DNA of 59,426 nucleotides from Basidiobolus meristosporus CBS 931.73 (Eukaryota; Basidiobolomycota; Basidiobolomycetes; Basidiobolales; Basidiobolaceae). A model generated the notes under the pieces. It saw nothing but the letters and a program-made list of their open reading frames with translations. It searched no databases and had not been told where the DNA came from. Positions 1-59,426 of this stretch are shown here, in pieces. Each line of letters opens with the position of its first letter. Positions within the stretch are counted from its first letter, which is position 1. The DNA lies in the NCBI GenBank assembly GCA_002104905.1, contig MCFE01000550.1, forward strand, positions 1 through 59,426, in the 5' to 3' direction. The position numbers were made by a program, and so were the translations under genes.

Positions 1-232
1 CACTATCCTCGGGCGCGCCGTGGGTGTTCCCCTGGGGGTTGAAATGGGCCCCGGCGGAAGTGCAACCGTTGGTATTGTCACCAAACTCGTGGATGTGAAA
101 TCCGTGTTTGCCGGGAGCAAGACCAGTGATCTTGGCCTCGACCTTCACGGGGGAATTCTCGCCGTCCTGCGTGAAGTGGACGGTACCTTGGACCGAGGAG
201 TCCCCTCGGAGAACTGCGACTGCTTTGACCAT
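1..232 (-). CDS. SOD1: Cu/Zn superoxide dismutase, N-terminal 77 residues (cut by window edge)
   Basis: The protein would convert superoxide to oxygen and hydrogen peroxide in the cytosol and mitochondrial intermembrane space. Reading the minus strand from the ATG at 232-230 gives a protein beginning [16 protein letters not shown]. It carries the family signature [12 protein letters not shown], then TSAGAHFNP and NTHGAPED. The copper ligands His46 and His48, the bridging His63 and the zinc ligand His71 fall at the yeast SOD1 positions. The remaining half (about 77 residues, with the last His ligands and the loop Arg) lies left of the window. No intron is seen in the visible part. The gene diverges from DcpS. 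Its dedicated copper chaperone CCS is encoded at 11409-12441. Family assignment is secure; intactness cannot be judged. Confidence 0.96.
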
Positions 233-1393
233 TTGAATGGGAATGTGAGAATGGGATGGGCTGTGGACTGTGGACTGTAGGCTATAGGCTGTAGGATGGG
301 ACAGGATGAGACAGATTTACGCCAGATGCTTGGTGCCTGATGCTCCTTATAAACACGTCTCTAGCGGTCGTGACGTGAGGCGAGCGGTTTTCGCCGCATG
401 AAATCCGTCTCGGATTGACTGCCGTATTTGGACTGGACGTACAGCGTCACCACCACTCACGCAGATATCTCACATGATGCAACAGCAAGAGGTGGCTTAT
501 TTCGACTGTAGGTAGCCAATAGGCCGACACGGGGATGATGGCGACTCTGATTGATGGGATTTAGGGACCGTTGAGTTGGCTTCTTTCCAGCAAGTCTAAG
601 CCTCGGACCCCTGTCTGGCACCATCCGGACTGATTGACACCTCGTGAAGCAATACGAAGGTGCCGTGAGATCAAGTGGCAAGGCGGCCAGCATTGGCTGT
701 CGTCGAGCGATGCCGTTGACGTGGGATTTCATGGGACTTCATTTGCTACGAGTGAAATCATCCAAATGTCAAGGGCATTCGGCGCTTACCAATCTCACAC
801 CATGGCTGCCCAGGATTGTCTGATGAATCCAGCCAGATCACCCCGGAGAGTGGACGTGCTTGTTTACTGCATACGAGCGGATTTTGCCAGACTCCATTAG
901 CAGCGGGAAACGGTCAACGGACTAATCAACCCCTCCTGTCCTAAGGGCGCCGCAGCTAATCGAGCTCTGGATCACTCGGGTCGGGATCGAATGCTTGGGA
1001 TGCTGGGAGGATCGTGCTTGCAGGTGTTGAGGCAGCAGCTCTGTCAGCGAGAGGCTCTTTGGATAGCTGAGACACTTGGTTGCACAGTTGATGTTGCAGT
1101 ACCAGAATCCACATGTGTGCCTGTGGGCTAGACAGGTCGGGTTTCATTTCGATTGATTGAACATGGATCTCTATGAGGGGATGGGCCTTTATTCCGCCGG
1201 GCACCCTAACCGACACTCATTTCTGAATGGGCAAGTGGATCTGTTCACCAATCATTCAGGGGCCATTGGAATCCATTGGAATCGCTTGGAACCACCTCTG
1301 CCGGGTGCGGATCTAAACAAATTCGTCAAGTGGACGTGGTGCTGGGTGGAATTTTCTCCAACACACCAAGGGGTAGCCGACACTCTTTCAACC
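233..1393. other. Divergent intergenic region SOD1-DcpS
   Basis: About 1.16 kb between the two divergent start codons. Apart from the TATA-like site and the short CTGTGGA/CTGTAGG repeats next to SOD1, I see no conserved coding sequence, no RNA gene and no transposon. The small open frames here have no recognisable content. Confidence 0.6.
347..353 (-). promoter_or_regulatory. Likely TATA element of SOD1
   Basis: A TTTATAA sequence on the minus strand lies about 115 bp before the SOD1 ATG. Between it and the ATG is a short imprecise repeat of GGACTGT/GGCTGTA-like units (257-297). The assignment rests on position and motif only. Confidence 0.4.
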
Positions 1394-2581
1394 ATGGAAG
1401 TTGACCAGTCTGCATTGTTGAAGAAGCTAGAAAGCTTTCGGTTCGTACGCCAGCTGAACGAGGGTAACTGTGTGCTCTTTGTCCCCTCTCGCTTTCCCCG
1501 CAAACTAACCGGCCTTCTCAAGACTCCTTTTCAAAAAGCGTCGCCCTCCTAGGCAAGATCACCGACGAGACAACCCAGAAAGAGGAGCAAGGAATTTTAC
1601 TGGTGGAAAAGCTACCTTTCCAAGCCTCCGAGATCCCGGACTTCGTCTCATCCCGTCTCAAAGACCCCAAATTATTCTTCAACAACGATGTCTACCACTG
1701 GTACAAATCCAACCTGGACAACTGCGAAGCGTACCCTGATGTCAAAATGACCCTTATCTACCCTGCCACTGATGTCGTAAGTGCCAGCTTCGCTCCCATA
1801 TACCCACGGAGCCTTACTGACCGCAGACCACACAGCACGTAAACAAGTACAGCGAACAGGAGGCAATCATGGTCCGCGAGACGCCTGATATGTACGAGAA
1901 GGTGGTGGTGCCCTACATTAAAAGATTCCCTGTCTCCCGCATTCAGTGGGTATACAACATCCTGGACAAGGTCCAGGAGAGCGAGAAGATTATCTTTGAA
2001 GACCCCGACCCACAACATGGATTCATCCTACTCCCAGACAGGTCGGTACTTGCCGGTTGGTCTATGGTTCTCCCTCTCACAGACGACTGATTCCTCTTAC
2101 TCTAGCAAGTGGGATCAGACCACTATGAAAGCGCTCTATCTCCTGGTTATCTGCCATACTCGCGATATCCACAGTGTGAGAGACTTGCGCTCCAAGCACC
2201 TAGAGCTACTGCGTCGGATTCGAGCCGAAATCCCGAGGGCTGTAGTCGCCAGATACCCCCATGTGACCGAAGACCAGCTTAAACTCTATATCCATTATCA
2301 ACCCTCTTACTGTAAGCAAGCTCCATCCTCCCTGGCTCAAACTACAGCCACCTAACCTCGTATTTGCAGACCATTTCCATGTGCATGTTACCCATGTGGG
2401 TCTCAGCACGAGCCCCGGCGCAACCTCTGGGAAAGCAATCTTGCTTGATACAGTGATCGATAATATCGAGTGCATCGATCCAGAGTACTACGCCAAGTGC
2501 ACCATAAGCTATGTTTTGGGAACCAACCATGGTCTCTATGCAAGTATCAGAGAATACGAAGACGCCAAACACGATAATTAG
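1394..2581 (+). CDS. Scavenger mRNA-decapping enzyme DcpS (HIT family)
   Basis: DcpS hydrolyses the m7GpppN cap left after 3'-5' mRNA decay. The spliced model is 1394-1463, 1523-1776, 1827-2041, 2106-2311 and 2370-2581, which gives 318 residues. The N-terminal part has the DcpS pattern FRFVRQLNE..SVALLGKITDE. The linker and core show WVYNILDKVQESEKIIFEDP, LPDSKWDQ and ICHTRDIHSVRDL. The catalytic histidine triad is PSYYHFHVHVTHVG (His250, His252, His254), rebuilt across the last intron. Introns are 50-64 bp. The third donor reads GTCGGT, which is unusual but restores the conserved SKWDQ. The start was chosen as the first ATG that gives the short N-terminus typical of fungal homologues; a longer open frame upstream from 1157 is not conserved. 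Yeast has two paralogues (DCS1 and DCS2), so I give no symbol. Confidence 0.93.
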
Positions 2582-2914
2582 AGATCATCCTCCCATCTGA
2601 ACGTGAGTTTACGAGATCGATTTGAAAGGAACCGCACGTACAATAAGTAACCAGAATAATGTCAAGATAATAAAGATGAAGTGTCCAAACAAAAGCTTCC
2701 CCGCTCGGATGTTGTCGCGTCGCAGGGATCACCATATATTCACGCTGATCTGAGAATCTAGCTCTTCGCAAATCGAGGGCCATGTTGCCTACGGGGTGCT
2801 AAGCACATCAGTGTTTATTAATTTCTAGAATAAATATAAAATAATCATACATGAATTCAACTACAAGCTACATCAAGTCAGTGTTCGCAACTAAGCGCTT
2901 TGTTCAATCAGCTG
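2582..2914. other. Convergent 3' spacer between DcpS and topoisomerase II
   Basis: 333 bp that is AT-rich in its right half (2815-2860), with several AATAAA-like motifs on both strands. It probably contains both polyadenylation regions. No gene seen. Confidence 0.55.
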
Positions 2915-5900
2915 TTACCCTTCGAACTCCGATACGTCGGACTCTCCATTGCTGGAACTACCCGTGTCAAGACCTCGAAAATTAACCTGCCGCTTGATTC
3001 GAGAGGACGATCTTGTAGAGGATGGTCCAGCTGAGGCTGGTGACGTATCTTCGCTGGTTGAAGACCTCATCTGCTTTTTCGGGGTAGAGTACGTAACTCG
3101 AGTTCGTTTAGATTTCGGGGTTGCACTGGTTGGATCGGGCAAGCTGTCGCCAACAGTCTGCGAGTCTTGTGGTTCTTGATCGTGCTCCAACTTCCTCTTA
3201 CTCTTGGCAGTGGTAGGGCTCTTCGAGATGGGAGTTTTGTTCGGGGTGCTACTGGAGGACTTGAAATCGTAGATGTCGATCTCCTTCGATACTGCCTCTA
3301 TCTCAGTCTCCGTAGATGGCCCATCTGGGACTACGGTTTTTTAGAATGCCATCCTTTTTTGGATCTAGAAAATACACTTACCAATCACACTTGCCCTCGC
3401 ATCGATTTCCACCTTGACAATATCCTTGGGAGATATAGGTTCTGTTGGACCGTTCTTTGGAGAGCTTTCAATTTTGACAACCACCGTAGGCTCTGAGACA
3501 CTCTTCCTTCCCAGCATATCCGTGACTTTTTTTTGCTTGAGCTTTGTAGCTGTCGGTGTGGCTGCTGTACCAAGGAATTAGCATTTGGTGATGAACGAGC
3601 AGAGCATGGTTAAAACCGGACGTACCAGCCACCTCGTCGACTGGAGGTGTTTCATTCTTGATCGGTCTTGAGCCTTGCTCTAGTTTCACCGATTCGCCTT
3701 CATCTGAATCCGCAATGGGCTGCTGGGTTTTCTTTCGGGCCGCTCGCGAGGGAGTAGCTCTAGGTTTGACATCTTCAAGCAAAATTAGCATGTGCTCCGT
3801 TTTGGGGGGGGGGGGTATTCTTCATACTTTACCTATGGTTTCGTTGTCACCATGATCACTTTGGAAGTCATCCATACTATCAGCGTCACTATCAAGCTTT
3901 CTCTTCGCTTTCGAAGTTGATGCCTTTGGTTTGGGGGTTTTCCTTGCGCCTCCTCTACCCTTTTTGTTATTTTTGAGGCTGTTTTCTGGGTTGTGCTTCA
4001 TGGTTAGCTGAAACTCCTCAAGGGATACCTACGGATAGAATACATCAATACTGAACTGAGATACCAGGAATGCGACATCCAACTACCATCCATTCGGCAA
4101 CAAATTCTTCCAAATCGGCTTCCCAAAGATTGATCGGAGTTTTCTCCATCAAATCGCTAACCTCCTGGTTTATCTTGGCAATTTCTTCGAGTAGTTGATC
4201 CACCTGTTTTTCAGACAAAAGAGATAAATTCTCCTCTTAACGAAATACGACCAAGAATCTACAAACCTTTTCCTTAGTTAAGCTCCAGATAGGCATGCTG
4301 AGAAGATAATTGTAGCCATTAATGCCCTCGTCGTTAGCTGGCTCATCTTCAGCTTCGTCTTCGTCTGCATTGGTATCCTTTTTTTTGGTTTTATCAATGG
4401 CTTTGTATCCTCTGGCCTTCAATTCATTCAGGATATGCAATTTCTTCTTATTCTGAACGATCAGTGTCCCGTCAATGATCTCTTGCACAAACCTAGCCTT
4501 GTTCTCTAGCTCCTCTTTCTTCTGGTTCATCTGGTTTAGACGCCACTCCTATAAAGTTTGTTGGTGCTTAGGATCCAGGAAAGGAGACTCAGTAACGCGT
4601 TTGGATATCTACCTTTCGACGACTGTAGAAGTCCAAACGAATCTCGAAGAATTCCTCTAGGATGGCCTCTGGAGTGGGATACTTCTTAATTTTGAGATTT
4701 TTGTCGAAGCACACCATGTTGGAAGTGGATATAAAATTGGTCAATTTGAACTTTTTCTCAAGACCCTCCTCCTCAGCCTCCTTCATCTTCGCTTCTGAAA
4801 GCTCAATCTCGAAGTGTACAGAGGTATGGGTATGATACTCTTTGTAATCCTACAATGAATTCATCATCAGTATCAGATGAGCTGGCTATGCAGTCCAATC
4901 TACGAGTAGAAAACCTTAATGAATGGTTCGCCTTTCCCTTTATCATCTAACAAGCTCTCCAAGAATTCCTTGTATGTTTGGGTCCAGCTGCGAACTGGTA
5001 ATTCGGTGATTTCAATCTTAGTATCACTAATCTTTCTGATAATACCCGAGACTTGGTATTTATCATCCGAAACCGGGATAATGGAACCCTAATGCGAGAA
5101 TATATAGAAGTTAGATGTGGTAATCACATAAAAGCACTCATTACCCGATACCTTGAATCCTCGGTACCAAGGAATCATTTTGACGACTTCCTCGCCCCGC
5201 ATCTTCCGTCGAAGATTTTCAACCAAATCCATGGGATTGAAATTAGGGATCATCGAACTCCACCCAGTGCCAATCCCTTCGCCACCATTTACAAGTATCA
5301 TGGGGATGGTAGGCATATACCTATATCCATTACGGAGCAATGAATATTTAACTGAGGGAAATCTAGGATTGCATTGAGAGTCTCACCATTGTGGCTCAAC
5401 TTGCTGGCCATCGTCGTTAAGATATGTGAGTAGCTGTGAGTCGTCTGGATGGAAGATATGGCGAGAGAGTTTCGAAAGCGAGGTAAAGATATAACGAGGA
5501 CTGGCAGCATCTTTTCCACCCTGGAATGCACATTTAGTCCAAGCTTTGCATACAGGATTCGTGCGAATATGCTTACTTTGATACGGGTACCAAACATGCC
5601 AATTGGTTCCAACAAATTCAGGTTGTTGCTACCCACGAAGTCTTGAGCCAATCCAACAATAGTTGCACACAAACTTTGTTCACCGTGATGATAAGCCGAA
5701 TGCTCACTGACATACCCGGCAAGTTGTTGAACCTTACGCCTCAATGCTTAGACAAGTTTTGAATTTTCCTTATCCGTGGAGATATTTACCTTGATCTCGC
5801 CCTTCAATTTTCTTTTGAAACAGCCAAATAATATTTTTCTATGACCTGGTTTCAAGCCATCAACAATAGATGGGATCGAGCGGATATTGTCGGCAATGGC

Positions 5901-8454
5901 TAGCAAGGAACGGAGATGGTAAATATTTGGGATGCAGAGAAAACACCAATGGCTTACGTACAAAAGAGAATTAATTCCTTGTTGATAAATTCGGATATCT
6001 CGATATTGGTCACGCTATGGTCCATATAGGTGCCAATCTAATGGAAACATCGGCAATACTAGGTTACGAGGTGTATATCGATACATGGTCTGGAAATTCA
6101 CCCTTACCTGGAAGTTTTGAAGCCACTCTTTACGATCGTCTGCTTTCTTTTTATTGAATGCCATATCAATCAATAATCTGTCCTGTTCCTTAGCTTTGGC
6201 GAACTCTTTGCCGTGATAATCTATAGACCGGAAATAGTTTTTTGCATCGACGGCAGTACTAGTACCGAGACCCTAGAGGTGGTGATGCATCTTCCATTAG
6301 TATATTTGACCCAAGAAATGGATCCACTGTTGCTCGTACCTTGTAGTATTTGATGTTCCAGCCATTCCCGTTGTTGTTGTTGGTTTTCCATGTTTCGTAC
6401 TCGGGAATAGTGAAGAAGCTTATGTCATTTTTACCCTTCTTGACCTGATAAAGCAATGAGTCAACCAACGCATATTGTCATCGGACAGCATGATGTGATA
6501 TCATACCCGAACAATGGGTGTAATAAACTCCTGTAGAAAGCCTGGGATCTTCAAGAGCGAAGGCCAGAAATGATCCAGGAAATTAATGATGAGACCCTTG
6601 ATATGAGACCCATCATGATCCTGATCCGTCATAATCATAAGTCGGCCGTAGCGTAGACTTTCGGTGCTGGTATACTCTTTGCCATGCTGCAGCCCAAGAA
6701 TCTTCTTGACATTATTGATTTCTGCATTGTCATAGATCTGCTTATTTGATGCTTCCCTCACGTTCAGCAACTTGCCTCGTAACGGGAATACGCCATAGAA
6801 GTCTCTTCCCACAACGCTTAACCCACTCACCGCGAGTGCTTTCGCAGAGTCTCCTTCGGTTAAAATCAGGGTGCAGAACTTGGCATGTTTGGTGCCAGCC
6901 ATATTAGCATCGTCAAGCTTGGCTATTCCGGTTAGTCGAGACCGTTTCTGTCCGTTGGTTTTCTTCATCAATTCGTTCTCTTTAACACGAGCGAAATCCA
7001 TGATATTTTCCACCACTTTGGTCTGGTTGGTGATTCGGTTCAGGAATCCCTCGGACAACTGTGGCTTGGAGCCAAAACTGCTGGCCCGCAGTGTAAGATT
7101 TTCCTTGGTTTGCGAATCGAAGGCAGGGTTTTCAATCAGGGAATTGATGAAAACCCAACATTGGTTTTTGATCTGAAATTTCTTGACCGAGGCCCCCTTG
7201 TTCTTGGATTTCACATAGTCTGCAAGCTTATTGACTATCTGATCGGCAATCAGTTGAACGTGCGTTCCTCCTTTAGTAGTGGCAATGTTGTTTACAAAGC
7301 TGACTTGCTGGAATTGGCCTTCGCTTTGCGTAAAGCAAACCTCCCATCGGTCGTCCTTCCCGCATTCGACCTTTTCGTAAACTATCTGAGGCTTCTTCTC
7401 ATTTTCGTCTTCAGCAGTCCTTTTTAAGTACAATTTTACGTAATCCTTGAAGTTTTTGACGGGAATCACTTTGTTGTTTAAGTACACTTTCACTCCACCT
7501 CTAAGACATCCAGCAATGTCATATACGCGTTTAACCAGCAAACTCTCATGGTCAACGTCAATTTCAGTCATGCCAAACTTCGCCAGATCTGGTTTGAAAG
7601 TGATTTTGGTGAAGTCCGTTTTGTTGCTTTTTGTAATGGAGGGTTTCCCAATTTTGGACATGTTGTTACTAAACACCTGAATGTAACAGAGGTTTAGCAA
7701 GTTGGGTGATTGAAGACGTTGAAGGTAATGAAACAAGAGGCGACATCAACAAACCTGCTTATATTTTTTGCCAGTCTCTTTGTTGCCGGTCTCCACAATA
7801 AATTGCGTGCTATAAATGTTGCAAAGCTTGGCGCCGTACCCATTTCGCCCTCCTGTCACCTTTTTCTCTTTGTCGTCGTAGTTGGATGAGGTCAGGAGAT
7901 GACCAAAAATCAACTCAGGTATATATACTTTCTCCTTGTTATGCATCTCAATAGGAATTCCGCTTCCGTTGTTGTAGACTGATATGGTGTTGGTTTCTCG
8001 GTCGATGGTCACCTTAATGGTACTCATACTAGGGTCTCTGATCTACTTATTTACGTCGCTTAGTGTATGCTCAACAGAAATATATCACCGGCGCTTCATA
8101 CCTTATTATCGGCTGCATTCACGAGAATCTCATCGAAAATTTTGTAGAACCCAGGCACTATGTTTGCTTTCTTGTAGACCATACATTCTTCGTTGGAATC
8201 ATAAACCCAGAGGGGCATTTCTGTCACTTCAGCTGAGCCAATATAGGTATCGGGTCTGAGCAGAATGTGTTCTAGTTGGGTTTTCTTTTGATAGATGTCT
8301 GAGGAGTTGTTAACAAGGGCGACATCGATGAGCATACAATCAATAATCACTGACCTTCAAGTGCTTTTCCCTGGTTCGCGCCTTCTGAAGCTTCCTTCGG
8401 CTTCGGTGGCTTTGAATCGGCGGATTCGCTATCCGGTTTGGCTTTAGGATTCAT
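2915..8454 (-). CDS. TOP2: DNA topoisomerase II, 19 exons
   Basis: The type IIA enzyme passes one duplex through a transient double-strand break, for replication and chromosome segregation. Exons (high to low): 8454-8355, 8298-8102, 8042-7755, 7676-6507, 6444-6340, 6272-6108, 6037-5962, 5899-5790, 5732-5577, 5520-5387, 5320-5152, 5088-4915, 4849-4613, 4548-4267, 4203-4087, 4028-3833, 3772-3626, 3564-3382, 3330-2915. All phases match and give 1473 residues, normal for fungi. The GHKL ATPase domain starts at [14 protein letters not shown] and has [10 protein letters not shown]. The TOPRIM motifs EGDSAKALA (about 469) and DQDHDGSH (about 546) follow. The catalytic tyrosine is in SPRYIFTSL (about Tyr799). 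The C-terminal 250 residues are Lys/Ser-rich and acidic, as expected for a nuclear, phosphorylated tail. Intron 16 carries a run of 12 C on the coding strand. The start is the first ATG ahead of the conserved core; an upstream exon cannot be excluded. Confidence 0.96.
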
Positions 8455-9156
8455 AAAAGCCAATATACTACCTTTAGGTTCAGATTTCTTCACGTACACG
8501 AAACATTAGGCCACTGGTACAAGCAAAGCAAAAGAACAGAACAAGTTTACCATGTGTGACTTCTATGGCCGTTTCCGAGGATGAAGGCGATGAACAGTAT
8601 AGAAAGCTCGCTACACGCCCTGATACGATAGTGGACAACCTTTACCAACCACTGTTCAAATTTCACTATTTCTTTCGTAGGGATCTCCACAATTGTGTTT
8701 TCAATTGGATTCATCTCATCAACAACTTGATCTGGTTCAATGTGACCACTGGGTGAGATTCCCTCCTATTGGTCAAAACAAGCCCACTTGATGTGCCGTA
8801 TTTACATTCAAGGATGGATTCGCCCAGTAGAAACATCCACTGCGCGTAGACGAATCGACCACACACAATGCATTTACTGCGATCACCATCGACGTAACCA
8901 CAGACGTTGGGCAGATTCAATGCGCATCGAGCTCTAAAAGTGCGAGCATACAGATTGAAGATGGGGTGAACATAAGTTAAAGTCCAACAGGTTTATTTCT
9001 AAATGTATCTCTAAGATCAGTATACTTGCGAGTAGGTACATAATTACACTACAGTGAAACGGGACCAGTTGCCTTTTCAGACATGTCTGATGAAAGAAAC
9101 ACAACGGAGAATTCCAGACGACTGATGCCAAATAGCCACAGGATCTAGAACGATGC
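8455..9156. other. Spacer between topoisomerase II 5' end and eIF2B delta 3' end
   Basis: About 700 bp. It should hold the topoisomerase II promoter and the eIF2B delta terminator. An open frame at 8711-8920 (-) contains a KCIVCG pair of cysteines, but it has no good splice partner or family resemblance, so I do not call it. Confidence 0.5.
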
Positions 9157-10824
9157 CTATTGCACCATGGGCCTAGTGAAGTTGGGTTAGTATATTGCCG
9201 CCAATCGTTCATGGCCTCGAAAGCAGTTACCTGTATTCACGCAAGACAACTGGAACACTCGTACAAGGGATCATGCCGACTTCCGAGATGACAACGGTAA
9301 TGAACTCTGATGGTGTTAGATCGTACAGAAGGTTAAGCAACTTTAGGTCGGATATGCTCTTCCAGTCGGCAAGTGCCGAGTTCTGGGTTCGACAGGGCTT
9401 GGCATTCGCTGAAGCGGATGGTCGATCGGTCGAGGCGATTTCTTCGACGCTGCCGATTTCGTTGTACACAAAGGAGTCCAATTGAACACGGTCCGAGAAC
9501 TTGTAGGTCTCGCAGCAAACAATCACTGGGATCTTTTGATGGTTGGCCATCATGGCGACAATTGCAGTACCAGAGCGGGAAAGCAATGCACCGTTGGAGA
9601 ACATCCCGTGAGCCCCTAAGAACACCTTGGACACCTCCTTGATTACAAACCCAATTGCGTTGATCAAAACGTAGGTGCATTGAATCCCAGCCTGAGCAAG
9701 TCTTTTCATCAAAGTGATACCCTCAAATTTGGGCCGGGAGTCGACCACGATCACACGGAAAGCGATCCCTTTCGCGTGTGCTTCAAGAAGAAGGTTCTGA
9801 ATGATTGATGAGCTGTAACATTGCGTAAGTCGCGGTTCAATGAGTAAGCGCAAACGAACGAACTATACCAAGCGTATGTCAAGATCACGTCGCCGTTTTG
9901 GATCTTTTGAAGACCGAAGTCGATGATCATTTTGTCAGCTACGGTGATTCGGTCACGGATGAACTGGTCAATGCGCTCAATCAGAAGTGTTTTGGCCTAG
10001 AGAACGAAGCAATGTTACTAAACATGTACCATCGGCAGATTCGTTTGTCTGGTCCTGTACATACGTCTTCGTCGGGCAGATCGATGCTGAGAATAGAGAT
10101 CTCGTACTTCAAGTAACGGATGGCATTACCCATACTGACTGAGAGTGGGCGCATGCTGACCAGGTAGGCAATTTGGGGATTCAAATAATGCTGAAGGTTA
10201 CGAGTAAGCGTTGTATGAGGAGGCGTTTGATAATCTTGAATGACCTACATATGTACGTTTTGGAGGTAAATATAGGATGCTGAAGTATGTGCATAAGTTC
10301 TTTTGTTACTTTTTTGAACGCATTTAGGGTCGCTAAGGCTCTAGAGTTCGAACCAGATATTTTAAACTCTGAAAACTGAAGTCCAAGTGATAAAATAGCG
10401 GGATGCAATTCCTTGGGGATTTGGGTTCCCAGAGGACCTTTAGGCTCTTCCAAATGTGCAAACAGACCAAGTTGTTTTGGCTTTTTATCCTCTTTGGAAC
10501 TGACGGATTTAGTCTGGGGCTGGGGGGTGACTGTAGGCTTGCTGGGAGTAGTTTTAGGAGCACCGCCCTTGGCCTTCTGACCCTGGCCACCCGCCGCCTG
10601 TTTCAATGCCTCTTTGGCAGCACGTTGCTTTTCCTTTGTTGACGATTAGCTGGAGACCACTGTGAAAGTTGATTGCATTGAAGAATTACCTGTTGAGCTC
10701 GACGCTCAGCTTTTGTCATCTCCCTTTGTGGTTTTCTTACAGAGCTCTCACCATGTTGAGAGCTTTCAAGACTTTCCTTAGTCTTTTGTTTGGTGGGAGT
10801 GGAAATTTCCTTATTACTAGACAT
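9157..10824 (-). CDS. GCD2: Translation initiation factor eIF2B, delta subunit
   Basis: A regulatory subunit of the eIF2B guanine-nucleotide exchange factor, which recycles eIF2-GDP and senses phosphorylated eIF2. Exons: 10824-10690, 10633-10310, 10244-10065, 9996-9869, 9812-9231 and a 16-base last exon 9172-9157; total 454 residues. The N-terminus is Lys/Gln/Glu-rich (KAERRAQQEKQRAAKEALKQ), the usual low-complexity tail. The Rossmann-like core shows MGNAIRYLKYEIS, NGDVILTYACSSIIQNLL, VIVVDSRPKFEG, GAHGMFSNGALLSRSGTA and the C-terminal TPSEFITVVISEVGMIP and SVPVVLREYR. The delta-type VDSRP and VLREYR endings separate it from the alpha and beta subunits. The tiny final exon adds only PMVQ after the conserved REYR; it is supported by branch and acceptor sequences but is the least certain part. 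Confidence 0.94.
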
Positions 10825-11408
10825 ATTTGTCAACCCTCTCAGCAAGGAGAAAGGGAAAGCTGGAGATTAAGTTCGTTTTGTTAACACACACTAGCAAATC
10901 ATTATGGATCACATTATCCAACTAAAATTCATTTTTTTTAGACCATTGAAACGTCCATTGAAAAAAAAATATTCGATCTTCCATCTGATACTGGTGTGGT
11001 GCCAAAATCAACTCTGCTTATTTTATGGCATGACACGTTATGTTGTACCTCCAGGGAAGCTGTGGTTTTCAACGATGTCCAGCATCTCTCATTGTGCACG
11101 ACCAGTCTTGTTCGGGTTCACGTCTATTTGAACGCCGAAATGGAATCCAGCATGACAAAACTGGTCGAAGATGCCAGCTATGAGGAGCCGCTCATCGGTG
11201 TGTGACAGAAGGTACAGGGTGATAGGGCAACTGCCATTGGGGTGCAGTCTAATCAAATATGGGGAGCTTATGGATTTGGTTCTAGCTGCCAACCTTTAAT
11301 AAGATATGCGACAAAAACAACTGCTATGAAAAATACACTTTTATGAGCAAAATTAGGCGGCAACTACACTGGTTTACGACTTTTTCAGTCCAGTGAGTGT
11401 GTGGGTTC
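10825..11408. other. Spacer upstream of eIF2B delta
   Basis: 584 bp between the eIF2B delta start and the CCS stop, both on the minus strand. It is AT-rich near 10900-10975. Weak open frames exist on both strands at 11000-11290; neither matches a family I know. Confidence 0.5.
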
Positions 11409-12441
11409 CTATACGTTGGTAGAGCGCGCCTCCTCCCATAGAGTTTTTCCGGAGCAGGCACACACCTTTTTGTCGTTCTCGAACAGTCCGGCGGAGCGTG
11501 CGATGATTCCGCAGATCAAACCCAGACCGGAGTTCCCGTCAACGGAGCTTTGCTTGGTTGCTCCTTTGCCCAAGTCATCTTTATCGGCGCTAATAACCAT
11601 GGATCTTCCGATGATATCCCACACCTTCACACGAGTGCTTTCGATGATCATGTCGCCCCAGCCATTTTTGTCAACGGTGATATTTCCTAAATCGCCAACG
11701 TGGCCTTTTTCGTGATCACCATGAGGCTCATTAGTGGGATTGAAATGATCTCCAGTGCTTTTGGCACCTTCAGAAACGTCTCCATATTCATGGATGTGAA
11801 CACCATGCTCGCCGGGTGGGAGATTATTCACAGTAATATCGATTAAGCAGTGGTCTTCGCTTACTTGAACAAAGCGGGCCAAACCTTTGGGATGGTAGTC
11901 CTTGTTTTCCGAGTTGATGTTGTGTTCTTCAAAGATACAGACAGCAGCGCCTAGATGCTTGCCTACATAGGTCCAGCATGAATAATAAACCCCTACTAAA
12001 CTCTGATACAAGCAAAACTTACCATCGCTGGTGCCGGAGCCGCGTACAATGACGGTGCGGCCTGTTTCTCTTAGAAGGTTAACAATCTTCGAGGGTGGGA
12101 CTATCAATGACAAAAAACTGTCAGAACATGCAAATTGAATCGAAGCGGGTATATAAACCAACCTGTTCCTTCAACGACGACACGTTGGTTTTTCAAGTCC
12201 ACTTCGGAATTTTGGATTCCTATATCAGGTTTTGGGTTAGGCATGCGATAAACAGAGCTAGTTGGAGCCCATCGTACCTGGAACTTGGCTCAAAGTGCTT
12301 TTCACGTCGTTTACACAACTTTCACAAGTCATGTCGACGGCATATTCAGTCTGGGAGAGTGGTGAAGAAAACAATGGATTCCGTTAAGCCTGAATTCGTA
12401 ACACCTCGGACGATCAAGCCTGCACATACCTTGAAGGTCAT
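11409..12441 (-). CDS. CCS1: Copper chaperone for superoxide dismutase (CCS)
   Basis: CCS loads copper and forms the disulfide in SOD1. Exons: 12441-12430, 12350-12278, 12219-12163, 12100-12023 and 11962-11409, giving 257 residues. Domain I is an Atx1-like fold with the copper site MTCESC (Cys13, Cys16). Domain II is SOD-like: LGAAVCIFEEH, HGVHIHEYGD, GDHFNPTNEPHG and DDLGKG. Where SOD has the fourth copper ligand (VVH.) this protein has ISAD, so domain II should not be catalytic, as in yeast CCS. Domain III ends with the CxC motif VCACSGKTLWEE (Cys241, Cys243). The first exon encodes only MTFK; the frame upstream is open but lacks an in-frame ATG. It lies 11 kb from the SOD1 gene it serves. 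Confidence 0.95.
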
Positions 12442-13323
12442 GTTGAGAAGAGGTAAAGCGAGGAGCTTGGAGACTCTAGGGATGATGCGCTTCTTTAAAG
12501 TGGCCGAAATCCATTTTATCCATGATGCAATGGATATCTGACTAATTCTAAAGTTCGAGAATCTAGCTTAGCATAACGATGCTTCCATTTTTGGTTTTGA
12601 TTGGTAATATAGATAGCCATGGTTCATCATGTCCAGCTTCGACACATAAGCCTGTGTGATGAATGAATTATCATAACCTAAACCAAACCATCAGGCAGAC
12701 ACTATACGTTCTTTATCACGTGACTTGGGGTGGATCTCAGCAATGCAAAATTTGCTGAATGCGATGCTGATTGGCCCGGAGAGTTTAAATCCAATATCAC
12801 AGGACATAAACAATTTGAACTTATGGTGGCTTAATGCAGGTCACGTATTAGCCAGTATAATGGCGGGAATCTAGATTCAATCGAGTTGAACAGCCATCAA
12901 CAGAAAACGGTTGTTATTGTTATGGTGAACTGTTGCTTGCAGATGGTGGGGGTCCAGTCATATCACGCATGAGTAACAGTCCAATGTAGACAAATTAATA
13001 GATCCTCACCAATACCACGAACACCAATACAATATACTTCCGGTTTGTTTATGTTTAATTTATTTCTCCCTAGAGTTGGTCAAAATGGTCACTTGCATTT
13101 CCGAGTTTGGTATTTACTCTTCTCACTTGAGCAGCCAGCTTCTGCGTTCTTCCCAACTTTACCTCGTAGCGCTTGTATACTCCACTGTGCCTCGTTTACC
13201 TGATTCGAAATCGCTGAGCGTAGTATTTCTTACGTGTTCTTTCTCCACTGAAAATATCAGACAACTAGTTTTGCTGACAAACTTTCCGATATACACTTGC
13301 CTATCCAGCGTACATACAGCCAC
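12442..13323. other. Divergent intergenic region CCS-orphan gene
   Basis: About 880 bp between divergent starts. It is AT-rich and I recognise no coding sequence, repeat or RNA gene. It should contain both promoters. Confidence 0.5.
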
Positions 13324-14651
13324 ATGACTGTTCTCACTGCTGCACCCAGCAAGAAGCGTGGTGCTGATACTCTATGCTCTCCTTTGCGCAAAAAACCCAG
13401 TTTTTTCGTGTCGCTATTCCAGCGAGCTTCCAGAGAGTTTACTGAGCTATGCTCATCCATATCTAGTGTTCTGTACGACCCTCACGTAAGTTTCTCGCGT
13501 TTCTTGCTTAAACTTCAACCGGCTTACCTCTCCACCCCAGACACAACAGGCTGCCTTGATTCAGAGCCAGAGCAAACGCTCTTCAGTCCGGCGTAAGCAA
13601 CGTAGGTCTCGCTCTCCCAAAGAGTCCAGGAAGATAGCTACACCAGTTACTAGACGACGATCAGCACGCTTTAATCGCCCCTCTCCAAAGGACACAAATA
13701 CTACACCAGGTAAAGAGCCGTTGCGCTCCACTCTATAGTTACTTCAGGTTTAATAACGTCAAGGCATAGGAAATCTAGACGGGAGTCCCCTTACCGAGCT
13801 AATCCTGAGTGACGCTGGAAATTCGCCCAGTGAATGGTTGCTTTACAGCTCTACGCCACAATGCTCCCCAAAATACAAGACCATACCCGTGGTCTTGATT
13901 CCAGTGAAGTCCGATCCTCGCCGTAGTTCCCGAAACAGAAGTAAAACATGCAAGCACTCCCCCGCAATCGGCACGGTGAAGGACTCTGTTCCAGGTGATA
14001 GGAACATGCCTGCCGGGGTCACAGATGGTATTCACATCCACTCAAGCCCTTCGTCCACGGGATACCCAGCCGGTGTACACCAGTCACTAAATTCTTCACT
14101 CGGGTTGGATACATCACTCTGTTCACCTTCCTCCAACGATGTATCTTCTATATCGGCGAATTGCGCCCACAGAAAATCCAACTCTGCTCGTAACGGAGCC
14201 GCATCAACTAGCCCAAGCAAGATTGGCAAGATCGCCAGACTGGAGGAGGAGTTACAAGCATTGAAAGTGCAGGTAATTCAAAGTTGATTACATCGCTTTA
14301 TGATCATGGGCCCTGACCGCTCATTAGGTTGCTTCGTTGAGACAAGTGGTGAATGAGAAGAAACAAAACGGCGATTCATCGCTGCCTTCACCTGTCTCCG
14401 AGTCCGAGAGTAGTACATTCTCGCCGCCACTACCACTGCTACCACCTCTCCCTCCAGTAGCTCAATCAAACTCGAAGTCGCTTGATGGATCCCCGAAACA
14501 GGTGATTACACCCATCTTCTCACCTCCATCCTGTGCCCACTAACACTTTCAATAGGCCAAAGCGGGGCCTACGAGTAGTGATAGTGATCGAATGACGAAG
14601 ATGTTGGAGGAAATGCGTACTGTGAAGTTGCGCAAGACTGGTCGACTGTAG
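13324..14651 (+). CDS. Unrecognised basic, Ser/Pro-rich protein with WH2-like C-terminus
   Basis: Exons 13324-13485, 13541-13709, 13779-14272, 14328-14501 and 14556-14651 fit in phase and give 364 residues. The N-terminus (APSKKRGAD, PLRKKPSF) and a stretch RRKQRRSRSPKESRKI followed by RRRSARFNRPSP are strongly basic and look like nuclear targeting. A short predicted coiled coil IGKIARLEEELQALKVQ precedes a proline run (FSPPLPLLPPLPPV). The last 20 residues, KMLEEMRTVKLRKTGRL, resemble a WH2-type actin-binding helix (LLxxIRxxxxLRKT), but also other short helical motifs. No family is recognised. The model rests on consistent splice sites, including a CACTAAC branch site before the last exon. 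An alternative is a cell-cycle or kinetochore accessory protein; I cannot decide. Confidence 0.6.
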
Positions 14652-14995
14652 GAATCATGGCCCGCTTTTACAGGACGTGAATGCAACAGGCTTTTTGGAC
14701 TGTTGGACATTGATCCAATCCCCTCATGTAGATAGTTAGTTGAGCGATCCCGGATCCAATCATGTACAGTACGGGTTGTCAGTCAACGTCTCCTCGCAGA
14801 GCCCTTCAACGTTCATATATCATTGATTCAGTTTCTTTTCATTGTTTTATCCAATCGGAGTTCTTTATATTTATTTAAATTGCTTTGTACGATGTCGGTT
14901 CCATCTGTCAAGTAATAAACCATAGGCAACATCTTTTTACCTCACACATGGCAATGAGGGTGGCAAGGTTCGCTGGAGTATTGTGTACGGAAAGG
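14652..14995. other. Convergent spacer
   Basis: 344 bp between the stop codons of the orphan gene and the beta-helix gene; AT-rich at 14820-14890. No gene seen. Confidence 0.5.
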
Positions 14996-16782
14996 TCAGT
15001 GTGCAACTTTTAGTCGATTGAGGCGGTCGTTTAGCTGCCATTGGTAGAGGCTAGCTGGCTCGACCCTGGTCCCATGGCTCTCCCAATACCCAGGGCCGGC
15101 TCGCTCCGGGAACGCACCCATTTCCTGGGCACCTTGAACACCAATGGCAAAGTTCATGGCAGTTGGCGGCTTTTGAACTACAGCTGTGCCATTAGTATTC
15201 CATAAAACATAGTTGGCACCAGCCCATCCATGACCTGTACCATAGTATTCTCGGTCTTGAACGGCAATGTTTGCAGATACGTTATCATACAAGCCGCCCA
15301 CGGACCATCTGTGATGGGGTTCTGGGTGAAATTAGTTGGTATAGAATATCAATCGCTGAAGTGGTGGCTTAACTTACCGCTACTATCGTAATCATCTACG
15401 GAAGTGCAGTTGTAGAAAACATTGGGGCCGGTAACCCGAGCTCCCACGATAAACGCGTGCCTGGCTTGCGAGGCGTAATTTCTCTGGTGCAGAATGAGCT
15501 CGCTGCCGTCCTCGATGAAATATGCGTACCGTTTGGTACCTTCTATCAGCGATACCGGCTCAGAATAGTCACAATCCTGCACGGTCACCCAACGGGTGTT
15601 GTTCACGGTGACGACGAAGTTGTTGAAATGCTTTCCAGAGAGGTTTCTGGCGTATCCGTGCTGGAGCTTCTCAAATGTCACGAAGCTCTCTGCGTGCTCT
15701 TCATCGGAGTAATAGCTCTTTCCCTCCGCGGTGACGTTCTTGATGGCTGGGTTAAAGACGGATATGCCATTCAAGTATTCTATGCCGACATGAGAGATTC
15801 TTCCGGAATACCCGTACTTATATATGTACCCTCCACCCCATCTATCCTCGAAGCTACTTGTCAATGGACTGTCTAGTATGATGGTGCCTGTTTCTGCGTC
15901 GATGTAGGATATGCTTCGTGTGAATAGTAAATCGAAGGGTGTCCAGTTCGTGGACTTTCGGCCCTCTGGGTCACGTGAAGAGAGGTCGTTCATTCCTAAC
16001 GCTCGGATCCATGGATCATTCCCAACTCTACCAACTATCACATCATCACCAACACTGAACTCGGTGATATCCCGAGGGGCCACTTGGACCTGGAACGAGC
16101 CCACCGATACATAAGATCCTGTTATGGGGGCTTTTCGAGACGACCTCTCAGGTTCGCCTGACCCGGTGAAATGGAACACCGTGTACGGGGATTTGCCAGT
16201 CGCCACAATAGTAGTGTTTCCTTTGAGATCACCTCGGATGATCACCCCGCTGTACCCTATCATGATTGGCTGAGATATTCTATAGACTCCAGATTGAAGC
16301 AACAAGGCCCCTCTGTACCCAGTCCCAGAGTCGATTGGCTTAGAGCCTAGTGCATTGACAGCTTCCTGAACCCTAGTGGTATCGTCCGTGTTCCCAGCTG
16401 ATGGAGTCAGGGTCAGCAAGTTTGGGATTCCTTCCGGGATCGGCTTGACTCCTGCCTCATACCCAGCATAAGAAAAATCAGGCAGGATATCATAAAGGTC
16501 AGTATACGTATTATAGCAAGTGAAATCGGAAGTCAGCTGGAGAAGATTGGTATCCCCGGGCTTCGCGGACGGCTGGATGATCTGTAGAGCGGGTGGCGAG
16601 TGAGGGCTGTAGGGGGTCGCATACCGAGTTTGCTTTGGCAAATAACGCAAACACGCACGCCTCGTATATCCATACTGGCGCGAGAGAAGGGCCCCGGCCA
16701 GGACCGCGACCACCAGGAATGTCAGGAGCGAGTGTAACAAAGGCCTCCTATAGAAGCACAATAGCCTACGAAGCTTGGCCAT
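14996..16782 (-). CDS. Membrane-anchored right-handed beta-helix (pectin-lyase fold) glycoprotein
   Basis: Exons 16782-15378 and 15321-14996 give 576 residues. The first 40 residues contain a basic patch (KLRRLLCFYRRP) then one hydrophobic segment (LLTFLVVAVLAGALL), so a type II signal anchor is likely, with the bulk lumenal or extracellular. The body has the pectate-lyase-superfamily start NTDDTTRVQEAVNAL, the coil GALLLQSGVYRISQPI followed by VIIRGD, several N-glycosylation sites (NTT, NVT, NLS, NNT), and the end EPHHRWSVGGLYDNV rebuilt across the intron. This fold is typical of polysaccharide lyases, hydrolases and epimerases. The catalytic residues are not identifiable by eye, so a specific activity is not claimed. 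Both splice sites are strong and the phases match. Confidence 0.8.
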
Positions 16783-18401
16783 ACTCTAGAAGTCCCAACA
16801 GCCACGGATGAGCTTTTACGGAATAGATAAGAACAGGGTGGTCGCCACTTGAAATAGGCTAAAATCCAATCTGAGCTCGAGTTGAGCATCACGCTGATCG
16901 TTTGCGTTTCAACCTGCCACAAGGTGCACCACCTAGAAGACCAAAAAACGAGTGTGCCCAGATGCCACTACAATGCGGGGGAGATTAGTTGCCACGTTGC
17001 ATGCACACCTCACACACACACACACACCCGAGGCGGATTTCATGCTCGTAGGTCTGGATGGTTACTCGCATGACTGCAACAGTGGAGCAGATTCCTTAAA
17101 ATCACGGGCTCCAATTGGATTTGACTGCAGGAGATCACCATGGCCGCCTGAAGGCATTTGTGGGTCTGGGGTGGCAGAGTTCGAACGAAGAGCCTGAGAC
17201 CATTAGTGTTCCGATAAGCTAAGCGCGCATAGACATCTAAGACACTTTGTTTATGTATCTGGTTTGTTTCTTCCCCCTACGTCCTGCCTTTTTATGGCAC
17301 ACCGGCCTCGTACCTCCACTGGAAAGCCAAAACAGTCTTCCCAGGCCAGCCCCACAGATCGTGGGCAATGTGAATCTTCGCTCTCGAGATCAATCCCAAT
17401 GGTCGCTAGGTAAGGGAAGGCAAGCCACTAATGGGGTAAGCAAGACGTCACCTTCGTGCTGGACTAAATGAAATTCTTGAATTTCCTAGCCTATTGTCCA
17501 ACAAGAGGTTGGGAAAATAGGGACCAGATGGATTGGAATAATTGGCGAGAGGCAATCAAGAGCAATTGTAAGGTTTATCGTACAATCAACTGGATCGCGC
17601 TATTCGTCATGGTATAGGTTGCTTGGAATTGGTGTGGCATACTCTTATCTAGAGTTCCTTCCATCCTGCGATCTCCACTGATAGCTCAGATGCCCTTCTG
17701 ATCTTCGCCGATCAACTCCAAGTCACACCTCAATTCCTCGCCATAGCACCACACACGGGAGGATTTGTCGTCATATCTACCCCTATATCCCAGGGGTAGC
17801 GATGTCACTCGATGGCTCGTAGATCAGGTTGTGAGCGGACGCTTTGGGTGCGCTGCCCCATAAGGCCCTAGACCCTTGAGGCAGGCGGTTGACTGGGTGG
17901 TTAGCGTTTAAGCTTCATCTGCTGCGCTTGGGATAAAGAAATGCCGTTCATTCACACCGAGATGTGCAAACGAATCCATATTTTCGTGGCGTCTTGGATA
18001 CTGGAAATCCCACAACACCACTGGTGCATTGAATACGTAAGCCAATTCCCAATCAAGCCCATCTATTGACACTTAACATATATGGTGGGCGACGTTTGGT
18101 TGGCTTTGAATTTCGCTGGAGGAATAGAGTAGCTGATCAATTCATATATACTCGCCATTCGGATTCGATATGTATTGGCACCTCTCCAGATCCAGAATTA
18201 GCGTAGTGACTATATCAGGAAGAATTTCGGTCAGAATTGTTAGGACGTCATGCATATTCATACTTATAAAAGGGTTTCGTAGGTTGCAAGTTATTGAGTA
18301 CCTACACCTCTTTTACGCAACCACCTTCCTAGTTAGTTTCTTGATTAAATCCCTTGCCTCCTCAACCCTTTAATTTTTCACTGCGAACCTGTAAACTGCC
18401 A
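16783..18401. other. Divergent intergenic region beta-helix gene-glycogen debranching enzyme
   Basis: About 1.6 kb. It contains a (CA)n microsatellite at about 17010-17027 and a small palindrome TACCCCT..AGGGGTA at about 17779-17799. Before the debranching-enzyme start there is a TATAAAA box at 18265-18271. No coding sequence is recognised. Confidence 0.6.
18265..18271 (+). promoter_or_regulatory. TATA box of the glycogen debranching enzyme gene
   Basis: The sequence CTTATAAAAGGG matches the TATA consensus and lies 131-137 bp before the proposed ATG. The palindromic CCCCT/AGGGG pair further upstream (about 17780) resembles stress-response elements of yeast, but this is only a motif match. 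Confidence 0.5.
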
Positions 18402-21400
18402 ATGTCACAAGCCTCAGAAAAATTGGTTGTTTATTTGCTCGAGTTGGAGGACGATGGCTCTCCAAATCCCAAGAAACAGGTAATTCTTGCATCGATGGGC
18501 ATGCCCGCGCCCACAGGTCCACCTCGTACTTACTCGTCCCTCAGCTCATAAGACTCCCCTCGCCCACCAGTCCCTACGGACTACGTGTCCAACTAGTCCC
18601 CGGTTCCTTGGCTGCCAAGGGTGGCGTGCTCTACACCAACTATCCCGTCAATGGGTAGGCCTGTTCTTGCCTCTGACATTATGAGCCGAGCGCTAATGTT
18701 TTGATTTTAGTGGGAAATACGAACGCACACAATTCAACAAAGTCAAGTAAGTGAATCAACCCATACATAGGTTGTTGGTCGGGCTCAATGTTGACCCATT
18801 TGTTTGATTCAAGCTTCAGCAACGACCACGTCACAGAATGTTACTGCGATCTCCTGATCAAGCAAGCTGGCACCTTCCAATACTATGTTGAATACGACGC
18901 GCCCCAGTCTTCGAACGAGCCTTCTGACCAAAAGACTCGCGTCAAGTCGAAGTTGGGCTATTTCCTTGTCGCGCCTAACCTAACGATTAATTCGGCGAAG
19001 GGGAAGAAGCACCTGCCCTTGGACGGGGTTGTATTGCAGAGTATCATTCCAAAGTGGCTTGGCCCTATCTCTCAGTGGGCTGACCAGATCAAGGGAATCG
19101 CCGAGCTTGGGTACAACATGCTACACTTCGTGCCTTTGCAGCAGCGAGGAATGTCAAACTCCCCCTATTCCATTTACGATCAGCTGGCTCTGTCCGATGA
19201 TCTTTTCGACCAGAAGCTGGATGAAAAGACCAAGTTCAATCAGCTGAAGAAGGTCTTGCGAGGTATCGAGGAAAACTATGGCGTCTTGGGGCTGACCGAC
19301 GTGGTGTATAACCATACCGCCAACAACAGCGAATGGCTACAACGCCACCCCGAAGCCGGCTACAATCTTGTCAATTCCCCCCACCTTATCCCCGCGTTTG
19401 AGCTCGACACCGCGTTGCTAGAATACTCCGCTAGACTGGGAGAATATGGAATCCCAACCAAGGTCGAGAATGAGAACAATTTGAATCAGGTCGTCGACGG
19501 CGTCAGGCCCTATGCCATCAACCGAGTTAAGCTTTGGGAATTCTATATTATTGATACCAAGCAAGCGTCCGAAGAGCTTCGTCAGGCTATCGAGAAGAAC
19601 ACCAAGCCCGATGGCATCTACGACGGAAAGAACCTTTCTTACACCTCGGTCAAAGAAAGAGCGGAGCTGCTGATAAAGGACGCGCTATATGTGGAGAAGA
19701 TCGGAGGTAGATTCGGCAAGAAAATCAACACCTCGGTAGCCTTGGCATTGCTGTCCTCCGTGTTCGGAAAGCCTGTTGACTCTAGCATTGCCGATGACGT
19801 CATTCGTCATTATGAGGAGATCCTCAGCGACGTCAACCTCGTCTTCTATAAAAAGTACGACGAAGATACCGTCGCCATCATCGAGAACATTCGCAACCAG
19901 GCCAGATACCAACGTCTTGAGGAGAATGGGCCGAAGATGGGCGAGATCAATAGCGAGAATCCATTGATCCAAACCTATTTCACCCGTCTTCCTGAGAACG
20001 AGATCACCAAGAAGTTCCCCAAAGAAGCCTGTGCCTTAGCCAACAATGGATGGATCTGGGGAGCTGACCCATTGGTCGATTTCGCTAGCGAGGGTGACAA
20101 CTACCTGCGTAGAGAAGTGATCGTTTGGGCCGATTGTGTGAAGCTCAGATATGGCAAGAGCAAAGAGGACAACCCTTGGTTGTGGGATCACATGGCCAAA
20201 TATACCGAATCCATGGCTCATCTCTTCCAAGGCTTCAGAATCGACAACTGCCATTCCACTCCCATCCACGTGGCTGAGTATCTCTTGGACACTGCTCGCC
20301 GTATTCGCCCTGACCTCTATGTCTTGGCCGAGCTTTTCACTGGTGCCGAAGACAAAGATAGAATCTTCGTCAATAGACTTGGTATCAACTCTCTAATCAG
20401 AGAAGCCATGCAGGCTTGGGATGCCCATGAGTTAAGTCGCCTAGTACATCGTCATGGCGGTCTTCCAGTTGGATCCATGTACTTCGATTGCTTACCCAAA
20501 GAGTCGGTCACTGACGTTGGAAAGGGCAAGGTCCCTTGTACCATCATCCCCTTGGCCGGCGAGCTCCCCCATGCGCTGTTCATGGACTGTACCCATGACA
20601 ACGAGACCCCCAACCAGAAGAGAATGGCCGAGGATACCCTTCCTAACGCAGCTTTGGTGGCCATGGCCTCTTGCGCAATCGGCAGCGTCAAGGGTTATGA
20701 CGAAGTGTATCCCAGACTCCTGGATCTCGTGGGTGAGAGTAGAAGATACAAGAAGACCGAGGACCCACTTAACACAGGCATCGGGAAAAGCAAGAAGATT
20801 CTGCAAGAATTGCACCGACAGATGGCTAGAGAGGGCTACAGGGAGGTTCATGTCCATCATGAGAATCAATATGTGATGGTTCACCGCCAACACCCTGACA
20901 CTCACGATGGCTATTTCATGATTGCCCACACCGCCTTTGCCAATTCGGAGGAGCGCTCCTGGGTTGCTCCGGTTAAGTTGCGAGGAACCAAGGCCGAGTC
21001 CATCTTCTGCCACCGATTGGTCGTGAAGAACAGAAAGCCAGAGCAAAATGCCGAGTATCTTGCCGGGCTTGATACTGTTCTTGAAGAGTTGCCTGCCCCT
21101 CAGTTGGTTGAAGGCTCAGATGAACATGGGGCCTACACCGAAGTGATCTTCCCGGAGAACTTTACCCGTGGCAGTGTTATGTTGATGAAGACGTCGTTGA
21201 CTTCCACCCCTTCAGGAATCACCGAGAAACTGTCTAGCGGTATTAAGCAGGCTGTCAGTAAGCTTGGATTGCTTGAATTAAATGTGGCGCTGTACCGATG
21301 CGATGAAGAGGAGAGAGATATTCTCAACCAAGATGGTACCTACAATATTCCCAACTACGGACAGCTGCCTTACTGTGGTTTGGAGGGATTCATCTCGGTA

Positions 21401-23161
21401 CTAAAGCCCATCATGAAGAATAGTGACTTGGGACATCCATTCTGTGGTCATCTCCGAGATGGCCAATGGGCACTGAATTACGTTGTAGGTAGACTCGAGA
21501 AATATTCTGAGCGCTACCCCAACCTCCATGATCTTTGCAATTGGTTCAAGGAGAAGTTCGACATTATCCGTCAATTCCCGAACTTCTTGCTTCCCAAGTA
21601 CTTCGCATCTGTCATTCACACTGCCTATCAGGCCTGTCGTGAGCGAGCTATCGAGCAGATGTCACCATTCGTCCGTAACGGTGATGACTTTGTGAAGTCG
21701 CTGGCATTGACGTCCGTACAAATGTACAGCGTTGTCGGTACTACCAGCTTGCATCCCACCAAGCCTGGCCCATGTCTTGCCGCAGGACTTCCACATTTCG
21801 CTGTACGCCACATGAGATGCTGGGGTCGCGATGTCTTCATCGCGCTCAGAGGCTTGATGATGGTGACAGGGAACTTCGAAGGAGCCAAAGAACATATTCT
21901 TGCCTTCGCCGGTAGTTTGAAGCATGGACAAATCCCCAACCTTCTCGACAGCCTGAGAAAGCCAAGATATAACGCCCGTGACTCCACCTGGTGGTTCTTG
22001 CAAGCCATTCAGGATTATTGCAATCTTGCCCCCAACGGCATTGAGCTCCTCAAGGAAAGCGTCCCACGCAGATTCCCCAAGACAGACGAATACGTCGAGT
22101 CCGATGATCCCCTAGCCTACTCGTATAGCTCCACCATCATCGAGATCATCCAAGAGATTCTGGAGCGTCACGCCAACGGTATTCATTTCCGTGAATGGAA
22201 CGCTGGCCCTAACCTTGATCATTCGATGAGCAACGAAGGCTTCCAAGTGGACATTGCGACCGACTGGAAGACTGGTTTGATACATGGAGGCAGTCAGTTT
22301 AACTGTGGTACTTGGATGGACAAGATGGGCGAATCCCCACGTGCAGGAACCGTAGGAGTTCCCGCCACTCCCAGAGATGGAGCCACCATTGAGATCATAG
22401 CCTTGCTGAAGTCAACCCTACGCTGGTTGTTGAACCTCTCCGCATCGGGTAAGTATCCTCACAAGGGAGTCCAGGTCCAGGATGAAAATGGCACCCGAAT
22501 GGTTACTTTCAGACAATGGAACGACTTGATCCAGAAGTCATTTGAAGAGCATTTCTACGTTCCTTCGGACGAATCTGAAGATTCTCAGTACAAGATCGAG
22601 CCAAGCCTTGTCAAGCGTCGCGGCATCTACAAGGATACCTACGGATCAAGCAAGAAGTATACCGATTACGACTTCCGCCCCAACTTTGGTATCGCCATCA
22701 ACGTTGCTCCAGAACTGTTCAATCCTAAACACGCACTCACTGCTCTTGAGAATGCCAGAGTGGTGTTGCTGGGTCCCCTGGGGATGAGAACCTTGGATCC
22801 TTCGGATAATGAATACCGCGGGGATTATGACAATGGCAATGACTCCTACGACAGAAGCGTTGCTCGCGGATTCAACTACCATCAAGGACCAGAGTGGGTT
22901 TGGGTATTCGGCTACTACTTGAAGGCATACTTCACCTACAAGCTCAAGAACACAAAGGAAGATGTTAACGATCTGATATACACAGTGCTTCGTCATCTTG
23001 TTCCTCACCGCAAAGAGGTCGAGACCTCGAAGTGGGCAGGTTTGCCCGAACTAACCAACTCCAATGGATCCTTCTGCTATGGATCATGCCCTACTCAAGC
23101 ATGGTCAAGTGGCGCCGTACTTGACGTTTTGCGCGAGCTGCACTTGAATGTCAAGAATTAA
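18402..23161 (+). CDS. GDB1: Glycogen debranching enzyme (4-alpha-glucanotransferase / amylo-1,6-glucosidase)
   Basis: A bifunctional cytosolic enzyme that shifts maltosyl/maltotriosyl stubs and then hydrolyses the alpha-1,6 branch. Exons 18402-18479, 18545-18654, 18711-18746 and 18814-23161 give 1523 residues, the usual size. The early part shows YGLRVQLVPGSLAAKGGVLY and TNYPVNG. The transferase half has LTDVVYNHTANNSEWL, the nucleophile motif GFRIDNCHS (Asp about 552), the acid/base motif LAELFTG (Glu about 581) and CTHDNETPNQKR. The glucosidase half has RCWGRDVFIALRGLM, NARDSTWWFLQAIQDY and TPRDGATIEIIALL. The first three introns are 56-67 bp and the large fourth exon is uninterrupted. The start MSQASEKL is the first ATG after the TATA box. 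No defect is seen. Confidence 0.97.
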
Positions 23162-23480
23162 ACTCACTGTGCGCTTGTCGATGCGCCCTCTTCTAGAATA
23201 GATTCTATTCTGTCAACACACGATGATTCCTGATGTATAATGCTTAATTAAACCTATTTAATATTACCAATTTTGGGGGGCCATCACTCTTGTCAGAGAA
23301 CGTCAGCCGGCATTAATTTAGACTTAATGGGAGAGATAGGAAGGAAGTGCCGTAGCACCCAGACTTGGGAAAGTGGACTATGATACAGTTGCCAGGATAT
23401 TCATTTCCAAATCTAATCGAAATGTAACCAAACTAGCAATAATGCTACAAGCAGGGGCTAGACAAAGCAGGCTTGAGTGT
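23162..23480. other. Convergent spacer
   Basis: 319 bp between the stop codons of the debranching enzyme and the MFS transporter. AT-rich sequence around 23240-23275 (TTAATTAAACC, TATTTAATATTACC) probably marks the polyadenylation region. Confidence 0.5.
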
Positions 23481-24953
23481 TTACGGGCTGTTCTGATCGC
23501 TGCCAGCCTCTAGTCTGTTCTCTCTCAACCGGGTGGCAAGCGCGAAGACCACGATGATAGCATGGCAGATGCCAAGGATAACAAAAGGCGCACCTTGCAT
23601 CCACTCGTCGAACAGCCAGCCACCAGCTTTGTTTATGACCATCACAGCTAAAGCACCAAAGAAGCTGTAAACACCTGCTACACTTCCACGTATTTCCTCC
23701 CTGACGTACGGCCCATTTACCAGAATCATACTCGTTACGATCATCCCGATTTGGCCAAAGCCAATTAGAACGGCCCAAAGGTTACCAAGCCCGGAGGTTG
23801 GGTCCTTGGAGAAAGCGAATGGGAAGCAGCCAATCATTCCTACAACACCTGCGATTAGTGTGGTCGTGGTCCGACGGAGACGGTCACTCAAAATGCCGAA
23901 AACTGGGGCTCCAACGATGGCACAGGTTTGAGCTACTCCAGATAATCGAGAGGCAATGTTATAGGCTTGTGGGCAAGATGCCTTGCCCTCACTCTCACAC
24001 AGGTTGTTGTCAAGATAATACTGCGCAACCCACAAGCTTATAAACGTGGAGACCACTACCGTATCGGCACGAGCCACAAAGCTCGAGATATACCCAAGGA
24101 AGACACGTGGATCTTTACTTGCAAGAAATCCTTCTTTTAGCAAAGCGAGCGTGTTTTCAGGTTTCTTCTCCTGATCAACCCCTGCCTCCTTTTGACCTAG
24201 GCTCCTTTCTTTGGGAAGGGTAAACCATAAGAAGAGACTCAAGCACATTGCAATACCACCAACAATGTAGAAGCTTGTTTTGATGGCCTTGACCGAATCG
24301 CCGTCGTATAGCTTAGTCAAGCGCCCTGGGAGTGGTAGCAATACCCCAACTGCAAGAAGGGCGCCTGTATTCAACACCGAGATTAGTGATTGATGAAATT
24401 GGTCAAAAATGAAGGATTGATGCATACCTAATCCAGAGAAAATACCGACAACCCCAGCGACACGGCCCCGTTTGTTGCTTAGGCAGTCACCCAACAAAGC
24501 AGTTAACATGGAGGTACAAGCACTGGAGCCGGCTGCGAACAAGAGACGAAGCAACAGGAGGCCTGGATAAACATTCGTGGCAGTCGTAAACGTCAGGATA
24601 CTGATACTCGTCAGGAAGAAGCCCAAAACATAAATAGGGCGTCTGCCGATGCGATCAGACAGGGTTCCCCAAACGGTGACCATGACTATAGAGAGGATCT
24701 CATCGTAAAGGCCAAGAGAGCCGGTAATGTTCCCAATACTGCCGGAATCAGTTTTGATGATGTCTGTGAGAACAAAAGCCTGAGAGGAGCCCACATACAC
24801 CACAAAGCATATAGAGAAAGCCACTGCTACCAAGTAGGCCACGAAGTTGATGGGCTTTATGTTAGGGCGCAGCGAAAAGATTCGAAGAAAGCGGCGCTCC
24901 TCAAAGCGCTCCTCAACCACGTGTGTTTCCAGCTCTTCCTTGCCGAGACTCAT
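23481..24953 (-). CDS. Major facilitator superfamily transporter, substrate unknown
   Basis: Exons 24953-24428 and 24364-23481 give 469 residues. About twelve hydrophobic segments are visible. The loop 2-3 signature GTLSDRIGRRPIYV and its second-half counterpart GILSDRLRRTTTTL are both present. The N-terminus is soluble and acidic (GKEELETHVVEERFEERRF). The 63-bp intron (24427-24365) is a multiple of three and has no stop codon, so an intron-blind reading would insert 21 polar residues into helix 5; removing it gives the normal GIFSGLGALLAVGVLLPLPG. The start MSLGKEEL was preferred to an upstream in-frame ATG at 25010 that adds a poorly conserved leader. I cannot assign a substrate; drug:H+ or small-metabolite transport are both possible. 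Confidence 0.85.
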   Translation of the reverse strand: MSLGKEELETHVVEERFEERRFLRIFSLRPNIKPINFVAYLVAVAFSICFVVYVGSSQAFVLTDIIKTDSGSIGNITGSLGLYDEILSIVMVTVWGTLSDRIGRRPIYVLGFFLTSISILTFTTATNVYPGLLLLRLLFAAGSSACTSMLTALLGDCLSNKRGRVAGVVGIFSGLGMHQSFIFDQFHQSLISVLNTGALLAVGVLLPLPGRLTKLYDGDSVKAIKTSFYIVGGIAMCLSLFLWFTLPKERSLGQKEAGVDQEKKPENTLALLKEGFLASKDPRVFLGYISSFVARADTVVVSTFISLWVAQYYLDNNLCESEGKASCPQAYNIASRLSGVAQTCAIVGAPVFGILSDRLRRTTTTLIAGVVGMIGCFPFAFSKDPTSGLGNLWAVLIGFGQIGMIVTSMILVNGPYVREEIRGSVAGVYSFFGALAVMVINKAGGWLFDEWMQGAPFVILGICHAIIVVFALATRLRENRLEAGSDQNSP

Positions 24954-26184
24954 TTTTGGCTTAGTTAGGTTTAGAGTACGGCTTAGGGGAAGAAAGAACG
25001 GACTTTGCATAGATGTTGGATCCCGGCTGCTTTTAAAAGAAATCCAACAAAAAGCGCTTGCTGTCTGATTCGAAAAGCTTAAATCAATTTAACTATAACA
25101 CTGAAAATCGCAAGCCGAATTTCATGTATCATCCGTGTCTTCCAATGGAGCTCTTCTGCAAACCCACTGTACGACGGAATAAATTACCGGCTTCTTGCAC
25201 TCACATCATGAATAGTAGCTTCGCGGTGATATTTCGCCAAATGGGGAAATTGACCACCAATTGCCTCCATTAGGAGCTAACCATTTATATGCAACCATAC
25301 AGACTGGATTATTGGCAAAATGTAGATCGAAAGACAAAGGTTGATGCTGCGATGGTTATGTTAGAGCTTTCACCTCTGTGGCACCCAACTAAATATACCA
25401 CTAGATATGGTCCCTGATAAAACACGAACAACGTCAGCCACTTGGACGTGGACAGTCATACTCTCGATTGTAGGTAGGAAGAGTGTGTGGTGGTCGAACG
25501 AAGCTCCCTCTTCCGCTTATGTCAGGAAGCATGTTCAACCACACGCAATGGACGAAGGAAATGCGGAGGCCGAGGAAGCATTCCTACGCATATGACAGGC
25601 AGGTTCAGATATCGGACAGTGTAGAATCAGCGTTCTATTCAAGGAAACCTCCTGTTGCCTCATATCGTTAGCTATAACTATCAGCCATTTGGGTATCAGC
25701 CGCAGGAGCATTTTATAGACAGAGTTGGAGTGAGGCGTCGATTAATCTGAGTTCCCCAAGACTGATGCAAATCCTCTACCAACCAAGCTTGGTGACATAA
25801 TTGCCAATCATACCAAGTCAATGTCTACGGGGATTCTTCCTAGCATAACGAAGTAAATCTTGTCAATCTATATTATTTATTTGTAACACCCCTGAATTAT
25901 CCAGATGCAGGGCCTTCCCGGAGGCCGCATTGTTTCGTGACCACCAACTATCGTACAATGGATATCAGTCATCAGAAGCATTATCTTGACTCCAACCCGT
26001 GCCCTTCGTAATTTGGCAAATCTTCACCACAATAGTCGCAACAAGCCACCTCGTTATTGTGCGATTGTGGCCCCTCGCCCTGCGCATTCTTCAGCTCACC
26101 TATATATAGCGGCCAGGCTCTAAGGGCGACAATTTCCTCGTAAATCCCTCTCTTAATCCAGAAAAATTTAACACCATAATTTAA
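24954..26184. other. Divergent intergenic region MFS-receptor
   Basis: About 1.2 kb between divergent starts. No coding sequence or repeat is recognised. It holds a TATATATA box just upstream of the receptor gene. Confidence 0.5.
26101..26108 (+). promoter_or_regulatory. TATA box of the receptor gene
   Basis: TATATATA followed by a GC-rich stretch lies 77-84 bp before the ATG at 26185, a spacing like that of the beta-tubulin gene here. Confidence 0.5.
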
Positions 26185-27279
26185 ATGAACGGTCCAAATG
26201 GGGATCCACTCTCGATTTACGCCAAGATTGTGGTCGCAGTCAACGCCATCTCAACCATCGCGTCTACTTTCGTCGCATGCATGATCATCGGCATCCGCTG
26301 CTACAACAAGGAGATTGTTAATCGAGTGAGCATCCGGCTGACCCTGGCCATGGCCGTGACAGACATATTCTATTCGATTTTTCAAGTGTGGAACCTGTTC
26401 TCGACGACCAGGGTCAGCTGCGTCCTATCCACCTGGGGCGTTCTGCTGACCACCCTGGCATTCAACTTCCTGTCGGTAACGGTGGCATTGAATCTACAGT
26501 TGATCTTCCTACACGATCGGCGCAACTTGAAGCTGAGAGAACAGTACTACTTCATTGTCGACTTCGGCGGGGCCTTCTTTATCACCGTTCTTCCGGTGGT
26601 GTTCGGGAGGGTTGGCCTGAAGCCAGACGGGACGTGCTGGTTTCTTGATACCTGGAGAGCGAAAGGAATACTGTGGGAAACTGCAACGTATCTGATGTGG
26701 ATATGTATGGGAGTGCTTTACTGTCTGGTTGCCGTCACCATGGTTGTTTGGAAGCTACATCAGCAACGCAAGCAGCTGTCGCGTCTAATTCGGCTTTCCC
26801 CAGATACAAGGGTTATGCAGCAGGAAAAAATGCTTATCCGAATGGCTATGCGGATAGTGTTTCATGCACTTGTGCCCATTGCTAGCCAGACACCTAGGTT
26901 CATCCTTGAACTAATGAACTTCTTGGGCGTGAGGCCTAGATTCCCCTTGGTGCTTATCGTAGACATTGCCGCCGGATTGCAGGGAACTCTTAATGCCATT
27001 GTGTTCCTGTTCGACCCGGCCATTCACGCAGTGTGGTACGAATTTAGAAAACGCTTGACAAGCCACTTTATGGTGGAGCAGTACGTGTTTACTTCTAGCA
27101 CCCGGTCTGAGTGGGTCAAAACTAGGATCAAGAGCTTCTTGGTCCTGAACAATGGCGTCCAGCGACCTGTATCGGGTATAGCGGGACTACTACCACCACT
27201 TGAGGAGCTCGACGACGAGTTCCATCTGACCTTTGCTTCGGCCGACGACGAGAAGGGTCGAGTGATGAAACTGCTGTAA
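26185..27279 (+). CDS. Seven-transmembrane receptor (GPCR-like)
   Basis: An intronless frame of 364 residues. The N-terminus is very short (MNGPNGDPLSIYAK), followed by seven hydrophobic segments: about residues 11-35, 50-72, 83-108, 124-146, 170-193, 225-250 and 257-280. A conserved-looking Cys pair (SCVLSTW before helix 3 and GTCWFLD in loop 2) could form the usual extracellular disulfide. A basic third loop (KLHQQRKQLSRLIRL) and a cytosolic tail of about 80 residues follow. The pattern resembles the cAMP-receptor-like or Git3-like fungal GPCRs rather than pheromone receptors. The ligand is unknown. The tail ends with an acidic segment (EELDDEFHLTFASADDE). Confidence 0.75.
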   Translation: MNGPNGDPLSIYAKIVVAVNAISTIASTFVACMIIGIRCYNKEIVNRVSIRLTLAMAVTDIFYSIFQVWNLFSTTRVSCVLSTWGVLLTTLAFNFLSVTVALNLQLIFLHDRRNLKLREQYYFIVDFGGAFFITVLPVVFGRVGLKPDGTCWFLDTWRAKGILWETATYLMWICMGVLYCLVAVTMVVWKLHQQRKQLSRLIRLSPDTRVMQQEKMLIRMAMRIVFHALVPIASQTPRFILELMNFLGVRPRFPLVLIVDIAAGLQGTLNAIVFLFDPAIHAVWYEFRKRLTSHFMVEQYVFTSSTRSEWVKTRIKSFLVLNNGVQRPVSGIAGLLPPLEELDDEFHLTFASADDEKGRVMKLL

Positions 27280-27950
27280 ACTATCCCCAGGATCAAGCAA
27301 TGCGCTTCAGCAAAAGTGCCCTCACCCAATAACATTAACATTAACCTTCATCGTAACTGTTAACTGTGGCCAGTATAGACTTATTCCTGTAAATGCTAAG
27401 CACTCACTATAGACAACATGGTTCCTGAAGTATAACAAAGATACAGACTATATCGTTTTGCATATTCTACCTTGCGTTCATTAAACTAGAGCATTCTCTG
27501 GTATACTACCCGCATGGATCCCCCTCAGCCATCATATTGGCTGTCGATGTCCACATCATGTCAGGGCGCTTAGCGGGATACCATCAGCACTTCCGCCCCG
27601 TTCACATAGCTCCTCTCACTTCAACTTCAGCGTCACAAGTGGGTTTATTCAAAGATGGACAAAATTGGAATTTACATTCGCTTTATGTTATATGGTTCAC
27701 AGGTAACGCGCGTACTGACGCTAATATCGATTGCATGAATGCGGCAAGTCAGGTGCACATACTATGATTTACATGGAATAGCTCTAAGGTAGTATAGTTA
27801 ATCACAAAAGTTAATTAGACGGTTAAGGTGGGTAGAGTATTGAGGCTGGTCAATGGTTTGTTTGGCACCAGAAATGTCGAGGAATCCTCACATATTTAAC
27901 AAAGTACTACATACACGTGCCAAACGCTAACGAAAGCAGGGATATGGGAA
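27280..27950. other. Convergent spacer
   Basis: About 670 bp between the stop codons of the receptor and the Rho GEF genes. No coding sequence, RNA gene or repeat recognised. Confidence 0.5.
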
Positions 27951-30900
27951 TCAAGAATAACAATATCTGGCTGGGTTGCTTGCCCTCCTCTCTAACTGTG
28001 AGTAATTGGCTTCTAGGGAAGTCGGGTTTGGAGGCACCACTGGCTTTGTCAGGACTAGCTTAAACACATATTGGAAGTCCATAAAGGTGTTTGCGACGCA
28101 GTGGATCGAGTCCGAGCTTGTATTAAGCGTGCGGAGGTTATGGCAGGGTATAACCTGCTCGAGATTCCCGGTCTCCACGTGTCGCACCTCAATGAAGGTT
28201 GGATCGAACGCAAGGATGTATGGGTATTGGAATGCTACAAGAAAAACAAATTAGGAACTACGCCCAGTATGGCTTGAGTAAAATGCATACCAAACGATGT
28301 GGGGTTTCCTTCCCAGTTGATGACCCAGCTCGCTCTAGCTCTTCGGCCATTCTTATTAACATAGAAGGCAAATTCTATAAGATCAAGGTTAGCTGGTGGC
28401 CTGGGAGAATATTTTGACCGGGATGCTTCCAACTAACCATTGTAGCACAACAGGAAATCACCATCCTTGAGCCGGAAGATATCAATCGGGTGTGCGTTCT
28501 CTTTTTTCGTGACGAAGTTGAGATTCTCGTCGAAGGGATCCAGCAAGCCTACACAAACCATTGCAGTTAAGCAAATATACGGGCCAAGGCATGCACAATC
28601 ATACTCTACTGACATTGCGTGCTGAGCGTGGCAAGATCAACCACCTCGAATCCCTTGGCACAGCCAACGCATAGCTTGGATTTGAGGAAGTGGACGGACG
28701 AAGACTCGGTTGGGATATAGAATTCCTTGTAAATCTTCATGCCTTCGATCCCATTCCTGATCAACAATCTACCGAACGCGTTCTTCTTCTGCTTGACTGA
28801 TGCGGGGATGGGCTCGTAAGTCTTCACTGTGGACGAAAGCGCAGTAGATTTGACAACACAGACGAGTGTGCGTCCCAGACACACTCCGGCCTTGAAGAAC
28901 GTCACGTGCGAAGAGATCTTGCGCGCTCGCTTGGCCCCGACGATTTCCTTCGAGTCCAACGTCTCTAGTGGGTACGAAACAAGAGTCCTCTCTGTTGCAC
29001 GAAAATTAGGCTCCGTGCGCATTCATACAGCCAAGAAGAAAACCATCTTACCAGACAGAATCAAGATCAGATCAAAGTCTTCCAGGATCGTGATTTGCGA
29101 GACCTTTTCGATGTCGATAACCTTGCGGAATCCCCCTTTGGCGCTATCTGCTGTCACGTACACCCCATCTTCTGCTCCGATGACCACCTTTTGGCCGTCG
29201 TTGTAGGTTGTTGAGCATGTCACTTTGTAGGTGACGCCAAACGTGTTAGCATCCGACAGTGGCTCAACCTCGTAGATTCCCGTTTTACGCGTGATCAAAT
29301 CTCGCTGCTGCTCGATCTTCTCTTTCCACTCTTTCCTGTCTGCCTGATTGGCAGCATACAGGGTAATCGACATTCCATTACGGCCAAGATGGGTGATCAA
29401 CAGAGGAAACCCACCCTTGGCAGCCTCGGGCACGGGCTTCGGCGGCTGGCTTATGCTGTTTTTTCCAAGAAAGGTGGTGCTTGATCTGCGAGCGACCGGT
29501 TTCTGCATCGAATCGTCGGGAGAAGAGAACAACAGCAGCTCCAGAGGAATTGGCTACAATCGACACATGCAGTTAGTCTTAGCATTGCCATGATGAGCTC
29601 GTACATTCGTCGATGTCAGCTAACCTTCTTGTGCACTCGGTATTCATACCGCTCACCGTCTCGTATTTTCTTTTTCTTGGTGAAGAGCAGCATATGATCA
29701 AAGAGGAACATAGTCAGCTCCACTTGGTCAACCCCGGATTTCTTTTTAACAACTCCATCGCGGATAAGTTGACGGGATTCATCCAGAAGCCTCAAGTCCT
29801 AAAAGGTGGGCGAACGATGGGAGTTATGCACTGAACCTAGGCGGGCCACATTGTTAGAAAAGCTACCTTGCTTTCGCCGCTTTTGCACACTAGCGTATCG
29901 TTAAGCTTGGAGAGGCGTAGCCTATTATCAGCCTTCCCGCTTTCGGTGTTGATTTGGGATAAACTTTCCTTGATGGTTTCTATAGCAGCTGCTAGGTTCT
30001 CCCGATCTGGGTGACCCTCAGGAGAGCTCTTGATAACCCCCTCCAATAGTAAAGGATACCGCCCAAGGCGAGTGGTAGGTCGCGCCAAAAAGCTGTGGAT
30101 TGGAAGCTTTCTCAATTCCGGGAGTCTTTCACGCTCCTATAGAAACGTTACTGTCTGCTCAGTTCACCCTCGTGCAACAAACTCAAAGTACCTCTAAGAA
30201 CTTGGAGAGCCTTGGGTTGCGTTTGACTTCAACTTCCAGGCGATGCTTTGAGTAAACCTGATGCCCTCCATATATGACGAAAGGCCTTAGGTTCTTGACA
30301 TAATTCAAGAAAATATCACCTATTTGATCAATGACATGTTGCTCGCTCTGTCGCTTGGCTAAAGCATGGCACAACTTTGCGCTAACATTGTGGATCTCAT
30401 TGATATTATAAAAGACATCTCGAACAAACGGCTCTCTAGCAAATGACTCGATATAGAATCCATTTCTTAGAGGTTTGATGTAAAGCTAGTCTGCATGTTA
30501 CTAAATGGCAAGGTGAATCTAGAGTAAATGCAGACCGTACCTCCTTGAGTAACTCCAGATCCTTAACAAAGTCCATTTCTGTATAGATCAATTCGAAGAT
30601 GATCTCCTGGCGCTTGCGTTCATCCTTCGAGAGCGAGTCTGATATCTCTTTCGGGACGGATTCAATCCACAAGTCGTTACGTTTCTATGGCATCGCAGGC
30701 GGTCAGCTATACATTACGATGGGCTGCTACTGGGACACTAATTTACCTGCTTTTCCTGGATTGACGCTCTACTATCTGACCTCTCCAATGGCGGGTTGTT
30801 GAGAGAGTTGATTCTTGCCTGTTGTTCAATACGATTAGGGCAGAAGCTGCTATAGCATAACTTCTCAGGTGAGCAGGTTGGAGAGTAGCAGCTGGCTAAC

Positions 30901-32134
30901 TGAGTGAATACTCCGTTGATTTCATAATTCTCGTGTGTAGGTGATCTGGATGTGCAATTTGACGAAGTATCATCAAATATAAGTTCCCGAAACATATAAA
31001 GTTCGTTTGGACTGTCTCTCAAGCGATGCTCATATGTCACATCATGAAACAGCTTTTGACTATCCAGTGCACGTCCCACATGTAACGCCAAGCTACGATC
31101 CTTCGTTTGAAGAATTTTACACAGGGAATCCTGCAGAGAAAAAAGTATTAGAAACGAGCAAACCATGAGCGCATAGGTACTGCAACATACAATAGCCTCC
31201 TGTCCTGTAAACGACTCCTTGTATTCCAGGGACTCTTTCACGTGACTTTTAGCAGAGATGTACTCCTTGAATGCCTCTGCTACGGTCGACAATAGAGCTG
31301 GGGTGTTCGAGAGAACGAGATTCTTCGTGGAACAGAGTGAATCGGCACGGCTAGCAACACGAGAGAGCCCTCCATCCGAATTACTTCTAGTATGGCGCTG
31401 GTCTGCTTTTGGAGGCGATGGGTTGACTAGATAAATTTGCCAAATGAGAAACGGGTCAAGGCAAGGGAGCAAACGGTTATATAGGCACCTTGTTCTTCAC
31501 AGGCAATAGTCTTTCCTGCGCCTTCAGCGCTTGTAGCTGGGGTTGTGGGTTGCTTGGGTGTAGGCTTGGGTGAAGTGCTTGTTTGCGGGGAATTTAACGC
31601 GGGTGGGGAGCTGAGACGAAAGGCGGATTTTCTGACAAAATAGCCTCTTTGTAATAATTGATTAGAAGAATCTGCAATCTGTGTGGAGAACTCTTCATCA
31701 ATAGAAGTAACGGACGCCACGATATCGTATTGTGACCCGGATAAACGATATGCTGCATAACTGCTGGGTGGTTTGGCAGTGGAATTACTACGATCACGAG
31801 AGTATCGTTGACGATTGTTCTGGCCTGAATTGGCGCTTTCAGCCTTGGACGATTTGGAAGTTTGGATCTGCGAGGTCTCTTCGGCCAGATTCATAGGGTA
31901 GTTTTTCGAGCTATATACACTAATTCTGGAGTAGTGGCTACGATCACCATATCTAGTCAAAGTGTCGTTTACCGGGGATCTTACCGAGGAAAAGGATGTT
32001 GAGGATTTGGTGGAAGGATGTCCTTGAAGATTTAGGTATACATTTTGATAGGGAATGTTCGAGTGAGGGCTATTTCTACCAGAGGCACCTGTATTTGGAG
32101 GATGACCAAAGGATTTCGCGGATTCATATAACAT
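27951..32134 (-). CDS. Rho1 guanine-nucleotide exchange factor (DEP-DH-PH-CNH, Rom2/Rgf type)
   Basis: It should activate Rho1, which drives beta-glucan synthase and the cell-integrity MAP-kinase pathway at the plasma membrane. Exons: 32134-31489, 31426-31191, 31130-30747, 30684-30541, 30485-30192, 30136-29867, 29798-29625, 29553-29052, 28991-28614, 28548-28438, 28374-28291, 28234-27951. Phases fit and give 1168 residues. The first 215 residues are Ser/Thr/Pro-rich and disordered. A DEP-like domain (about 265-345) contains FTGQEAIDSLCKIL. The DH domain (about 423-650) has RQEIIFELIYTEMDFVKDLE, KPLRNGFYIES and ARPTTRLGRYPLLLE. The PH domain covers about 660-820. The CNH domain (about 835-1130) includes KMKI-type strands such as EGMKIYKEFYIP and ends with LAFDPTFIEVRHVETGNLEQVI. 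The domain order is diagnostic of fungal Rho1 GEFs. Confidence 0.93.
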
Positions 32135-33285
32135 GACTAGGGAGATATCTAGTTGTGGTTAGAAGAGATAACAACTTGTGTGATAATGTATCATCGGAGA
32201 AAACTCGGCTAGAACCAACTGGAAGCAATGTTCTATTTATTTCAATCCGTAGTAACATTCAGAAAAATACACAATCAGAGTAGCAAATCAAATTCCGATC
32301 GGTGTAAAAACCAACTGACATTATTGCCCCAGCAAGAAAGTATTCCCTGAGTAGTGAATGTTTATATTAGATTGCATCGTGAGGTCGAATTCCGACTCTG
32401 ATAAGACATATATATACATATCGAATTTTATTTGCCCTCTGGATACATCAAAACACCAGGTTCTGCTCAATTGCCATGTGAGAAATTGGCTCCACACCCT
32501 CAGTTAGCTTCAGGTTGTAGCCTGTGTGGCCTCATCATGCACGGCTATCTTTAGGCGCCTACCAAGATGCCAAGAATATGCTACGTAGGACAAGCAATAC
32601 TGGGCGCCTGCGGGATCCATTGTTGTATCCATATCGGTAGCGCAATTGCCAATATTGTTGCTGGCTGATCCTCTTTGTACGTAGCCACAATGAAGATCTA
32701 TTCGAAGGATATATAAGGATTGTGCCTGTCTGAAATGGATCACCATGAGGATTGTACTTCATGGACCTGATGCTGAACCAGTACACGGCGAAGAAGTAAA
32801 GGTCATACTGTCAGATGGCCATCTGGTGATGAAAGTGGTGTTGCGCATCAAAGATGCAAACGGGGGCTAATACCTCAGGCCCCGCGATTAAGCAAGGAGG
32901 GAGCATTATGATTCCAACTAGGGCGTTGGCAGACAACACTACCCACCCGAAATATGACAATTGGAATGAATCCAGGTGGTGTGTTGAAATCTGGTGAACA
33001 TCTCCACCAGGGAAGTCCCGCCCAATGTCCTTGATGCTAGAGATTGACCTCTCGATGCGTGCACAAAGTGGCAGGTGGAGTCTGAATTAGATGCCATTTG
33101 ACGACCCAAAGCTTGTTCTTCACTAGACATATATGGGGAATCGTCGGTAGCTCAGCTCTGCAAGCTCATGTGAAGCCCAATCCAGTTTAGTGTAACAGTG
33201 TCTATTTCTATCATCCGCTGCACTAGAATATATCCCAATGTGTTTTGCCCAACCCACTTGCCAAATCCAGCACCAACTGTATATC

Positions 33286-33293
33286 TATAAATA
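33286..33293 (+). promoter_or_regulatory. Consensus TATA box ahead of a small ORF
   Basis: TATAAATA on the plus strand, 45 bp before an ATG at 33338. It is a better match than most TATA elements in this window. Confidence 0.4.
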
Positions 33294-33337
33294 GACTGCG
33301 CGAAGATCCTGCCCCTCCCAGGTATTCTCCGCCGCAA

Positions 33338-33439
33338 ATGAAACGCCGTTCGCCTCCAGGTGATCCCGGGAACCTCGCACGCTGGATAGCTGATCTCTAT
33401 TATCAGAAACCCGCCAACTATACTTCAGGGTCTTCATGA
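33338..33439 (+). CDS. Small ORF, 33 residues, unknown
   Basis: ATG to TGA encodes MKRRSPPGDPGN, then LARWIADLYYQKPANYTSGSS. It has a basic start with a KRR cluster, a proline/glycine segment and a short amphipathic helix, ending Ser-rich. The TATA box at the right distance is the only evidence of transcription. It may equally be the first exon of a longer gene or a chance frame. No function is claimed. Confidence 0.25.
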   Translation: MKRRSPPGDPGNLARWIADLYYQKPANYTSGSS

Positions 33440-33551
33440 CGTATATGATGACAACATTCATGCTGGATCTCGCGGATCAGAATGACAGATTGGTTCAATG
33501 TACTGTATTGATAGTCAGAGGGGTTTTTGAGTTTAACAAGCGAGGGGAGTT

Positions 33552-33577
33552 GGGTGGGGATGGGGGTGGGGGTGGGG
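33552..33577 (+). repeat. G-run cluster with quadruplex potential
   Basis: Five runs of three to five G separated by one or two bases, with a further GGGG at 33544. It lies about 125-150 bp beyond the beta-tubulin stop on that gene's template strand, where a G-quadruplex could slow RNA polymerase II near the 3' end. Confidence 0.6.
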
Positions 33578-33702
33578 ATGTGGTGCCTATGTGTGTATGT
33601 ACTAGATTGACTTTTGATGGTGATACAAAAGCATATCGCGAATAAATGGGATGGGAAATGGAATTAAAATTAATCAGGCTATCGAACTTCAAATATCCAA
33701 GT

Positions 33703-35052
33703 TTAGTATTCTTCTTCAGCAGCGTATTCGCCTTCACCTTCTTCATATTCAAGATCATCCTCGACGGTGGCATCCTGATACTGTTGGTATTCTGATACAA
33801 GATCATTCATGTTCGACTCGGCCTCAGTGAACTCCATCTCATCCATACCCTCACCAGTGTACCAATGCAAGAAAGCTTTGCGACGGAACATAGCGGTGAA
33901 CTGCTCATTAACACGCTTGAAGAGCTCCTGGATAGCAGTGGAGTTACCAAGGAATGTAACGGCCATCTTGAGACCCTTCGGAGGAATATCACAAAGGGAA
34001 ACCTTGATGTTGCTAGGAATCCATTCAACGAAGTAGCTGGAGTTCTTTTGTTGAACGTTAAGCATTTGGTCGTCAACCTCTCTCATGGACATACGGCCAC
34101 GGAACATGGCGGCGCAGGTCAAGTAGCGACCATGACGAGGGTCAGAGGCGGCCATCATATTCTTGGCATCGAACATCTGTTGAGAAAGCTCAGGAACAGA
34201 CAAGGAACGGAAGTCTTGGGAGCCACGGGCAGTCAAAGGAGCGAAGCCCACCATGAAGAAGTGAAGACGAGGGAAGGGAACCATGTTGACAGCAGTCTTT
34301 CTCAAATCGGAGTTCAACTGGCCAGGGAAACGAAGAGAAGTGGTGGTACCACTCATGACGTTAGAGACAAGGTGATTCAAGTCACCGTAGGTTGGGTTAC
34401 TGAGCTTGAGGGTTCTGAAGCAGATATCATACAACGCTTCGTTATCAATACAGAAAGTCATGTCGGAGTTTTCAACCAATTGGTGGACAGAGAGGGTGGC
34501 GTTGTAAGGCTCGACAACAGTGTCGGAAACCTTTGGTGATGGTACCACAGAGAAGGTGCACATCATACGGTCAGGGTACTCCTCGCGGATCTTGGAGATA
34601 AGGAGGGTACCTAAACCAGACCCAGTACCACCGCCAAGGGAGTGGGTGACTTGGAAACCTTGAAGACAATCACAGTTCTCAGCCTCCTTACGAACAACAT
34701 CAAGAACTGAGTCGACTAGTTCAGCTCCCTCAGTATAATGACCCTTAGCCCAGTTGTTACCAGCACCACTTTGACCATAAACCATGTTGTCTGGGCGGAA
34801 CAAAGCACCAAGATCAGAACCACGGATGTTGTCCATGGTTCCTGGCTCCAAATCAACCAATACTGCACGAGGAACATACTTGGCTCCAGAAGCTTCATTG
34901 TAGTAGACATTGATTCTCTCCAGTTGAAGATCAGAGTCACCATTGTAGGAACCAGAGCCGTCGATACCGTGTTCAGCAGAAATGGTTTCCCAGAACTTGT
35001 GACCGATTTGGTTACCACACTGACCAGCTTGAACTTGAATAATTTCTCTCAT
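33703..35052 (-). CDS. Beta-tubulin
   Basis: The beta subunit of microtubules; it binds exchangeable GTP. An intronless frame of 449 residues with the start [17 protein letters not shown], the GTP-binding glycine loop [12 protein letters not shown] and an acidic tail ([13 protein letters not shown]). The MREI autoregulation tetrapeptide is intact. Nineteen extra residues upstream in frame are not conserved, so translation starts at 35052. By direct counting, residue 6 is Gln (His in most fungi), 167 is Phe, 198 is Met (Glu in most fungi) and 200 is Phe. Positions 6 and 198 are known benzimidazole-resistance sites. Lack of introns is notable beside the intron-rich neighbours. Confidence 0.97.
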
Positions 35053-36768
35053 GTGGGCGTGCAACTTAATGCAAAGGAAGGTATATGCTACGAAAAGAGG
35101 TGTGGACACCGAAGGGGAGCCTGAGTGGTTTTATACCGGAGGTAAATTAGCGAGAAATGTTTTGAAATGGAACGAGCATAAATAGACGGTGATTGGGTGG
35201 AGGCGTGATGCAATCAATGAAAATGGTACTCTGAGTACCCATAAAACCTGATTGGGGGTGAAGAGGTGGAGGGGGAATGGATTTTAAACATGGGCAAAAA
35301 TTTACAGCATATACGTTTTTGCCATGGTGCACGGGTTCAGACAGGTTGTGAGAAGCTGACAATATTCCCCTGCCGCACCCTAGATTGCTGCGTTGATAGG
35401 TGCAATCCACCGCATATATCATTGAGATTCGAAGAGAATCCCATCATAAACACATCCCACAGTCGTCAGATTTCGAATCGATCAATCCAGAGTAGGCTCT
35501 AGTGTATTACAACGAATTGACAAGTAAATGGTATACATTAGATGTAACATAGTGTAGCTGGTCAGCTGAATCATTCGAACTGATAACAAGGCATTTTAGG
35601 GCAAGAGATCATTCCATCAGCCCTCTCATTTGGCTACAACAGAGGCATCCAATGAAGTACATCAGGGGATATCAGTGAAGGCCGGAGCCCGAGAAAGCAG
35701 GAGCTGCGTAACTCTCTACGTAGCTACACGCCAAGCAGAGCATTCTCCAAGTCCTCCGAGCCTCAGACGATGGCAATGACTGTTCCTTCAAGCATGGGTG
35801 ATTGATTCGTACATAATACACTGGACCCCAAGATTGTGTGAATTTTGTAAATATTGATTCCTTAAGTATCGCTGTAATAGCTGTTGTATAGCTGCATCCA
35901 AATTAGACAATTGATTCATAGTGTGTACCTAGGCCCTATACCAAGCCCAGTGCTCATAAGATAGGGATTCGGAGGGTGCACCAAATGGAAGAAATGGATT
36001 GGCTGCTGATGGATGTTACATTTCCTTGTCTATTTCCAACATGCTGATGTATATCAATATATCTGGCCATTCTACTTGGTCGGTTCCTGGGTGCCTAAAC
36101 AGGCAAATGGTCCATGATGTCAGGAGCGCTCTTGGCCACTACGTAGCAGGGGAAGTGTGCGTAAAACCCATTGATGACTAAGCTTCTAGTCGATATCATT
36201 AAATAGTTTGCAGGCTTGCTAATCAGCATGGCTTGGGAAGCGGATCATTTGTGTGGCTTACACTCCAAATTTGAAATGGTCTGGATTCATACGCACCATT
36301 AATCTGCCAACACAAACTTGTCCCACTTTCTTTCCGCTCCTGATCACCACAGCCTTGGTTGGCAGCCTGAAATCCTGCGCTGCACCTGTCCAGGAACTAG
36401 GTGCGTGGTTGAAGAGGCTGCCGCGACCCATCTGCAGTCCCAAGATAACTACACACGCCGTTGCTTCTTACCAAAAAGCTGAACTCTTTCTTAGCCAGGT
36501 GTGCTACCCGCATTGGATGAATCTTATTTAGGCAGAGAAATGGATTGGGTAGCTTGGCAGCTATACCATCGATGATACACGGCCGAGGCCCAGCAATTAT
36601 ACCAGAGGTGAAATTGGTTGCAGTGCGATAGAAAGGCTTTGTCTTTATGTACTTAATTCTTAGGATTAACTTATCTAAATTGTGGTAGTTCATGGTTGTA
36701 GAGAAGAGCAACTGGGTTCATCATAAAGAGCCTTCGAATATATTAGGTAGGTAAGCAATTGAACTAAG
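35053..36768. other. Spacer between beta-tubulin start and GDP-mannose transporter stop
   Basis: About 1.7 kb. Apart from the beta-tubulin promoter I see no recognisable gene. Open frames at 35999-36181 and 36253-36531 (+) have no family resemblance or clear splice partners. Confidence 0.45.
35129..35135 (-). promoter_or_regulatory. TATA box of beta-tubulin
   Basis: TATAAAA on the minus strand, 77-83 bp before the beta-tubulin ATG. Confidence 0.55.
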
Positions 36769-38184
36769 CTAGAATGCTTGGCCGCTCTTACCTTCCTTCT
36801 CGCAAGCGATCACTCTACGCTGGATGGGTATTGAGGTTGGTAAGGTGGATTCTGGCTTGGGTTGCCTGATTTTCGAGTATGTGTAGACCAATCCGGAAAA
36901 GAATCCTGGCGTTCATGGTATAAATAAAGAAACCACCAAAAGACGGGAAACAACTTACCAAGCAAGATTGCCATAATTCCTCCACTAGTAACAGGATCTT
37001 TGAAATAGATCATCGCTACAATAGCCATAGGCAGTTTGTTCAATGCGCCCACCATACTGTTTGCGGCTAGCATTAATATACCATTTGGGGCAGCAGAATG
37101 TGGGCATCCTTTACCTGTATGTAGTCGAGTTGCTCATTCGAATGCACCAGGCACTGCAATAGCTAATCATGAATGAACTGCAGCCACTAATCAGAATGGC
37201 AACCGCAAAGGAATTTAGTTCCTTAGCGTGGTCTTCCTCTTGACTACATTGTTTGGTAAACAAAATTCAAGGTTATTTGAGGTGAGCTACAGAGTTTCAA
37301 GCATCGTCACTTACTAATAAGCAACCAGGCTGGTCCATCTTTCGGATATCAAGCTCATGAATAGGAATATGGGTATGAGCATAAGGTTGTTGTAATAAAC
37401 TGTGTCGAAGTCCTTAAAGTTCACTAGCTTTATAATCTTGCGCATTTGTAACACATACAAAGCAGAAGATATGCAATTAATAAACATCCAAATGTAACCT
37501 TCAAGGTTGAACTCGATATCATTCCACCCGCCTACTAACGAGCTTAAAATCTACAATTAGGCTGGGTTAGCTTCTGTATCTGAATAGAGCCATATTCGAT
37601 TTGAAAGTACCATGAGAGCAAACGACATCAACATCCAATTGGTCACAGGAATGCGGAACATGATTTTCTCGCCATAGGCAACCAGGATGATAGTGAGATT
37701 CTTGAAAATGGTGAACAAAGGGACTCGCAGAAACTGCAAACTAAAAATGAGAAGGAATTTAACTGAATTGCTGCGGTACAGTATGCCTTCTAAAGTAAGA
37801 ATACCTTTTTCCTCCGGTATATAGCATTACTGCCATTAGTATCGAGATGGGCAACCCTATTGGAAAAAAATGTTATTTAAGAGTAGGTGATGTCTCGCAA
37901 GAAATCATTTCGCTGGTAATGGCCGTGTCGGTGACTTGGTAGGAGGACTTATACTCACAAGTTCTCAAGTCTTCCTTGTTCAACTTTCGATGTTCAATCA
38001 ATCCAAACTTCGCGAAGCTTTTCACTAATAGAATACAGCACATGGACTGTATTGCTAGTATAAGAAATACCGGATGTTGTGAGAACTCCGATAAAACCAG
38101 CTTATTCACCAGAGTCATAAATACAGAGGCAAAGCAGTAGGCAAATATAGGGCCTAGGGAACGCGGACTAGGTAATTTAATCAT
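36769..38184 (-). CDS. VRG4: GDP-mannose transporter (SLC35D/Vrg4 type)
   Basis: It should exchange GDP-mannose for GMP across the Golgi membrane, supplying mannosylation of proteins and lipids. Exons: 38184-37959, 37856-37805, 37740-37611, 37550-37315, 37243-37115, 37056-36959 and 36905-36769; phases match and give 335 residues, the family size. About ten transmembrane segments are visible. Diagnostic stretches are [28 protein letters not shown] and the substrate motif GALNKLP (residues 261-267), followed by the last two helices and a soluble tail ([20 protein letters not shown]). The GALNK motif is the GDP-mannose signature. The final residues after EKEGK could be altered by another splice (GTAAGA at that point), so the very C-terminus is uncertain. 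Confidence 0.93.
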
Positions 38185-38519
38185 TCAATATCTAAAGCTA
38201 ACGGGCAAGGGAAGAGAGGAGGACAGGTGCTCTTTCACTGCGATGTGGTTATCAAGTAAGCCCATTTACAACAAGTATACATAAACTAATCAGATTGTCT
38301 TACCAGGCGCAGATAGGTGGGCGGGATAAATTTTATAATACAACTGCCTTTATCTGAGCAATCATCAAAAGTGTGTTGATTGGACTGTGTAACTACAGAA
38401 CACATTGGATCAAGATCAACCCGCCTGAACGTTAGGAAATTACTATACAATCAAGCTCCTCTAATAACTTTAATTTAGTATATGATTAGTGTGTACATTT
38501 AACCATCGTAATTGAGTTG
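38185..38519. other. Spacer between two minus-strand genes
   Basis: 335 bp between the GDP-mannose transporter start and the arrestin stop. No feature recognised beyond AT-rich sequence at 38440-38500. Confidence 0.5.
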
Positions 38520-41087
38520 TTAGTTGTCAATCAGTGCTTCCTCAAAGGCTCGTCTGGTTTTTGTGCCAAACATATGATGAATAGAATCTTGAATTTCGTT
38601 AGGAGTTCTGGAAATCCTTCTCGTCTTTTCTTGCTGAGAACTTTCATTGCCAGATGCTTGAGAAGGAGGTGGAACTACGTGACTGTATACCTCTTTGCTT
38701 CTTCTATTCCGCACTCTCGGGGTTTCCTGCGATTTTAATGGCAACTTTGCCAAGCGACTCCTCAAGGCGAAACCATAGTTGGGGTGTGTAGACCTTGTTA
38801 GTGGGGCGCTATATCGTCTTAATTCAGGATTCTGAGGCTCCTTCGGTTGGGCAAAATCGCTTGAACTATCCCCATCCCCCCTGGCTTCCGTCTCAAAATA
38901 TTGCAGCTTTCCCACCATTTCCCTTCTATCTCGGATTCTGGTCGAGTTGTGCCGTGTTAGCGAGGCTGGCCTGGTGCGAAGAGTAGGAACACGGAAAGAG
39001 CCGGAGCCAGCTTTATACATATGTGGTTGCATATTCGGGCTGGATGCTATTGATATTGCACTTCAGTATCGAAATTTGAGGGTCACTTGGTACATACGGA
39101 GATACCTGGGTCCATGCTCTTGTACGTATCAGACTCTGTTAGGTGTGTACTAGGGCAGTTATCTCTTCGAATATTCGGAAACTTTGGATTCCCACCATTT
39201 CGGGGGATGGATGACTCGTACCCTAAGCATAGCAAGGTTGATTCTATCGCATCAGCCAAATCCAAGTTTAGGAATGAATGGGCTGTCCAAGTAATGCAGA
39301 ATACCGACCTTCATCCTCGATTCCTTCCATCAAAAGATCTTCAATAGCAGACAGGTGTTTGAGGGTTTTCGGAAGAACCTCGTCTATCGTGGGTAGTTCC
39401 TTGCCGTAGTATTTCGGTGGGGTACGCGGTGGATTTACAAAGGGCTTCTGTGAATTGACCGATAGCGGACGACTCTCCAACTCGAAGCTGTCATCGATGT
39501 ACTTCTTTGAAGAGACTGGGAATCCCTCCCCCACTATCTCCTTGAACACCGATTCAGAACTTGCTTTTGCTCGCAGACGGTTGGTTGCCTGATTGGCTAT
39601 GAGGTACAGCGGTGGCTCAATAGATGCTTGATGAACCACTAAGAGTGGAAGTTGAATTACAATAGAGCTAGAGGAGCAATGTCATGCTGTGAGTACGGTG
39701 AGGCCAAGCACGTTGAAGCAAGCCGTCTCTTACTTAAGCGTTCGGATGAGCGTTACTTGAATTACGTAGGACACATCTAATAGCCGCGAACGTCTCACAG
39801 TCCTAGCATCACTCTGGAATGAAAAGCCATCAGCGGGCAGTGCAAAGGGAAGAAAGCGCATCACACATACCGGGATTTGTAGTCTGAGCGTACACTCCCG
39901 TTCTACCCCGTTGTCGAGACCTATCAGGATCGATTTGCTCTTGCATACCTGGCTTGCTACGATGGTTTGGTAGGAAACTACTGGCTCAGTGAGGTTCTTG
40001 GATGAGTACGACTTGAAGCATTGAACAAGTGATAGCTTGATGGCGGATATCTATTTTTGTGTGAGGTTTGCATCAATCACTGGACAGTGACGAAGTGTTT
40101 TCGCGGGCTCTTACTTTTCTTCTCGTTTCATTGCGGATTCGAATCCCAACCGGAATTTCATTACCTGCAGACCAAATTTGTTTCTGCAGGGAGCATTGCA
40201 CCTTTATCATTCCCTTACCTCCCAAGAAAAGCTGTCTTTGGCATTCGGTGATCACAGGGAATTTTAGCAGATGCGGAAGTTCGGTGGACAGTTCAATTCC
40301 CTCATAGACAGTCGCCTCCTGGTGGGTAATCAAGTTCCTTTTTCTGCTATGAAACGCTACTTCAACCGATCTAAAGAAGACACAGCATCAATACCAAGGC
40401 ACCCAACAGGAGTCATGATCCATCGAATCGCTGTATATACCAACCCTGCAATGATGTACCGGATCTCAGAAAATTGATTGGAAAACACGCTTGGTGCCGT
40501 CTCCGGAAGATTCAACGAAAATGGTAGAAACACCTTCCCTTTTCTGACGGGCCACATGCCATCAGAATCCGGGGGCCCTGTAGAGAGCTCCGGGGCTGCA
40601 CCTATCTCCACTGATTGCAGTGTTGTTGGCGAGACCAAGAAGATATGTCTATTGCATCTGGTTGAGATTCCTCGCTTGATGTTGGGTTTGTCCACGATCT
40701 CTAAGTAACAGGCGGATGTCCATGAGAGAGCCTGGAGGAATGAATCCATATTCAATCCTTACCTTCAAAGCCGATAACCTCTACACCAACTTTACCGATG
40801 CGCAGTTTTAGTTCTGTAGTGCACTCAATCTCTAGCTGCCCTTGTATATCGAATCCACCCACGTATAATGGATTATCCAAATGAATTTTGACTTTTACTT
40901 TTGGATGCCTGGTTGTTATATTGTTAGCTCGTAAACTTAACGAAAGGGAATTTCTAGAGCGATAAAATATTTGTCCATCGGGGGTGATATTGTTGTTCAT
41001 AGGGACCGAATCCACTAAAGCATTCTGCTTGGAGTCCCGTTCTGCTCTGGGGTAACGATGAGGCAAATTCAGTGGCAACGGGTTCAT
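38520..41087 (-). CDS. Arrestin-related trafficking adaptor (ART) with two PPxY motifs
   Basis: ART proteins recruit the ubiquitin ligase Rsp5 to plasma-membrane transporters for endocytosis. Exons: 41087-40763, 40700-40445, 40370-40115, 40050-39871, 39813-39734, 39667-39309, 39222-39106 and 39046-38520; all phases fit and give 699 residues. The arrestin N-domain runs through LSLSLRANNI..VKVKIHLDNPLYVGG and FLPFSLNLPETAPSVF..IRYIIAG. The arrestin C-domain has GGKGMIKVQCSLQKQIW and GNEIPVGIRIRN. The tail carries PPLY (384-387) and PPKY (449-452), both fitting the Rsp5 WW-domain ligand PPxY, and then a long Arg/Ser-rich disordered region. Two donors (GTTGGT and GTCGGT) are not consensus but are required by frame and by the arrestin strand pattern. 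Confidence 0.85.
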
Positions 41088-41202
41088 CCAAGAATGAATA
41101 CTAGAAGGCAAAAACTGCGGAAGATGCGAGGCTCAAGTAGCAATAGGAGACAGTGGAGAGACGAGCAACCGGGGGAATTTTACATGCTAAAGACGGCCTT
41201 CA

Positions 41203-41585
41203 TTAAGTATGAAAATCGAAATGACCTGAAACACCAATACAATTAGATCTGATCAAGTTCTTCGGAACTACCTTTGAAGAATTGTTTGATCAGTAGCTGC
41301 ATATATCCGAGTATCAGAGTTCCAAAGACATGTTCTTTAGGGTAATAATCGCAAGGTTCATAATTGGCGCGTTTCTCAATACATGAGTAGAGAATTTGAT
41401 TCCAACTAGGTTCCATTCGGTGTAATGCCGCCTAATTGAGAGGTGGAAATGAACAATATGCCAAGAGCAGAAATCTTACGCCGTTATTGATGTTGTACAC
41501 ATTATGTAAGCTACAATGGTACTTCGATACTATGCCCTTTGCATTGGTTCGTCTCGTGTCGGAGTAATCAAAGTGTCTACCATAT
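41203..41585 (-). CDS. Possible small orphan gene (3' exons only)
   Basis: Three pieces with good splice sites, 41585-41480, 41431-41272 and 41225-41203, join in phase to about 96 residues ending at a TAA. The peptide includes YGRHFDYSDTRRTN, HCSLHNVYNINN, EPSWNQILYSC, NYEPCDYYPKEH and a hydrophobic end VFGTLILGYMQLLIKQFF. The first exon needs two bases from an upstream exon that I could not locate with confidence. No family is recognised. Four cysteines and many tyrosines could suit a secreted or membrane protein. It lies between the arrestin and Reeler genes on the same strand. Confidence 0.35.
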
Positions 41586-41989
41586 CTGGAATGAGAACGA
41601 ATTGATATTGTGAGACTCCCGAGGTGGATTTAAATCTCCTTTAAGCAATGATGAACATCCTCCATGTGGTTGGGCAGAAACATACGTTCTCTGATGTCAT
41701 CCGTTTCGCAAGACTAATAGAGCATGGTGATGCCCAATAAGTGGCACTTGGCTAGTTGTTAAGGTTGGACTGTTCAATGATCCATCACAATTAACTCACC
41801 ATCAGCGTGGATCATGTCGGATTTGCTTACAGCCACCCCAAGCCCACACATCAAACCACTTTAGTCACTCGACTTTTTTGCTTATTTTGTAAAGTACATG
41901 GCGTACCCACAAGACTGAAATCCTGCCCTTGCCTCCACGAGTTCTACACGATCTATTTTATTAATAGGGACAGTACATCAAGATGGTGG

Positions 41990-42574
41990 TCAAGCAGCGT
42001 TTTGCTTCATTGTCAAAGTAACAGGCGGTAGCACTTGCCAGTTCTTCATGCTACGACCAACAACGAGAACATTAACTGAAACATCTCCATACGGCTCTTT
42101 GGGAGTCCAAAGAAATTTCTGTGGTATCGGCTTTTGGTCTGCATTGGAGTTAGTCAAGATTGAATTTGGCTCAGATGGATAACTCAACAGGCTACATTTG
42201 TGATGAATGCTAAGGTGTTGCTCTACAGGTGCAAAGGAGCCCACTCTAGATTTCAATTTCTCCTTGGGCTCCACATAAATTAAGATCCCTTTGTAAAACG
42301 ACTCTTCCCCTACTAACTCTAATGGTATGGCTACATTTGGCTCGTACGTTAAGTTAGCCGCGTTCAACCTGTGAGGTGCTGCAAGTCAGTTGCTGACCAA
42401 TATGGGTCTTTAGATAGTAAAAAATTACCTAAATCCCAAATCCTCATTATCACCGCCCATGCCGTGCTTCATTTTTTCAATCTGGATCTCGCAAACCGGG
42501 GATCCAGCTGAATTCCCACTTACTGTGAGGCCTAAAAGAAGTCCAGTAACTATAAACTTTTCCATGAGGCCCAT
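41990..42574 (-). CDS. Secreted Reeler-domain-like protein
   Basis: Exons 42574-42429 and 42368-41990 give 174 residues. The N-terminus MGLMEKFIVTGLLLGLTVSG is a clear signal peptide with likely cleavage around NSAGS-P. The mature part has the Reeler layout: LTYEPNVAIPLELVGEESFY, KGILIYVEPKE, RVGSFAP, HHKCSLLSYPSEPNSILTNS, then FLWTPKEPYGDVSVNVLVVG and NWQVLPP. The W-x-P...G-D-V strand and the F-x-G-I-L-I-Y strand are the family hallmarks. There are two cysteines in the mature part. Upstream in-frame residues exist but would bury the signal peptide, so the start at 42574 (or 42565) is preferred. Reeler domains occur in extracellular proteins; the role here is unknown. Confidence 0.65.
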
Positions 42575-44606
42575 CTCTGACGGTGAAGAGTAGCGTTTGG
42601 GTAGAGTGGTAGGGATACGCAAAGATGCGTCGTATCTGTCATACCTTCTTATAAAGCATTGATCGTTTCTTGATTGTTTGAGGCAAGCCAACATGTATTA
42701 AACCGGATCTACATGAAACGGGTAGCTTAGTATACACTATTTTACCATGTGTGAGAGGTTGTTTGCATAGAACGTTGTACATCTGGCCATACCCTGCTGA
42801 AAGCTAGCTAGTACTCTCCGGTTACCGTCATACGCGGTTTGAAATAGGGGTTTTTCCCTATTGCCCTCTAAACTGCTCACTCATCCTAGTAACTGCACCA
42901 CTTGATGAGGTGAACTATGGATTTGGTCTAACTTTAGACATCTGCAAAGAGTCTGCTTTGAACACCAACACTGATGTCCGATTCTTGATAAACTGTGTGG
43001 CTGTGGTAAACATCCAGAACTCGTAAACGCTCCAAACGATATATATTTCCGAAGTTTCATGTCTGTCGACTATAGTAATGGCCATCCTGTTCTTCTGGTA
43101 CCTCACACTTATGTGCTCTATTCCCCAATGGACGGAATCATTACGAGTACTACTACTCACCATAATCGTGATCAATGAGCTGTGGCACATCCTCCATAAC
43201 TGGTTGCATCATTGACTAACTGATGTGTGTGGCCAAACAAATAATCCAGAATTCTGATCAAGGCGCCTGGGCAGTTAGCGGTGGGAATTACATTCCTCCA
43301 ATCGTCATCGCCTATCACCAATAGGTCTTCACTGGCGAAAGATTGGCTTTGGGGACTGCTCCAACGAATAGACTCCGGTTGATCGCCATAATCTGTGTTT
43401 AAAATGGCTCAGATCTACACCCAGCTCATATCTAGGTTATTCTCTAGCCCGCATTGATGTGATATGCTGGTACGGACACGACGGCCCAGTCACGTGATCG
43501 ACCTCGTTCACAAAAGGAGTGGTGCTCGCTCGTGAGTTTGGATTAGATCGCCTATATTAATTCCAGATGTTTGTTTGATCAAATCTACGTCACAAAATTG
43601 GTGTTGACGTGAAAGGAGTCTGACAGTAGAAGAAATCAATAGGCTAGCGGCAAAAGATTGGGCTGGATTACAATGGTTCCAGTCGCAGCAAGGATTGGCC
43701 AATCGCCAGAGCAATAATGGCCAATGACATTATTGCCAGCCTTACAACGATACGGTAACAACCTTTCTGAGACATTTGCGGTTCGGGATCAAATCAAAGT
43801 GCCACTCGCACTTGGCTGCACATCATGATTGTTGACTGCAAGGAGCACGGCTAGGGACTTGAGCCTGCCGTAACAATACTCCGGTGTGTTGCTACATACA
43901 TCACTCAGTATCGGGATTGTTGAATCTAACCAATTACCTGGTCTAGGAAAAGCCCCTGGTGAATCAGGGTGGTTATGGAATGATTCGATTGGTTTCACAA
44001 TAGAGAGATTTTCATTGTCACTTGTACGCCAAATCAACGATATCCCTCAACGAACCATTGGACGTGCAATGGCGGCTATCATGGTTAGCACATTCTCGTT
44101 CTTGCCGTGGGATCCTGAAGTGGAAAAAGCGTGTCGTCTGAATCAGTGATCTAACCTGACAATCATTCGGTGATTTTAGGAGTATTTTGCACACCACATC
44201 CTTGCTTGATTAAACTGCATGTACCACCAATCCAAATGAAGTCCATTTAGGCTTTTGGGACATTCCCCTTTAAAATCTCGCCAGCTGCAACCATCGATAT
44301 CCAATGGAATTCCTCAAGAGCGCCGGAATGCTATTGACTTGCCTAGTGACTCACCTCTTATAACCCTCGTTGCATGTTTACAAGCCTGAAATCTCATCAA
44401 ATTGCATCTCTTCGTTAACACATTGTAACTATTACCGTGGCTGCTAGACCAGTTGGGTAGCCACTACTTCTCCTTCAGCCTTTGGTCATAAGCACTTTCG
44501 TCACCAGCTTCTAGCGACACGACTTAAGTGAGACGTAAAACTTCCGACGAATACCCAGCTCTCCCTCTATCACATTGACTATACTACAAAGGTACATCTA
44601 CCAAGC
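42575..44606. other. Divergent intergenic region, about 2 kb, content uncertain
   Basis: Between the Reeler and LEA2-like starts. Open stretches are visible on the minus strand at 42915-43190 and around 43190-43420, and on both strands at 43789-44149. I could not assemble a consistent spliced gene or recognise a family, so these may be gene remnants or chance frames. Confidence 0.4.
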
Positions 44607-45789
44607 ATGTCCCAATATCCTACATACAATCACGACAGACCAAGCCATGCTAATAAGGAAATAAAGTACGTTAGGCAAGGACATCCACTTAACGTACAAC
44701 AGCCTGATCCCAGAGGGCCTCGTGGTTACAGTAGCAATGGCAGTCTCAGAACCATCAACAGATATCCCCCCTCAGCTCAAATACAAACTCCTTATCCACC
44801 ACCCCAGAGAGCCCCACAATATAAGCAATCAGTGTATACGCGAAGTGTATACTCAGCTGCGCCTGGTTATCCCGTAAAACAAGGTTCCTGTCCACCGCTT
44901 CACAGCTTCGCGCAGTCCCCAGCGGAGGAATACGAGGCTACCTCCAACACTATGAGAAAAACAGCTCCTCATGGAATAGCGAACAAAAATCCAGGTACAT
45001 TGGGGACAGAAAGCCAAGCGTTTGCCGAAGGGACAGAGCCTAGACCGCTTTCTGCCCCCACGCCCGAAAACCCACCGGAAGACGAAGTATTAAATCTGAT
45101 GAACTACAAGAAAAATGAATTGGAAGTTATGGAAGATTTGGAAAAACCCGCAAAAAAAGGGAGAGGCGTGTGGCCTTGCTGCTGCTGTCCCGGTTGTTGC
45201 TCACGCAAAGTGTGCGTTATCACTACATTTCTCACCTGCATGATTATTGGAGTGGTGATTTGGTTGCTGTACCCGAAGGTTCCTTCCTCTTCCATCGAGA
45301 CAATCCAGCTTTCTGGGTCGCCACAAGTAAACAATGAGCAGCTACCATATTTTTTCAACGCGACCTTGATAATCCGAGTCAGTATGAACAACTATAATCT
45401 AATCCCAATAACGCTGAGCAAGCTTGAGGCAGTGGTAAGTGATCCTGTGTACAGGCAAATGGGCGATCGCTTTGCTGACTTTTGTTTAGGGCTATGACTC
45501 CAATACTAATTCGGAGATCGGTAAAGGGATTGCGGAGCACGTATCGCTGCCAGGCCAACGGGTCACGAGTTTCGAGTTTCCCTACGTCCTGACCTATTTC
45601 TTTGGCAATGTCTCCGATCCAACTTGGATCCATTTAGCTCGTTCTTGTGTCCCAACCCTGGTGAATTTCCCTGATCGCAGTGCTATGGCGGTTCGGTTTA
45701 TGGCCAGCATGTGGTTCCCAATATTAAGCTGGACCGGATGGGTTCCCAAAGTAACCTACCAAGGGAATTTTGTGTGCCCAGAGCCATGA
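44607..45789 (+). CDS. Cys-rich single-pass membrane protein with LEA2-like (NDR1/HIN1-type) domain
   Basis: Exons 44607-45434 and 45490-45789 give 375 residues. The first 160 residues are Pro/Tyr/Gln/Ser-rich and disordered (RYPPSAQIQTPYPPPQRAPQ). A cysteine cluster WPCCCCPGCCSRK (191-198) sits directly before one transmembrane helix (about 201-222, VCVITTFLTCMIIGVVIWLL), so palmitoylation is likely. The C-terminal part has the LEA2 pattern: NATLIIRVSMNNYNLIPITL, then SKLEAVGYDSNTNSEIG across the intron, and VSLPGQRVTSFEFPYVLTY. It is the last recognised chromosomal gene before the repeat-rich right end. Fungal relatives of this layout are known as Tag1-like or LEA2-domain membrane proteins; the precise role is not known to me. 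Confidence 0.75.
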
Positions 45790-46576
45790 TCATTCCGATG
45801 AATAATACATTTATGATTTTGACATTTCGAGTTCAGTGTTTTTAGATGTTTTCCGGTATAAATAAATCTCACTTATCTTCAACCTAGCAAGTAAATGTAA
45901 AGTGTCCACCGTTAGCTTCAGGATAAACTGGTGCATAAGCTCTCCTACGCTACACATATACGGGCTGGTATCCAGGCCGACATAGGGAAAAGCCTGTGAA
46001 AAAAGCAGAAACCATCAAGGAATGGCTGTTTACCACTCATTGATATCTAATCATGAAGCAGTCTTTGGGTAATGGAGCTACAGACTTCTTTTAACATGCT
46101 CCGTGACATGGGACTGCTGATTCAAACCTGATATCACCCAATCATTCTGGAGCCAAAAATTGTGGCTTGGCTACGTTATCAGAATATCATTTCTTGCCTA
46201 ATGATAATATGGTTTCAATGAAAGAAAAGCCGCATCGAAGTTTGGGGTATTCTCCATAAGATTGTAATTCTTGGCAATTTCCGGGACTTTTACAATTCAT
46301 ATATTCCGTCATACGAACTTAAATCAAAAGTACATTCTTGATGAAAATACTAAGGATGCCCCAGATGATTTGACACTTCGATATTGAACTGAGAAATCTA
46401 TTTGAATTATCAGAGTTCATTGAGTTTTTATTTCTGTGATTGATAAACTGTGGTCAAGCTCCTAATGTTTCTGGCAGGGCACTTTCCCAAAGCACATTCA
46501 CCATGAGTCCAACAAGGGCTGCTTAAAAGTGTCAATATTTGTCTGAGCTTAATATTCCCTATGAAAAAAAAAACCA
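45790..46576. other. Spacer between the last gene and the subtelomere-like region
   Basis: About 790 bp, AT-rich, with no recognisable gene. It contains the probable AATAAA signal of the LEA2-like gene (45858-45864). The open frame at 46428-46703 (-) runs over poly-A-rich repeat sequence and is not called. Confidence 0.5.
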
Positions 46577-46990
46577 TGATGATCCTGTCAAAAGACTGTT
46601 GCAAAATTGAAATCTCATGACCAAGAGGTAATGATGACATTAGGACACCCCAAGAAAAAAAACCAAGAGGAAGGAAAGTCATCAATATAGGTGAAATATT
46701 CATATGAATCCAGATAAGTCAATCTACAAATAAACAAGCCAGCTGGAAATTCTAAGTTCCCATAGTAATGACTAACCATGAGAAAAATAACTGTGATGAT
46801 CTAACCAAAAGGCTGTTGCAAAATCTAGATTCTGTGACTAAGAGATATTGCTGCTGTTGGCACACTGTGCAAATATTGTTGGAAAAAAGCCTTGAGAAAT
46901 ATTGTGATGATCCCATCAAAAGGCCATCACAGATTTAAAATCCTGTGACTAAGAGTACTGATCTCATCAGGACACTGTGCAGAGACCATT
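46577..46990. repeat. Degenerate tandem repeat of about 110 bp, three units
   Basis: Units start at GATGAT at 46577, 46795 and 46905. Each runs through a version of TCAAAAGGCTGTTGCAAAAT, then CTGTGACTAAGAG, then GGACACTGTGCA. The first spacing is 218 bp instead of 110 because a decayed LINE 3' end lies between unit 1 and unit 2. Confidence 0.6.
46669..46768 (-). mobile_element. Decayed family-B LINE 3' end (copy 0)
   Basis: About 100 bp that aligns base by base with the 3' ends of the family-B elements: AAGTCATCAATATAGGTGAAAT (compare AAGTCACCAAGGTAGGTGAAAT), then a TCTACAAATAAACAAGCC block and AGCTGG. Many substitutions and no telomere stub remain. It has the same orientation as all other copies. 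It is the most centromere-proximal and most decayed copy. Confidence 0.6.
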
Positions 46991-47050
46991 GAAAAATAAT
47001 TGCACCCCAGATTTCACAAAAAACCTAGTCAAGATTTTTCATCACAACAA

Positions 47051-47060
47051 GGGTTAGGGG
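47051..47060 (+). repeat. Interstitial telomere stub 1
   Basis: GGGTTAGGGG directly before the 3' end of LINE copy 1. The sequence to its left is not LINE-like. Confidence 0.7.
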
Positions 47061-47976
47061 AAGGGAAAGTCACCAAGGTAGGTGAAATCTTTATTTGATT
47101 TCAGACAAGTCTAACTACAAATAAAGAAGCCAGCTGGGAATAGAAGATTCCCAAAGTAAACACCAAGTTGAATATGAATAAATCTAAGCTAAAGTTAAGA
47201 CAGTATCCCAGAGTACACTGGAGTTCAGGTTCATGGGGGAGTGAAGTAGATGAGCTTGAGAGACATAATAATCTTTGGGGAAGTGTATAACAGCAGGTGA
47301 AGGGGAGTCTTTGATAAGTGAAGTGAATCTTGAGAGCAGAGATTCCTCTAATGAGAAGGTCTTGTAAACTGGAGAATCAGGAAACTCTTTAAAGGCATGG
47401 TCAGTAGGTTCCCAAAAAAACTGGTCAGAGACATTTGAGAGAATTGTTTAGCAATACTTTTGTCAAGTACTACCTCTAGAGTGTGATGGTTGATAAATCT
47501 CATGTTAACAATCTTGGATAAGTTGTAACCTTGTTGCTTGAGATACATCCTATGCTCAGATATAGGAATAAACTCCACATTGGCAAAGTAGCAGACATCC
47601 CAGTCAGTAGCAGGAGGTAAATCAGAAGTGGCAGGAAACCTTCTTTTGGTCTTGGGAGGAGCAGCAGGATTTCTTGAGGAAGCAGGAACAGGCTTTTTGA
47701 CAGCTTCAGAGTAGGAAGAGTGAGCAGGAGCAGATGATTCTTGGGGAGTCTTGTTGACAGGAAGAGTTGGCACAGGGACAATAGATTCTTGCAGATCAGA
47801 GAAAGCAGAAAACAGCTTTTGAACTTGTTTCTAGAGTAAAGCATTTTCAGCTTCAACAAGTGCAAGCCTTTCCTCAAGGAAGAAAATCTGAAGGAAATGG
47901 AGTGAAGGCATCAGAAATAAGAAGAAGAGGCTAAGATGGGGTGGGTGGGTGGAAAAATTAGCAGAGAGAAGAGAAG
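47061..47976 (-). mobile_element. LINE copy 1: family B, ORF1-only, about 916 bp
   Basis: The 3' end (left) has the shared hairpin GTCACC..GGTGA and TTTATTT. The element then contains only an ORF1-like gene, now broken, and a short pyrimidine-rich (sense strand) leader. It aligns with copy 5 (51413-52327) over its whole length and stops at the same 5' base (…GAGAAGAGAAGG on the plus strand), after which a different element follows. This suggests that 47976 is a true 5' end rather than a truncation. Confidence 0.75.
47348..47911 (-). pseudogene. Family-B ORF1 (coiled-coil RNA-binding type), disrupted
   Basis: A homologue of the intact ORF1 at 51535-52263, read from an ATG at 47911. It is broken by an in-frame TAG near 47832 (TTTCTAGAG on the plus strand, where the intact copy has a Lys codon) and by a later frameshift that separates the N-terminal coiled coil from the C-terminal part. 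The C-terminal half keeps the DLPPATDWDVCYFANVEFIP and MYLKQQGYNLSKIVNM stretches. It is older than copy 5 by this measure. Confidence 0.7.
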
Positions 47977-47986
47977 GGGTAAGGGG
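47976..47986 (+). repeat. Telomere-like stub 2
   Basis: GGGGTAAGGGG, a slightly degenerate TTAGGG unit, joins the 5' end of copy 1 to the 3' end of copy 2. Confidence 0.55.
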
Positions 47987-48637
47987 AGGGAAAGTCACCA
48001 AGTTGGTGAAATCTTTATTTGAGTTAAGAACTAATTGTTGTATCCAAGAGAAAGTGTAACAAAACTCTTAAATAGTTTAACTGTACCAAAGGGACAATTA
48101 AGTGCAGAATCTTAGAATTGTCAGAGAGTGGCGGAAATATTAGCAGAAAGATTCTGATCTAATATTGGTCTTGGATATAGCTGGGTTGGCTATAATGACA
48201 ATGATATTTGTTTGCTAGGCAGGCTAGGCTTGGTGTTCTTTGGAGTGCTAGATATACTAGGCTTGGATAGAAACCAGAACGGAATTGTTGGATTCTTATT
48301 TTTTCTGAGACAGAATCTAAATTTTGTTGAGACACACACTAAACCAAAAGGTTCAGTAAACTTTATATATACTTTTCTGATCAAGTTGAATTAGTAAGTG
48401 CCAAGGGACTGGATAGATTGAAATCAATTTGAGTGTTCATAGGTGCTTAAGATAAATGAAAATTACATCATCAATCACCTGATGTCTTGGCAACTGCACA
48501 GTGGTTGGATAGATCTCAGATGACTAATCACCTGGGAAGGCTTGGCAGATAGGTTGATAACATAATGACCATTTGAAAATAGATCAGGTGTGATAGCTAA
48601 AAATAGATTCTGAGGTGGGATAAAATACACTGTAACT
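47987..48637 (-). mobile_element. LINE copy 2: family C 3' end, interrupted
   Basis: The first 48 bases (AGGGAAAGTCACC, AAGTTGGTGAAATC, then GAGTTAAGAACTAAT) match the 3' end of copy 9 (57380 onwards). After 48035 the match stops. A possible solo LTR follows, and then about 75 bp I cannot assign. This is either a very short 5'-truncated element followed by other DNA, or a longer element hit by an LTR retrotransposon. Confidence 0.5.
48036..48562. mobile_element. Possible solo LTR
   Basis: Starts TGTTGTATCC and ends GGTTGATAACA, imperfectly inverted ends of the TG..CA kind. It is flanked on both sides by TAAT (48032-48035 and 48563-48566), which could be a 4-bp target duplication. It holds a TATATATAC stretch (about 48365). 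No coding sequence or second LTR is seen. The evidence is weak, because four-base matches arise easily by chance. Confidence 0.25.
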
Positions 48638-48649
48638 GGGTTAGGGGGG
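48638..48649 (+). repeat. Telomere stub 3
   Basis: GGGTTAGGGGGG immediately before the 3' end of LINE copy 3. Confidence 0.7.
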
Positions 48650-48713
48650 AGGGAAAGTCACCAAGGCAGGTGAAATCTTTATTTGATTGCAGACAAGTCT
48701 AACTACAAATAAA
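48650..48713 (-). mobile_element. LINE copy 3: family B, only the last ~64 bp
   Basis: Contains the hairpin, TTTATTT and the ACAAATAAAG block of family B, and stops there. GGGTTAGGGGGG lies on its left and GGGTTAGGG on its right. It is an extreme 5' truncation captured between two telomere stubs. Confidence 0.75.
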
Positions 48714-48722
48714 GGGTTAGGG
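48714..48722 (+). repeat. Telomere stub 4
   Basis: GGGTTAGGG directly after the 5' end of copy 3, continuing into degenerate G-rich sequence (TGTAGG, AGTAAGGG, CTAGG). Confidence 0.65.
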
Positions 48723-49340
48723 TGTAGGTGTTATAGTAAGGGCTAGGAAAAGGTTAGAAGAGCAGGGGGTCTGGGGGACGCAGTCCCCTAGAGAATAAAA
48801 AAGCAGGGGGTTTGGGGGATGCAATCCCCTATACTGCTCCCATACTCTTTAAATTCCCATTGGATTACTTTTCTCTCATTCTTGGTTCTGGTCCCTTAGG
48901 GTTAGAATTCCTCCTCCTAACCCTTATCACCCTAACCATAAATATTTTTACCCTACAATTGGCACATTGTCTGCTCATATAGTGGGCATGTCTGGGCCAA
49001 TATTTGTCTCCCTATACTGTCCATATGCTCTGTATAAGTCTTGATGACTATTTAATTAATAAATTGTTATTTTTAATGTATATCTAATAATTAATGGGAT
49101 TCATCCCAATCTGACCACAATCCCATATTTTGATAAGCTTTGGGCACCACAAATTGCGCGGCCCTAATATGATAAAAAAATTCATGGCCAATACAAATTT
49201 TCTGTAACCCAATTGCTTTTACCAAATATAAAGTGTATCCCAAAGTTCAATATATATTATGGCTATAATAGAAACTTTATTTGACACCATTGCAACTACT
49301 ACTTATGTTCTATGCGCACATGTATCCCGCAGGAATTGTA
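48723..49340. other. Subtelomeric spacer with G-rich doublet and inverted telomere motifs
   Basis: Two related G-rich units (about 48762-48798 and 48801-48833), each GCAGGGGGT.TGGGGGA followed by CGCAGTCCCCT or TGCAATCCCCT, can fold as hairpins. Further right TTAGGGTTAG (48896-48905) is followed by CCTAACCC (48916-48923) and CCCTAACC (48930-48937), that is telomere motifs in opposite orientation. The rest is AT-rich and unassigned. Confidence 0.5.
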
Positions 49341-49346
49341 AAACTT

Positions 49347-49812
49347 AGCCACGTGGTACAAAAGTGATTTTATTTTTCATCATGATAGTTTAACATGAGT
49401 CCCTAACGCACTTTTATAGTGCGTGGTAACCATACCCCAACAGGTTTTAAGGATACCCACTTGCTACATTTACTTGTGTCTAGTGGGAGTTAGCAATCAT
49501 CAGCCGCGTGGTAATAAAGTGCTTTTATTTTTCATCATGATAGTTTTACATGAGTCCTTAACGCACTTTCATAGTGCACGGTAACCATACCCCAACAGGT
49601 TTTAAGGATACCCACTTGCTACGTTTACTTGTGTCTAGCGGGAGTTATCAATCATCAGCCACACGGTAATAAAGTGCTTTTATTTTTCATCATGATAGTT
49701 TTACATGAGTCCCTAATGCACTTTTATAGTGCACGGTACCCATACCCCCAGAAAGTAGTGTGGATGCTTACTTTAAACGCTCACTTGTGTATTGTACAGA
49801 CTATCAACAAAC
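49347..49812. repeat. Tandem satellite, three units of ~155 bp
   Basis: Units begin at AGCCACGTGGTA (49347), AGCCGCGTGGTA (49502) and AGCCACACGGTA (49657), and a partial fourth starts at 49813. They share TTTTATTTTTCATCATGATAG, a palindrome GCACTTTTATAGTGC and CATACCCCAACAGGTTTTAA. Units 1-2 and 2-3 are close to identical; the third diverges after the CCATACCCC block. Confidence 0.85.
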
Positions 49813-49829
49813 AGCCGCGTGGGAATGGA

Positions 49830-50207
49830 ACATCATAGAAAAGCATTGCTTTGTTGTTAGCAAGTATTGATGCGCAAATAGTGGTACTATGTGAATTATT
49901 GAGTAACTATTTACTCTAGTTGGTTCCAAGATATTCCTAGACAATATGCTCAAAATCAATATTAGCATCAATAGCTTGCTCTTTGATCACTAAACCACCG
50001 CACCCAATATGAGGTGGCCTTGGTTTTGTCTAGCTGTCAAGGAATGAAACCAGAGTACAGTCACAAGAGAGGCAAAAGTGAAATGTGATGAAGTAAGTGT
50101 ATATGAAAGTAATATAAATCTACAGGACAGAAGAGAACAACCAGTAGTTAAACAGCACTCACTGACACTCCACCAAGTAGAGCACCAACACGGACAATAA
50201 ACAAGTC
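49830..50207. other. Unassigned spacer
   Basis: About 380 bp between the satellite and the orphan ORF. No recognised gene or repeat. It may include the promoter of the ORF at 50208. Confidence 0.4.
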
Positions 50208-50669
50208 ATGAGGGGAAAGCTTAAGGACCGCTACTTGGGGATCAAGACCAAAAGAGGAAGCTGCCTCTACCATAGCAGTCCTTGCGCTCCAAAGGAAGAC
50301 CAAGAGTCTATTATAGACAAAGATTGCGGCAAGAAGAGCAGTACAATTACCAGTTCTGGTAGTGGTACCTTTGGAAGTCCCAAATACCTGGAGAAAACTT
50401 GGAAAAAATTGGCAGATGACTCAGTTGTCCTGAGGAGAAAACAAACCAATGCGATTGAGCAGTTCCAAAACAAACTTCAGCTTAGTTCTTCTTTGCCTCA
50501 CTATAAAGTACTCCAAGTGGCTTATTTGGATTATAAGCGTATGAAGAAGAATCAGGCAGAGACTGATAAATTAAGTGATAGTCAATTGCATCACTTCTTA
50601 GATCAGGTAGAGAAACAGTCGCACAGCCAAGAGACGGAACAAGAATTGACAATTACAGAAACCAAATAA
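50208..50669 (+). CDS. Orphan 153-residue protein next to a telomere stub
   Basis: Starts with ATG (MRGKLKDRYLGIKTKRGSC) and runs without introns to TAA. It is Lys/Ser/Gln-rich; the second half (KTWKKLADDSVVLRRKQTNA, then YKVLQVAYLDYKRMKKNQ) should be helical, and a charged coiled-coil-like tail follows. AATAAAATAAAA directly after the stop (50693-50706) looks like a polyadenylation region and is followed at once by a telomere-like stub and LINE copy 4. It is the only plus-strand frame among the repeats. No family is recognised; it could be a real subtelomeric gene or a transposon remnant. Confidence 0.45.
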   Translation: MRGKLKDRYLGIKTKRGSCLYHSSPCAPKEDQESIIDKDCGKKSSTITSSGSGTFGSPKYLEKTWKKLADDSVVLRRKQTNAIEQFQNKLQLSSSLPHYKVLQVAYLDYKRMKKNQAETDKLSDSQLHHFLDQVEKQSHSQETEQELTITETK

Positions 50670-50706
50670 TTTTGCCAATGTAGTTTTGCATTTTAATAAA
50701 ATAAAA

Positions 50707-50716
50707 GGGTAGGGGG
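50707..50716 (+). repeat. Telomere-like stub 5
   Basis: GGGTAGGGGG, a TTAGGG-related unit lacking one T, before the 3' end of LINE copy 4. Confidence 0.55.
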
Positions 50717-51405
50717 AGACAGTCACGAACAGGTGAAATCTTTATTTCAGTTGAAACAAAGAAGCCAGCGCTACTGTTGTAGCTTTGATACAAGCGTGTG
50801 TAGCTGAGGGGAATTTGTAGGTAAGTTGATAAGAAGTGATGATAGTTCTTCAGTGCTCAAGACACTGTTCAGTGGGAAGGGGGGTAGCAAGAGAGGTAAG
50901 AATGACTTGTGAACAACATTAATGAGGGGAATGTGATAAGGATTGATATTCATCATAAAGGGAGTGTGCTGCTGCAGATATTGCTGCCAAAGGTCTGTCA
51001 AGTACTTCAGGTAGGCCAGCTTGGGTTTTTCTGACTGCAGAATATAGTGAGCAAACTTCTTGACTTCAGGATCTCCCAGTAGAGTTCTCCAGCAGGAGCC
51101 AGGTGTAGTGTGGTGTGTTCTCTTCCAGGCCTTAATCAGTGGGTTCTTGCAGTTGTGAAGTCTGAGGTATAATCTGGTTCTAAGGTAGAGAAGTCTGATC
51201 TTATAGGGCATAAACCCAAAAGCACCAAGAATAGCATGTCTGTAGGGGCATTCAGGCAAATGAGGCACCAAGGAGGTAATGCACCATACTGCAAACTTGT
51301 CAAGCTTAGTGCAGTCTCTAGAAGTAAGAGAGAGAAGTGGTAAGCCAAATTCCAGGACAGGGAAGACAAACTGCTTGAGTAGAAGGAGGCAGCTGGGAGA
51401 TGAAG
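50717..51405 (-). mobile_element. LINE copy 4: family A, 5'-truncated ORF2 end
   Basis: The 3' end has AGTCACGAACAGGTGAAATC; one base of the hairpin stem is changed compared with other A copies. ORF2 sequence ends at the stop at 50771 (…LHTLVSKLQQ) and covers about 210 C-terminal residues, including LDKFAVWCITSLVPHLPECP and GAFGFMPYKIRLLYLR. The copy breaks off where the intact relative reads GAAGTTGTAGG and here continues GAAGTTAGGGG, that is directly into the next stub with a GTT overlap. Confidence 0.85.
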
Positions 51406-51412
51406 TTAGGGG
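51406..51412 (+). repeat. Telomere stub 6
   Basis: TTAGGGG between copies 4 and 5. Confidence 0.6.
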
Positions 51413-52327
51413 AGGGAAAGTCACCAAAGTAGGTGAAATCTTTATTTGATTTCAGACAAGTCTAACTACAAATAAAGAAGCCAGCTGGGAATAGAAGATT
51501 CCCAAAGTAAACACTAAGTTGAATATGAATAAATCTAAGCTAAAGTTAAGGCACAATCCCAGAGTACACTGGAGTTCAGGTTCATGGGGGAGTGAAGTAG
51601 ATAAGCTTGAGAGATATAATAATCTTTGAGGAAGTGGGTAACAGCAGGTGAAGGGGAGTTTTTGATAAGTGAAGTGAATCTTGAGATCAGAGATTCCTCT
51701 AATGAGAAGGTCTTGTAAACTGGAGAATCAGGAAACTCTTTGAAGGCATGGTCAGTAGGTTCCCAGTAAAACTGGTCAGAGACATTTTTAGAGAACTCTT
51801 TAGCAATACTTTTGTCAAGTACTACCTCCAGAGTGTGATGGTTGATAACTCTCATGTTGACAATCTTGGATAAGTTGTAACCTTGTTGCTTGAGATACAT
51901 CCTATGCTCAGATATAGGAATAAACTCCACATTGGCAAAGTAGCAGACAGCCCAGTCAGTAGCAGGAGGCAAATCAGAAGTGGCAGGAAACTTTCTTTTG
52001 GTCTTGGGAGGAGCAGCAGGATGTCTTGAGGAAGCAGGAACAGACTTTTTGACAACTTCAGAGTAGGAAGAGTGAGCAGGAGCAGATGATTCTTGGGGAG
52101 TCTTGTTGGCAGGAAGAGTTGGCACAGGGACAATAGATTCTTGCAGATCAGAGAAGGCAGAAAAGAGCTTTTGAACTTGTTTCTTGAGTAGAGCATTTTC
52201 AGCTTCAACAAGTGCAAGCCTTTCCTCAAGGAAAGATATCTGAAGGGAATGGAGTGAAGGCATAAGAAATAAGAAGAAGAGGGTAAGAAAGGGTGGGTGG
52301 GTGGGAAAATTAGCAGGGAGAAGAGAA
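51413..52327 (-). mobile_element. LINE copy 5: family B, complete-looking ORF1-only element
   Basis: About 915 bp: shared 3' hairpin and TTTATTT, the AAATAAAGAAGCCAGCTGGG block, an intact ORF1 (51535-52263) and a 64-base leader that is pyrimidine-rich in the sense strand. The 5' boundary coincides with that of copy 1. No endonuclease or reverse transcriptase is encoded. Confidence 0.8.
51535..52263 (-). CDS. Family-B LINE ORF1, intact, 242 residues
   Basis: Starts with ATG at 52263. Residues about 8-42 (ISFLEERLALVEAENALLKK and following) form a leucine-rich coiled coil, as in the trimerising part of LINE ORF1 proteins. A Pro/Ser/Ala linker (about 48-90) is followed by a globular region beginning LPPATDWAVCYFANVEFIPI and MYLKQQGYNLSKIVNM, with HHTLEVVLDKSIAKEF. 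The equivalent region of family-A ORF1 (LPPASTWTVVYLKQVPWTPI, LSRIVNL, KILEVILDQNIADPF) is clearly homologous, so this is an ORF1/Gag-type nucleic-acid chaperone rather than a host gene. It has no enzyme domain. Confidence 0.8.
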   Translation of the reverse strand: MPSLHSLQISFLEERLALVEAENALLKKQVQKLFSAFSDLQESIVPVPTLPANKTPQESSAPAHSSYSEVVKKSVPASSRHPAAPPKTKRKFPATSDLPPATDWAVCYFANVEFIPISEHRMYLKQQGYNLSKIVNMRVINHHTLEVVLDKSIAKEFSKNVSDQFYWEPTDHAFKEFPDSPVYKTFSLEESLISRFTSLIKNSPSPAVTHFLKDYYISQAYLLHSPMNLNSSVLWDCALTLA

Positions 52328-52338
52328 GGGTTAGGGGG
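52328..52338 (+). repeat. Telomere stub 7
   Basis: GGGTTAGGGGG between copy 5 (5' end) and copy 6 (3' end). Confidence 0.7.
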
Positions 52339-52742
52339 AGACAGTCACCAACAGGTGAAATCTTTATTTCAGTTGAAACAAAGAAGCCAGCGCTACTGTT
52401 GTAGCTTTGATACAAGAGTGTGTAGCTGAGGGGAATTTGTAGGTAGGTTAATAAGAAGTGATGATAGTTCTTCAGTGCTCAAGACACTGTTCAGTGGGAA
52501 GGGGGGTAGCAAGAGAGGTAAGAATGACTTGTGAACAACATTAATGAGGGGAATGTGATAAGGATTGATATTCATCATAAAGGGAGTGTGCTGCTGCAGA
52601 TATTGCTGCCAAAGGTCTGTCAAGTACTTCAGGTAGGCCAGCTTGGGTTTTTCTGACTGCAGAATATAGTGAGCAAACTTCTTGACTTCAGGATCTCCAA
52701 GTATAGTTCTCCAGCAGGAGCCAGGTGTAGTGTGGTGTGTTC
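52339..52742 (-). mobile_element. LINE copy 6: family A, 5'-truncated, ~400 bp
   Basis: The 3' hairpin AGTCACCAACAGGTGAAATC is intact. It encodes the last ~115 residues of ORF2 (stop at 52393). It is truncated where copy 7 reads GTGTTCTCTTCC, here GTGTTCTTAGGG, so the break overlaps the telomere unit by TCT/TT. Confidence 0.85.
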
Positions 52743-52757
52743 TTAGGGTTAGGGGGG
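52743..52757 (+). repeat. Telomere stub 8, two units
   Basis: TTAGGGTTAGGGGGG, the longest clean telomere stub in the array, between copies 6 and 7. Confidence 0.8.
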
Positions 52758-52811
52758 AGACAGTCACCAACAGGTGAAATCTTTATTTCAGTTGAAACAA
52801 AGAAGCCAGCG

Positions 52812-55566
52812 CTACTGTTGTAGCTTTGATACAAGAGTGTGTAGCTGAGGGGAATTTATAGGTAAGTTAATAAGAAGTGATGATAGTTCTTCAGTGCTCA
52901 AGACACTGTTCAGTGGGAAGGGGGGTAGCAAGAGAGGTAAGAATGCCTTGTGAACAACATTAATGAGGGGAATATGATATGGATTGATATTCATCATAAA
53001 GGGAGTGTGCTGCTGCAGATATTGCTGCCAAAGGTCTGTCAAGTACTTCAGGTAGGCCAGCTTGGGTTTTTCTGACTGCAGAATATAGTGAGCAAACTTC
53101 TTGACTTCAGGATCTCCAAGTATAGTTCTCCAGCAGGAGTCAGGTGTAGTGTGGTGTGTTCTCTTCCAGGCCTTAATCAGTGGGTTGTTGCAGTTGTGAA
53201 GTCTGAGGTATAATCTGGTTCTAAGGTAGAGAAGTCTGATCTTATAGGGCATAAACCCAAAAGCACCAAGAATAGCATGTCTGTAGTGGCATTCAGGCAA
53301 ATGAGGCACCAAGGAGGTAATGCACCATACTGCAAACTTGTCAAGCTTAGTGCAGTCTCTAGAAGTAAGAGAGAGAAGTGGTAAGCCAAATTCCAGGACA
53401 GGGAAGACAAACTGCTTGAGTAGAAGGAGGCAGCTGGGAGCTGAAGTTGTAGGAGGAGTAACAGCCAGTAGCTTGTGGAGTGCCTGTCTTGCCAGGATAA
53501 TTCTCTTCTTCAGGTGTGCTCCAGAGTCTAGTCCAGTAGGAAGGAAAGGAAAGCCAAGATATGTAGCAGAAACCTGAGCAGGTAGAGTGGAGTTCTCCAA
53601 GTTGATGGGAGAGCCCAAAGGTACTGTCTTTGCAATGGAAAGCTGGAGATTATTCTTCTGCAGATACTGGTGGATGGTCTGGGAGTCTTGTTGCACATTG
53701 GAGGAGGATATTCTGATGTCATCAGCAAAGAGAGTAACCAGGCAGTCAGCTGAGAGTCTTGGGAAATCATTCAGGAAGATGGCAAACAGTATAGGACCAA
53801 GCATAGAGCCTTGAACCACTCCATTAGGAACTGAGAACACAGCTGATTGCTCACTTGGGTGCAGAATTCTTGCTTGTGGATCCAGAAACAGAGACCTGAC
53901 AAGGAGGGTGAGAGAGGTACTGGAGAAGCATTGCAACTTGGACCAAAGCAGATTTCTGTCAACTGAATCAAAGGCCTTAGTAATATCAAACAGAACAGAG
54001 GGATACTTGCACTGGAGAGAGTGATCTTGGCTAAGTATGACTGCATATTCCAAGGAGAGGCCAGGAACAAAGCCAAACTGTGCAGGATGAAACTTGAGAG
54101 AGTCAGAGTAGAGCTCCTGAGCAAGCAGAAGCTCAAACACCTTTCTGCAGGTGGGCAGCAGAGATATTGGCCTGTAGGAGCTAGGATCCAGGTGCTTTCC
54201 TTTACCCTTGTACAGTGGCAGAACATTTGCAAAGGACCATTCCTCAGGAGTAGAAAGCTGGGCTGAGCATTGCTGAAACAGTGGAAGCAGAAGTGCAGAC
54301 ATGGCCTTGGTACTAGTCTTCAGAAGCTCATAGGAGATTGTGTCCACACCTGGAGCTGTAGAGTTGGGAAGCCTCTTGAGCACATTATGGATTCTCCTTT
54401 GATCAAGTGCAAGTGGGATGGGCAGAGTCTTGAAGTCAGGATGAAAGCCAGGAGTTGAGTACTGCTTTGTAGAGAAGAAGATGTTAGCCAGCTGTTCTGT
54501 TGAAGGTAACTTCCTGGAAGAGGGCCTCATTGCCCTGTAGAGTCTTGATACTGTTCTTGTTATAGAGTTGGAAGATTGCAGAGGCAAGGAACTCATAATA
54601 TGATCCCAGAGCTGAGTATGCAGAGTGTGGTGAATTGCCTTGGAGTGGTGTATTGCTGTCAGGAGGAGTTTCTCTGTTTTTGGGTTAGGGAAACTCAGGT
54701 AGCTTTGTTGCAGGGCTAAAACAATGGATTCCCATTTTCTTGAGGTAACAGCAGTAGTCTTGCATGGCAGTGAGAGGGAGGCAGACACCAGAATCAGATG
54801 CTTCACAAAGAGCCAGGCATAGTTGAGATCATCTGGCAGAGAAAGTAGCAAACTTGCAAGCTTCAAGTAGTTCCCAAAGTCTTTCTTCTGATTCTTAGTA
54901 GCTTTGTGGGTGAGCACAGTAAGTTTTGGCAGCTTCCTCTTCACAACTGGTTGCATAGAAAGGGACCAGGCTGGGTGGTCAGAGGCTCTCAAGGATCCTA
55001 GCTCAGCTCCAGAGAATTGCTTAACTTCATTCACAAAGTAGAGGGCAGCAGCAGAAGGGCAGATCCAGTCAACACATCTTTTCTCAGATTGAGCACCTAG
55101 TGCTAGCAGGTGGCTTTCTCTCAGGAAGTTCAGTAGGAATGTAGACCTTGGCTTCATTCTTGCAGTCAGAGTAGTCTTGTTCTCAGGATGGGGAATGTTG
55201 AGATCTCCAAGCAAGATAACAGGTGTTGATATAGATTGTTGGTATTGCTGAACCTTCTGGCATATAACTTGCACTTCCTGAAGGGCAAGACTTGGAGGCA
55301 GATAGCAGAGTACCAGACTGATAGTTGGCAACTGGAGAGCAGTCACAGTAAGGGGAGTAAAGAGGAACACAGAGCTGAGGAGTATTGATGGTAGAAGAGA
55401 TGAAGCAGATAGAGGAGGTATTCTTTGTTCTAGGAGTAGAAAAGCAATATAGATTAGTCAAAAGTATAGAGGGTAGCTGAACATCAATCAAACACAGGAG
55501 GGAAAATCTTGAAAGAAGTCTCTCTAGAGTTGGTCTTGATGGCTGTATGCTGTTGCAGTTAAGCAA
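52812..55566 (-). pseudogene. Family-A LINE ORF2: APE-type endonuclease and reverse transcriptase, one frameshift
   Basis: An N-terminal frame starting near 55566 (LLNCNSIQPSRPTLERLL, the usual endonuclease opening) passes by a frameshift near 55370 into an 852-residue frame. The endonuclease motifs LLGDLNIPHPE and SDHPAWSL follow. The reverse transcriptase has YKGKGKHLDPSSYRPISLLP, FGFVPGLSLEYAVILSQDHS, FDITKAFDSVDRNLLW, NGVVQGSMLGPILFAIFLND and the active site LFADDIRI. No RNase H or zinc knuckle is visible after it. The C-terminal domain ends LHTLVSKLQQ, 54 bases before the end of the element. It belongs to the APE-type non-LTR retrotransposons (L1/Tad-like); the exact clade is not decided. 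Confidence 0.85.
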
Positions 55567-55581
55567 CAGAACTTCAGGTAG

Positions 55582-56465
55582 TCAGGCAGAGGTTGTAGCT
55601 TCTTCAGAGGCAGCATTGATAATGTGACCTGCAGAGTCCCAGAGCTCTTCAAATGGTGCATCACTTAAGTCAGCAAGGAGGGAAATGGCATGATTCTTGA
55701 GGAAGTATGCCACATCATAGGAGGGGGCTTGTCTCTTGATGGCAGCAAAGAAAGACAGAATGGCAACATGGGCTGGAGGCTTGTTGAACAGTAGAGAGTC
55801 AGAGGATTCAGATTCTTCAGGCACAATCTTGAAGTCAGTTTTCAGCCAGTTAAGGTTCTTCTCCACAAAGGCAACAAATGGGTCAGCAATGTTTTGGTCT
55901 AGGATAACCTCCAGAATCTTCCCTTTTCTCCAGGCCAGGTTGACAATTCTTGAGAGCTGAATATTGCATGCCTTGAGTGCTTTCCTGATGTTGGAAATGG
56001 GGGTCCAGGGAACTTGCTTCAAGTACACCACAGTCCAGGTAGAAGCTGGTGGTAGGTTTGCTGGGGGCTTGTAAGTCCTTCTGTGTTGCAATGGAGCTGC
56101 AGTAGTCAGATTGGAGTCCACATTCTCAGTAGAAGGTTTTCTTGATGTATCTTGCTGAATAGTACTGGAGCTGGATGTGCTGATAATTCTTGCTAGAACC
56201 TTGCCTGCATAAGGTCTGAGGTATAGCTGAGGTGACTGTAGAGGTGGTGGCAGCTGGTGCAGGTGGAGAGGCAGAGACTGAAGCAGGAACTGAGGTCACC
56301 TGGGAGAAGGCAGTGGAAGCAGGTTTTCTGGGAGGAACAGAGTTCGCTATCCAGTTGTTCTGTAAAACACTGGAGTAGCTTTTCTGTGGAACAGGATCTT
56401 GCTCTTGAACAGGAACATAAGCAGGAGGCTGGGGCTGAGCAGTAGTGGTAAGGCAGTGGCACTCA
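55582..56465 (-). pseudogene. Family-A LINE ORF1, disrupted and probably 5'-truncated
   Basis: The C-terminal 179 residues are open, with RRTYKPPANLPPASTWTVVY, LKACNIQLSRIVNL and KILEVILDQNIADPF, homologous to the family-B ORF1. Upstream, a Pro/Ala/Ser/Thr-rich linker lies in another frame, joined by a frameshift at about 56150-56220. The ORF1 stop (TGA at 55584-55582) is followed in the same frame by the start of the endonuclease sequence, with no ATG between, so ORF2 may depend on readthrough or reinitiation. Confidence 0.65.
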
Positions 56466-56477
56466 GGGTTAGGGGGG
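56466..56477 (+). repeat. Telomere stub 9
   Basis: GGGTTAGGGGGG between copies 7 and 8. Confidence 0.75.
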
Positions 56478-57373
56478 AGACAGTCACCGACAGGTGAAAT
56501 CTTTATTTCAGTTGAAACAAAGAAGCCAGCGCTACTGTTGTAGCTTTGATACAAGAGTGTGTAGCTGAGGGGAATTTGTAGGTAAGTTAATAAGAAGTGA
56601 TGATAGTTCTTCAGTGCTCAAGACACTGTTCAGTGGGAAGGGGGGTAGCAAGAGAGGTAAGAATGACTTGTGAACAACATTAATGAGGGGAATGTGATAA
56701 GGATTGATATTCATCATAAAGGGAGTGTGCTGCTGCAGATATTGCTGCCAAAGGTCTGTCAAGTACTTCAGGTAGGCCAGCTTGGGTTTTTCTGACTGCA
56801 GAATAAAGTGAGCAAACTTCTTGACTTCAGGATCTCCAAGTATAGTTCTCCAGCAGGAGCCAGGTGTTGTGTGGTGTGTTCTCTTCCAGGCCTTAATCAG
56901 TGGGTTGTTGCAGTTGTGAAGTCTGAGGTATAATCTGGTTCTAAGGTAGAGAAGTCTGATCTTATAGGGCATAAACCCAAAAGCACCAAGAATAGCATGT
57001 CTGTAGTGGCATTCAGGCAAATGAGGCACCAAGGAGGTAATGCACCATACTGCAAGCTTGTCAAGCTTAGTGCAGTCTCTAGAAGTAAGAGAGAGAAGTG
57101 GTAAGCCAAATTCCAGGACAGGGAAGACAAACTGCTTGAGTAGAAGGAGGCAGCTGGGAGCTGAAGTTGTAGGAGGAGTAACAGCCAGTAGCTTGTGGAG
57201 TGCCTGTCTTGCCAGGATAATTCTCTTCTTCAGGTGTGGTCCAGAGTCTAGTCCAGTAGGAAGGAAAGGAAAGCCAAGATATGTAGCAGAAACCTGAGCA
57301 GGTAGAGTGGAGTTCTCCAAGTTGATGGGAGAGCCAAAGGTACTGTCTTGCATGGAAGCTGGAGATTATTCTT
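56478..57373 (-). mobile_element. LINE copy 8: family A, 5'-truncated, ~0.9 kb
   Basis: The 3' end reads AGTCACCGACAGGTGAAATC. It encodes about 270 C-terminal residues of ORF2 (stop at 56532), very similar to copy 7. Small deletions near its 5' end (about 57335-57360) break the frame. It stops where copy 7 reads GGAGATTATTCTTCTGC; here GGAGATTATTCTTAGGG. Confidence 0.85.
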
Positions 57374-57379
57374 AGGGGG
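57372..57379 (+). repeat. Telomere stub 10
   Basis: TTAGGGGG between copies 8 and 9; the first TT is shared with the truncated copy 8. Confidence 0.65.
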
Positions 57380-59426
57380 AGGGAAAGTCACCAAGTTGGT
57401 GAAATCTTTATTTGGGTTAAGAACTAATCTAAGTACAAATAAAGAAGCCAATTAAGAGGTCTAGAACCTCTCTAATAAGTAATCTAATTTATGTTTTGTT
57501 TCATCTCTAATGTTTGTTTCAATAAAGTAAAGCTCATCAGGGGTAAATATAAAATTCAGGGGTTTTGGGGGAAGTACAAATTGTAGATGTTTCTGATCAA
57601 TATAATCCAAGACTGGAACCCAGCCTGGGATTAGGTGTAGTAGGAAAGGTGTGTGGACTTGTAAGTAGCTCTGCCACATAGATCTTAGATGGTCCTGAGC
57701 CAGTAGTCTTGGTTTCTCAGCTTTTTGAAGTTTTGAAGCAAGCTCTGTTACTACAGCAGAGCCAACCAGGGTGTGCCAGCAAGAAGATTTCAGGGAGGAG
57801 TTAGATTGAAGCCATAGTTTGATGGAGGGGTTATGTGATTTCTGAAGTTTGACTAGGAAGGAAGCCCGGAGATAGATCATTCGGATTTGGTATGGGTAGA
57901 ACCCAAAGGCTCCATTAGTTGCATGGATATAGGGAGATACTGGAAGATAAGGTACCAAGGATCTGATACACTGATGGAGAAATTTATCCAGGCGGTGAAG
58001 TTCTCTGGAGGTTAGGGGTATAATGTGGAGACCAAATTCAAGTACTGGCAGCACATACTGCTTCAGAAGTATAGGGATCTTTTGAATTGGAGTGTCTGGA
58101 GTGACTACTACCAGAAGCTTTTTGAGAGCCTGTTGGGCAAGACGGATCCTATTATTCAGGTGGAGCTTTGAGTCAATCCCATGTTGACAAAACGGCAGAC
58201 CTAGATATATTGCAGTTTGTTGTGGCAGAATGCTAGTGTTCTGTATAGTTGTAGTGCATCCAATTGGGACTGTCTTGGAAATTGAGAGTGAGAGGTTGTT
58301 GGCAGCCAAGTACTTCTCAATGATGGCAGTGTCTGCTATGGGATTAGGAGTAGCAATCTTGATATCATCCGCATAGAGAGTTAGTAGTGGATAGGGAGAG
58401 TCTGGTGAGGGGCCTTTTGGAAATAAAGGAAAGTCATGTAGGAATATCACAAATAGTAAGGGACCTAGTACAGATCCTTGGACTACTCCATTTGGAACCT
58501 CATAAGTCTCTGATGTGCAACTTGGATGCAAAATTTTGGCTGAGTTCTCACAAAATAGAGAACGTACAAGAAGGGTCATTGGTAGTGTGGTAACTGCTAA
58601 TAGCTTTCTCCAAAGCAGAGCTCTGTCCACAGAGTCAAAGGCTTTAGTAATGTCAAACAGAATGGTTGGCAATGAGAATTGAAGTGAATGATCATGGCTT
58701 AGCACTACAGCCATATCCAAGGAGAGTTTGGGCAAGAAGCCAAACTGAGAAGGATGGAATGGATATAGTTGAGATTGCAAGGATCTTGCTATCATAAGCT
58801 CAAAGATTTTCCGGCAGGTTGGTAGGAGTGAAACTGGCCGGTAAGAACCTGGGAGTGAGTGTTTCCCCTTCCCTTTGTATAAGGGTATTACATTTGCCTG
58901 TGACCAGGCCTTTGGGGTAGTCAATTGTTGGGCACAGATAGAGTAGAATGGGAGAAGTAAGTGACTCATTTTGGAGTAGCACACCCGGAGTAGATCGTAG
59001 GTAATCAAGTCATGTCCAGGTGCAGTATTTGCAGGAAGCTTCTTTAAAATTTTCTCCAGAAGCTTTGCTGAAACCACAATTGGAGATGTTGGACTGGTGG
59101 ATATGTTACCAGTATGGTAGAAAGGAGGAGTGGGATGCATGGTTGAATCAAAGAATATAGGGGCCAGTTTGTCTGGTGATGGTATACTCCTTGCTTGGGG
59201 TCTCATGGCTTTGTATACTCTTGATATGGACCTTGTGGTGGCATTCATATTTACTAAGGGCAAGGTATCCATGATATGAGCCCATAATCTAGTATGCTCA
59301 GTGATCTGTAGTGACTTGGAGTAGGAGATTGCGCTTTCCAGGAGGTTCTGTGTTTTTGGGTTAGGGAAACATAGGTAGCTGGAATTTAAGGCAGAAATGA
59401 TGGATTTCCATTTAAGTTGGTTTGCA
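57380..59426 (-). mobile_element. LINE copy 9: family C, partial (continues past the window)
   Basis: The 3' end AGGGAAAGTCACCAAGTTGG, then TGAAATCTTTATTTGGGTTAAG, and the AAATAAAGAAGCCAATTAAG block define family C. The element is open from its ORF2 stop (57461) to the window edge and shows no break. Its 5' part, with the endonuclease and any ORF1, lies to the right. Confidence 0.85.
57461..59426 (-). CDS. Family-C LINE ORF2: reverse transcriptase, open to the window edge
   Basis: At least 654 residues without a stop, entering the window at NPKTQNLLESAISYSKSLQI. Reverse-transcriptase motifs: LYKGKGKHSLPGSYRPVSLL, FGFLPKLSLDMAVVLSHDHS, FDITKAFDSVDRALLW, NGVVQGSVLGPLLFVIFLHD and the active site TLYADDIKIA (YADD, where family A has FADD). 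The C-terminal part (LDKFLHQCIRSLVPYLPVSP, TNGAFGFYPYQIRMIYLR) parallels family A but is clearly diverged. It is the only ORF2 here without visible damage, and thus the best candidate for the enzyme that mobilises the array. The endonuclease domain lies outside the window. Confidence 0.85.
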   Translation of the reverse strand, partial: ANQLKWKSIISALNSSYLCFPNPKTQNLLESAISYSKSLQITEHTRLWAHIMDTLPLVNMNATTRSISRVYKAMRPQARSIPSPDKLAPIFFDSTMHPTPPFYHTGNISTSPTSPIVVSAKLLEKILKKLPANTAPGHDLITYDLLRVCYSKMSHLLLPFYSICAQQLTTPKAWSQANVIPLYKGKGKHSLPGSYRPVSLLPTCRKIFELMIARSLQSQLYPFHPSQFGFLPKLSLDMAVVLSHDHSLQFSLPTILFDITKAFDSVDRALLWRKLLAVTTLPMTLLVRSLFCENSAKILHPSCTSETYEVPNGVVQGSVLGPLLFVIFLHDFPLFPKGPSPDSPYPLLTLYADDIKIATPNPIADTAIIEKYLAANNLSLSISKTVPIGCTTTIQNTSILPQQTAIYLGLPFCQHGIDSKLHLNNRIRLAQQALKKLLVVVTPDTPIQKIPILLKQYVLPVLEFGLHIIPLTSRELHRLDKFLHQCIRSLVPYLPVSPYIHATNGAFGFYPYQIRMIYLRASFLVKLQKSHNPSIKLWLQSNSSLKSSCWHTLVGSAVVTELASKLQKAEKPRLLAQDHLRSMWQSYLQVHTPFLLHLIPGWVPVLDYIDQKHLQFVLPPKPLNFIFTPDELYFIETNIRDETKHKLDYLLERF

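Follow-up and report, generated by a model that had tools for sequence, protein, structure and literature searches.

LINE copies at positions 46669 to 59426

The window analyzed here is a whole contig of 59,426 nucleotides from Basidiobolus meristosporus CBS 931.73. Among named sources, the debranching enzyme encoded in the window has its closest homologues in Glomeromycotina, Calcarisporiella, and Neoconidiobolus. Mapping places nine LINE copies and one decayed copy in it, all on the minus strand with the 3′ end to the left, as the original prediction had described, and assigns them to three families (A, B, and C). The parts and junctions of this stretch are as follows.

46669..46775, minus strand: decayed 3′ fragment of LINE C, 79% identical, without adjoining TTAGGG
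47062..47970, minus strand: LINE C copy, 5′-truncated, its 3′ end preceded by GGGTTAGGG (47051-47059)
47985..48035, minus strand: LINE B 3′ fragment of 51 bp, preceded by the degenerate GGGGTAAGG
48036..48640, no strand given: Ty3/gypsy-type LTR inside the LINE B copy, 605 of ~693 bp, then TTAGGG and LINE C
48641..48646, plus strand: TTAGGG adjoining the LINE that follows, on its 3′ side
48648..48714, minus strand: LINE C 3′ fragment of 67 bp, from mapping
48715..50700, no strand given: subtelomeric non-LINE segment with 155-bp tandem repeats at 49347-49748
50714..51415, minus strand: LINE A copy, 5′-truncated, preceded by the degenerate AGGGTAGGG
51406..51411, plus strand: junction TTAGGG
51411..52322, minus strand: LINE C copy with an ORF1-like frame at 51535-52344
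52331..52336, plus strand: junction TTAGGG
52336..52743, minus strand: LINE A copy, 5′-truncated at 408, from mapping
52743..52754, plus strand: junction TTAGGGTTAGGG, the sole exact double unit in the window
52755..56462, minus strand: longest LINE A copy, 3.7 kb
56469..56474, plus strand: junction TTAGGG
56475..57373, minus strand: LINE A copy, 5′-truncated at 903, from mapping
57372..57377, plus strand: junction TTAGGG
57378..59426, minus strand: LINE B copy with a reverse transcriptase (RT) frame at 57461-59425, cut by the contig end

The longest LINE A copy has an ORF2 frame (52812-55457) encoding part of an APE-like endonuclease and the RT, the N-terminal part of the endonuclease in a different frame (55183-55581), and an ORF1-like frame (55582-56295). 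The region is only partly LINE, since it includes the cut-off LTR at 48036-48640 and the subtelomeric segment at 48715-50700. The latter is common with another contig (C32; 93-97% identity over the main pieces), and it is joined via GGTTAGGG. Because the window contig stops inside a LINE, its own chromosome tip lies outside our view.

TTAGGG had been noted at all nine 3′ junctions. It is exact before seven of the nine LINEs (at 47054, 48641, 51406, 52331, 52743 plus 52749, 56469, and 57372) and degenerate at the two junctions near 47976 and 50707 (GGGGTAAGG and AGGGTAGGG). The description of these junctions as "one or two" units was generous, as two full units occur at only one of them. The predicted lack of poly(A) tails and target-site duplications held, with neither seen at the window junctions. 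Over the whole window TTAGGG is not enriched (31 observed versus 26.9 expected; a count of 31 is attained in 26 of 100 shuffles); its significance rests on its placement at LINE 3′ ends.

The LINE protein, the 3′ end types, and element D

The RT is of the LINE type (Pfam RVT_1, E 9.7e-25), and the best match of the homologue P0001 is human L1 ORF2p (Foldseek E 3.9e-28). The five nearest homologues are 48-80% identical, and beyond them identity drops to ~31% over 30% of the query. At the N terminus lies an APE-like endonuclease in which the GDLN/GDFN, D, and SDH residues are present and whose Pfam score (20.8) falls under the cut-off (27.4). At the position equivalent to the catalytic Glu of APE endonucleases, the three members covering it have Asp. 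The endonuclease has an APE-type fold, and no restriction-like endonuclease after the RT was among the Pfam matches. Families A, B, and C are APE-type LINEs, and family E probably is one too.

Three families had been proposed for the array; genome-wide, at least five types of 3′ end occur (A to E). All of them carry one hairpin module, which is nearly invariant across the ten A-E ends that were aligned. Element D is 525 bp long with a longest ATG frame of 40 amino acids; it shares the 3′ module with the LINEs and is short and without a long ORF, as in SINEs. With E-type ends kept out of the count, 17 of 26 D copies are full length. Their end is GGTT, and in 8 of 16 copies AGGGG comes immediately after it. 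A Pol III B box matches exactly at +57 (GGTTCAAATCC), and the region around the 5′ end gave no match to an A box. ARAGORN and Rfam searches for a tRNA origin of D found no match, and an open-access literature search found no telomeric SINEs.

Arrays and telomeres across the genome

Counted over the whole genome, the shared 3′ motif has 1,705 exact occurrences (1555 plus strand, 150 minus strand), with the same strand lean as (TTAGGG)4 (7428 plus, 81 minus). Positions were obtained for the first 100 of the 1,705 places. TTAGGG adjoins 85 of these 100, where 0.26% would be expected by chance (from 22-nt stretches of window positions 1-46000), and exact TTAGGG is absent beside the other 15. The telomere-linked reading in the original prediction is supported by the 36 listed matches on ten contigs of >100 kb, all of which are terminal, lying ≤24.7 kb from the end faced by their 5′ side; the remaining 64 are on 16 contigs of ~20 kb. 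Of the patterns that would speak against that reading, internal copies were not seen among these 36 places, nor mixed orientation in the array stretches read, where 0 of 105 copies are antisense. Among copies of at least 40 bp, each place taken once, 87 of the 96 with a left flank start at their own 3′ end, and unclassified sequence follows 26 of the 105.

At ten further contig tips, arrays or sequence close to them lead into TTAGGG tracts of 191-259 bp, the outcome that the original prediction had proposed to look for at the tip. In 8 of these 10 tips the tract begins immediately at LINE or D sequence, and it does so as well at both ends of a 312.6-kb contig (C424) that carries arrays and telomeres at its two ends in mirror image. 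All 12 telomere tracts read have LINE or D sequence within 1 kb. We estimate that there are roughly 250 telomeric contig ends in the assembly. Among 20 evenly sampled right contig ends, the last 2.5 kb is LINE-free in 14, none of which has a telomere. A telomerase gene is present, as detected by TERT motifs, so telomerase has not been replaced by LINEs. Collectively, these data suggest that retrotransposons and telomerase jointly build the chromosome ends, and the LINEs may be needed for chromosome-end maintenance.

Growth of the arrays and its significance

To describe the junctions, we tabulated those more than 110 nt from the locus start. Internal junctions have at most two telomere units in 72 of 76 cases and one unit in 51 of 76; as many as 7 units, and irregular ones, are also found. 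The G-run at the junction is 5-12 nt long in family A (mode 6) and 4-8 nt in D (mode 5), a variability that is expected if the G's of a primer slip on an RNA C-tract. At least 1 nt is common to the LINE end and the telomere repeat at 29 of 38 junctions, against a chance level that we estimate ourselves at ~44%. With LTR insertion points and the limit of the reference left out, the 22 family-A ends that are followed by another element or by telomere fall at 20 distinct positions, indicating that most additions were separate events. The families intermingle along the arrays, in 12 ordered combinations, and 12 of 54 neighbor pairs are D next to D. Even a copy with only ~16 nt of its 3′ end left (L040) is followed by TTAGGGG.

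LTR elements also bear on how the arrays grew. At five loci an LTR element breaks off and is capped by TTAGGG followed by LINE or D; these are natural experiments pointing to attachment at eroded ends. At two sites a LINE resumes beyond a whole LTR, and in the stretches read no LINE resumes beyond another LINE. Nesting of LINE into LINE was considered and rejected: nine copies start inside a reference, and in no case is the preceding sequence a LINE that interrupts the copy. Two (at L078 and L042) come after whole LTRs, two (at L050 and L080) reflect one insertion and one rearrangement within D, and four match the 5′ part of C only weakly, over 41-127 bp. The other, a LINE piece at L042, follows a cut LTR-element fragment and is anomalous under addition to ends.

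From these sequence features, we consider it likely that telomere-linked APE-type LINEs (A, B, C, and probably E), together with D, attach successively to chromosome ends. An eroded or broken end would first acquire a few telomerase-made repeats or retain its last ones. The GGG-3′ of this end would then pair with a C-tract terminating the LINE RNA, which would lie immediately downstream of the shared AAUAAA/hairpin module. The LINE RT would copy the RNA, mostly incompletely, and the cDNA would become the new end with no second junction and, hence, no target-site duplication. Telomerase would finally seed TTAGGG on the cDNA end, and the cycle could repeat. In this way the arrays would contribute kilobases to ends whose telomerase-made cap is ~200 bp. 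Fixed polarity, 3′ ends on TTAGGG, telomere tracts on LINE and D 5′ ends, and the telomerase gene support such end addition, and the data fit the earlier argument from polarity that the telomere primes reverse transcription of the LINE 3′ end.

The length of the telomere repeats differs between tips, with 191-259 bp of TTAGGG, and internal junctions, which mostly hold two units or fewer; this counts against end addition. Attachment to normal telomeres would leave long internal tracts, so the model requires nearly bare ends or later tract loss. Later loss of long telomere tracts is reported for MoTeR elements in the available text of PMC7367193. Furthermore, the endonuclease domain is kept, and pure end-priming is therefore unproven. 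The 15 listed 3′ ends without exact TTAGGG, the 26 copies with unclassified sequence after them, and the 14 LINE-free right contig ends also weigh against end addition.

A rival reading, which we regard as rather improbable, is that the endonuclease nicks inside an existing telomere tract in the style of SART or MoTeR. The portion distal to the nick would then disappear or contract, and later breakage of long tracts left inside the array would reduce them to one or two units. Such a history would require secondary loss at almost every junction, and it sits poorly with the failure of any LINE to resume beyond another and with the Asp at the aligned catalytic site. Alternatively, LINE RNA ending in ...CCCCUAA(CCC) might itself template the TTAGGG unit, in the manner of telomerase, on any free 3′ end with a little homology. 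The predominance of single units, the L040 remnant, and the AGGGG that follows the GGTT end of full-length D would all be accommodated; we nevertheless find this doubtful given the junctions with up to 7 or irregular units, the variable G-runs, and the long tracts at all 10 tips read. That break-induced replication and recombination between TTAGGG tracts account for most array growth, in place of new retrotransposition, is unlikely: the segment common with C32 and joined at TTAGGG and the frequent D-D neighbors are in keeping with it, but the scattered family-A ends and the interleaved family combinations are not. Finally, ordinary dispersed LINEs gathering at contig ends as repeats break assemblies, an artefact that the many matches on ~20-kb contigs might suggest, can be dismissed given the fixed orientation, the adjoining TTAGGG, the capped arrays, and the telomeres at both ends of C424.

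A more speculative proposal is a two-enzyme cycle that keeps the ends long. Here, several families of APE-type LINEs, together with a telomere-directed SINE transcribed by Pol III, might add kilobases to bare ends, with the hairpin/C-tract end of the RNA acting as a telomerase-like template, and telomerase would only seed and cap. If true, D would represent a SINE specialized for chromosome ends, and its GGTT cDNA end would be a permutation of the telomere repeat extendable by either enzyme.

HeT-A, TART, and TAHRE of Drosophila form terminal, single-polarity arrays of several families; to our knowledge, telomerase is absent from Drosophila, and A-runs are present at the junctions of these arrays. 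The Basidiobolus arrays are likewise terminal, of one polarity, and made of multiple families, but their TERT motifs and TTAGGG tracts set them apart from a Drosophila-type telomere, which has neither telomerase nor a short repeat. Athena/Terminons of bdelloid rotifers are telomere-linked retroelements joined to short telomere repeats. They are described as Penelope-like and endonuclease-deficient (available text of PMC7943196), unlike the LINE-type RT with an APE-like domain found here. The APE-type fold is shared with SART1/TRAS1 of Bombyx mori (R1 clade; 1wdu), whose endonuclease targets telomere repeats and whose 3′ UTR is required and proposed to anneal to the target (available text of PMC4700185). 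The same text reports only full-length elements at Bombyx telomeres; this R1-clade trait is absent here, with family-A ends at many positions.

Among fungi, MoTeR1/MoTeR2 of Pyricularia oryzae are a CRE-type LINE and a short partner (PMC7367193, in the text available). Per that source, they resemble our elements in forming head-to-tail arrays in telomeres with 5′ ends tipward and TTAGGG between copies, in their 5′-truncated copies, which in MoTeR are healed by telomerase from short seeds, and in a short partner with a common 3′ end. They differ in having a restriction-like endonuclease and TTTGGG-type repeats at the 5′ end; the elements here have an APE-type endonuclease and five or more kinds of 3′ end, and LINE or D lies within 1 kb of every telomere tract read. 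FoTeR of Fusarium oxysporum is also fungal and telomere-associated, with the telomere motif on both sides, but it groups with MoTeR1, Cnl1, and CRE elements and has 3-7 repeats at its 3′ side versus mostly one here (available text of PMC12857005). In Scheffersomyces, LINE-related sequences are described as subtelomeric, not as telomere arrays (PMC8546629, likewise in the text available). Our search of the open-access literature found no telomeric LINEs described for Basidiobolus or for any other early-diverging fungus.

With these elements, the known telomeric LINE systems would gain one of the APE type, from an early-diverging fungus that also carries a telomerase gene, and its endonuclease type would set it apart from the CRE-clade fungal elements. 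The scale of the system (all exact 3′ motifs and the estimated telomeric ends) makes junction statistics possible. The system makes testable whether end maintenance can be divided between LINEs and telomerase and how a short noncoding partner may exploit it.

Genes and the LINE array in the window

Contig C814 (59,426 bp) makes up the entire window and comes from an assembly of 89.0 Mb in 1,311 contigs. Ordinary genes fill its left 46 kb; one encodes a glycogen debranching enzyme, as judged by homology, and two frames are presumably beta-tubulin and topoisomerase II. To map LINEs, we used four references: families A, B, and C as taken from the window, and D, a short element without a long ORF, as taken from L047 (L handles denote stretches from other contigs of this genome). 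This mapping placed nine LINE copies and one decayed copy from position 46,669 on, each with its 3' end on the left.

LINE copies in the window
46669-46775, minus strand, LINE C relic
47062-47970, minus strand, LINE C
47985-48035, minus strand, LINE B
48648-48714, minus strand, LINE C
50714-51415, minus strand, LINE A
51411-52322, minus strand, LINE C
52336-52743, minus strand, LINE A
52755-56462, minus strand, LINE A
56475-57373, minus strand, LINE A
57378-59426, minus strand, LINE B

The original prediction of at least nine copies plus a decayed one in a single orientation was thus upheld. It had also placed TTAGGG before nine LINE 3' ends, which is exact at seven of the nine, whereas the unit is degenerate at the other two.

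LINE 3' ends across the genome and at chromosome tips

The motif common to these 3' ends, GGTGAAATCTTTATTT, occurs 1,555 times on the plus strand and 150 times on the minus strand genome-wide, and the same word read backwards has 0 occurrences. The strand lean of (TTAGGG)4 matches (7,428 versus 81), because telomere tracts lie nearly always at right contig ends, an assembly convention relevant to strand statistics. We examined the first 100 listed motif matches by position, on 26 contigs within C1 to C90. Exact TTAGGG directly preceded the hairpin of the 3' module at 85 of these 100, and some of the remaining 15 had degenerate units; as background, TTAGGG fell within 0.26% of 22-nt stretches in the gene part of the window. 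Lengths were established for all 26 contigs. Ten exceed 100 kb and carry 36 of the listed matches, every one within 24.7 kb of the end facing the 5' side (median, 5.4 kb); the other 64 are on 16 contigs of ~20 kb, where position is little informative. Genome-wide, exact 3' ends number 677 for A and 424 for D, and TTAGGG follows 170 full-length D 5' ends.

Ten terminal telomere tracts (contigs C1, C2, C21, C22, C45, C83, C90, C355, C485, and C1005) spanned 191 to 259 bp, each with 20 to 37 windows of (TTAGGG)4. At 8 of these 10 tips the tract begins on LINE or D sequence; other sequence intervenes at C1 and C45, over 56 bp and about 870 bp, respectively. Tips C45, C83, and C90 were picked for their LINEs, and the other seven were chosen independently of LINEs, from a list of telomere matches (C1, C2, C21, and C22) or an evenly spaced 20-contig sample (C355, C485, and C1005); in all seven, a LINE or D lay at most 1 kb from the tract. 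Among the right contig ends of the even sample, 6 of 20 had a LINE within the last 2.5 kb and 3 of 20 had a terminal telomere tract, with a LINE present in all three. The left ends (300 bp each) yielded a LINE in 1 of 20, in mirror orientation, and a telomere in 0 of 20. Both ends of contig C424 (312,558 bp; L111 and L112) have a telomere tract and D copies, arranged as mirror images. Dividing 7,509 (TTAGGG)4 windows by a mean of 29 per tract gives a rough estimate, ignoring internal tracts, of ~250 telomeric contig ends; with C424, this may indicate a fungus with very many small chromosomes.

Junctions, truncations, and insertions

After removal of redundancy, the stretches read yielded 105 copies of 40 bp or more (46 A, 29 D, 16 C, 9 B, and 5 E-like), none of which (0/105) was antisense. 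Of the 96 having a left flank, 87 start at their own 3' end and nine start elsewhere. Beyond the 5' end, the 105 copies meet the next LINE or D 3' end (54), other sequence (26), an LTR element (8), a telomere tract (8), the end of the stretch (8), or something else (1). TTA-containing units at 76 distinct junctions numbered one (51), two (15), three (1), four (2), or seven (1), and six junctions scored none under the strict rule; the G-run after TTA varied from 5 to 12 in A and 4 to 8 in D. TTAGGG also adjoins 3' ends of a fifth type, E (GATGATAATCACC...GGGTGAAATC) (L042 4268, minus strand; L049 5857; L036 1501).

Truncation points are scattered: 22 family-A ends adjoining another element or telomere occupy 20 distinct positions. 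A cut about 112 nt inside the 3' end (GTAGGTAAG) recurs three times, each with a different junction (L040 5786-6044; L080 1225-1343), and may be either a reverse transcriptase stop site or a hot spot for telomerase seeds. LINE end and telomere repeat overlap by at least 1 nt at 29 of 38 junctions and not at 9, against a roughly estimated ~44% by chance; a long overlap at window 51406 owes part of its length to chance similarity. For MoTeR truncations, seeds are reported in 17 of 23 (PMC7367193). Full-length copies make up 17 of 26 for D. Close to the 5' end of this element (L047 5096-5622), at RNA positions about 28 to 37, lies CCCTAACCC, which corresponds to 1.5 C-strand telomere repeats; an anticodon arm would fall at approximately this place if D were tRNA-derived.

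An LTR element (TGTTGT...ACAACA), which we take to be of Ty3/gypsy type, has inserted in telomeric LINEs, with a flanking duplication, GTGTC, in L078 and a similar one in L042. Its fragments include frames that we presume to be reverse transcriptase/integrase-like and chromodomain-like.

LTR element pieces
window 48036-48640, cut off
L040 3426-5780, cut off
L048 626-3620, cut off
L078 1298-1995
L042
Further cut-off loci: L046 and L080

At both whole-LTR sites (2/2) the LINE resumes past the LTR. At the five cut-off loci the LTR element does not resume, and next come TTAGGG and the 3' end of a LINE or D, the pattern expected if the distal end was lost and a new copy then attached to the bare end. 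One LINE A piece (L042, reverse complement 3833) begins at an internal point of the LINE and directly follows a cut LTR-element piece, an unexplained rearrangement.

A non-LINE subtelomeric segment (window 48715-50700; L050 6222-8361) comprises 155-bp tandem repeats and small ORFs. It is present in duplicate, on C814 and on C32, and TTAGGG joins it to LINE ends, which suggests break-induced capture; recombination therefore probably builds chromosome ends as well.

Proposed attachment and re-capping, and known fungal systems

A TERT gene is present: plain six-frame reading gave two Telomerase_RBD family matches, one with an internal stop, and a VDDF motif, presumably TERT motif C, lies in another frame close by. 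The evidence fits cycles of LINE attachment to short telomeric ends and re-capping by telomerase. In each cycle, such an end would prime with its 3' terminus on the C-tract of the LINE RNA, the cDNA would become the chromosome tip, and telomerase would cap it again. Three routes could account for the shortness of the internal tracts: attachment to nearly bare ends, TTAGGG templated from the LINE RNA, or long tracts that broke later, as reported for MoTeR, in which tracts of no more than two units are the stable ones (PMC7367193).

The fungal systems MoTeR and FoTeR group with CRE elements, and their endonucleases are restriction-like (PMC12857005, PMC7367193, PMC8381367), whereas the endonuclease here is of APE type. 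In the open-access literature, to which our search was confined, we found no APE-type system in an early-diverging fungus that combines several LINE families, a SINE-like partner, and a gene for telomerase, as the telomeric LINEs of B. meristosporus would.
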